Below, piece after piece: positions 1 to 35,570 of a stretch of 35,570 bases of DNA (position 1 is the first letter of the stretch; every line of letters starts with the position of its first letter). The stretch comes from a virus. A model generated the notes under the pieces. It was not told the DNA's origin and ran no database searches. It saw nothing but the letters and a program-made list of their open reading frames with translations. The translations under genes were made by a program, and so were the position numbers. The stretch covers positions 1 through 35,570 of IMG/VR virus record IMGVR_UViG_3300044635_000949; one strand, given 5' to 3'.

Positions 1-127
1 ATATCAGTGTTCAATCTAACTAAATGGCAGACATTAAAATCATAATTGACGGTCAGGTCGCTGAGTTGCCTCCAAACGGTTTAAATTTGCCTTTGACTTA
101 TTCGCTTAGAAGTCGGGAAGGTCTGGC
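1..127. repeat. Terminal direct repeat, left copy (circular assembly overlap)
   Basis: Bases 1-127 are identical to 35444-35570. The left copy holds the end of the 428-aa tail gene and the start of the 706-aa tail gene, so reading frames run across the join. An exact 127-base overlap ending inside a gene is what a k-mer assembler leaves on a circular or circularly permuted molecule. The genome is therefore probably 35,443 bp and complete. A true physical terminal repeat is possible but less likely, because the repeat has no gene-boundary logic. Confidence 0.93.
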
Positions 128-2144
128 TATAAATTCGGGCAGTAGATCGGAGTATTCTTTTGAGCTGCCAGCTACAAAGCACAATGATAGTATTTTTAAT
201 CAATTTTATGACCCTGCAACATACACAATTTTAGAGCAGGCTTTTTTGTCTGCGAGTATCGAAGTTGACGGTCTGCCCTTTTTTATCGGGCGCTGTCAAT
301 TGCAGTCGGTTACTTTGAGGCAAGATCAATATTTCTGGCAGGGTAAAAGTTATAAAATTGCTTTTTACGGAAATAATGCAGACTGGAGCACACGAATAGG
401 CGATTTGCTTATAAAGGATTTACCTTTCACGGCTCACACATATTCTTATCTTGATAACCTCACTCACTGGTATAATAGCTATCCAACAGACGATTTTAAA
501 TATTTGCCTATAAAGCTCAAAGATTATACGACTTTGGGGCAGCTCGACGCTTTGGAAGACAGTCACCCTGCTATATTTGTGGTCGATGTTTTAAATAAGG
601 TATTCAACTCGATAGGGTATACAATGATCTCATTTTTTTTTAGCTCAGCTTTTGCGGAACGTCTTATTATGCCAGTGCCGATTTTAAGTAGGTATTTAAT
701 GGGTCAATATGGAGAAGACTATTTAAATGCAAGTTTTAACGAGCTTGCAGTTCCTTATACCTTTCCAGGCAATCAAATTATTTGCACAAATCAAACTGTT
801 TTCCCTTTAATTGGTCCTAATCCTTATGACAATACAACAGGAATTTATACAGCTCCGACAAATGGATTTTTTTTAATAAGGTTTACGGCTGAAATATATA
901 ATGTAACGGCAACTGGTCAAGCAGATTTTTTTTATGCTGTGAATATAGCTCCCATTATTTTATTAGGCACACCAACAATAAGCGTAGATTCAAATTATTA
1001 TTTTGAAACTGTTGTTCAAATGTCCGCAGGCGATAATTTATATTTTGGTTTTGGGGGAACCTTTGGAGGGGCAGATGCAAATTATTATATTGACATTATT
1101 GGTGAGGCAGAAATAATTGACAATTTCAATCTTGACTTAAAATACATCATTGACCCATCTCTCAAAGTTATTGATTTAATTCGAGGGCTCGCTCACGCTT
1201 TTAATTTAGTATTCGAAACAAACGAGGGCAGCAGGACGGTTTATATTGAGCCAGCGGACGATTTTATACTCGAAAGCAGACCCGCATCATTACAGCTCGA
1301 AGATGGATTTTATACAGCGCAAAAGGGTTTAGATTATACTCCTTATGTTGACTTAAGCAAGGGCGGGGAGTTAGTAAGCGACACTAAGCAATTAAGCCAG
1401 CTCAGACTAAAATGGAAAGATGACAGCAACGACCCGACTGTTGAAGCGCTTAATCTCAATGCTAATTTAGGAATATTAGAGGCTCGGTATCAGTTCCCAA
1501 CTAATAGGTTTAAAGTTGGTGAAACGGTTGTAGAAAATCCTTTTTTTGCTCCGACCTTAGTGGTGGCAGATAGCGAGATTGTAAACGTAAACAGCACAAA
1601 AACACCAATGCTTCCGATTGTCTGGGCAACAAACTTTTTGGAGACTGGCACGGGTACGGAAGTTGTAACTCAGATGCTGCCTCGCTTATTGGTATCAGAT
1701 CCAGTTTCAACTGGAGATGAAAACGGCTTAATAAATGTTTTTGACGGTACCTCAGTTACTGATTACAAAACTCCGCTTAATTATATGGTTGATTACAATG
1801 ATACGACAGGCTTTCAGACCTCGCTCAGTTTTGGGGATGTAACTGTTAACGGTCTGGCGGTGGCAGGGTTGCTAAAAAGATTTTACCTTTCTGAAATGGT
1901 CAGGCGGAGCGGAGGAAAGTATCTCGAATTGTTTATCCTTTGGGACGTGCTTAAAATTCAAAATTTGACCTTTAGAGACAAAATCTTTATTAATAACAAT
2001 ACTTATATCCTGCAGGAAATAAATACCTTTGACGTGGCGAAAAATCAAAGCACAAAGACATATTTTGTTTTAGATAATAAGGAAGTCGGGGCGGATGCCA
2101 ATATTCAAAGTACAATTTTAGAAGCAAAAATAAACACGGTATAA
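24..2144 (+). CDS. Large tail protein (distal tail/baseplate, putative)
   Basis: The 706-aa product has no signal peptide or membrane segment and is rich in beta-prone stretches with many Asn, Thr and Tyr, as in virion proteins. It starts three bases after the 428-aa tail gene across the circular join and ends two bases before the tape measure gene, so it belongs to the tail operon. In phages of Bacteroidota a large protein next to the tape measure is usually a distal tail or baseplate component; that role is inferred from position. Residues 1-120 contain short repeated strands, while the middle (about 240-370) looks like an inserted beta-sandwich. I recognise no catalytic motif. A receptor-binding role is an alternative. 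Confidence 0.6.
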   Translation: MADIKIIIDGQVAELPPNGLNLPLTYSLRSREGLAINSGSRSEYSFELPATKHNDSIFNQFYDPATYTILEQAFLSASIEVDGLPFFIGRCQLQSVTLRQDQYFWQGKSYKIAFYGNNADWSTRIGDLLIKDLPFTAHTYSYLDNLTHWYNSYPTDDFKYLPIKLKDYTTLGQLDALEDSHPAIFVVDVLNKVFNSIGYTMISFFFSSAFAERLIMPVPILSRYLMGQYGEDYLNASFNELAVPYTFPGNQIICTNQTVFPLIGPNPYDNTTGIYTAPTNGFFLIRFTAEIYNVTATGQADFFYAVNIAPIILLGTPTISVDSNYYFETVVQMSAGDNLYFGFGGTFGGADANYYIDIIGEAEIIDNFNLDLKYIIDPSLKVIDLIRGLAHAFNLVFETNEGSRTVYIEPADDFILESRPASLQLEDGFYTAQKGLDYTPYVDLSKGGELVSDTKQLSQLRLKWKDDSNDPTVEALNLNANLGILEARYQFPTNRFKVGETVVENPFFAPTLVVADSEIVNVNSTKTPMLPIVWATNFLETGTGTEVVTQMLPRLLVSDPVSTGDENGLINVFDGTSVTDYKTPLNYMVDYNDTTGFQTSLSFGDVTVNGLAVAGLLKRFYLSEMVRRSGGKYLELFILWDVLKIQNLTFRDKIFINNNTYILQEINTFDVAKNQSTKTYFVLDNKEVGADANIQSTILEAKINTV

Positions 2145-2145
2145 A

Positions 2146-5100
2146 ATGTCCAACACAGTAGTCGGTTTTACTATTTCGATTGATGGAATACAGTCAATAA
2201 ACCAGCTAAATGCTGAAATAAAAGCCACTAAAGAGGCAATGAACGCCCTTGATCAGTCAACTGAGCAGGGCAATAAAGAATTTCAAGACTTAAGCCAAAC
2301 GCTGGGACAATTAACGGCACAACAAAAGGCACTTAAAAAGGCTCAAGACGATGTAAATAAGTCATTTTTACCCGAAAAAGCGGTCGGAGCCTACGATGCT
2401 TTAGCGGCAAAGCTCAATAAATTACGCAAAGAGTTTAAAAATGCGGCTTTAGACGGCTCGAAAACGACTGAGGAGTTGGACAAAATGCAAAAAGAAATCC
2501 AACAACTTGACAAAACTTTAAAAAGTGTAGACGGTCAGGTCGGGCAGTTCCAAAGAAATGTCGGTAACTATCCTAAAACATTAGGCAGGCTCACAAGATC
2601 TTTAAATCAAACTATACCAGGATTTGAAGCTTTTTCAAGTCAATTAAGAAATAGTGAGGGGCAGTTAAGCGGTTTTGGTAAGGCTTTAATCGGTGGCTTT
2701 GTAGCTTTTCAGGGTGCAAAGTTGATCGGGCAGGCTATCCAAAAGCTCGACCAGTTTATTTCCAAAATTAACGAAACAAAAAACACGGTTGCTGAATTTT
2801 CTGGCGCTTACGATGAAGATCTTAACACGCTGACAGCATCGACAACGGCACTGGCTGAGACTTTTAATACAGATGCGAGGACAATATCTGCAGCGGCTCA
2901 GTCACTAAGTAAAAATTTAGGAATTAGCTTTGAGGAGGCGTTAAAAAAATTAGAGGGTACACTTGTCGAGGGGCGTGGCAATGCAGATGATTACCTTAAA
3001 ACAATAACGGAATATCCAGAAGCCTTTCAAAGTGCGAGCGGTGAGATTACAGAATTTTCCAAAAAAAATATGGATGCTGTAAATACCAATAGGGAGCTGG
3101 CATTGTCGCAAATTGAAACAGCCCAAAGAATTGAAAAATCGACTGGGGGTATTAGTAACTTTGGCAAACAGCTCGAGACTGGATTTTTTCTTGTTATTGC
3201 GGAAATAATAGATTTGTTTAAGCCTTTGACAGATAGCTTTAGCAGATTATCGACTTCATTTGGAAAGGTCTTCGAAAATTTAAAAATCGGTGGCGTTCAA
3301 TTTAATTTTTTGGGAGTTGCTGTAAAATTTTTATTAGGACCGCTTACAGCTATAGCGACTTTATTTCCAATTTTATTAAATGCCCTTGCGAGTTGGTATG
3401 ACATTGTAGGAAATGTGATAAAGCAAAGTCCTTTTTTACAATCAGTATTTACAAATGTAGGTGCTGTAATAAATTCTGTTATTGCTGTATTTAATGACCT
3501 GCCTAATGTTTTTGCTGGCGTTGTTTCGGCATTGCAGCAAGTTGGATTAAGTTTTGTTAATACCTTTCAATCTTTGTTTTTGGAGGCTCAAATATTTGCG
3601 GAACAAGTTAAAGGGGTTTTCGGTGCTAATGTTAAAAGCGCTATTGAGGATTTAAGAAAGCAGCAGGCGGAAATCGGAAAGGCAGGAATGACAATTGCGG
3701 AGGCATTCTCGAAAGGTTATAACGATGCAAAAAAAGCGGGGAACGTCGTACAAGTTGAGGAGGAGAAAAAGACAAAACAAAGACTTTTAAAAGTAGATGT
3801 TGAAGCATTAAAAAAACAGCAAGAGGCAGCGGCTGAGGGTGCAAAAAAACTTTCTGAGGATCGGAAAAAGTTTCAAGAGGACGAGGAGAAAAACGCAAAA
3901 CAAAGAGCAGCACTTTTATCTGATCTTAGCGCAAAAGCTATTGAGGAAAGAATTAAAAATATACAAGACGGTTACCAACGTGAACTGGCGGAAATAAATA
4001 ATAACTTTGACCAACAAAAGGCAGGGCTTCAAAAGCAGTATGACGATTTAGTTTTACAAGCTCAGCAACGGGAGAAAGAGTTAATCAAAACTTTTGGGGA
4101 TGGCTCAAAGGAAGTGATACAAGCGAGAAAGGACAACACTATACAGATTGAAGCGGTTGCAAAGGCTCAGGCTGAAATCCTTATTCAATACGAAATCCAA
4201 AAGAATAATGCAATCGACAAAGTCAATTCCGACGAAAATCAAAAGCAACTTGATAAAGCAAAAGAGCAGGCTGACAAATTAAAAGAATTGCGGGACTTCT
4301 TCCTAACTGAGGAAATAAAATTCATTCAGGAAAAAGGCGAAATGACCCAGCTCAAAAATCAGGAGAATTTAAATAAGGCTTTGGCTCAGGAGACGGATGC
4401 CAAAAAAGAGGAGCAGTTAATGAAACTTGCAAGCGAGCAGGAGACAATCGATAAAATTGCAAATATAAGAAATCAAATACAAGCTTTTAATGATGCGGAG
4501 GCTCAGCTCTTAGACGAAAACGGAAAGTTAAAGGTTGGAATTACTCAGGATGAATATGATAAAATCTTGTTAGCCAGACAGAAATTATTTACTGAGCTTT
4601 CAGCAGAGGAGCGAAAACAAACTGAGGACGTCGAGAAAAATGCAGCGGAACAGACAAAGATTAGACAAGATCAATTTGCGCAGGTTTTAGAATATTTTAA
4701 GGAGGGTATTGATTTAATCGGGGAGGCTTTTGCTGTTGCAAATGAAAGGCAGCAAGCCGCTTTTGATTCGGATATTGAGCGCAGTCAGCAAAGGCAAGAG
4801 AAATTGCAAGAGGAACTGGAAAATAGTACAGGCTTAAGACGAAGATTTTATCAAGAGCAGCTCGACAATGAAATAGCAAATCAAGCTAAACTTGAAAAGG
4901 CAAAAGAAGATGCAATTAAAAGAGCAGCTAAAAAGGAAAAAGCAATCGCAATAATTCAGTCGTTAATAAATACAGCTTTGGCAATTTCAAAAGCCAATAC
5001 ATTAGTGCCGCCTGCAAATATTCCAGCAATGATTGCAGCGGGTATAATCGGGGCAGCTCAAACGGCTTTAATAGCAGCACAGCCACTCGCAAAGGGTGGA

Positions 5101-5514
5101 GTAGTTGGTAAGTTAGGCGGGGAGGTGGTGCAATTTGCTAACGGTGGCAGAGTAACAAGCTCAGGGAATATAAAGCCCCTTAGTAATGGGGATAATGTGC
5201 TGGCAACGCTTAAGACTGGCGAGGTGGTGCTTAATCAAGATCAACAGAGGCGAATAGGTTACTCAACACTTAAGGCGGCACGTATACCAAACTTTGCAAT
5301 GGGTGGCGTGGTGGGCGCTCCTTCTGGCTTTTTACAAGATAGCCTCAACAGAGCAGGCGAGGAGCAAAACAGATTTAAAGTTATGCAAGACCTTGTTTTA
5401 GAAACTCAGGGGCGAATTGATCGCCTGCAAGTTATTTATACAGCCAGCACGGACGATGACGTGGAAAAAGGGCGGAACGAAAGGAAAGAAATCAGAGCGA
5501 CAGCATCATTTTAA
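2146..5514 (+). CDS. Tail tape measure protein
   Basis: This is the longest gene (1122 aa) in the tail operon. The product has long Lys/Glu/Gln-rich helices, with coiled-coil character at about residues 15-130 and 545-960. A hydrophobic stretch at about 385-425 could cross the inner membrane during DNA entry. The C-terminal part (about 985-1065) has the Gly-rich pattern with GGVVG, FANGG and TGEVVLN motifs often found at the ends of tape measure proteins. Its length would set tail length; at about 1.5 angstrom per residue that is roughly 170 nm, a siphovirus-like tail. The start ATG follows the previous stop by one base. I see no peptidase or lysozyme domain. Confidence 0.88.
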   Translation: MSNTVVGFTISIDGIQSINQLNAEIKATKEAMNALDQSTEQGNKEFQDLSQTLGQLTAQQKALKKAQDDVNKSFLPEKAVGAYDALAAKLNKLRKEFKNAALDGSKTTEELDKMQKEIQQLDKTLKSVDGQVGQFQRNVGNYPKTLGRLTRSLNQTIPGFEAFSSQLRNSEGQLSGFGKALIGGFVAFQGAKLIGQAIQKLDQFISKINETKNTVAEFSGAYDEDLNTLTASTTALAETFNTDARTISAAAQSLSKNLGISFEEALKKLEGTLVEGRGNADDYLKTITEYPEAFQSASGEITEFSKKNMDAVNTNRELALSQIETAQRIEKSTGGISNFGKQLETGFFLVIAEIIDLFKPLTDSFSRLSTSFGKVFENLKIGGVQFNFLGVAVKFLLGPLTAIATLFPILLNALASWYDIVGNVIKQSPFLQSVFTNVGAVINSVIAVFNDLPNVFAGVVSALQQVGLSFVNTFQSLFLEAQIFAEQVKGVFGANVKSAIEDLRKQQAEIGKAGMTIAEAFSKGYNDAKKAGNVVQVEEEKKTKQRLLKVDVEALKKQQEAAAEGAKKLSEDRKKFQEDEEKNAKQRAALLSDLSAKAIEERIKNIQDGYQRELAEINNNFDQQKAGLQKQYDDLVLQAQQREKELIKTFGDGSKEVIQARKDNTIQIEAVAKAQAEILIQYEIQKNNAIDKVNSDENQKQLDKAKEQADKLKELRDFFLTEEIKFIQEKGEMTQLKNQENLNKALAQETDAKKEEQLMKLASEQETIDKIANIRNQIQAFNDAEAQLLDENGKLKVGITQDEYDKILLARQKLFTELSAEERKQTEDVEKNAAEQTKIRQDQFAQVLEYFKEGIDLIGEAFAVANERQQAAFDSDIERSQQRQEKLQEELENSTGLRRRFYQEQLDNEIANQAKLEKAKEDAIKRAAKKEKAIAIIQSLINTALAISKANTLVPPANIPAMIAAGIIGAAQTALIAAQPLAKGGVVGKLGGEVVQFANGGRVTSSGNIKPLSNGDNVLATLKTGEVVLNQDQQRRIGYSTLKAARIPNFAMGGVVGAPSGFLQDSLNRAGEEQNRFKVMQDLVLETQGRIDRLQVIYTASTDDDVEKGRNERKEIRATASF

Positions 5515-5525
5515 AATAGTTTAAT

Positions 5526-5762
5526 ATGTATATAAGAGAAATTCCAGCGGAACACCTGCCAGAGGTTAGGCAAATTATGGAGCGTAATAAAACTTCAATG
5601 CTTATCCCTTATCCAGATCTCGAAAGAATGTTTTACTTTTACTATCGGTTTATTAAGGTATTCCAGAGGGGAGAAAATGTCGAAAAGCGAATGAAAAAAG
5701 ATTTAAGCTGTGCAGCCTGCAAAGGCAAAGTTATTATGTATTTCAGAAATTTAGAGCTATGA
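5526..5762 (+). CDS. Small protein after tape measure, unknown
   Basis: The 78-aa product has an aromatic, basic middle (MFYFYYRFIKVF) and one CAAC (CxxC) pair near the C-terminus. It lies 11 bases after the tape measure gene and overlaps the next gene by an ATGA junction, so it should be translated with it. I do not recognise the family. The position suggests a late accessory or tail-related protein; no function can be read from the sequence. Confidence 0.6.
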   Translation: MYIREIPAEHLPEVRQIMERNKTSMLIPYPDLERMFYFYYRFIKVFQRGENVEKRMKKDLSCAACKGKVIMYFRNLEL

Positions 5763-6085
5763 TTATAAACCTAACGAGAGATAGGCAGAAAAACTCGAGG
5801 CGCTTATTTTGTCATTTATTAGCTGCGGAACTGGAGGAAAAGCTCGGGGAAATCAAAAACCTGCAAGCGATTATTTTTTATTTGCTTAAGTACAATATCG
5901 TAAGGCAATCGGTAATAAATCGCTATGTCGTTATTAAGGTCTACCCAGAATATTTGGAGCGGTACGAAAAAAAGGCGGTTGCTGTTACTGAATTAACAAA
6001 GGTTCTGCCAGTTGAAGAAACTGCAATTTATAACATATTGAGTAATCATTCGGGCTATTTTTTGCCTAATCACTTCGATTTTTAG
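5759..6085 (+). CDS. Small protein, unknown, end of tail operon
   Basis: The 108-aa product is basic and mostly helical. Its start codon overlaps the upstream stop (ATGA). The last 35 residues (VTELTKVLPVEETAIYNILS) could form a small helix-turn-helix-like unit, but this is only a visual impression. It is the last gene before promoter P1. No clear hairpin terminator follows, so tail transcription may run into the P1 block. Confidence 0.55.
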   Translation: MIINLTRDRQKNSRRLFCHLLAAELEEKLGEIKNLQAIIFYLLKYNIVRQSVINRYVVIKVYPEYLERYEKKAVAVTELTKVLPVEETAIYNILSNHSGYFLPNHFDF

Positions 6086-6118
6086 GCGAAATGAAAAAAA
6101 AATACAATTTTCAGAAAG

Positions 6119-6170
6119 TTTTTTGCTAAAATGTTTTTTTATTGAATAAGTAGTTCTATCTTTGTATCAA
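6119..6170 (+). promoter_or_regulatory. Promoter P1 (Bacteroidota type, one of three copies)
   Basis: The -7 box TATCTTTG is at 6157-6164 inside a 23-base core (6148-6170) that is identical at 17240-17262 and 23746-23768. A TTG at 6123-6125 lies about 31 bases upstream of the -7 box, at nearly the same spacing as in the other two copies. TAnnTTTG is the known -7 consensus of the Bacteroidota primary sigma factor. The core ends 45 bases before the first gene of the block. Confidence 0.8.
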
Positions 6171-6197
6171 CATACAACGAAAGGGAATTATTTAAAA

Positions 6198-6215
6198 CTT
6201 TAAAAAACTAAGATT
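6198..6215 (+). promoter_or_regulatory. AT-rich translation leader of gene 6216, candidate RNA target
   Basis: The untranslated leader between P1 and the start codon contains TTAAAAAACTAA at 6200-6211. This is the exact reverse complement of 8285-8296, in the loop of a candidate short terminated RNA. No Shine-Dalgarno motif is visible, as expected for this host group. A regulatory role is inference. Confidence 0.35.
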
Positions 6216-6413
6216 ATGACAAACTTACAAATGAATCACACGGAATATATGAAAAAGGTTAAAAGCCTTTGTGAAGATTCACTCAGATATATTATTCAAG
6301 ATTGCAGAGAGGCAATTGAGGCTATGCCTAATAACCCAAAAAACGGTTACTATGCCGATGAAATTCATTATTGTTCAATGGAATTAGTAAAAAGAAAAAA
6401 CAAGGTAAAATAA
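6216..6413 (+). CDS. Conserved small phage protein, unknown
   Basis: The 65-aa product has the pattern SLRYIIQDCREAIEAM followed by GYYADEIHYCSMEL, which I recognise as a small conserved protein of Bacteroidota phages with no known function. It is the first gene after promoter P1 and starts 45 bases after the promoter core, so it is probably made early. It is acidic to neutral, helical, and has three Cys. An ATG at 6231 (residue 6) is an alternative start. Confidence 0.7.
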   Translation: MTNLQMNHTEYMKKVKSLCEDSLRYIIQDCREAIEAMPNNPKNGYYADEIHYCSMELVKRKNKVK

Positions 6414-6462
6414 CCTTATCAAAGGTTTTCGCTCAACCTATAAAACCGAACTTTTAAAACTT

Positions 6463-6480
6463 TTAAACCTTATTACTATG
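6463..6480 (+). promoter_or_regulatory. Shared start leader, copy a (gene 6478)
   Basis: TTAAACCTTATT at 6463-6474 lies directly before the ATG at 6478-6480. It is one of six related leaders and is the exact complement, over 12 bases, of the candidate antisense RNA at 19882-19893. Confidence 0.6.
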
Positions 6481-6924
6481 TTTGCCTTCGCAGAAATCAC
6501 ACACCACTCGCTCGAAACTGGCTACACAAATCAATTACTTTTTGTTAAGGTTGTGGAGCTGACACACGAAAAGAGCCTCAATAAACGTGCTATTATTGAG
6601 TACACTTACAAAGGAGAAAATTTGCGGCACTTTATACCCAGAGAAAGGCTCATCGCTCCAAATATTGTACATAGCGAAGTTTTATTTTATCATTATGCAT
6701 CTGGCTTTGAGTATTGCGTAGAAGTTAGAGCAGATTTTTTCAAGCATCCAGACGAATGTTTTGTTAATATGACAACTAAACATTTGATAACTGAGCTTAA
6801 AGTCAACGGTCACAAAATGAATGATCCTGCAGGGGCTGCGGAGTATATGAATGCAGGTATGGACGAACTCGAAAGAAAAATATTAGCTAAGTTGGTCGAG
6901 TATGTCGATGAGCTTCCTTTCTAA
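6478..6924 (+). CDS. Unknown 148-aa protein in the P1 block
   Basis: This soluble-looking protein has a beta-rich first half and an acidic helical C-terminus (about residues 115-148). The start is fixed by the shared leader that ends at its ATG. It is the second gene after P1, separated from the first by a 64-base gap that contains the leader. I do not recognise the family and see no catalytic motif. The C-terminal pattern (MNAGMDELERKILAKLVEYV) suggests a helical interaction surface. Confidence 0.6.
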   Translation: MFAFAEITHHSLETGYTNQLLFVKVVELTHEKSLNKRAIIEYTYKGENLRHFIPRERLIAPNIVHSEVLFYHYASGFEYCVEVRADFFKHPDECFVNMTTKHLITELKVNGHKMNDPAGAAEYMNAGMDELERKILAKLVEYVDELPF

Positions 6925-6943
6925 ACACTTTTTATCATTTTTA

Positions 6944-6958
6944 AAACCTTATTTTATG
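6944..6958 (+). promoter_or_regulatory. Shared start leader, copy b (gene 6956), best antisense match
   Basis: AAACCTTATTTTATG runs from 6944 through the start codon at 6956-6958. Bases 6944-6959 are the perfect reverse complement of 19876-19891 (16 contiguous pairs), the longest match between any leader and the candidate antisense RNA. Confidence 0.65.
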
Positions 6959-7270
6959 AAAACTTTATTTTTTATTCTGGCGCTCTCAGTTAGCGCAATG
7001 GCTCAAAGCTCGGACACTTTGTACTGCATCCAGATAATGAGCACAAAGACACCTCAATATATTAGAGCCGAGCATCTAGCAATGTGTACGCTCGACAAAG
7101 CTATGGTTGAGCAGGTCGGGGATTATTATCGGATCTTGTTTGTTTACGAAACTGAAATGGAAGCTGACTATATGATCGCAACTTGGCAGAGGGCGCACAA
7201 AGACGCTTTTATCTGCAGACGTACGAAAGAGCAGGTTGCAAGCTTTTACCCTTTTATAACAAAGGATTGA
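6956..7270 (+). CDS. Exported SPOR-like small protein
   Basis: The 104-aa product begins with a clear signal peptide (MKTLFFILALSVSAMAQ, cleavage after AMA or AQ), so it is secreted to the periplasm. I chose the ATG at 6956, not an upstream in-frame ATG at 6902, because the shared leader ends exactly there and the signal peptide then starts at the N-terminus. The mature part (YCIQIMSTKTPQ, then YYRILFVYETEMEADYMI) resembles a SPOR peptidoglycan-binding fold, a weak visual match. It sits upstream of a membrane protein and a glucosaminidase, which fits a role at the cell wall in lysis or in superinfection control. Confidence 0.6.
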   Translation: MKTLFFILALSVSAMAQSSDTLYCIQIMSTKTPQYIRAEHLAMCTLDKAMVEQVGDYYRILFVYETEMEADYMIATWQRAHKDAFICRRTKEQVASFYPFITKD

Positions 7271-7434
7271 GAGATTTAATCAATGTAATAATTTTATCTA
7301 TCTTGGTATGGCAATTATTACGCTGCGAGTTTCAGCAGGAATACAAGGCACCCGAGCAGCCTTTCAATGGCTCAGATACTTTAAAAATATTTTTTGTTCA
7401 CGACTCCATCACGGAAATAAAACCTTTGAAATGA
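7267..7434 (+). CDS. Small membrane protein with N-terminal anchor, start TTG proposed
   Basis: The frame opens at TTG 7267, which overlaps the upstream stop as TTGA, and ends in an ATGA overlap with the next gene. The 55-aa product has one hydrophobic segment (LINVIILSILVWQLL) at residues 5-19 followed directly by Arg-Cys, then a short polar tail. This could be a signal anchor, or a lipoprotein with an atypical lipobox. Position next to the wall hydrolase gene suggests a lysis accessory such as a short spanin or holin, but this is inference. The frame also reads further upstream, but only as overlap with the exported-protein gene. Confidence 0.45.
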   Translation: MRDLINVIILSILVWQLLRCEFQQEYKAPEQPFNGSDTLKIFFVHDSITEIKPLK

Positions 7435-7631
7435 AAACAGCAATAGAATGGTTAATTGATGAATTAACAGATAATGGAATAGAATATCTTGATTTAGCTT
7501 ATGAAATAATTGAACAAGCTAAAGAAATGGAAAAGCAGCAAATTGTAGATGCTTATATTGAAGGTTATTCATCTAATTTAAATGCGGCAGACTCAGAAAA
7601 ATACTACAATGAAACCTACAAAAAGCCTTAA
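7431..7631 (+). CDS. Conserved small phage protein (MKTAIEWL type)
   Basis: The 66-aa acidic helical product has the pattern AIEWLIDELT, then AKEMEKQQIVDAYIEGY and KYYNETY near the end. I recognise this as a small protein common in phages and mobile elements of Bacteroidota; function unknown. The start at 7431 is set by the ATGA overlap with the upstream gene and by the MKTAIEWL beginning typical of the family. A longer in-frame extension from 7308 has unrelated composition and is not used. A weak hairpin (GCTG-6-CAGC) with a T-run follows in the 100-base gap before the glucosaminidase. Confidence 0.7.
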   Translation: MKTAIEWLIDELTDNGIEYLDLAYEIIEQAKEMEKQQIVDAYIEGYSSNLNAADSEKYYNETYKKP

Positions 7632-7731
7632 TGATACTTGGTTTTGGTAGTTCCAGAAAGGCAAGCCGCTGAACAAAAACTTACCTGACAGCTGGAAAGA
7701 CAGCATTTTTTAACTATAAAACAAACACACA

Positions 7732-8250
7732 ATGAAAACAGCAATCTTAATTTTAACGGCGCTGCTATTATCTGCGGCAACCTTCCCAGCGCTAAAAAAA
7801 CAGCCTCCAAAAAATCACATTGAGCAATACATCGAAAGGTATTTAAAGACAGCGCAAACGGAAGCGAGGCTCTATAATATTCCAGTCAGTATAACTTTGG
7901 CTCAGGGAATAATCGAGAGCAACTGCGGACGATCAAGTTTAGCCAGAAAGCACAATAATCATTTTGGTGTGAAATGGCATAAAGGCAGAAAGGAAAAGTA
8001 TGCAGTTTACAAAGACGACACTCCGAAAGATAGGTTTGTTGTGTACCGTTCCGCTTGGTGGTCTTATCGGGACCATTCCAGACTGTTAACGTCAAGGCAT
8101 TACAGACACCTGACAAAGCTCAAAAGGACTGATTATAAAAGTTGGGCACGAGGTTTGAAAAAGTGCGGATATGCAACGCACCCAAAATATGCCGAAATTT
8201 TAATCTCAGTAATTGAAAAAAATAAGCTTTGGCGCTATGATCTGAAATAA
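7732..8250 (+). CDS. Glucosaminidase (GH73/FlgJ-like) exported wall hydrolase
   Basis: The 172-aa product starts with a signal peptide (residues 1-20, ILILTALLLSAATFPA). The rest matches the mannosyl-glycoprotein endo-beta-N-acetylglucosaminidase fold: SITLAQGIIES with the likely catalytic Glu62, then NNHFGVKWH, a VYRSAWWSYRDHSRLL segment, YKSWARGLKKCGYAT and YAEILI. Such enzymes cut the glycan strand of peptidoglycan. It is the last gene of the P1 block and is followed by an intrinsic terminator. It is likely the main export-type endolysin, reaching the wall through its own signal peptide. Virion-associated use is less likely because of the signal peptide. Confidence 0.88.
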   Translation: MKTAILILTALLLSAATFPALKKQPPKNHIEQYIERYLKTAQTEARLYNIPVSITLAQGIIESNCGRSSLARKHNNHFGVKWHKGRKEKYAVYKDDTPKDRFVVYRSAWWSYRDHSRLLTSRHYRHLTKLKRTDYKSWARGLKKCGYATHPKYAEILISVIEKNKLWRYDLK

Positions 8251-8255
8251 AGATT

Positions 8256-8263
8256 TATATTTG
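8256..8263 (+). promoter_or_regulatory. -7 box TATATTTG before a short terminated segment
   Basis: TATATTTG fits the Bacteroidota -7 consensus, and a TTTG at 8228-8231 lies 24 bases upstream. Transcription would start near 8270, only about 60 bases before a strong terminator, so the product would be a short RNA. An 8-mer with two free positions is expected by chance several times in an AT-rich genome, so this is tentative. Confidence 0.4.
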
Positions 8264-8269
8264 TCTTTG

Positions 8270-8332
8270 TATGTGGCAATTCCATTAGTTTTTTAAGTTT
8301 GCCGCTATCCTTAACTGGGTAGCGGTTTTTTT
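8270..8332 (+). ncRNA. Candidate short terminated RNA or attenuator
   Basis: Two alternative hairpins are visible. Stem P1 pairs 8273-8279 with 8299-8305 (7 pairs, one G-U), leaving a 19-base loop. The terminator stem pairs 8302-8310 with 8317-8325. They share 8302-8305, so only one can form fully, as in attenuators. The P1 loop holds 8285-8296, the exact complement of the leader at 6200-6211. It could be a small RNA, or only a read-through control at the end of the glucosaminidase operon. Confidence 0.35.
8302..8332 (+). terminator. Intrinsic terminator after the P1 block
   Basis: A 9-pair stem CCGCTATCC/GGGTAGCGG (one G-U) with a 6-base loop is followed by seven T. It separates the glucosaminidase block from the head operon. 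Confidence 0.88.
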
Positions 8333-8364
8333 ATTTATCGTTTTTTTGTGAGCAAATGAGTATT

Positions 8365-8372
8365 TATTTTTG
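8365..8372 (+). promoter_or_regulatory. -7 box TATTTTTG, likely head-operon promoter
   Basis: TATTTTTG lies 18 bases before the proposed ATG of the protease gene and just after the terminator. A TTTG at 8345-8348 is 16 bases upstream, slightly short for the -33 element. The position directly after a terminator and before the head genes supports it. Confidence 0.5.
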
Positions 8373-8390
8373 TTCAAAATCTATAAATCA

Positions 8391-9365
8391 ATGTTTGAAT
8401 TAAACATTTTCGGCACAATAGGCAGCAAAGACACCGAAACAAAAGACACGGTTAAAAAGGCTTTGAATGAGGCAGGCGGTCAGGATGTGCTTATCAATAT
8501 ATCAAGCTCTGGCGGATCTATTATTGAGGGAATGGCAATATCTGAAATGATTGCCTTATATGCAGGTAAAACAACAACCAGAGGTATCGGGATTGTTGCC
8601 AGCGCTGCGACTATTATCTTAATGGCAGGAAAGAAAAAGGAAATGACTAAAAACTCCTTTTTTATGATGCATAACAGCTGGGGCGGTGTTGAGGGCAATG
8701 TCTTTGAACTTGAAAAGACTATTGAGCTTTTAAGAATGTTTGACGAACAGATGGCTGCAATTTATACGGCTCAGCTCGAAAGTAAAGGCAAGTTAATCGG
8801 AGGCAGCAAAGACAAAACCTTAGAGGAAGTTAAAAAAATGATGGCGGCTGAAACTTGGTTGACTGCAGATGAGGCGCTCGAGATGGGCTTTATTGATATG
8901 ATAGTCGAAGAAAAAAAAGACGAAAACTCTATATATGAAGAAACCTACGCAATGATCAGAGCGGAGGCAAAATTTAAAAACATTCCTAATAAAATTAAAA
9001 ACAGTATGCAAGTTGAAAAAAAGACTTTTCTCCAGCAACTCGCTGCAATGTTTGGTTTTAAGGCAGAAATAACTGAGCAGGAAGTCGAGACGGCTCCCGT
9101 TGTTGAGGAAAAAGCCGAAGAGCCAGCCATTGACGCAAAAGAGGAAGTTAAGAGCGATGACACAGCCGAATTGGAGGCAAAAATCGAAGCTCTGGACAGA
9201 CAGCTCGAGGAAAAACAACTCAAACTCGAAGCTTTGGAGGCTGAAATTCAGGCGAAAATTAGCTATAAAAGCGACGTAAAAGCGGAAAAAACTGCGGAAA
9301 TCGGTTTCACTCAGGAGCAGATAGTGCAGGCTTCAAAATTTATTAACTCACTTATCAAAAACTAA
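8391..9365 (+). CDS. ClpP-like prohead protease with C-terminal scaffold-like domain
   Basis: The 324-aa product has a ClpP/crotonase-fold S14 or S49-type protease in residues 1-170: ISSSGGSIIEGMAI, then GIVASAAT with the likely nucleophile Ser71, and MMHNSWGG with His94. Such proteases trim capsid proteins during head maturation. The C-terminal part (about 206-324) is acidic and coiled-coil, with long Glu/Lys/Ala runs, like a scaffold. I use ATG 8391, not TTG 8370, because the fold begins there and 8370 overlaps the -7 box. An in-frame ATG at 9006 could give the scaffold part alone. The gene lies upstream of the capsid gene, the usual place. Confidence 0.88.
   Translation: MFELNIFGTIGSKDTETKDTVKKALNEAGGQDVLINISSSGGSIIEGMAISEMIALYAGKTTTRGIGIVASAATIILMAGKKKEMTKNSFFMMHNSWGGVEGNVFELEKTIELLRMFDEQMAAIYTAQLESKGKLIGGSKDKTLEEVKKMMAAETWLTADEALEMGFIDMIVEEKKDENSIYEETYAMIRAEAKFKNIPNKIKNSMQVEKKTFLQQLAAMFGFKAEITEQEVETAPVVEEKAEEPAIDAKEEVKSDDTAELEAKIEALDRQLEEKQLKLEALEAEIQAKISYKSDVKAEKTAEIGFTQEQIVQASKFINSLIKN
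9006..9365 (+). CDS. Possible internal-start scaffold protein (119 aa)
   Basis: An in-frame ATG (Met206 of the protease gene) follows an AT-rich stretch that looks like the leaders used elsewhere in this genome, and it begins exactly where the coiled-coil region starts. The C/Nu3 genes of phage lambda make a protease and a scaffold this way. No direct evidence for this start exists here. Confidence 0.35.
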   Translation: MQVEKKTFLQQLAAMFGFKAEITEQEVETAPVVEEKAEEPAIDAKEEVKSDDTAELEAKIEALDRQLEEKQLKLEALEAEIQAKISYKSDVKAEKTAEIGFTQEQIVQASKFINSLIKN

Positions 9366-9371
9366 TATAAA

Positions 9372-10151
9372 ATGTCATTCAATAAAGAAAACTTTTTTGT
9401 TGAGGGTAACTCTGAGGAGTTTTTCTTCAGCCGAACTAATCCACTCGCAAACGCTGCGAATGCTGAGATACTAAAAATTGAAAATTGCGGAGGCTCTTGC
9501 GATCTTCAACTTGATTTTAGCGCTGCGACTTCATCTGGTACAACTACATTCACGTTTAACTCTCCGACAAGCGGTTACGATACAAAGTACATCAAAGTAC
9601 AAATTACAGACGGTGCTGGTAATTTTGTTACTGGCGTCGGCACTGGCACTGTTTCAAGTATTGCAATAAATGTCGGCACCTTGACTGGAAGCGATTGGTC
9701 AGTTATTATTGAAATTGCAACTGGCGATCTCGATATCTTAAGCTGCGATTGTGTAAGGAGGTTCTCATTCGCTTATGATGGCGGAACGCTTGCAATTGAC
9801 ACGGAGGCGCTATGGGCTCCAGTTCTTAGAATTACAGAGGTTGGCGGGACTACAGCAATAACTACAAAGTCACTCGGTTTGACTTTCCCTGCCAGCGGTC
9901 CGAATATTAACTTCCAAGTTGAGCTCGAAAATATCGGCAATACTGTTTTGGACATTGGCGCTATTACTGTAACCTCTCAGGTTTTATCGGCATCAATTCC
10001 AACTTTTGCGGATATAATTTTTCCTGGTCAAAAACGTACTTTGTCAGCGGTTGCAAATGGTAACTTGTCAGCAGGTAATAAAACTGGAAGTATTGTAGTA
10101 AATAGCAACGGAGGCAATATTACTTTGGCTATTACTTACACAGTAGTATAA
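9372..10151 (+). CDS. Head-associated protein with C-terminal Ig-like domain
   Basis: The 259-aa product is beta-rich, with many Gly, Thr and Ser. The last 85 residues (NINFQVELENIGNTVLDIGA, then FPGQKRTLSAVANGN and GNITLAITYTVV) match the pattern of ASPM/SPD-2/Hydin-type Ig-like repeats. The gene lies between protease/scaffold and capsid genes, so a capsid decoration or minor head protein is likely. There is a CGGSC motif near residue 40 and a CDC at about 125, possibly a metal or disulphide site. A 35-base AT-rich gap separates it from the capsid gene. Confidence 0.6.
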   Translation: MSFNKENFFVEGNSEEFFFSRTNPLANAANAEILKIENCGGSCDLQLDFSAATSSGTTTFTFNSPTSGYDTKYIKVQITDGAGNFVTGVGTGTVSSIAINVGTLTGSDWSVIIEIATGDLDILSCDCVRRFSFAYDGGTLAIDTEALWAPVLRITEVGGTTAITTKSLGLTFPASGPNINFQVELENIGNTVLDIGAITVTSQVLSASIPTFADIIFPGQKRTLSAVANGNLSAGNKTGSIVVNSNGGNITLAITYTVV

Positions 10152-10186
10152 TTTTTTTTAACTAACAAAAATAAAATTTTAAATAT

Positions 10187-11176
10187 ATGGCAACATTTGA
10201 AGCAGGTCAATTCCGTATTGGATTGGTTGGCACTCAGGCTCAGGAAATGCTCTTTAAACCAGTTTTTTTTGACGCTGAAATAGAAGATATTTTCGAGACA
10301 ATGGTTTTGGTCAACAACAAACAACAAATTGGCTACGTTGGCGTTATGGAGGATATTATGCAGCTGTCAGGCGGTTGCGGTTGGACCCCAAAGGGTGCGC
10401 TCGGCTTGTTTGAAAGATGTATCGAAGTTGACGAAATCAAAGTAAACCTCGAATTGTGTTATGATGAATTCGTAGGAACTGTTTATAAGCAAAAGCTTAA
10501 GGCAGGCACTCAAAGCAGCAACTTGGAAGGCACTATCTTTATGCAGATCTTAATGACTCGTATGGTGCAAGCACTCCGCAAACAGATGTTAAAAGTTGCT
10601 TTCTTTGGTAACAAGGCAAGCGTGGACGATGCGGTTAACATCACAGACGGTATGTGGTCAGTTTATATTCCTCAATTGGTTGCTAACAACTTAGTTCCTT
10701 ACATCAATTCAAACTCAGGTACTCCGCTCGGTGCTGGCGATGGTATTGATCTATTAACTGCAGTTTGGGAAAATAGCACAAATGTACTTTCTGCAGTTCC
10801 AGAAGCTCAAAAAGTTTTCTTAGTTTCGGCTAATGTTTACCGTCAATACCTGCAGGATTTGCAAAATAATGGTGTAAGCTCTGCGGCTCATTTGACATTG
10901 TTAACTAATGGCGCTCAGAGATTGACGTTTAACGGCATTGAAGTTAAGCCGATGTACGACTGGCAGCAATACGCTGATGCCTATTTGAATGTTCAGGATG
11001 CTAACTTTGTGCTTTACACTGAAAGAACAAACTTTGTGCTCGGTACTGACATTGCTAACCCGATCAATCAGGCGATGGCTTGGCACGATATGGAAGAGGA
11101 AAAATTGAAAGTGAAATCACGTTTTTATCTCGGTTTCAACTACAAGCATTCAGACCTGATCACGGTTGCATACTAA
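10187..11176 (+). CDS. Major capsid protein
   Basis: This 329-aa gene follows the protease/scaffold gene and has its own AT-rich leader with many A, as expected for a highly expressed protein. Length and layout (N-terminal helical part, central mixed domain with KVFLVSANVYRQYLQ, then GIEVKPMYDW and a C-terminal NFVLGTDI strand region) fit an HK97-fold capsid. Codon use is biased and regular (for example GGT and CGT), unlike the neighbours. No extended N-terminal delta-domain is visible; the separate scaffold domain of the protease gene may replace it. Confidence 0.82.
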   Translation: MATFEAGQFRIGLVGTQAQEMLFKPVFFDAEIEDIFETMVLVNNKQQIGYVGVMEDIMQLSGGCGWTPKGALGLFERCIEVDEIKVNLELCYDEFVGTVYKQKLKAGTQSSNLEGTIFMQILMTRMVQALRKQMLKVAFFGNKASVDDAVNITDGMWSVYIPQLVANNLVPYINSNSGTPLGAGDGIDLLTAVWENSTNVLSAVPEAQKVFLVSANVYRQYLQDLQNNGVSSAAHLTLLTNGAQRLTFNGIEVKPMYDWQQYADAYLNVQDANFVLYTERTNFVLGTDIANPINQAMAWHDMEEEKLKVKSRFYLGFNYKHSDLITVAY

Positions 11177-11204
11177 ATTTTTTTAACCTAATAAAAATAT
11201 AACT

Positions 11205-11738
11205 ATGAGCTGTTTAACAACAGGTTTAACAATAGATTGCGCAAACGCCTGCGCTGGTGGTTTGGCAAAGTTTTGGGTCGCTTCTAAAGAAGATGTATCC
11301 GCTTTGAACATCACAGCTGGCGAAATTGACACAATCACAATGGTAGGAGCGGCTAAATTCTATGAGTTCGAACCTTACCAAGAAACTGCAAACTTCACCG
11401 AGACTGGCGAAAGAGTAAACTGTAATACAGTAATTACTCAAACTTTAGTTGCTATTTTTCCGTGTCATGCTTTGGCAACGAGAGAGGCAATTAAAGAGCT
11501 GCAAGATTGTTGCTGCGGTTTTATCGTAATCCACGAGGAAAACAACGGCACTCGCTGGCTGTGGGGCGCTCCAGACGCTTTGACAACTTTGGGCATTGCT
11601 TACCCTGCTCAGCTTACGAACTTTGAAACAGTAACGGGAACGGCAATTAACGACCAAAACCAGTCGACTATTACTCTTACATCAAGAGGCACAGTTCAAG
11701 CTATTCCGCTGGAATCAACAGTTACTATTCCAGTCTAA
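11205..11738 (+). CDS. Putative major tail tube or virion structural protein
   Basis: The 177-aa product is beta-rich and Cys-rich in its first half (CANACAGG, then DCCCGF at about 101-106). The C-terminal part (TRWLWGAPDAL, then QSTITLTSRGT) resembles tail tube subunits, in which a final beta-sheet domain carries such a pattern. It has its own AT-rich leader and capsid-like codon use, and is followed directly by a terminator, all signs of high expression. A second decoration protein is an alternative. The Cys content is unusual for a tube protein. Confidence 0.5.
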   Translation: MSCLTTGLTIDCANACAGGLAKFWVASKEDVSALNITAGEIDTITMVGAAKFYEFEPYQETANFTETGERVNCNTVITQTLVAIFPCHALATREAIKELQDCCCGFIVIHEENNGTRWLWGAPDALTTLGIAYPAQLTNFETVTGTAINDQNQSTITLTSRGTVQAIPLESTVTIPV

Positions 11739-11767
11739 TTATTGGATTTTGGGGAAATTCATACGGA

Positions 11768-11797
11768 GGGGGAGGGTGTTTATCCTCTCCCTTTTTT
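11768..11797 (+). terminator. Intrinsic terminator after capsid and tube genes
   Basis: An 8-pair GC-rich stem GGGGGAGG/CCTCTCCC (one G-U) with an 8-base loop is followed by six T. It would separate high-level capsid transcripts from the portal gene. Confidence 0.88.
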
Positions 11798-11816
11798 AAA
11801 TTAAAAATCTGTTTTT

Positions 11817-12017
11817 ATGTTTAAAGTAAAAGAAAAATTCATCGATTGCACGGTTTATAATACAAAATTTACCGTACATTTGTCAAAGGCAACTCAAGAT
11901 CAGCTCGAACACTTATATCACATAGGTTTTAAAGGTGTTGAGTTGGTAGGCAAAAAGCCTAAAAATAAGCCAGTAGACAACTTTAAAGCAGAAACGACAG
12001 ACAATATCAATGAGTAG
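11817..12017 (+). CDS. Small conserved phage protein before portal, unknown
   Basis: The 66-aa product has the pattern YNTKFTVHLSKATQDQLEHLY followed by GVELV, then a basic tail. Similar small proteins occur next to portal genes in Bacteroidota phages; function unknown. It overlaps the portal gene by 8 bases, suggesting coupled translation. The leader contains CTGTTTTT before the ATG and no Shine-Dalgarno motif. Confidence 0.65.
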   Translation: MFKVKEKFIDCTVYNTKFTVHLSKATQDQLEHLYHIGFKGVELVGKKPKNKPVDNFKAETTDNINE

Positions 12018-13401
12018 AAGAAAAGCCGTTATATCGGGCGAAAATAAGCCAAAAACAGACGTTTACGCGTGGGGCTCTCTCAATATGGGAGTGCATCCCT
12101 TCAAAGTAGACGATATTTTCAGAGAACCGTCAAAAGAAATTTTAGATCGGACGGTCTGGGAATATGTACCCTTTTCGACTTATGATCTTTGCAGGCTTGA
12201 CAGATTGCAGGCAATTTGTAATAATAGCCCTACAACGGCAGGCATTATTCAGCAAAAAGTTAATTATTTTGGTGGTGACGGCTTTTATACGGTACCCGCT
12301 GCTACAATGTCAATGCTTGCAAGTTTAAAAACAGCAAAGGCAGAGGCTGCAGAAATAACTGAGGAACAGATACAGTCTTTAAATGATTGGCTTACTTTAT
12401 TGACTCCAGAGGGGTTGAATGTTGAGGAGTTGACGGCTAAAATTTGCAAAGATTTTGCGAGCTTTGGCAATGCCTTTATCGAAGTGCAACGGATTAAAGT
12501 AGGTCAGACAAAAAAATATTATTTGCGTTGCTTACCGATTAACTGGTGCCGACCTCGAAAGGCTGCAAAAGACAGTATTTATCCAACTCATATAGGTGTC
12601 TCAGACGAGTTCGAGGAGGCGTGGGAGATCACTCCGCAAAATGTGACGGACTTACCTATCTTTCCAGCTTTTGAGAAAATCGGAGGGGTTGAAAAGTCAA
12701 TAGTTCACTTAAAAAATTATGAGCCTACTTTGGTTTATTGGGGCATTCCTGACTGGGTGAGTGCTAAAATATGGGCGGAGCTCGAGTATAGAATACCAAA
12801 GTTCAACCAATCAAAGTTCGAAAATGGTTTCACTCCTTCGGCTATTATTTCGCTCTTTGGCTCAGCCAATCAAGAGGAAGCTCAACAAGTGGTCAGGGCA
12901 ATGAAAGAATGTTTTACGGGCACTGGCAACAATTCTAAAATGTTTATTCAGGCTTTAAGAGATCCGACTTATAAAAGCGACGTTCAAGTTTTGAATAGCA
13001 GCAACGAGGGCGAATTTTTGAACTTACAAAATATGGCTCAGACTAATATTATTGCAGCACATCGCTGGTCGGTGTCGCTTACTGGATTGAGAACTGCAGG
13101 AAGTTTAGGAACAAATCAACAGATCCGCTCAGAGTTTGACATTGTTTATAATACTGTTATCCGTCCGATGCAAAGGCTATATTTAACAAAGTTCCTAAAT
13201 CCAGTTATTCAGGATGCGGGCAAATGGTTGGGCTTTGACTGGTCAAATATTGCGGTCGATATAGCAAAGCCAATGCCAGTGAGTTTTGCTGGAGATATTC
13301 CGATCAAAGATATTTTAACCGTTGACGAAATGAGGGCGGAGTTAGGGTTTCAACAAATAGAACAAGAGCAAATAAATACAGAAAATGCAGACACTAATTA
13401 A
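12010..13401 (+). CDS. Portal protein
   Basis: The 463-aa product fits HK97-type portals in length and pattern: an N-terminal alpha/beta part, a central RCLPINWCRP segment, WGIPDWVSA, a long helix region with QSKFENGFTPSAII, and the C-terminal NQQIRSEFDIVYNTVIRP motif common in such portals. It would form the dodecameric ring at the capsid vertex and work with TerL. It overlaps the genes on both sides. Unusually, it lies after the capsid gene and far from the terminase gene, instead of between them. Confidence 0.85.
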   Translation: MSRRKAVISGENKPKTDVYAWGSLNMGVHPFKVDDIFREPSKEILDRTVWEYVPFSTYDLCRLDRLQAICNNSPTTAGIIQQKVNYFGGDGFYTVPAATMSMLASLKTAKAEAAEITEEQIQSLNDWLTLLTPEGLNVEELTAKICKDFASFGNAFIEVQRIKVGQTKKYYLRCLPINWCRPRKAAKDSIYPTHIGVSDEFEEAWEITPQNVTDLPIFPAFEKIGGVEKSIVHLKNYEPTLVYWGIPDWVSAKIWAELEYRIPKFNQSKFENGFTPSAIISLFGSANQEEAQQVVRAMKECFTGTGNNSKMFIQALRDPTYKSDVQVLNSSNEGEFLNLQNMAQTNIIAAHRWSVSLTGLRTAGSLGTNQQIRSEFDIVYNTVIRPMQRLYLTKFLNPVIQDAGKWLGFDWSNIAVDIAKPMPVSFAGDIPIKDILTVDEMRAELGFQQIEQEQINTENADTN

Positions 13402-14023
13402 GCCAGGCGAAGTTGTTAATACGGGCATTTACCGACCTGCTCCAGTAACATCACGCTTTGATGTTAATCAAATAAGCCCGCACATTAAGGACAGCGAGGA
13501 GAGGTTTCTGCAGCCACTTTTGGGGGTTGCTCTATATGATGACATGATCGCTCAACAAAATCCCTTAGAGAGCAATTACAATCCTGCTGTCGGGGCAATA
13601 GTTAATAAGTTTATTGCTCCAGCTCCTGCGATATATGAAACGCTCTGGACTGACTTTTTGCTTCGATATACTGCTTATGCTGTTTATTATGAGGTATTGC
13701 CTTATTTGACTATTCAAGTTAGTTCAAAGGGCATTTATCAAAATGACAGCGAGTTCGCTCAAAATGCTGGTGTTAATGGTGTGCGGTTTCTGCAAGATAA
13801 TATGATGCAAAGGATTGACAATTTAAAGCCCTTAATCGAAAACTTCCTTTGTGCTAATAAAACGCTTTTGCCTTTGTTTGACGCTAAAAATTGCCCTTGC
13901 GAGGACGATTGCGGTCACTGCCATACAAACTGTGGATGTGGCTATTTCAATATGACTGGCAAGCACTGCCATACCTGCGAGACGAAAAAAAATACTTCAA
14001 CTAATATAATTTTTTACCAATGA
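13385..14023 (+). CDS. Head-tail connector-like protein with Cys/His-rich C-terminus
   Basis: The first 160 residues of the 212-aa product resemble the DUF6712-type proteins that follow portal genes in Bacteroidota phages and are thought to be connectors. Residues about 175-205 hold a dense Cys/His cluster (CPCEDDCGHCHTNCGCG, then KHCHTC), ten Cys and four His in about 30 residues, which could bind two or more zinc ions. The gene overlaps the portal by 17 bases and the fibre gene by an ATGA junction. The cluster is not part of a connector as I know it and may be an added module. Confidence 0.65.
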   Translation: MQTLIKPGEVVNTGIYRPAPVTSRFDVNQISPHIKDSEERFLQPLLGVALYDDMIAQQNPLESNYNPAVGAIVNKFIAPAPAIYETLWTDFLLRYTAYAVYYEVLPYLTIQVSSKGIYQNDSEFAQNAGVNGVRFLQDNMMQRIDNLKPLIENFLCANKTLLPLFDAKNCPCEDDCGHCHTNCGCGYFNMTGKHCHTCETKKNTSTNIIFYQ

Positions 14024-15615
14024 ACATAGTAAAACAATCGACTGGAAACGTCGTTTTAACGGATGCCGCTGGCAATATCCAAAAGGTTTTTGTTAATGTC
14101 AATGCTTTGGACGTAAAAGGAACGGACGAGGTAATTGTTAAATTTGGTTTTAATCAATGGCACTCTTTATTTGCCAGCCAGATTGATAACACTCAGGTTG
14201 AGCCAGCTTCTGCAGTTGCTTTTTCTGGAAATGCTTTTGATTTAGTCGCTTTACTTTCAAGCTCTTTTTTTTTTGAGTTAAGTGGGGGCGGTGGATCTCA
14301 GGATTTAGCTGGTGTTTTAGTTACTGGCAACACATCTGGATCAAATGATATTTGGTTTGACTCTTTTTATGGTCTTTATTATAGTAATGCTTCAAGATTA
14401 AGAGAGGGCACAATTGATGCTGGTCTTGGAGGAAATAGAGGTATTGCTGAAATTTGCGGAGCAGGGTACGAGAGCAAATGGGAAGGTGGTGTTCGTTATA
14501 TAATGGGCAGTTCGGGTAACACTATTCGCCAGTCTTTGTATAACTTTGGAAATACTCCGACAACTACGGATGACGATACAAAAGGGTATCAGGTTGGCTC
14601 GCTTTGGACTTTAGATAATGGAACTGTTTACGAATGTTCGGATGCTACAACTGGCGCAGCTATTTGGGCATTGCAACAAAATGCAGTTCCTACTTTGGAC
14701 CAAATCTTAGGCTCAGGAAATTCTGCTAATAATAAATCAATAATTGATTTGGATTATTTAGATTTTGAAACAACACTTGGACATTCTGTTGGTGTTGGTG
14801 AATTGGCGTGGAATGATACTGACGGAACTCTGGATTTAGGTCTGAAAGGCGGTTTAAAAAATAAGGTTGGTCAGCAATTAGTTGTCAGGGCAAGAAACAC
14901 GAGCGGTTCTACTATTAGCAAAGGCAGCGTTGTTCTTGTTGTGGGAGTGGCTGGGGGATTTGTTGGTATAAACTTGGCACAAGCAGACAGCGTTGCAAAT
15001 AGCGCAACAGCATTTGGTATTACGGCAGAAGACATTGCAGACACAAGCAACGGCTTTGTCACAATAAACGGAATAATTCACGGAGTTAACACAAACGCTT
15101 TTAACGAAGGAGATATTTTGTATCTTAGTCCAACTACACCAGGAGCAATAACAAATAATAAACCTGAATCACCTGATTATATAGTTGTAATCGGATATTG
15201 CGCAAAGAAAAGCGCAGTAGATGGACACATCTTGCTACACGTTCAAAACGATACAAGACAAGCTGTAGAAATACAATTAGCTGCAAGCGATGAAACTACA
15301 GCATTAACAACGGGAACGGCAAAGGTAACTTTTAGAATGCCTCACGCTATGACACTAACAAGTGTTCGTGCATCGCTTACAACGGCACAAGCTTCGGGTT
15401 CTATCTTTACGGTTGACATAAACCAAAGCGGCACATCTGTTTTGGGAACAAAATTGACCATTGACAATACAGAAAAAACAAGCACAACGGCTGCAACAGC
15501 TGCAACTATTACGACATCTGCACTAACTGATGATGCCGAAATTACAATTGATATTGACCAGATTGGCAACGGAACGGCAACAGGTTTAAAAATTACTTTA
15601 ATCGGAACAAGATGA
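14020..15615 (+). CDS. Tail fibre-like structural protein, mosaic
   Basis: The 531-aa product has a modular build. The middle (about residues 255-410) contains a WNDTDGTLDLGLKGG start and QLVVRARNTSGSTISKGSVV, a domain widespread in phage fibres and side proteins. The end (about 415-531) contains AKVTFRMPHAMTLTSVRASL and LTIDNTEKTSTTAAT, a C-terminal domain seen in many unrelated phages. Codon use shifts near 14.96 kb, from T-ending to A- and C-ending codons, consistent with domain exchange. The gene overlaps both neighbours with ATGA. A host-range role is likely by family and position. Confidence 0.7.
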   Translation: MNIVKQSTGNVVLTDAAGNIQKVFVNVNALDVKGTDEVIVKFGFNQWHSLFASQIDNTQVEPASAVAFSGNAFDLVALLSSSFFFELSGGGGSQDLAGVLVTGNTSGSNDIWFDSFYGLYYSNASRLREGTIDAGLGGNRGIAEICGAGYESKWEGGVRYIMGSSGNTIRQSLYNFGNTPTTTDDDTKGYQVGSLWTLDNGTVYECSDATTGAAIWALQQNAVPTLDQILGSGNSANNKSIIDLDYLDFETTLGHSVGVGELAWNDTDGTLDLGLKGGLKNKVGQQLVVRARNTSGSTISKGSVVLVVGVAGGFVGINLAQADSVANSATAFGITAEDIADTSNGFVTINGIIHGVNTNAFNEGDILYLSPTTPGAITNNKPESPDYIVVIGYCAKKSAVDGHILLHVQNDTRQAVEIQLAASDETTALTTGTAKVTFRMPHAMTLTSVRASLTTAQASGSIFTVDINQSGTSVLGTKLTIDNTEKTSTTAATAATITTSALTDDAEITIDIDQIGNGTATGLKITLIGTR

Positions 15616-16397
15616 TAATAAATCCTTACGTTTTTGGTGCTGCTTATGACCCCGATGCGCAGGCTTTTTTCACAGCTTCGGGCTTAACAGGTGCCACAAA
15701 TTTAAACGCTGTTAATCAGCTTGTTTTAGATTTGAAAGCAGCAAGCATTTGGACAAAGATGAAAGCTATATATCCAATGGTGGGCGGTACTGCTACTACT
15801 CACAAGTTTAACCTAAAAAATCCGTTAGATACCAATGCAGCTTTTAGGTTGGTGTTTAATGGTGGATGGACTCATAGTACAAATGGTGCGCTTCCTAATG
15901 GAACTAATGGATATGCGAATACTTTTTTAACACCTTCAACAAATCTTACATTAAATTCTACCCATTTAAGTTATTACAGTAGAACAAATGTTAATTTAAC
16001 TCAGGTTGAGATTGGTTGCTTTGATAATACTGGTGCATACACAATAATAGAAGCACGAACAGCAAATATTAGTTATTTTTTAACAAATACAAGTAACATC
16101 GCAGGCGTTGCAGATACAAATTCAGCAGCTTTTTATATAGGCAATAGAACAGCATCATTTGTCACAAATGGCTTTAGAAATAATGTTAAAATATTTAATG
16201 CATTAACTGCTGCAACTTTTCGACCTTCTAATAATATTTATATTGGTGCAGCAAATAATGCATCAAGCATTGCACAGTATTTTACTACAAAAGAATGCGC
16301 ATTTGCATCTATCGGTGACGGCTTAACAGATGCCGATGCATCTAATTTTTATACAGCCGTGCAGGCATTTAACACAACTTTAGGTAGACAAGTATGA
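15612..16397 (+). CDS. LamG/concanavalin-like phage surface protein
   Basis: The 261-aa product shows the pattern of a lectin-like jelly roll found in phages of Bacteroidota: VNQLVLDLKAASIWTKMKAI near the start, GGTATTHKFNLKNP, then strands with LSYYSRTN and FYIGNRTA, and a C-terminal FASIGDGLTDADASNFYTAV motif. It probably binds glycans as part of a fibre or receptor-binding complex. It overlaps the fibre gene (ATGA) and the next small gene (ATGA). Asn- and Thr-rich composition is typical of surface proteins. Confidence 0.68.
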   Translation: MIINPYVFGAAYDPDAQAFFTASGLTGATNLNAVNQLVLDLKAASIWTKMKAIYPMVGGTATTHKFNLKNPLDTNAAFRLVFNGGWTHSTNGALPNGTNGYANTFLTPSTNLTLNSTHLSYYSRTNVNLTQVEIGCFDNTGAYTIIEARTANISYFLTNTSNIAGVADTNSAAFYIGNRTASFVTNGFRNNVKIFNALTAATFRPSNNIYIGAANNASSIAQYFTTKECAFASIGDGLTDADASNFYTAVQAFNTTLGRQV

Positions 16398-16618
16398 CAT
16401 ACGTAGGACTATTAACAGAATCGCAAAAGAATGAGCTTGTCGGTCAGCTTTACGATGAGGACAGCTATTTCAACCCAATTCAGGATGACTTAGACCAATG
16501 GATAATTTCAGTTGAGGAAATGGAATTTTGCGTTACTCCTGAGTTTCAATGGGTAAAAGATTTGCCGCTAATCGAATATAAACCAAAACCATCACCGCCA
16601 TTTCCGCCAATAGACTAA
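16394..16618 (+). CDS. Small fibre-associated protein, paralogous to next gene N-terminus
   Basis: The 74-aa acidic product can be aligned by eye with residues 1-66 of the next protein: both start with VGLL, have a FNP or FTP motif near residue 25, and end with VK-LPLI-YKPK. The two lie in tandem (TAATG junction), so one arose by duplication. A Pro-rich tail (PKPSPPFPPID) ends it. The function is unknown; position after the lectin-like gene suggests a virion or fibre-assembly part. Confidence 0.65.
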   Translation: MTYVGLLTESQKNELVGQLYDEDSYFNPIQDDLDQWIISVEEMEFCVTPEFQWVKDLPLIEYKPKPSPPFPPID

Positions 16619-17136
16619 TGAGCAAAAAGGTCGGTTTATTAGATCAGGACGAGAAAGAAGCTTTGGAGGGCGAGAAATACGCTCTTAATAAGTTTTTTAC
16701 CCCTGAGCAGGACGCCGACGGTAACTGGGTGCTTCCTTTAAACCAAATTCAAAACAATAAAAATATAAATTTCTGGTGGGTAAAATACCTGCCCCTCATA
16801 GATTACAAACCCAAACAAATGGACAAAAGTATTATTGTAGACGTCGCTGCTTTCTCAGGGCTATTTCTATTCACTGGAGCGGAGGTTGCAATCGAGTCAA
16901 CTATTTTCGAGATCATAAGTAAGTTTGGCGTCGTGGCGGTGCTATGGTTTTGGCTTAAGGAAATGAAGGAGCAAATGAAAGTCCAGTCAAAAGATTTTTA
17001 TCAGGAAACGGAAAAGCTCAGGCAGGAGCATAAAAACACGATGCACGAGTTTCAAGAAATCCACAAAGAGCACAAAGACCTATTGACGGAACAATTGAAA
17101 GCAAAAGACGAGATAATCAAGTCTTTAAAAAAATAA
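16618..17136 (+). CDS. Duplicated small domain fused to a holin-like membrane domain
   Basis: Residues 1-66 of the 172-aa product are paralogous to the whole upstream protein. Residues 68-172 form a different unit that starts at an in-frame Met (ATG 16819): two hydrophobic stretches (about 76-92 and 97-119, the second FEIISKFGVVAVLWFWL) and then a long charged coiled coil to the end. This topology resembles BhlA-type and other small holins. The protein may be a holin made as a fusion, or the holin may be started internally as a 105-aa protein. It is the last gene before the early region. Confidence 0.6.
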   Translation: MSKKVGLLDQDEKEALEGEKYALNKFFTPEQDADGNWVLPLNQIQNNKNINFWWVKYLPLIDYKPKQMDKSIIVDVAAFSGLFLFTGAEVAIESTIFEIISKFGVVAVLWFWLKEMKEQMKVQSKDFYQETEKLRQEHKNTMHEFQEIHKEHKDLLTEQLKAKDEIIKSLKK

Positions 17137-17214
17137 ATCGAGGGGGTAAAGGGACGCTTTTATCGCACTTTTGAGCTTTAGACAAAAAAAATATTCACAT
17201 CTTGAAAAAAAATA

Positions 17215-17262
17215 TTGTCAAAAGCTTTTTTATTCAAATAAGTAGTTCTATCTTTGTATCAA
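17215..17262 (+). promoter_or_regulatory. Promoter P2 (early region)
   Basis: The -7 box TATCTTTG is at 17249-17256 within the 23-base core (17240-17262) shared with P1 and P3. TTG at 17215-17217 lies 31 bases before it. A short palindrome AAAAGCTTTT at 17219-17228 lies between the two and could be an operator, though it is simple sequence. The 171-base gap from 17137 holds this promoter and the next leader; I see no hairpin terminator in it. Confidence 0.82.
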
Positions 17263-17291
17263 GTTACAAACAAAGCGAATTTTTTTACACT

Positions 17292-17310
17292 TTAAACCTT
17301 TATTATTATG
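17292..17310 (+). promoter_or_regulatory. Shared start leader, copy c (gene 17308)
   Basis: TTAAACCTT at 17292-17300 followed by TATTATTATG. It keeps 9 contiguous bases complementary to the candidate antisense RNA, with a gap before the start codon. Confidence 0.5.
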
Positions 17311-17607
17311 AAAACTTTAAAAATTTATCACAGACTTATTTGGGGATGCGCTTATACTCAAAACGAGGTCGCAACTGCAATTCTTAACTTATTTATTGCA
17401 TTGGCAGAAAATGACGAACAAAGCATTAGGTCAATTATTGAGCTTTATGAAATTACTCACACCGAATTATTGCAAATTCAGGAACTTACTGGAAAGGCAA
17501 TTAAAAAAGTAACTCCAAAATTAAAAAACGAGGACAGATATTCGCTCGAGAAAATAGATCGTATTATTGACGATGAAAATCAAATGTTTTACGATAGAGG
17601 TTATTAA
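17308..17607 (+). CDS. Unknown early protein (99 aa)
   Basis: The product is helical and soluble, with an acidic C-terminus (DEDRY-like and IIDDENQMF stretches). It is the first gene after P2; the shared leader fixes its ATG at 17308. Immediate-early position suggests host takeover or regulation, but no domain is recognised. A short 5-6 pair hairpin (17613-17618/17627-17632) follows without an adjacent T-run. Confidence 0.6.
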   Translation: MKTLKIYHRLIWGCAYTQNEVATAILNLFIALAENDEQSIRSIIELYEITHTELLQIQELTGKAIKKVTPKLKNEDRYSLEKIDRIIDDENQMFYDRGY

Positions 17608-17656
17608 CATAAATCGGGGAGCAGCATCCGATCAACTGCAATTTTTTAATTTTTTA

Positions 17657-17672
17657 AAACCTTATTTTTATG
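17657..17672 (+). promoter_or_regulatory. Shared start leader, copy d (gene 17670)
   Basis: AAACCTTATTTTTATG at 17657-17672 includes the start codon. It is identical to copy e at 23989-24004 and pairs with 19877-19891 over 15 bases with one bulged base. Confidence 0.62.
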
Positions 17673-18233
17673 AACTACAAACAAACTGAAAACATTGCAG
17701 AGCTCATCCTCGCAATGGTTAACTTTAACTTAGAGTTTCAGACTACTAAGCTCATTAAGGACGGCAAAAACGAGCATCTCAGAAACAAATATCTGACTTT
17801 GGATAATATCCTCAATACAGTTCGCCCGATCCTCACAAAGCACGGTTTAGTGATTGTGCAGGCATTGGCTGGCGATTATCTTGTTACAACAATATACCAC
17901 GTCTCAGGGCAATATATCCAGACTGATATGCCATTTCATCCAATGTCTGGAAATAAGGGCACTAATGCCCTGCAGGAACTCGGTGGAGGCATTACTTACG
18001 CCAAGCGCTATGCTATTAGTGCAATGCTGGGAATTTCAGTTGATGCTGACGACGATGGGCAAAGCTCTAAAATCAAGCCTCAGGAACTTAAAGCTAAGAA
18101 GAAAGTAAATACTATTGACGAGCTTCAAAAGTTGCTGGGATGGCTTATAAATAACCCAGAGAAGCAAGATACCTACTTAGATTTATTTGAGCTTACAAAG
18201 GAACAAAAACAATTCATCGAAAATAATCTATAA
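17670..18233 (+). CDS. ERF-family single-strand annealing protein
   Basis: The 187-aa product matches the ERF family of recombination proteins: YLTLDNILNTVRPILTKHGL at about residues 40-60, then a beta region, and the ALQELGGGITYAKRYAIS signature at about 105-122 with MLGISVDADDDGQ after it. ERF proteins anneal complementary single strands in recombination and in genome circularisation. The C-terminal 40 residues are a less conserved Lys-rich tail. It lies in the early operon with a DnaC-like loader and a RuvC-like nuclease, and the phage SSB is encoded apart at 30670. The shared leader fixes the start. Confidence 0.9.
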   Translation: MNYKQTENIAELILAMVNFNLEFQTTKLIKDGKNEHLRNKYLTLDNILNTVRPILTKHGLVIVQALAGDYLVTTIYHVSGQYIQTDMPFHPMSGNKGTNALQELGGGITYAKRYAISAMLGISVDADDDGQSSKIKPQELKAKKKVNTIDELQKLLGWLINNPEKQDTYLDLFELTKEQKQFIENNL

Positions 18234-18688
18234 TGAAATTCACTATCTTAAAAAATAATGATGCGGTGCATATCACCCTCGAAAAAATTACTAACCCAGC
18301 GCTTCCTGAAAGGGAGGCGTTGGAAGGTGTACGATCGCTTACTGTTATGCTTACAGATGAAGCCAGCGAGGCAGTAGGGGTATATTCGTCTGGAATGAAT
18401 GCAGGGCGTCCGAAGAAAGGCGAGGAGAAAGGGCACAACAAAAAAGAGCTTTGCGCTATGCTTTTGGCTGCTTACTGTAAAAATTGGCGGAGGTCGGCAC
18501 CTGACTGGCAGGCGAAGGAATTACAAGAGCTGAGGAAAATATGCGTCCAGTTATTGCCAGAAAGTAGGCGAAAAATTGGCAGTAATATCGGTAGGCTGAA
18601 ATTAACTAAACAGCTAATGGCTGCGGCTATCCTGCAGCGGGTTGTAATTACTCAGGATCTAAAAGATTTTTTTGAAAAAACACTTTAA
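18233..18688 (+). CDS. Unknown early protein (151 aa)
   Basis: The start overlaps the ERF stop by one base (TAATG), so the two are co-translated. The product has a short beta-rich N-terminus, a basic linker (GRPKKGEEKGHNKKEL) at about residues 59-74 and a helical, Arg-rich C-terminus (LPESRRKIGSNIGRLKL). The charge pattern would fit nucleic-acid binding, and the location next to ERF suggests recombination or replication. I do not recognise the family. Confidence 0.6.
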   Translation: MKFTILKNNDAVHITLEKITNPALPEREALEGVRSLTVMLTDEASEAVGVYSSGMNAGRPKKGEEKGHNKKELCAMLLAAYCKNWRRSAPDWQAKELQELRKICVQLLPESRRKIGSNIGRLKLTKQLMAAAILQRVVITQDLKDFFEKTL

Positions 18689-18700
18689 ACAATTAACAAA

Positions 18701-18925
18701 ATGAAAAAAGTATTTGAGCAAATTGAAGAAGCAGAAAAGGAAATGTTTAACAGCGCTAAAAAATTTTGTGATTTATTTAATAATGATAAACATTTTTTAA
18801 TTGAAGATTTTTTAGAACAAAATAAAAATATACTATTAATAAAATATGAAGATGGGCAATATATTCCAGATAAAATTTTAATAAAAAGCGCTATTTATAA
18901 ATTAATTGAAGAAAAAAAATTATAA
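18701..18925 (+). CDS. AT-rich small protein, unknown
   Basis: The 74-aa product is acidic, helical, and made almost only of AT-rich codons (AAA, GAA, ATA, TTT), more than its upstream neighbours. It is followed at once by four 11-base tandem repeats. The codon shift starts here and continues through the next gene, which suggests that 18.70-19.81 kb came in as one piece. No domain recognised. Confidence 0.6.
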   Translation: MKKVFEQIEEAEKEMFNSAKKFCDLFNNDKHFLIEDFLEQNKNILLIKYEDGQYIPDKILIKSAIYKLIEEKKL

Positions 18926-18969
18926 TTTTTAATCACTTTTTAATCACTTTTTAATCACTTTTTAATCAC
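18926..18969. repeat. Four perfect 11-base tandem repeats before gene 18978
   Basis: TTTTTAATCAC occurs four times in a row (18926-18936, 18937-18947, 18948-18958, 18959-18969) and ends nine bases before the ATG at 18978. The same unit occurs singly just before gene 24002 (about 23975-23986) and near 25796-25806. The 11-base period is close to one DNA turn. It may be an expanded leader element, a protein-binding array or a slippage product. Confidence 0.92.
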
Positions 18970-18977
18970 TTATTTTT

Positions 18978-19811
18978 ATGTTAGAATTTAAAAAAGAATT
19001 AATCACTCCTTCAAGAGCGAAGGAATTACTCGAAGCTAATATTACGAATAGAAGCGTAAAAGGTCCAGTTGTTGCAAGGTATGTTAAAGACATTTTAGCA
19101 GGGCGATGGAAGGAAGACACTGGAGAGCTTATTAAAATTTCAAAATCTGGTATTGTTCTCGATGGGCAACACAGATTACACGCTATTATTAGAGCGAATA
19201 AGCCTCTTTTTTTGCATATTGGCTATAATATAAATGACGAAGTTTTTGATGTTTTAGATACGGGATCTGCAAGGTCTGCAAATGATGCGTTTAAGATTTC
19301 TGGAATAAAAAACGGCTTAAAAATATCATCAATTTTAAATTATTATAACAAGTTAAAATATCAAAACTCTGGAAGTCAGCTATACCAAAAAGCAACAAAT
19401 TCAGAATTATTAAATCAGTATTATGAAAATCCTATATTTTGGGATAATATTTCCTTAAAATCTATGGTTTATTACACTACATTTAAACCTATTCCAGTTG
19501 CTATGTTTGGAGGATATTATGCTTATTTTTATAAAATAAACCCAGATTTGGCAAATAAATTTATAGAGCAACTTTCAACTGGTTTGAATATTGAAAATAA
19601 TGTAATTGCGCTATTAAGAAATAAATTTATTGATAATAGTGTTTCTATTAGAAAGATGTCAGCTTCCTATAAAGATGCTTATATCATTAAGGCTTGGAAC
19701 TTTTTTATTTTAAATGTAACTCCAAAAGTTTTGAAATATGATAGCGAAAGAGAGCCATTTCCAGAAATTGCATTGCCAAAAAAAATAACTGAGCAAAAGG
19801 TACTTTTATAA
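18978..19811 (+). CDS. DGQHR-motif (ParB-fold-like) phage protein
   Basis: The 277-aa product has IVLDGQHRLHAIIRA at about residues 58-72, the DGQHR motif of ParB/sulfiredoxin-like phage and DND-type proteins, preceded by AGRWKEDTGELIKIS. The rest is helical and unknown. ParB-fold proteins can bind DNA or nucleotides; the exact role here is not clear. Codon use is AT-rich compared with the ERF and helicase-loader genes. The tandem repeat array lies directly upstream. A second ParB-like gene is at 26872. Confidence 0.72.
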   Translation: MLEFKKELITPSRAKELLEANITNRSVKGPVVARYVKDILAGRWKEDTGELIKISKSGIVLDGQHRLHAIIRANKPLFLHIGYNINDEVFDVLDTGSARSANDAFKISGIKNGLKISSILNYYNKLKYQNSGSQLYQKATNSELLNQYYENPIFWDNISLKSMVYYTTFKPIPVAMFGGYYAYFYKINPDLANKFIEQLSTGLNIENNVIALLRNKFIDNSVSIRKMSASYKDAYIIKAWNFFILNVTPKVLKYDSEREPFPEIALPKKITEQKVLL

Positions 19812-19822
19812 AAAATTATTTC

Positions 19823-19830
19823 TATATTTG
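19823..19830 (+). promoter_or_regulatory. -7 box TATATTTG before the 19.85 kb RNA
   Basis: TATATTTG fits the Bacteroidota -7 consensus; transcription would begin near 19837, just before the first RNA stem. No good TTG is visible at the right distance upstream, so the promoter is tentative. Confidence 0.45.
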
Positions 19831-19836
19831 CGTATA

Positions 19837-19948
19837 GAATTTACGTTTGAGTAGCAGCGAACCTAAATTCGACAGTCATAAAATAAGGTTTAACCCGATT
19901 TAATCAAAGGCAACTGCTACTGCTGGAGATTATCTCGGGTTTTTTTTG
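19837..19948 (+). ncRNA. Candidate structured antisense RNA upstream of the replication gene
   Basis: The 153-base gap before gene 19965 has no credible ORF on the + strand but contains ordered structure. Stem A pairs 19850-19857 with 19914-19921 (8 pairs). Inside it AACCT at 19860-19864 can pair with AGGTT at 19886-19890. Stem B pairs 19892-19898 with 19935-19941 (7 pairs) and crosses stem A, so a pseudoknot is possible; it is followed by eight T. Bases 19876-19893 are complementary to the shared start leaders, including AUG. It could be a trans-acting antisense RNA, a cis attenuator of the replication gene, or both. Confidence 0.5.
19892..19948 (+). terminator. Long-loop terminator-like stem B
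   Basis: AACCCGA (19892-19898) pairs with TCGGGTT (19935-19941), followed by T-rich 19940-19947. The 36-base loop is long for an intrinsic terminator and contains the 3' half of stem A, so termination may depend on which stems form. Confidence 0.5.
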
Positions 19949-19964
19949 TTTTTAACATATCAAA

Positions 19965-20957
19965 ATGAATGTATTAAAAATGATAGGCTCAACTGCTTTC
20001 CTTATGGCAAACAAGGAAATTATAAGATTGACGGACATTGAAACTGCAATTTTATATTCAGATCTCGCAGGCGCTCAGGATTACTGGAGCGAAAAAAACG
20101 AAATTCAAGACGGCTATTTTTATAGAACTCAAAACGAGATTGAGCTTAATACAACTCTTTCTGCAAAGGTTCAATTAAGATGTTTGCGACTACTGGAGGA
20201 CAAAGGATTGATTAAAACTAAGCTTAAAGGATTGCCAGCTAAGAAATATTTTTGCATTGATAACGAATGTATCTATAGACTTTCTCAGGTTCTACAAAAG
20301 GGAGAAACTTGTATAGCTGAAAAGGATAATCAAGTTAATCAAAAAAGTACAAACAAGTCTGGCGAAAATGTAGAAACAAGTTTAGAGATTTTGGACAATC
20401 AAGTTTCTACAAAAGTGCTAATAAATAATAATAGAGTTAATAATAATAAAGAAGTAATAATAGATTATAATAATAAAGAGAAAAGCGATTTTTCTTTTTC
20501 TGAAAATACCGAACAACTTATTTCCTTAAATGATAAAAAAGAACTCGAAAAGGTAAATAGTGCGAATTTCGTAAATGACAAACAAAGCGAGCCAGCTGAA
20601 AGCGCAAAGTATTTTTTTGAGGTTACTCAGGTTTTGGCATTACTTACAGATCGCAGCGGAGTTAAATTTGTAATTCCAAAGACAAGATTAGGAATAGAAA
20701 AATACGAACCTTACAAGCTAATTAAAGAGCGAATATCGGACGGAGCAAAAGTTGAGGATATAATTGCAATTGTCGAAATGAAAAATAAAGAATGGCAAGG
20801 AACTGAAATTTATAAAAACTTTGTACCCTCAACTCTTTTTAGAAAATCAAACTTTGAAAAATACCTGCAGCAACTACAGATAAAACACAAAACAAACACA
20901 AACACAAATCCAGATAATGGCTACACGCCAAAACCTCTAACTTACAAAATTTTCTAA
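19965..20957 (+). CDS. Replication initiator, DnaD/replisome-organiser-like
   Basis: The 330-aa product has an N-terminal winged-helix part (about residues 15-100: IRLTDIETAILYSDL, TTLSAKVQLRCLRLLEDKGL), a long polar Asn/Lys linker (about 105-215) and a C-terminal domain with VEMKNKEWQG and YKNFVPSTLFRKSNFEKYL. That C-terminal pattern is that of the Phg_2220_C family of phage replisome organisers. The wHTH part would bind origin DNA and the C-terminal part would help load helicase. It lies directly upstream of the DnaC-like gene, as in many siphoviruses, and behind a structured leader. Confidence 0.82.
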   Translation: MNVLKMIGSTAFLMANKEIIRLTDIETAILYSDLAGAQDYWSEKNEIQDGYFYRTQNEIELNTTLSAKVQLRCLRLLEDKGLIKTKLKGLPAKKYFCIDNECIYRLSQVLQKGETCIAEKDNQVNQKSTNKSGENVETSLEILDNQVSTKVLINNNRVNNNKEVIIDYNNKEKSDFSFSENTEQLISLNDKKELEKVNSANFVNDKQSEPAESAKYFFEVTQVLALLTDRSGVKFVIPKTRLGIEKYEPYKLIKERISDGAKVEDIIAIVEMKNKEWQGTEIYKNFVPSTLFRKSNFEKYLQQLQIKHKTNTNTNPDNGYTPKPLTYKIF

Positions 20958-20959
20958 TT

Positions 20960-21832
20960 ATGAACGATCAAGATTATAACAAAAAAGTTTACGAGAAATT
21001 TGTCGAGGAGCAAAGAGCAAAAGGACTCTGGACCGACAGAGAAAACCACTTCGAAGAGCTACAAAAGCAACTGGCTGAGGCTATGAGCGGGAGAGCAAAA
21101 ACAATCCAGACTCTGCAGGAAGCTAAGGACAAAAGGAATAGTTATAAATTAACTGAGGAGCAGCAGGAAAGAAACAGAAAATATTTACAGTACGTCAAAA
21201 CAACTGATAAGCCAAAACCAACTCAGCCAGTATTTATAAAAAAGAGCTTTGAGGATGCCAGAAAGGAAATATCAAAGATACTAAGGACAAAGCTCGAAAG
21301 AATTGATAAGGAGCTAATGTTGAGCGATAAGGACAAAGACATATATCGAAACCTAACAAACTACTTCATAAAGGACGAAAACAGCCAATATAGCATAAAA
21401 AAAGGAATTTGCTTATTTGGGGACGTTGGAACTGGCAAAAGCCTCACGATGCAAGTTTTTAGCGAGTTTACTCAGGATAACACAAACAAGTTTAAAGTTC
21501 ACGATATGAAAGAAATTGCTCGAGCAGTACAACAGCACGGAGTCGAGGTGCTTTCGGAATATACTCGAGGCTCCTGCTGCTATGACGATGTAGGCTTCGA
21601 AGACAAGGCTAACCACTACGGTAACAAAATTTGTATTTTTACTGAGCTTGTCAATATTTTGTACGAAAGATTTTTAAAAAGCGGAAAAGTTTTCCATATT
21701 ACAACAAATCTCGGATTTTCTCAAAACTTTGGCTTCGGTACTTTTGCAGAAAGATATGATCGCAGGGTAGTGGATAGGCTCAGGGAAATGTTAAATATTA
21801 TTGAATTAAATGGACAATCAAAAAGAGAATAA
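20960..21832 (+). CDS. DnaC-like AAA+ helicase loader
   Basis: The 290-aa product has a coiled-coil N-terminus (to about residue 130) and a RecA/AAA+ core with Walker A GDVGTGKS at 154-161 and Walker B CCYDDVG at 206-212. The final part has HITTNLGFSQNFGFGTFAERYDRRVVDRL with sensor-like and Arg-finger-like residues. DnaC-type proteins load the replicative helicase; since no phage helicase gene is seen, it probably recruits host DnaB. It follows the initiator gene by two bases. Confidence 0.9.
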   Translation: MNDQDYNKKVYEKFVEEQRAKGLWTDRENHFEELQKQLAEAMSGRAKTIQTLQEAKDKRNSYKLTEEQQERNRKYLQYVKTTDKPKPTQPVFIKKSFEDARKEISKILRTKLERIDKELMLSDKDKDIYRNLTNYFIKDENSQYSIKKGICLFGDVGTGKSLTMQVFSEFTQDNTNKFKVHDMKEIARAVQQHGVEVLSEYTRGSCCYDDVGFEDKANHYGNKICIFTELVNILYERFLKSGKVFHITTNLGFSQNFGFGTFAERYDRRVVDRLREMLNIIELNGQSKRE

Positions 21833-21838
21833 AACACT

Positions 21839-22177
21839 ATGAACAACTACAAAGCGATGAATGCTTATCTGCTCGTTACCTCCTTAAACCTGACTTTGTT
21901 TTCGATTGCGGAATTGGAGCCAGGAAAGATGAAACAAGCGCAAAAAATGAGATTTTTAAACCTGCGAAACGCTGCAAAAAACTTTCTGGAGCAAATGCCA
22001 AACTCGAAAGAGGACAAAGAGTTTTTAAATGATCAGAGCTTCGACAGCGTTGGTTTAATAGTGGAGCTGGTCGCAATGGTTTCTCAGGTGCACCCAGAGC
22101 AACACGAGTGGATTACTCAGGAAGTCAAAAAATTAGTCTTTCAATCAGTAAACAGACAAAACGGAGCAGTAATATGA
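21839..22177 (+). CDS. Unknown early protein (112 aa)
   Basis: The helical soluble product starts with YKAMNAYLLVTSLNLTLF and ends with a helix containing WITQEVKKLVFQ. It follows the helicase-loader gene by six bases and overlaps the next gene with ATGA. No domain recognised; part of the replication operon by position. Confidence 0.6.
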   Translation: MNNYKAMNAYLLVTSLNLTLFSIAELEPGKMKQAQKMRFLNLRNAAKNFLEQMPNSKEDKEFLNDQSFDSVGLIVELVAMVSQVHPEQHEWITQEVKKLVFQSVNRQNGAVI

Positions 22178-22389
22178 TCGCAAATATTTATAACCTGACT
22201 GGGCTCACAAACGACCAACTTTATGAGCATAATTTGCACGCTGGCAAGTTTATTAAAGATCTAACTGTCCAGAACCTGCACGACCTTTTTTTTCTGCTCA
22301 GGCTCGAAATAACTGGAGAGCCAACTGCAGCGGAAACAATAAAATTCTTAACACAAAAAGCGATTGAGTACAATATTCAAATTTACTGA
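22174..22389 (+). CDS. Unknown small early protein (71 aa)
   Basis: I use ATG 22174, which overlaps the upstream stop as ATGA, instead of an in-frame ATG at 22108 inside the upstream gene. The product is helical, with GLTNDQLYEHNLHAGKFIKD and a FFLLRLEI helix. Function unknown. Confidence 0.58.
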   Translation: MIANIYNLTGLTNDQLYEHNLHAGKFIKDLTVQNLHDLFFLLRLEITGEPTAAETIKFLTQKAIEYNIQIY

Positions 22390-22391
22390 TT

Positions 22392-22514
22392 ATGCCAAAA
22401 AAAAGCAATAAGCTAAAATTTATTTACACTGGAGGCTTCACAAAAGGAAACATCTATATTTCGCCAGAGGACATTCTAAAATACTTTAAAAAATATAACA
22501 TTCAAATAAGATGA
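22392..22514 (+). CDS. Very small protein (40 aa) bridging two genes
   Basis: An ATG two bases after the previous stop opens a 40-codon frame that ends in an ATGA overlap with the lipoprotein gene. The product is basic (MPKKSNKLKF start, YFKKYNIQIR end) with a central GGFTKGNIYISPED. Perfect fit between two genes and the overlap support translation. Function unknown. Confidence 0.6.
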   Translation: MPKKSNKLKFIYTGGFTKGNIYISPEDILKYFKKYNIQIR

Positions 22515-22972
22515 AACAACTAATCGGATTTACAATATTAGCGGTCTGTCTTTTCGGCTGCATCCAGACAAAGCAAAAGCCAGAGGTACAAGTCAAAGTT
22601 ATTGAGCGGATAGTTTATCGAGACACCTGCGACAGCGAGTTCATTCGCAAAATTGGACAAATTGAGTCCAATAATACAGACAGCGTGGTCGAGGTAAACG
22701 GCAGCGGAAAAGGGCGCTACCAAATTTATAATATTTGCGTCAAAGGATCAGGAATGACAGACCTACTTGGTTACTCACATAATGATATGTTTAACACTGA
22801 AAAATCAAAGCACGTTTTCTGGGCTACAATGGGCATTTTCTGCCATACCTTTGCACAAAAGCACGGTAGGCGCCCGACATACGAGGAACTGGCTCGAATG
22901 TGGTGCGGAGGCTCAGAGGGCTATAAATCAAATGCTACATTAAACTACCTAAACAAATATAAAAAGCTATGA
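22511..22972 (+). CDS. Lipoprotein with lytic-transglycosylase-like domain
   Basis: The N-terminus is a lipoprotein signal (MKQLIGFTILAVCLFGC, lipobox LFGC with Cys17), so the protein should be lipid-anchored. The rest resembles SLT/lysozyme-like transglycosylases: IGQIESNN with the likely catalytic Glu, GKGRYQIYN, and TYEELARMWCGGSEGY followed by TLNYLNKYKKL. Presence in the early operon, not beside the late lysis genes, is odd; it may act in superinfection exclusion or in wall remodelling, or in lysis. It is the second of three wall-active genes in this phage. Confidence 0.7.
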   Translation: MKQLIGFTILAVCLFGCIQTKQKPEVQVKVIERIVYRDTCDSEFIRKIGQIESNNTDSVVEVNGSGKGRYQIYNICVKGSGMTDLLGYSHNDMFNTEKSKHVFWATMGIFCHTFAQKHGRRPTYEELARMWCGGSEGYKSNATLNYLNKYKKL

Positions 22973-23172
22973 TAAAAGCAATCGTTATTTTGGAAGGTTC
23001 AAAGCAGCCTTATATCGCAATCGGTCGCCACTTTGGAGGCATAAATCTGGAAGGCATACAATATATTTACCACCCTGCGAGGGATGCCTTCATTCGCAAA
23101 GATTGGGTAAAAAAAATGAAGGGCAAAACGTGGGAACAATTTTTAGAAGAAGTCAAAGCCAGCGAGCAATGA
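22969..23172 (+). CDS. Unknown small protein (67 aa)
   Basis: The gene overlaps its neighbours with ATGA on both sides. The product contains YIAIGRHFGGINLEGIQYIY and a C-terminal helix (TWEQFLEEVKASEQ). It may form a small alpha/beta fold. Function unknown; it lies directly before the RuvC-like gene. Confidence 0.6.
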   Translation: MIKAIVILEGSKQPYIAIGRHFGGINLEGIQYIYHPARDAFIRKDWVKKMKGKTWEQFLEEVKASEQ

Positions 23173-23687
23173 TTATTTACGTCGGAGTTGATCCTGCATT
23201 CAGGGAGAACGGTTTTTACGTTTGCGTAATAAATGACAATATCGCAGACTTTCAGAAAATGAAAACCTTTATTGACTTTGTTCAATTTATCGATAAGATC
23301 GCAGACAATAACATTGAGGCTTTTATCTGTATTGAGAACAGCAACGAAACAAATCATACCTTCATAAGCCCGAAAGTAAGATCCGCCAGCGGCAGGGAAA
23401 AAATTAGTCGGGACGTGGGCAAAAATCAGGCAGTTTCTCAAATGTCGGTCGATTATGCAAAATATAGGCTCAGCATTGGGGTTTACTCAGTCAGTCCAGC
23501 GGATAAGGGTATGAAGTGGAGCGATTTTATCACAAAGGCAGAAGCCAGAAATCACGGTCTTGAGCTTTTAAATTACAAAGGTCTGAAATCTGAGCAGGAC
23601 AAAAGGGACGCTTTTAAACTGGCATTGAGGGCAAAATTTGAGTATTTTAAGGCAAAAAGTGCGGAAAAAGCACGAAAAAAGCCCTAA
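23169..23687 (+). CDS. RuvC-like Holliday junction resolvase
   Basis: I take ATG 23169 (ATGA overlap); the fold then starts at once with MIIYVGVDPAFRENGF. Acidic residues fit the RuvC/RNase H fold: Asp8 in GVDPA, Glu56 in FICIENSNE, and Asp144/Asp147 in EQDKRDAFKLAL. Such enzymes cut four-way junctions and branched replication intermediates before packaging. Length of 172 aa matches RuvC. It works logically with the ERF recombinase of the same operon. It is the last gene before promoter P3. Confidence 0.82.
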   Translation: MIIYVGVDPAFRENGFYVCVINDNIADFQKMKTFIDFVQFIDKIADNNIEAFICIENSNETNHTFISPKVRSASGREKISRDVGKNQAVSQMSVDYAKYRLSIGVYSVSPADKGMKWSDFITKAEARNHGLELLNYKGLKSEQDKRDAFKLALRAKFEYFKAKSAEKARKKP

Positions 23688-23720
23688 ACAGAAAAAAAAA
23701 TCACATTTTTTAAAAATATT

Positions 23721-23768
23721 TTTGGTAAAAGAGTAAAAATTTAAAAAGTAGTTCTATCTTTGTATCAA
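23721..23768 (+). promoter_or_regulatory. Promoter P3
   Basis: -7 box TATCTTTG at 23755-23762 inside the same 23-base core as P1 and P2 (23746-23768). TTTG at 23721-23724 lies 30 bases upstream. The sequence around it (23688-23745) is A/T tracts only. It drives the Gp157 and methyltransferase block. Confidence 0.82.
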
Positions 23769-23800
23769 GTTATTCAGAAAGCAATTAACAATCACACAAA

Positions 23801-23816
23801 AAACCTTATCATTATG
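23801..23816 (+). promoter_or_regulatory. Shared start leader, copy f (gene 23814)
   Basis: AAACCTTAT at 23801-23809, then CATT, then ATGACT at 23814-23819. Both blocks match the complement of 19874-19891, separated by a short unpaired part. Confidence 0.5.
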
Positions 23817-23978
23817 ACTACTTTAAAAACTTTTACAGCTTGGACTCGCAAAGCAAACACAAACGATCAATTTTGCACTCAGTACATCAAAGCCAAAAAC
23901 ATAAAGGAAGCAAAAGCCTTAATTATTGCAGAGGGCAGAGAAATCGAAAAAGGAACAAAAATTAATTTATACGCTTAA
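23814..23978 (+). CDS. Small early protein (54 aa)
   Basis: The shared leader fixes the start at ATG 23814; an upstream in-frame ATG at 23760 lies in the promoter itself and is rejected. The product is basic, with KAKNIKEAKALIIAEGREIEKG, which looks like a small beta-alpha-beta unit. First gene after P3, so probably early. Function unknown. Confidence 0.6.
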   Translation: MTTLKTFTAWTRKANTNDQFCTQYIKAKNIKEAKALIIAEGREIEKGTKINLYA

Positions 23979-23988
23979 TCACTTTTTA

Positions 23989-24004
23989 AAACCTTATTTT
24001 TATG
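23989..24004 (+). promoter_or_regulatory. Shared start leader, copy e (gene 24002)
   Basis: AAACCTTATTTTTATG, identical to copy d, ending with the start codon at 24002-24004. It is preceded by one copy of the TTAATCACTTTTT element found in tandem at 18926-18969. Confidence 0.62.
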
Positions 24005-24481
24005 AAAAACCTATTTAATATCGATGCTGAACTTTATGAAGTTTACAGCCAAATTGAAAACAACGGAGGCGAGATGACTCCAGAGCTGGAAGCAGCACTC
24101 GAAATTTCCGAGTCTGAGCGACTTACTAAGGGCGAGGGCTATGTTTATGTCATTAAGCAATTAAAGTCGCAGGCGGAGCTAATTAAAAGCGAAATAAAGC
24201 GCTTGCAGGATCTGGCTAAACGCTATGAAAACTCAGCCGACAAATTAGCGGACAGACTACTCGAGTCAGTTGTTGCCCACGGTCAAATTAAAACGGCTTT
24301 TGTGACAATATCGAGCCGCAAAAGTAAGTCAGTAAGCATCACGGATGAAAGTTTGTTAGGAGCTGAATTTTTGCGTATTAAGACAGAGCCAAACAAGACA
24401 GCTATTAAGGAAGCACTCGAGAGCGGTCAGGAAGTGCAAGGAGCTTTGATAGTAGAAAATTACTCGCTCAATATTCGATAA
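24002..24481 (+). CDS. Siphovirus Gp157-family protein
   Basis: The 159-aa product fits the Gp157 family in length and order: an acidic N-terminus, a long coiled coil at about residues 50-95 (YVIKQLKSQAELIKSEIKRL, then LAKRYENSADKLADRLLES), and a beta-rich end (IKTAFVTISSRKSKSVSI, then LRIKTEPNKTAIKEALESG). The family is known from Streptococcus phages, where it was linked to phage resistance; its molecular role is unclear. The gene is often near recombination genes. Its shared leader fixes the start. Confidence 0.85.
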   Translation: MKNLFNIDAELYEVYSQIENNGGEMTPELEAALEISESERLTKGEGYVYVIKQLKSQAELIKSEIKRLQDLAKRYENSADKLADRLLESVVAHGQIKTAFVTISSRKSKSVSITDESLLGAEFLRIKTEPNKTAIKEALESGQEVQGALIVENYSLNIR

Positions 24482-24486
24482 AAAAA

Positions 24487-24507
24487 AGCCCTGCATTTTG
24501 TGGGGCT
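24487..24507 (+). terminator. Terminator-like hairpin before methyltransferase 1
   Basis: AGCCCTGCA pairs with TGTGGGGCT (9 pairs, two G-U, 3-base loop), with seven A before and only a weak T-run after. Its left arm is identical to that of the hairpin at 25769-25791. Confidence 0.6.
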
Positions 24508-24522
24508 TAAATTTATAATAAA

Positions 24523-25764
24523 ATGATAAAAGTAGGATCAGACTTTAGCGGAGTAGGTGCATTCAATCAAGCGCTTAACAGACTCGGCATTGAGTATAAG
24601 GAAATATTTGCTTGCGATATGGATAAATACGCTCGGCAAACATTTGTGCATAATTACGGAGAACCTAAGTATTACCCGACCAACGTTTACGAGCGTGAAA
24701 TACCAAAAGAAAGTTTGGACATTTATATGACCTCTCCTCCCTGCCAAGCTTTCAGTCTTGCCGGGAAGCGATTAGGTAAAAATGACAAAAGAGGTATTTT
24801 GTTTTTTAATAGTTTAGAATTTATAGAAAAGAATAAACCTCGTTTTTTTATTTTTGAAAATGTGAAAGGTTTATTATCTGATGATGGCGGTAGAACTTTT
24901 TCTGAATGGGTTAATTTTTTAGGCGGCAAATCTGTTAACGGTGCGCCTGTTTTATTTCCTTATGCCGATTCAGTTCCTTATCACTTGTATTGGAAAGTAT
25001 TAAACGCAAAGCATTACGGAGTGCCACAAAACCGAGAGCGTGTTTTTTTAATTGGCATTAGGGATGACAAAGATAATAATTTTAGCTTCCCGGCTGAGGA
25101 GCATTTAACAAAGCGTTTAAAAGATGTATTAGAGGAAGATGTAGATAAAAAGTATTTTTTAAGTGAGAAAGGAATAGAACATATTTTAGCTAAAGAAGGT
25201 GTTTATACAGGAATAAATGAAGACCCTACAAGATGTTTAACAACAAGATACTCAGCAAGTTTAGCTGGAACATTTATTCAAATAAAATCTGCAACCTCGA
25301 AAGGTTATGAAGAAGCAACAGAGGGAGATTTAATAAATTTTAGCGTACCGAACTCCGAAACAAGGCGAGGTAGAGTTGGCAAAGGTGTGGCACAGACTTT
25401 AGATACGCAATGTAATCAGGGTGTGATGGTTATTGCATTCGGTCGCTCAGAAGAAGAAAAAAAAAGGCGCAAAGAACATTTTAAAAAGACTGGTTTAGAT
25501 ACAGGAAGTTTTAAAGACAAAGAACTTATAATTAAAAATCAAGATTATTTTGATACTTTATTGGCTAATCCTAATCCGCAAAAGGAAGGATTGATTGCAG
25601 ATAACTACAAAATCCGCCGCTTAACCCCTCGAGAGTGCTTCCGACTTATGGATTTTCCCGATACTTTTACTTGGATTTGCTCAGATAGTCAAGCATACAA
25701 ACAAGCAGGGAATAGTATTGTAGTTAACGTACTTTATAAAATATTAAAAAATCTTAGTCTATAA
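24523..25764 (+). CDS. DNA (cytosine-5) methyltransferase 1
   Basis: The 413-aa product has the ordered C5-methyltransferase motifs: I FSGVGAFNQAL at about 8-18, IV SPPCQAFS with catalytic Cys74, VI FENVKG with Glu112, VIII QNRERVFLIG at about 174-183, and X QAGNSIVVNVL near the end. Between VIII and X lies a long target-recognition region (about 190-365). It methylates cytosine in DNA, most likely to protect phage DNA from host restriction; no restriction enzyme gene is next to it. The gene is AT-richer than its neighbours and is bounded by twin hairpins, as for a cassette acquired later. Confidence 0.95.
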   Translation: MIKVGSDFSGVGAFNQALNRLGIEYKEIFACDMDKYARQTFVHNYGEPKYYPTNVYEREIPKESLDIYMTSPPCQAFSLAGKRLGKNDKRGILFFNSLEFIEKNKPRFFIFENVKGLLSDDGGRTFSEWVNFLGGKSVNGAPVLFPYADSVPYHLYWKVLNAKHYGVPQNRERVFLIGIRDDKDNNFSFPAEEHLTKRLKDVLEEDVDKKYFLSEKGIEHILAKEGVYTGINEDPTRCLTTRYSASLAGTFIQIKSATSKGYEEATEGDLINFSVPNSETRRGRVGKGVAQTLDTQCNQGVMVIAFGRSEEEKKRRKEHFKKTGLDTGSFKDKELIIKNQDYFDTLLANPNPQKEGLIADNYKIRRLTPRECFRLMDFPDTFTWICSDSQAYKQAGNSIVVNVLYKILKNLSL

Positions 25765-25768
25765 AAAA

Positions 25769-25800
25769 AGCCCTGCAATCACTGCGGGGCTTTCACTTTT
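25769..25800. terminator. Bidirectional terminator between convergent genes
   Basis: AGCCCTGCA/TGCGGGGCT, a 9-pair stem with one G-U and a 5-base loop, with seven A on the left and a T-rich tail on the right. It can end both the methyltransferase transcript (+) and the 25844-26176 gene (-). Confidence 0.82.
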
Positions 25801-25843
25801 TAATCACTTTAAAGACCAAAGAAACAAACAAACTATTTAAACA

Positions 25844-26176
25844 CTATTTTTTAGAAACTTTGACAACCTGAAACACAACGGAAGAAGTCACGATAAGCCA
25901 GTTAATGCACTGCTCGACGATCGCCTCTGCTTTGTCATTAGGTAGATCTAACTTTTGAGCTACTGCCAGTTTAATTTCCTCGCTGTATTGAGGCGAAATT
26001 CCAGCCTTAAGCTCTGCAATAGCCTCGTCTATATTAGTGACGAATTTTGGCAATTTCATTAGCTCAGGAACAAGACCGACAACCTCAGCAAATAAAACTT
26101 TTTTATCCTGAAGGATTTTGCCAATTTCGCTTATTAGCTCAGCCGAAATAACGACGCAGGTTTTTAATGAAGACAT
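25844..26176 (-). CDS. Only reverse-strand gene, unknown (110 aa)
   Basis: The product is acidic and helical, with EVVGLVPELMKLPKFV in the middle, EEIKLAVAQKLDLPNDKAEAIV, and a hydrophobic C-terminus (INWLIVTSSVVFQVV) that could touch membrane. I recall similar phage proteins of this helical type but no function. It has its own -7 box (26203-26210) and shares the terminator at 25769. Being the only gene on this strand, divergent from a lysin gene, it may be separately regulated; it could modulate lysis, which is inference. Confidence 0.7.
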   Translation of the reverse strand: MSSLKTCVVISAELISEIGKILQDKKVLFAEVVGLVPELMKLPKFVTNIDEAIAELKAGISPQYSEEIKLAVAQKLDLPNDKAEAIVEQCINWLIVTSSVVFQVVKVSKK

Positions 26177-26202
26177 AGTAAATATTTTTTAGGTTAATAG
26201 CA

Positions 26203-26210
26203 CAAAAATA
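26203..26210 (-). promoter_or_regulatory. -7 box TATTTTTG for the reverse-strand gene
   Basis: On the reverse strand this reads TATTTTTG, 27 bases upstream of the ATG, and it lies back to back with the + strand box at 26222-26229. Confidence 0.55.
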
Positions 26211-26221
26211 CAAAATACTTT

Positions 26222-26229
26222 TATATTTG
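26222..26229 (+). promoter_or_regulatory. -7 box TATATTTG for the lysin gene
   Basis: TATATTTG lies 19 bases before the GTG start at 26249, so the transcript would have a leader of about 13 bases. Only 11 bases separate it from the opposite-strand box, so binding at one should affect the other. Confidence 0.55.
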
Positions 26230-26248
26230 TATAAAATTACAAAAGATT

Positions 26249-26875
26249 GTGAAAGGATTTCAACAAATACTCAAAGACAGAGGCTATTATACTGGAGCCA
26301 TTGACGGAATAGTCGGACCGCTTACATTAGGCGGGGCAAAGCAATGGATTGATGCCGAGATGAATATCAGAGGCTGGGTGAAGCCAGTCAATGACTTAGT
26401 CTGGATTAGAACAGACCAAAGCTTCGACAACAAATTTTCAGACTATGTAGTGAGATTTAACAATAGAGTTGCCGATATGATATTGCCCTGCTCAACTACT
26501 CCAGGAGATTTTTATATTTTTAATCCTTTGACAGTTGGCGGCATTACTGGTGCAGCGGTTGCCTGCGAGCAGCAAGTTATCGGTTCACATAAGTTTGTGA
26601 CGTCTGGGTCGTGGTCTTCCTTATGGCTGGGTGCGCCTTACTTTTATCAGGCGGGAGCTATTGAGATTTATCGGGATGGAAACAAAGACAGAAAGCTCGA
26701 TAAGACAGTTAAGACTAAAGGATGGTATGGCATAAACTTTCATAGGGGCGGAGTCGGGTCTTTTGTCGATAACTGGAGCGCAGGTTGTATGGTAGTGCCA
26801 GATGCACGTTGGTTCGAGGCAATAAAGATTTTTTCCGCTAATCAATTGATAAATTTTACCCTAATAGAATTATGA
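26249..26875 (+). CDS. Peptidoglycan-binding, YkuD-like (L,D-transpeptidase-type) lysin
   Basis: Residues 1-35 of the 208-aa product match PG_binding_1 (FQQILKDRGYYTGAIDGIVG), a wall-binding module. Toward the C-terminus IEIYRDGNKDRKLD is followed by GINFHRGG and, 12 residues after the His, WSAGCMVVPDARWF. This His-spacing-SxGC layout resembles the catalytic motif of YkuD-type L,D-transpeptidases. The enzyme would act on cross-links or stem peptides, but the assignment is by motif only. No signal peptide is seen. The start is GTG. It overlaps the ParB-like gene by ATGA, so it is expressed with the second methyltransferase. Confidence 0.65.
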   Translation: MKGFQQILKDRGYYTGAIDGIVGPLTLGGAKQWIDAEMNIRGWVKPVNDLVWIRTDQSFDNKFSDYVVRFNNRVADMILPCSTTPGDFYIFNPLTVGGITGAAVACEQQVIGSHKFVTSGSWSSLWLGAPYFYQAGAIEIYRDGNKDRKLDKTVKTKGWYGINFHRGGVGSFVDNWSAGCMVVPDARWFEAIKIFSANQLINFTLIEL

Positions 26876-27465
26876 AAATAGAACTGATCAAGTCGCAAAA
26901 TATAGCGCTTACAAAGCTCGAAATAAACAAGGGGCAAATCGAAGGGCTGCCAAAAAATCCACGCTTAATAAAAGACTCAAAGTTTGAAAAGCTCAAAAAG
27001 TCTATCGAGGACAATCCCGAAATGCTTGGAATGCGCGAAGTCTTAGTCTATCCGCACGGCTCAAAGTTTGTTATCATTGGCGGCAATATGCGCTTTCAAG
27101 CCTGCAAAGATTTAGGCTTTACGGAAGTTCCTTGCAAAGTACTCGAGAAAGATACGACAGCGGAGCAGCTCAGAGCAATAACGATTAAAGATAATGTCGG
27201 TTTTGGTGAGCACGACTGGGAACTATTGGCGAATGAATGGGACAGCGTGGAACTGGAAGAGTGGGGAATAGAATTGCCTGTTCAATACAATTCAGATATT
27301 GACTATTCAGATAAAAACGAGGAGATTGATATTGATGCTTTGGACTCAGATATGATAATAAAGCTAAAATATACAGAGGACGAATATCATTTAGTAAGGG
27401 AGCAGCTAAGTAAAATAGCAGCAACACCGGAACAAGCAGTCTGGAAATTATTAGGCAATGAGTAA
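26872..27465 (+). CDS. ParB/sulfiredoxin-like phage protein
   Basis: The 197-aa product has a ParB N-terminal-like domain: LPKNPRLIKDSKFEKLKKSI at about residues 26-45, then VLVYPHGSKFVIIGGNMRFQ with the GGNMRFQAC signature, and AEQLRAITIKDNVGFGEHDW. Such proteins are often encoded next to phage DNA methyltransferases and may help target them or bind DNA. The end (about 145-197) is an acidic helical tail. It overlaps the following methyltransferase gene by 8 bases, so the two are probably made together. Confidence 0.85.
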   Translation: MKIELIKSQNIALTKLEINKGQIEGLPKNPRLIKDSKFEKLKKSIEDNPEMLGMREVLVYPHGSKFVIIGGNMRFQACKDLGFTEVPCKVLEKDTTAEQLRAITIKDNVGFGEHDWELLANEWDSVELEEWGIELPVQYNSDIDYSDKNEEIDIDALDSDMIIKLKYTEDEYHLVREQLSKIAATPEQAVWKLLGNE

Positions 27466-28477
27466 ACATAGATTTCCATATAAGTGGTATTTAAAAGACG
27501 GCTATCCTGAAAAAAACGGATTAAAAGTTTTCGGTACTTTTATTTGTGGTGGAGGCTCAACTATGGGCTATAAATTAGCAGGATTTGAGCATATTGGTGG
27601 CGTTGAAATAGACCCAGAGGTTGCGGACGTTTATAAAACAAATCACGAGCCAAAACATTTATTTGTAGAGGATATTCGAGAATTTGCAAAAAGAACAGAG
27701 TTTCCAGAGGATTTATACAACCTTGATATTTTAGACGGCTCACCTCCTTGCTCTTCATTTAGTATGGCAGGGAATAGGGAAAAAGACTGGGGAAAAACTA
27801 AGGTATTTAGAGAGGGTCAGGCAGAGCAAAGATTAGATGATTTGTTTTTTGATTACATAGCACTTGCAAAAAAATTGCAGCCTAAAGTTGTAATTGCTGA
27901 AAATGTCAAAGGTTTAATACAAGGCAATGCAAAATCTTATGTACATAGAATAAAAAAGGAATTTGAAGCGGCTGGATATAAAGTTCAATTGTTTTTGCTT
28001 AATGCTGCGAGTATGGGAGTTCCTCAAAAGAGAGAAAGGGTATTTTTTATCTGTCAAAGAAAAGATTTAAATTTACCTAAATTAGAATTAAAGTTTAATG
28101 AAGAGGCAATAGTTTATAAACAATATCAAGAGCAAAATAATATAAATGATTTAACTGATGTTCAATTTAATTTATGGAAAAAACAAAAACCAACTGATAA
28201 AACTTTGGCAGATATAAGAAATGCGGCAAATGGATTTACAGATTATTTATTAAATGAAAATGAAGTAATACCAACTATAACAAGCGGTGGTAAATTTTTA
28301 TTAAAAAACCAACCTCGATGGATGAATAAAAATGAATTTTGTCAAAGCGGTAGCTATCCTATTGATTATGATTTTAAACAAATAGAGCCACAATATTTAA
28401 TCGGAATGAGTGTTCCTCCAGTTATGACAGCGCAGATAGCAACTGAAATTTATAACCAATGGTTTAAAAAATTATAA
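27458..28477 (+). CDS. DNA (cytosine-5) methyltransferase 2, variant motif IV
   Basis: The 339-aa product has motif I FGTFICGGGSTMGYKLAGF at about 25-43, IV DGSPPCSSFSMAG with Cys98, VI IAENVKG with Glu149, VIII VPQKRERVFFI, and X-like LIGMSVPPVMTAQIA. The usual PCQ is PCS and the usual GNSVP is GMSVP. These are deviations seen in a phage branch of the family, so activity is likely but specificity may differ. It forms a unit with the ParB-like gene. Together with methyltransferase 1 it would give two layers of cytosine modification. Codon use is AT-rich in the middle. Confidence 0.92.
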   Translation: MSKHRFPYKWYLKDGYPEKNGLKVFGTFICGGGSTMGYKLAGFEHIGGVEIDPEVADVYKTNHEPKHLFVEDIREFAKRTEFPEDLYNLDILDGSPPCSSFSMAGNREKDWGKTKVFREGQAEQRLDDLFFDYIALAKKLQPKVVIAENVKGLIQGNAKSYVHRIKKEFEAAGYKVQLFLLNAASMGVPQKRERVFFICQRKDLNLPKLELKFNEEAIVYKQYQEQNNINDLTDVQFNLWKKQKPTDKTLADIRNAANGFTDYLLNENEVIPTITSGGKFLLKNQPRWMNKNEFCQSGSYPIDYDFKQIEPQYLIGMSVPPVMTAQIATEIYNQWFKKL

Positions 28478-28479
28478 TT

Positions 28480-28944
28480 ATGCCAATACCCACACCCAGA
28501 CCAACGGAAGACGTCGACAAGTTTATCGACCGCTGTATGTCGGACGAAAATATGAACACAGACTACCCAGACCAAAAGCAACGGTATGCAGTTTGTCTTG
28601 TCACATACGAAAAGCAAGCGCAAAAGAATATTTTAGCTCAGGAGACATTCACAGACTATCCGCAGGCAGCGACAACAAACGCAAAGAGGGCTTTGAAATG
28701 GAGGGAAGAAACTGGCAACCCGAGAGGATGCGGAACTCCAGTCGGTTGGGCTCGAGCTAACCAGTTAGCAAATAGAGAACCGATAAGTTTCGACACAATC
28801 AAAAGAATGGCAGCCTTTCAAAGGTTTAGGAGATTTGCTGGGAAGAGTTATGAGGAAGGATGCGGCACCATAGTTTGGGACTGCTGGGGCGGAACTGAGG
28901 GCGTTGACTGGGCGATTAGAAAAGTTAAACAAATAGAGGGATGA
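28480..28944 (+). CDS. Conserved phage protein near terminase, unknown
   Basis: The 154-aa product begins with PIPTPRPTEDVDKFIDRCMS and has QKQRYAVCLVTYEK, a pattern seen at the start of many phage head-region proteins. The second part (TNAKRALKWREETG, then GTPVGWARANQLANREPIS, then KRMAAFQRF and GCGTIVWDCWGG) is a domain also found in phage prohead-associated proteins. Function unknown. Position two bases after the methyltransferase and just before the terminase genes suggests packaging or head assembly. Confidence 0.7.
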   Translation: MPIPTPRPTEDVDKFIDRCMSDENMNTDYPDQKQRYAVCLVTYEKQAQKNILAQETFTDYPQAATTNAKRALKWREETGNPRGCGTPVGWARANQLANREPISFDTIKRMAAFQRFRRFAGKSYEEGCGTIVWDCWGGTEGVDWAIRKVKQIEG

Positions 28945-29126
28945 CACGTAACGATAGGACACGCTTGCGCAGGGAGTACGAATATTTGCGAGGCTGCAGC
29001 GAGATGCTCAGCTGGTTTGTTTTGACTAATCCGTCGGACGATCTAATCGAGGATAAGCTCGACAAAATTCAGGGGCGGATGGAAACAATAAGCACAATGA
29101 TTAAGAAATTAGAAAGCCAAAATTAA
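28941..29126 (+). CDS. Small coiled-coil protein (61 aa)
   Basis: The gene overlaps the upstream gene with ATGA. The product is basic at the N-terminus (MTRNDRTRLRREYEYLRG) and a helix follows (LIEDKLDKIQGRMETI). It may be a DNA-binding partner of packaging proteins; no family recognised. Confidence 0.55.
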   Translation: MTRNDRTRLRREYEYLRGCSEMLSWFVLTNPSDDLIEDKLDKIQGRMETISTMIKKLESQN

Positions 29127-29146
29127 CAGGTGAAAAACAGGTGAAA
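29125..29146. repeat. Two 11-base tandem repeats before the packaging genes
   Basis: AACAGGTGAAA occurs twice without a gap (29125-29135, 29136-29146), one base before the ATG at 29148. The AGGTG could weakly act as a ribosome site, or the pair could be part of a packaging or terminase-binding site. Confidence 0.9.
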
Positions 29147-29147
29147 T

Positions 29148-29471
29148 ATGCCATTCCCAAATAAAGACAAAACATTCAAAAAAGGTCAGAGCGGCAACCC
29201 GAAAGGACGTCCGCCAATTCGAGACATTAAGGTCGTTTTGCAAGACCTGCTCAGTCAGGAAAAGAACGGCACTCAGTTAATTGACGGTCTTATGTCGGTG
29301 GTGGTCAATAAGGCGCTTAAAGGGGATTTAAAGGCGGTCGATATGCTTTTGAGCTATACCTTTGGCAAAGCAACACAACGGACTGAAATAACTGGCTCAG
29401 AGGGCGAGAAAATAGACTTTACAATTAATGTAGTACAAGGAAAGGAAAATTTACCTTATAAGCCAGACTAA
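29148..29471 (+). CDS. DUF5681-like protein, candidate small terminase
   Basis: The first 25 residues of the 107-aa product (KTFKKGQSGNPKGRPPIRDI) are the DUF5681 signature, and the rest is helical (LQDLLSQE, NKALKGDLKAVDMLLSYTFG). Such proteins lie directly upstream of TerL in many phages and are candidates for the small terminase subunit that recognises DNA. The Arg/Lys/Gly-rich N-terminus fits DNA binding. The stop overlaps TerL (TAATG). The tandem repeat upstream could be its binding site. Confidence 0.75.
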   Translation: MPFPNKDKTFKKGQSGNPKGRPPIRDIKVVLQDLLSQEKNGTQLIDGLMSVVVNKALKGDLKAVDMLLSYTFGKATQRTEITGSEGEKIDFTINVVQGKENLPYKPD

Positions 29472-30661
29472 TGAACACAACAGCTATTTTTTTATGGAAT
29501 AGGACTCCTGAAAAGTATGCAAAGGTAGATCGAAAGAAAAAAGTTATTTGCATAAATCAAGGGGGCACGGCTGCAGGCAAAACTTACGCAATAATGCAGG
29601 TGCTTTTTTGTTTGGCAATTGAGAATGCTGGCTGGGTTATTACGGTAGTCGGGCAGGATTATCCAAATTTAGCAAAGGGAAGTATAAGAGATAGCGAAAA
29701 GATAGCAGCGGAAACACCTTTTATTTTAGCGAGCTTAGAAGGAGGGTTTAATCGGACTTCAAAGTGCTACAAATTTAAGAACGGCTCAATATTAGAGTTC
29801 ACAAGTTATCAAACGGCTCAGGATGCAAAAAACGGAAAGCGGCAGGTCTTATTTGTGAATGAAGCAAACGGGGTACATTACGACATTTTTAACGAGCTGA
29901 ACCTCAGGACCGACAAAAGGGTATTTATTGACTACAATCCGAATAGTGAGTTCTGGGTGCACGATAAGCTAATCGGAAATGATAACGTCGCTTATTTTAT
30001 TTCTAACTTTATGCACAATAATTTCGTAAGCGATAGTATAGTTGAAGGCATTTTGAAGCTGAAAGAAAAAGATCCAATGCTTTGGAGGGTATACGGACTC
30101 GGGCAGACTGGAAAAATTGAGGGTACCGTCTTTGACTATCGAATAGTGGAAGAGATGCCTTACAATTTAGATAAAAGAGCTTTTGGTCTGGACTTTGGTT
30201 TTACAAATGATCCGACAACCTTAGTCGAGTGCGGCATATCGGACGGTGAGATTTATGGTAGGGAAATTATTTATCAAACGGGGCTAACAAATAGGGATAT
30301 AAACGCTTTATTTATTGATCACGGCATAAGGAAAAGCGAGCCAATATTCGCGGACTCAGCAGATCCAAAAAGTATTTACGAATTGAAAATGTACGGATGG
30401 AATATTATGCCAGCGGAAAAAGGTCCTGACTCGATACCATACTCAATAAATTTATTAAAGCAATACGGAAAAATCAATTTAACAAGGGGCAGCCAAAACT
30501 GGATTAAGGAAGCACAAAATTACAAATGGAAGGAAGCAAGAGACGGAAAAAAACTACCTTTGCCAGTGGATGCCTTCAACCACGCGTGGGACGCCTGCAG
30601 GTACTGGGCGCTCGGAATGCTTAAAAAAGGACAGACAAAGGGATTATTAGCATACGGATAA
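29471..30661 (+). CDS. terL: Terminase large subunit
   Basis: The 396-aa product has the ATPase and nuclease parts of a Terminase_3 (PBSX-type) motor. Walker A GGTAAGKT is at 31-38, Walker B QVLFVNEAN at 125-133 with Glu131, and the nuclease acidic residues are Asp241 (GLDFGFTNDP), Asp295/298 (ADSADPK) and Asp367/374 (PVDAFNHAWDAC). It pumps DNA into the prohead through the portal and cuts concatemers. The upstream gene is the likely small subunit. The portal gene is about 17 kb away around the circle, unusual for tailed phages. Confidence 0.95.
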   Translation: MNTTAIFLWNRTPEKYAKVDRKKKVICINQGGTAAGKTYAIMQVLFCLAIENAGWVITVVGQDYPNLAKGSIRDSEKIAAETPFILASLEGGFNRTSKCYKFKNGSILEFTSYQTAQDAKNGKRQVLFVNEANGVHYDIFNELNLRTDKRVFIDYNPNSEFWVHDKLIGNDNVAYFISNFMHNNFVSDSIVEGILKLKEKDPMLWRVYGLGQTGKIEGTVFDYRIVEEMPYNLDKRAFGLDFGFTNDPTTLVECGISDGEIYGREIIYQTGLTNRDINALFIDHGIRKSEPIFADSADPKSIYELKMYGWNIMPAEKGPDSIPYSINLLKQYGKINLTRGSQNWIKEAQNYKWKEARDGKKLPLPVDAFNHAWDACRYWALGMLKKGQTKGLLAYG

Positions 30662-30669
30662 AAAATATT

Positions 30670-31005
30670 ATGATCAACAAAGTTACATTAGTCGGGCGCT
30701 TAGGCTCAGACACCGAAACAAAGGAAGCCAAAAACGGCAAACCCTTCACAAAATTAAATTTGGCTACAACGTCGGGGTATTATGACAACAATAAAAAGTG
30801 GGTTGAACAGACATACTGGCACGCTGTCTTAGCGTGGTGGAAGTTGGAAGCTAAAAAGGGCGAGACAGTTTACGTCGAGGGCGAAATAAATTACACTGAG
30901 GACAAAAAAACAATGATTAAGGCTTTTATGGTCAAGGTCTTAACTGGGGCAAAAACAAACACTCAAAGCAATAACGAGGCAGAGGAAAAAGAACTGCCAT
31001 TTTAA
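30670..31005 (+). CDS. ssb: Single-stranded DNA-binding protein
   Basis: The 111-aa product is an OB-fold SSB: MINKVTLVGRLGSDTETKEA at the start, then TKLNLATTSGYYDNN, WHAVLAWWKLEAKKGETVYV and VEGEINYTED. The end EEKELPF is the acidic C-terminal tip that binds replication and repair partners. It protects single-stranded DNA in replication and recombination, and would pair with the ERF protein. It is odd to find this early-type gene between TerL and tail genes. It starts eight bases after terL. Confidence 0.93.
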   Translation: MINKVTLVGRLGSDTETKEAKNGKPFTKLNLATTSGYYDNNKKWVEQTYWHAVLAWWKLEAKKGETVYVEGEINYTEDKKTMIKAFMVKVLTGAKTNTQSNNEAEEKELPF

Positions 31006-31025
31006 TAACTCCAAAATTCAATATT

Positions 31026-31352
31026 ATGACAAATGAAGAACTCCAGATCGGAGCGCAATGGATGGCGATCTTAAACGCTTACAGCCACGATTTTACAACA
31101 AAGGCGCTATTTAACCAAACGGCTAACTACCTTAAACACAATCACGGTCAAAAGGTAAGGGACACCAAATTCAAGCGAGAGGTTAAGCCCACAACCGTAC
31201 TAAATGAAAATGTAAAGCAAAAGCCCAAAACTATCGGACTAATGGAGGCAGCGAAGAAAAGAGAGGAACTGGAAGAGCCGACAAATTTGCTGGCAATAGA
31301 TGAAACCGATGGCGATTTAATACCAAAAAAAGGACGCAAAAAGAATGTATAA
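31026..31352 (+). CDS. Unknown small protein (108 aa)
   Basis: The product has a helical N-terminal third (LQIGAQWMAILNAYSHDFT) and a basic, polar, likely disordered rest (KREVKPTTVLNENVKQKPK, then KKGRKKN). It overlaps the next gene by 8 bases. It may be a head-tail or packaging factor; function unknown. Confidence 0.6.
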   Translation: MTNEELQIGAQWMAILNAYSHDFTTKALFNQTANYLKHNHGQKVRDTKFKREVKPTTVLNENVKQKPKTIGLMEAAKKREELEEPTNLLAIDETDGDLIPKKGRKKNV

Positions 31353-32109
31353 TATAAGCATATCGAAAGGCGGATCTTTCACTTTCCCCTCCGAACTTGC
31401 GGACATAACCTTAAAGCAGTATATCGACTTTATGACCTTTGTCGAGCCTACAATGCCAGCAGAGTTCAAACGTATTGAGGCAGCTTCAATTGCGAGAAAT
31501 AGCGCTGAGACTGAGCAGGAAAAGGAAAAAACTTGGAAGGAATTTGACGAGGCGGTCCACGCTTGCGACGATGTTGTGATGTACAGAAAAGTTTATCCAT
31601 ACTTTGCGAGGGTAGTTGCTCACTTTGCGGTGGGCATATCGGAGGAAGTAATACTCGGAGGCGGTAAGCACGGTGAGGGTATGAACGTGGGGCAATTGGA
31701 GTACCTTTACTCGACTATTATTCGAATAATGAATAAATACGAGGAGCCAGAATATACTAATGTCCTAATGGTAGATGGTGAGCTTTGGTATTTACCTATG
31801 CGATATATGGAAAAAAGCACGTTAATTGAGTTTGCAGAGGCATCGCAGTTCGAAGCTAATCTCAAAGCTCTGGATAATGGCAATTGGGGCGCACTGGCTA
31901 AAATTATGTGCGTATTGGTACGGAAGGAGGGCGAAATGTACAGCGACAAATTACTCAAAAGGGAGGAAATGTTTATGTCTTGGAACTTAGAAAACTGCCT
32001 AAAGGTTGCTTTTTTTTTGCTGAAACGAAGCGAAATATCTCAACAAAATATGCAAATTTATATGGCAGCTCAGGATTTGACGAGAGAAAAGCAGGCATCG
32101 AAAAATTAA
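31345..32109 (+). CDS. Tail assembly chaperone, short form (gpG-like)
   Basis: The 254-aa product is acidic and helical, like the short form of siphovirus tail chaperones. A slippery run T TTT TTT at 32010-32016 lies within its last 10% and the -1 frame stays open to 32300, so the gene makes a short product and a longer fused one. In lambda the G and GT pair prevents tape measure aggregation and recruits the tube protein. The sequence is not clearly homologous to lambda G; the call rests on position, size and the frameshift. The usual place is directly before the tape measure; here six genes lie between. Confidence 0.7.
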   Translation: MYNISISKGGSFTFPSELADITLKQYIDFMTFVEPTMPAEFKRIEAASIARNSAETEQEKEKTWKEFDEAVHACDDVVMYRKVYPYFARVVAHFAVGISEEVILGGGKHGEGMNVGQLEYLYSTIIRIMNKYEEPEYTNVLMVDGELWYLPMRYMEKSTLIEFAEASQFEANLKALDNGNWGALAKIMCVLVRKEGEMYSDKLLKREEMFMSWNLENCLKVAFFLLKRSEISQQNMQIYMAAQDLTREKQASKN

Positions 32110-32300
32110 ACGACAGTTTCGGATGGTACTTGACACTCAAAGCAATTGCAGAAAGTGGAATATTTAACCAACCAACACTCACGCCATTACAGTCGGCAGA
32201 GCAGGCGGATTTATACGAGGCTTTCACTTATCTGGCAGCATGCAAAGCGGAGGCGGATTATCAAAAAAGATTATCGGAAGTACACAGCAAAAAATCGTAA
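32010..32300 (+). CDS. -1 frameshift extension of the tail chaperone (GT-like)
   Basis: The downstream frame shows no plausible start of its own: the nearest upstream ATG in frame (31908) lies deep inside the chaperone gene with a shadow sequence. Slippage at 32010-32016 (Phe-Phe codons read again one base back) joins residue 224 of the short form to about 94 more residues, giving about 318 aa. The extension (RNISTKYANLYGSSGFDERK, then TYLAACKAEADYQKRLSE) is charged and helical, as in chaperone T domains. No strong stimulatory hairpin is obvious after the site. Confidence 0.7.
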   Translation, partial: FFFAETKRNISTKYANLYGSSGFDERKAGIEKLNDSFGWYLTLKAIAESGIFNQPTLTPLQSAEQADLYEAFTYLAACKAEADYQKRLSEVHSKKS

Positions 32301-32302
32301 AA

Positions 32303-32476
32303 ATGAGAGTTAATCCAAAAGTATTTTTGAACTCAATAGTTCTAATTAGTTGTATCTTTGGAACGCTGGCGCTAATTATTGCAATTTTTGCAGGCGGAGA
32401 TATAGTTAAGGCAGTAAGCGCAATATTACTATTTTTGCTCGGTTGGACGGGCTCAAAATTTCACAATAGTTTATGA
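32303..32476 (+). CDS. Small two-segment membrane protein (57 aa)
   Basis: I use ATG 32303, two bases after the frameshift extension, as an upstream ATG (32240) overlaps it. The product has two hydrophobic segments (FLNSIVLISCIFGTLALIIA and VKAVSAILLFLLGW) with short polar ends, so it should form a membrane hairpin. This is a holin-like build, but the location among tail genes makes a role in DNA entry or tail assembly possible. It overlaps the next gene with ATGA. Confidence 0.62.
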   Translation: MRVNPKVFLNSIVLISCIFGTLALIIAIFAGGDIVKAVSAILLFLLGWTGSKFHNSL

Positions 32477-33327
32477 ATATAGTCCAGATATCAAATCTTT
32501 TTAATGTTGTTTGCATCGGAATAAACCAACAAACAGCGGGGCGTATTGGCTTTTATCACTACGGTTGGTATTCAGATATCAATGCCAATATTTCGAACAA
32601 CTGGACGGGCGACAATGCACTCGGGAGGTTATATCCTGCGGTGCAATTTATGTACCCGACAGCTACAATTGAGGTAAAAGAAAAATCGGTCAAGGGCAAT
32701 TTACGCTGCAGGTTGGTAATTAGTAGACCACAATATTATGAGAACGACGGCAGCTATATAAACCAAAGTATTATTGAGGCTCAGGCGGAAATGGAGGCGC
32801 TTGCGATAAACATTATATCAGAGTTTAATAGGATAGCGAGGTTTCCAGCCAACGGAATGAGTGCAGGCATACAGAACCCGATCACAATCGACTATTTGAG
32901 TGACGCTCACAATGAAAATTTAGTATTGGTAGACGTGGCTTTTAACCTTTGGTACGTTTGGGATTGCCCGACCGACGTTGTAGATATTGCGGGGCTTCCA
33001 GCTCCTTATGACGATATGCCACCGCTTACGATTGACTATGAAAATGCGCAATTTCAAGCTCCAGTTAATACAACCCCTCCGACAATAGGCGGAAATAATA
33101 TTGTTGGCGCTCTTTTAAAAGTAACTGATAATGGGGTTTGGTCTGGAACTATTCCAATAACTTTTACTTATCAATGGAAAAGAAACGGTATTGATATTGC
33201 AGGCGAAACTACGAGCGAGTACACAACTCAATTGATTGACTCAGGCGAAACAATAACTTGCGAGGTAACAGCTACTAACATAGTAGGTACAGCAAGCCAA
33301 ATAAGTAATTCTATTACGGTATTATGA
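32473..33327 (+). CDS. Tail protein with C-terminal Ig-like domain
   Basis: Residues 1-190 of the 284-aa product form a mixed alpha/beta unit that may be a tail terminator- or completion-like domain. Residues about 195-284 are a clear Ig-like fold: TYQWKRNGIDIAGETTSEY followed by DSGETITCEVTATNIVGTAS, the Trp, Tyr and Cys of bacterial I-set-like domains in phages. Such domains are thought to bind cell-surface sugars. The gene overlaps its neighbours with ATGA. A domain on the tail terminus would be exposed at the head-tail joint. Confidence 0.65.
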   Translation: MNIVQISNLFNVVCIGINQQTAGRIGFYHYGWYSDINANISNNWTGDNALGRLYPAVQFMYPTATIEVKEKSVKGNLRCRLVISRPQYYENDGSYINQSIIEAQAEMEALAINIISEFNRIARFPANGMSAGIQNPITIDYLSDAHNENLVLVDVAFNLWYVWDCPTDVVDIAGLPAPYDDMPPLTIDYENAQFQAPVNTTPPTIGGNNIVGALLKVTDNGVWSGTIPITFTYQWKRNGIDIAGETTSEYTTQLIDSGETITCEVTATNIVGTASQISNSITVL

Positions 33328-33869
33328 CAGAAACAAGAGACATATACCAAAGGCTCGGAGATCAGGTCGGAGAGGTCGTAAAAAAAGCGGTCAAACAAGC
33401 CTTTATTATGCAGGGGCGGACACTTACTGGCGCTTTGGTTAATTCGATTGATTACAGTGTAAATGCGACAGTCACAAGCGCCTTTATTGAGTTTACTCTG
33501 CTCGACTATGGTATGATATTGAATTATGGAGTTCCAGCAAATCGCATTCCATACAGTCCAGGCTCAGGGGCGAAGAGTTCGAAATATATTGACGGGCTAA
33601 AGATGTATGCAAAGCTCCGATTTAATGCCAATGATAAGGAAGCTGAGCGGATAGCTTTTGCAATAGCTCGAAAGCACAAAAAATTTGGAATGCCTTTGGA
33701 TGGTAAGACGGGAGCAGTTGAAAAAGGTATAAAGGAAAGTTCGGAGGAAGTTGAGGCGCTTATTTCAGAGGCACTAACAAAGGTTATAAATGTAATGTTT
33801 TTAAGCAGCTTTGCAGAGGTTAAAAAGAAAAATTCAAATTCACTAAAAATTAAATATTTTGAGCAATGA
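33324..33869 (+). CDS. HK97 gp10-like tail completion protein
   Basis: The 181-aa product starts with a helical region (EVVKKAVKQAFIMQGRTLTG) followed by ALVNSIDYSVNATVTSAF, IEFTLLDYGMILNYGVPANR and KMYAKLRF, the common order of HK97-gp10-type proteins. These act in joining head and tail or completing the tail. The C-terminal part is helical and basic. It overlaps both neighbours with ATGA. Confidence 0.68.
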   Translation: MTETRDIYQRLGDQVGEVVKKAVKQAFIMQGRTLTGALVNSIDYSVNATVTSAFIEFTLLDYGMILNYGVPANRIPYSPGSGAKSSKYIDGLKMYAKLRFNANDKEAERIAFAIARKHKKFGMPLDGKTGAVEKGIKESSEEVEALISEALTKVINVMFLSSFAEVKKKNSNSLKIKYFEQ

Positions 33870-34177
33870 CACTCGAACAAGCAACACAATTAAAAGATGA
33901 TCTCAATGAGCAGCTTTCAACGGCTGGCAATACAAATTTGACATATTCGGTTTATACTTTTTGGAGCAATGCAGCGGAAAAGCTTTACAATGTTATTTTG
34001 TACCCTCTTGTCTATAAAACAAAATACGAGGCGGCAAACACGAGCGGACAGTTTTCAGTTGTCAGGGTTTCAATAAAAACTCAAAGTGCAGGGGCTCAGA
34101 CAGAAGAGGGATTTATAAATAATTTTAATGCTAATGTGGCTAACGATCCAGAAGCAAACGACCTATTAAATAAATAA
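33866..34177 (+). CDS. Small tail protein (103 aa), putative tail terminator
   Basis: The product is an acidic alpha/beta protein with LKDDLNEQLSTAGNTNLTYS, YNVILYPLVYKTKY and QFSVVRVSIKTQS. Size and position between a gp10-like and a large tail gene fit a tail terminator or completion protein. No signature is sure. It ends two bases before the next gene. Confidence 0.55.
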   Translation: MTLEQATQLKDDLNEQLSTAGNTNLTYSVYTFWSNAAEKLYNVILYPLVYKTKYEAANTSGQFSVVRVSIKTQSAGAQTEEGFINNFNANVANDPEANDLLNK

Positions 34178-34179
34178 AT

Positions 34180-35466
34180 ATGGCATTAGTAACAGCTCCG
34201 CTCTTTACGCTTAACTCGCAGTATAGACCGAATGTTTTTGTTATGTCGATGACAAGCTCAGACCCGTTGGTACTGGCTCAGGCTTCGATAGTTGTGGACG
34301 GTGTAGGGGTTACATCAATGCAGAAAGCTCCAGCCTATAACATCGGAACGACTTATTATTTTGTCTTTGACGTTGCAAAGGTATTGCAGACATACAGCGC
34401 ACCGAAAGGACAGCAAAAAACAACGGTCTTTCTAAATACTTTAAATGCTGCTTATGAGGTTGCAAGTGCTGACATTCACACGAGGGTCGGCATTATAGTT
34501 TCGTACTATTACAATGACCCAACAACGGGGCTATTGACGCAATTTGTAACGACTGACACGGTGAGCACTGGCTACCCTGCAATCGCAGGCACAAGACAAA
34601 CGAGGAACTGGAATAATATGAGTATGAATGATTATATTATTGACAATCCAACGGTCGGAGGCGTTTATGATAAGTATTTTTTGACTAATCAAAGAAGCGT
34701 TTATCCAACAGCAACGACAAAAACAAATAATCCGATACCTATTTGCAGCGGTGAAAATTTGACAATGTCATACGTTCCGAGCAGCACAACAAATGCGCTT
34801 AGAGTTATTGTTTATGATGCCAATCAAAACGTGGTCGGCACCGCTGGATTTATTCAAATAACTCCTGGCTCGACACTCACACCGAGAACAATCGGGGCAG
34901 GCATCCAACAGCTGCAAGCCACTACAATGACACCGAGCAATCCAATGACGGGGATACCGACTGGCTATTATTACTCAATACAAGCTGGAAATTTGACGCT
35001 CCCTTCGACTTTCGTATTACACGGAGTTAAATATATGTACAAAGTTGTTGAGTGCTGCAATGAGCGAACGGTCCGCCTTCACTGGCTTAATAGGTTAGGA
35101 GGCTCAGATGCTTACACCTTTACAAGCAAAAAGAAAGTAGAGGAAAAGACAAAGAGCGAAACAGCGCAAAAGCCGCTTAGTTGGGCAACAAGCGCACCAC
35201 CTGCGACAAGCTACGACAAAGGTATGTTTAAAATCTTTCAGGAAGTGACGAAAGAGTATGAAGTGGAAAGCTCTTTTTATAGCGAGACGGAGGGCGCTTG
35301 GATAGCTGAGTTATTAAGTAGTCCAGAGGTTTATATGGAAACGAGCGACGGACTTATTGCAGTTGTAATTCAGGACAGCAAAATAACACTAAGCGAAAAC
35401 GATCAACTTTTAAACGTGGTTGTTCAATTTGTTGAGGCTAATTATATCAGTGTTCAATCTAACTAA
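34180..35466 (+). CDS. Distal tail or baseplate protein (428 aa)
   Basis: The first 300 residues are beta-rich and polar (many Thr, Ser, Asn, Tyr), with a YKVVECCNERTVRLHWLNRLG motif at about 286-306, followed by an acidic/basic linker (KKKVEEKTKSETAQKP). The end is a beta-rich acidic domain. It is directly upstream of the 706-aa tail protein (across the circle join), and the two are probably partners in the tail tip. Function is inferred from position. No hydrolase motif is visible. Confidence 0.6.
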   Translation: MALVTAPLFTLNSQYRPNVFVMSMTSSDPLVLAQASIVVDGVGVTSMQKAPAYNIGTTYYFVFDVAKVLQTYSAPKGQQKTTVFLNTLNAAYEVASADIHTRVGIIVSYYYNDPTTGLLTQFVTTDTVSTGYPAIAGTRQTRNWNNMSMNDYIIDNPTVGGVYDKYFLTNQRSVYPTATTKTNNPIPICSGENLTMSYVPSSTTNALRVIVYDANQNVVGTAGFIQITPGSTLTPRTIGAGIQQLQATTMTPSNPMTGIPTGYYYSIQAGNLTLPSTFVLHGVKYMYKVVECCNERTVRLHWLNRLGGSDAYTFTSKKKVEEKTKSETAQKPLSWATSAPPATSYDKGMFKIFQEVTKEYEVESSFYSETEGAWIAELLSSPEVYMETSDGLIAVVIQDSKITLSENDQLLNVVVQFVEANYISVQSN

Positions 35467-35570
35467 ATGGCAGACATTAAAATCATAATTGACGGTCAGG
35501 TCGCTGAGTTGCCTCCAAACGGTTTAAATTTGCCTTTGACTTATTCGCTTAGAAGTCGGGAAGGTCTGGC
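35444..35570. repeat. Terminal direct repeat, right copy
   Basis: Identical to 1-127 base for base. Joining position 35443 to position 1 gives the circle. Confidence 0.93.
35467..35570 (+). CDS. Duplicate 5' end of the 706-aa tail gene (partial)
   Basis: These bases repeat positions 24-127, the start of the 706-aa gene. They are an artefact of linearising the circle and should not be counted as a second gene. Confidence 0.93.
   Translation, partial: MADIKIIIDGQVAELPPNGLNLPLTYSLRSREGL

Follow-up and report, generated by a model that had tools for sequence, protein, structure and literature searches.

A putative kissing-hairpin RNA gene of an uncultured phage and its complementarity to the start leaders of six genes

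The packaging RNA (pRNA) of phage phi29 is a phage RNA of roughly the size of the one described here; its two complementary loops, set around a three-way junction, link one molecule to another by pairing. Phage lambda codes OOP, a small terminated RNA found beside gene O that pairs with a phage mRNA (PMC12197685). In the lactococcal phage c2, the untranslated transcript PE1-T is located near the start of replication, and its sequence diverges between phage groups while its role is kept (PMC7150918). The setting of the present study is the Bacteroidota, a phylum in which no Shine-Dalgarno pairing is used to initiate translation, structure at the start hinders initiation (PMC6847099), and phage gene control is little known.

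The window, the whole stretch of DNA that was analysed, is a linear IMG/VR virus record of 35,570 bases from an uncultured phage with Bacteroidota-type signals. The searches made among cultivated phages and plasmids found no DNA-level resemblance to it, and scans of bacterial genomes with the helicase-loader and ERF proteins as queries yielded no relatives of the phage. Cultivated phages of Flavobacterium psychrophilum have a distant initiator gene; a convincing RNA was not found in them (E 0.44). Comparison of the window with Rfam 15 gave no family at the gathering threshold, the best match spanning the RNA being trpB (17.1 bits versus 59), and the kissing-hairpin RNAs of 13 relatives had no Rfam match. 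The open-access literature yielded no described Bacteroidota-phage RNA of this kind. The putative small RNA gene of this uncultured phage is previously unregistered and without an Rfam entry. Note that this small genome also carries two separate C5-cytosine DNA methylase genes (24523-25764 and 27458-28477), and that tandem copies of TTTTTAATCAC are found in the leader of gene 18978 (18940-18977).

Structure and conservation of the RNA at 19837-19948

The initial annotation had placed a candidate antisense segment at 19876-19893, within a gene-free, structured region featuring a -7 box and a T-run. Its description of the region stands: no listed ORF is found in 19812-19964, and the fold z of the window RNA is -3.1 to -3.4 (-1.3 to -7.4 over 27 family members). 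The complementarity at the segment is exact, but the real extent of the feature is larger, a structured RNA spanning 19837-19948. All its elements lie on the + strand. The -7 promoter box TATATTTG (19823-19830), positioned 6 nt 5' of hairpin 1, fits the sigma-ABfr consensus of Bacteroidota, stated as TANNTTTG (PMC6847099), and the same box is found upstream of the RNA in most relatives. Folding delimits hairpin 1 to 19837-19870, with an 8-nt apical loop AGTAGCAG at 19850-19857; the hairpin is kept in relatives while its loop sequence is altered. It is followed by a predicted single-stranded linker of 21 nt, GACAGUCAUAAAAUAAGGUUU (19871-19891), which is antisense to start leaders and places CAU opposite AUG. 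Hairpin 2 (19892-19948), with a bulged stem AACCCGA...TCGGGTT, an 8-nt loop and a T-run, forms an intrinsic terminator that is likewise kept in relatives. Promoter signal, covarying structure and terminator signal, which all point to the non-coding RNA gene proposed earlier, were found. We infer that 19837-19948 is transcribed from a promoter of its own into a phage RNA of ~110 nt that ends at the intrinsic terminator. According to these sequence signals the RNA has its own promoter and terminator, 2-14 kb from its putative targets.

A feature overlooked in the initial annotation is that the two 8-nt loops are complementary to each other. The segment AGTAGCAG at 19850-19857 can pair with CTGCTACT at 19914-19921 over 7-8 bp, which defines kissing loop 1 (AGUAGCAG) and kissing loop 2 (CUGCUACU), respectively, both on the + strand. 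Relatives were found by queries with the initiator, Gp157 and ERF proteins and by the terminator pattern, and the kissing-hairpin RNA is found in ~20 other contigs of uncultured phages. A detector that looks for two hairpins with loops complementary over at least 7 bp and positioned 5' of a T-run gave no hit in any of 12 shuffled genomes. Covariation at homologous loci, a check put forward with the original proposal, was analysed in 12 distinct 7-bp loop pairs (84 cells). All 84 cells are paired, one of them being G-U, versus 70.5% in shuffles. Two-sided changes are found at six of the seven loop-loop positions, and the covariation score of 0.812 (0.173 in shuffles) is reached by none of 500 shuffles. 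Shifting the register destroys the loop-loop pairing. These data argue strongly that the kissing-hairpin RNA is a structured RNA family.

Complementarity of the linker to start leaders

The reverse complement of 19877-19893 is exactly the leader motif TTAAACCTTATTTTATG. Each of the six leaders named in the initial annotation is present and matches this motif, with ATG codons at 6478, 6956, 17308, 17670, 23814 and 24002. All are on the + strand. In the first block, the leader at 6463-6480 (-14.5 kcal/mol) precedes gene 6478-6924, whose 148-aa product has no assigned function, while the one at 6944-6959 (-19.0 kcal/mol) pairs over 16 contiguous bases including AUG, as had been claimed, and precedes gene 6956-7270. 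The latter codes a 104-aa protein with a signal-peptide-like amino terminus; it sits within a longer formal ORF (6902-7270), and its 104-aa form is conserved in relatives. In the second block, the leader at 17292-17310 (-12.8 kcal/mol) belongs to gene 17308-17607 (99 aa, no assigned function) and that at 17657-17672 (-15.7 kcal/mol) to gene 17670-18233, coding an ERF single-stranded DNA-annealing protein (Pfam/PHROG). In the third, pairing at 23801-23819 (-17.8 kcal/mol) runs on into AUGACU of gene 23814-23978 (54 aa), and the leader at 23989-24004 (-15.2 kcal/mol) precedes gene 24002-24481, whose product is Sipho_Gp157/Mu Gam-like (Pfam/PHROG).

Three tests show that this match exceeds chance. 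Six start windows lie at or below -12 kcal/mol, whereas 100 shuffled linkers gave 0.6 such windows on average and never more than 3. The mean energy of the best six, taken over all start windows, is -14.8 kcal/mol versus a shuffle average of -9.9, and the linker surpasses all 100 shuffles on this measure. In a genome-wide control covering 35,547 positions of 23 nt per strand, with both strands scanned, the linker spot is the single place complementary over at least 11 contiguous bases to at least four start leaders. The same holds at 12 bases. The excess is confined to long matches, because other AT-rich places are just as good when 9-10 bases are required. Five of the seven best + strand sites fall at starts, which represent ~8% of that strand.

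The six genes had been described as early. This is right in part, but the 6.2-8.3 kb block also has an endolysin gene (7732-8250), whose orthologue carries the leader in two relatives. A promoter core AGTAGTTCTATCTTTGTATCAA is common to the three blocks with leader genes (6149-6171, 17241-17262 and 23747-23768), and the likeness among these promoters extends far past the -7 consensus, which supports that they form one regulon.

Nine linkers, those of the window, G001, G003, G004, G005a, G007, G008, G009 and G011, form a set hereafter called type A in which the AUAAGG core is kept. In 9/9 type-A phages the own leaders are matched by the own linker; in eight of these phages 0/100 shuffled linkers do as well as the own linker, and in one phage 1/100 does. 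ACCTTA leaders are found in all nine, versus none of three near relatives with other linkers. The shared type-A leader ...AAACCTTATTTTTATG heads unrelated genes (ERF, Gp157, endolysin and small unknowns), and because non-homologous genes share it the leader is best understood as a regulon element rather than as an inherited gene flank. Larger contigs with the leader and without the RNA are fragments lacking the whole replication region (ERF, helicase-loader).

G002, G006 and G010, which have another linker, have a different shared leader CACTTCAAAACACTTCAAACAATG and no ACCTTA leaders. This second start leader is positioned 5' of several genes in contigs L037 and L035 (G002, G010). No antisense to CTTCAAA, the leader type of these phages, was found in G002 or G010, and among RNAs with other linkers (G002, G006, G010, G005b and L133-L146) the own leaders are not complementary. 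Preservation of the complementarity among relatives, which the initial annotation expected, is seen in the nine close phages and is absent where the linker differs.

Linker type thus goes with leader type, though the lineages that show this are few, and since the type-A phages are all close relatives the association reflects few independent events. The pairing core varies little, and the leaders of each type-A phage can be paired by every type-A linker; because the linkers are interchangeable in this way, linker and leader show no clean compensatory change within type A. The GGTAT linker variant (G005a, G007, G009) has lost one pair. The leader complementarity, as read from these genomes, is a trait of a clade rather than of the family at large. 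Given that same-fold relatives with other linkers miss their own leaders, antisense pairing cannot be the sole or ancestral function of the RNA, nor is the fold selected for leader pairing.

Genomic context and alternative roles

The RNA is usually found just 5' of a replication-initiator gene. In the window, the O-like replication-initiation gene (19965-20957, + strand) begins ~19 nt past the modelled RNA end. The gap is 3-20 nt in most phages, and no separate promoter or -7 box was seen between terminator and initiator gene. Since no -7 box parts the two, control by read-through is a live rival: promoter, hairpin, linker and terminator would make up, for the O-like gene, a 5' leader that acts in cis as an attenuator; its termination would depend on a protein or on how the kissing complex folds, and read-through would express the initiator. 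The short RNA would then be a by-product and the leader match secondary. The structure is kept across phages while gene and linker sequences vary, as would be expected of such an element. On the other hand, a different gene lies directly 3' of the terminator in G005, G008, G009, L139 and L141; the gene may be small and unrelated, or else it is HNH-like (L139) or GIY-YIG-like (L141), the last two as judged by eye from their sequence. G005 carries two tandem kissing-hairpin RNAs (L034, 3572-3683 and 3962-4076), the linker of one matching leaders and that of the other not; the tandem pair, too, speaks against an attenuator. Kissing is moreover expected to stabilise the terminator rather than to relieve it, and the unique antisense match is left unexplained. 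We consider attenuation a serious possibility that falls somewhat short of probable.

Three observations concern the vicinity of the RNA. The amino-terminal part of the initiator gene (19965-20400 in the window, and in relatives) is swapped between phages directly 3' of the RNA, which may thus act as a recombination joint. In G001, an extra promoter-hairpin-terminator unit without clear loop-loop pairing (L004, ~1714-1830, promoter at 1714) is found 5' of the kissing RNA, and the linker of this second RNA has no target leader. The stretch GGGTGCTCT(T/C)GGT..CCAA..CTTAATTCGACTCGAA is conserved 5' of hairpin 1 in two phages (L004 ~1875-1940, L035 ~4960-5013); it is perhaps an extra hairpin or the remnant of a duplicated RNA.

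The position of the RNA in relatives, flanked by the ERF gene region and by an initiator-like gene of variable amino terminus, also brings to mind an origin transcript in which RNA or template would mark or prime a replication origin beside the initiator gene, as for PE1-T. The c2 precedent (PMC7150918) and the conservation of structure while sequence changes freely are consistent with this. GC skew, in itself uninformative on autonomous replication, shows no switch at the RNA site, however, and priming needs no strong terminator directly before the initiator, so that this role is unlikely for the window RNA.

Alternatively, a gene leader could have been copied in inverted orientation into a structured RNA, giving a linker without regulatory function. 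In most type-A phages the reverse strand does read leader, ATG and a short ORF, and the related phages are few and close. The mini-ORF, which the initial annotation offered as its own alternative, is nevertheless not kept, being absent in G001 and drifting in sequence elsewhere, while complementarity is kept in 9/9 type-A phages despite changed flanking linker bases and kissing loops; we hold this explanation to be quite improbable. Intermolecular loop pairing, which would yield oligomers as it does for the packaging RNA of phi29, is very unlikely: complementary loops of 7-8 nt are able to dimerise and the covariation is equal for intra- and intermolecular pairing, but the RNA is found in the replication module and not in the packaging module, each RNA has its own terminator, and a three-way junction is absent.

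Proposed function and relation to known phage RNAs

The reading that we favour, with modest confidence, is that the kissing-hairpin RNA exposes its linker as a multi-target start-codon antisense, most likely blocking translation initiation. The 7-8 bp loop-loop contact would hold the two hairpins together and present the 21-nt linker unpaired. The linker, CAUAAAAUAAGGUUU, would then pair with the shared leader AAACCTTATTTTTATG and cover about six start codons, those of recombination, Gp157, lysis-block and small unknown genes, most likely blocking initiation and possibly leading to mRNA decay. The RNA thus probably controls the leader-bearing genes by base-pairing. We infer from sequence that it is transcribed, acts in trans and represses rather than activates; repression is the natural guess because initiation in Bacteroidota does not rely on Shine-Dalgarno pairing and structure at the start impedes it, and covering an unstructured start region is plausible in mRNAs that have no Shine-Dalgarno sites. 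If true, one RNA would control a set of unrelated phage genes via their start codons.

In our reading the locus belongs to a new family of phage RNAs, and one clade seemingly co-opted the linker as an antisense to multiple start codons. The kissing fold must have at least one other role, because it is more widespread than the antisense linker. This further role most likely lies at the adjacent replication operon, by attenuation, or at an origin, and cis-attenuation and an origin transcript are serious rivals for the ancestral role. That a widespread, undescribed Bacteroidota-phage family would be a programmable scaffold, constant in its fold and loop-loop lock, with the linker rewritten in each lineage toward the phage's own start-codon leader or toward host mRNAs, is a tentative and rather doubtful extension; if true, genes that share a leader would form a regulon under one RNA master switch, in hosts whose initiation does not use Shine-Dalgarno sites. 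Apart from any antisense role, a covarying RNA beside a replication gene is a directly testable family without an Rfam entry.

Lambda OOP RNA and c2 PE1-T are the nearest parallels, with demonstrated membership in neither. OOP and the window RNA are both small, terminated and found beside an O or O-like replication gene, but the likeness in mechanism is partial: OOP acts in cis as an antisense to a single target, cII, whereas the window RNA is coded on the coding strand, has a kissing fold and matches about six unlinked leaders. Like PE1-T, the window RNA, known here from its sequence, is near a phage replication gene; PE1-T comes from a different host and is not described as antisense in PMC7150918. 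The window RNA, with two simple hairpins in the replication module, falls outside the pRNA type of phi29. As an intergenic RNA with short imperfect matches to mRNA starts, the window RNA would work like the trans-encoded phage sRNAs that act on mRNAs, both those of the work cited in PMC12197685 and the c4 RNA of P1/P7. It belongs to a phage of another host phylum and has no sequence relation to them, and it differs from them in that its linker is held between two predicted kissing hairpins.
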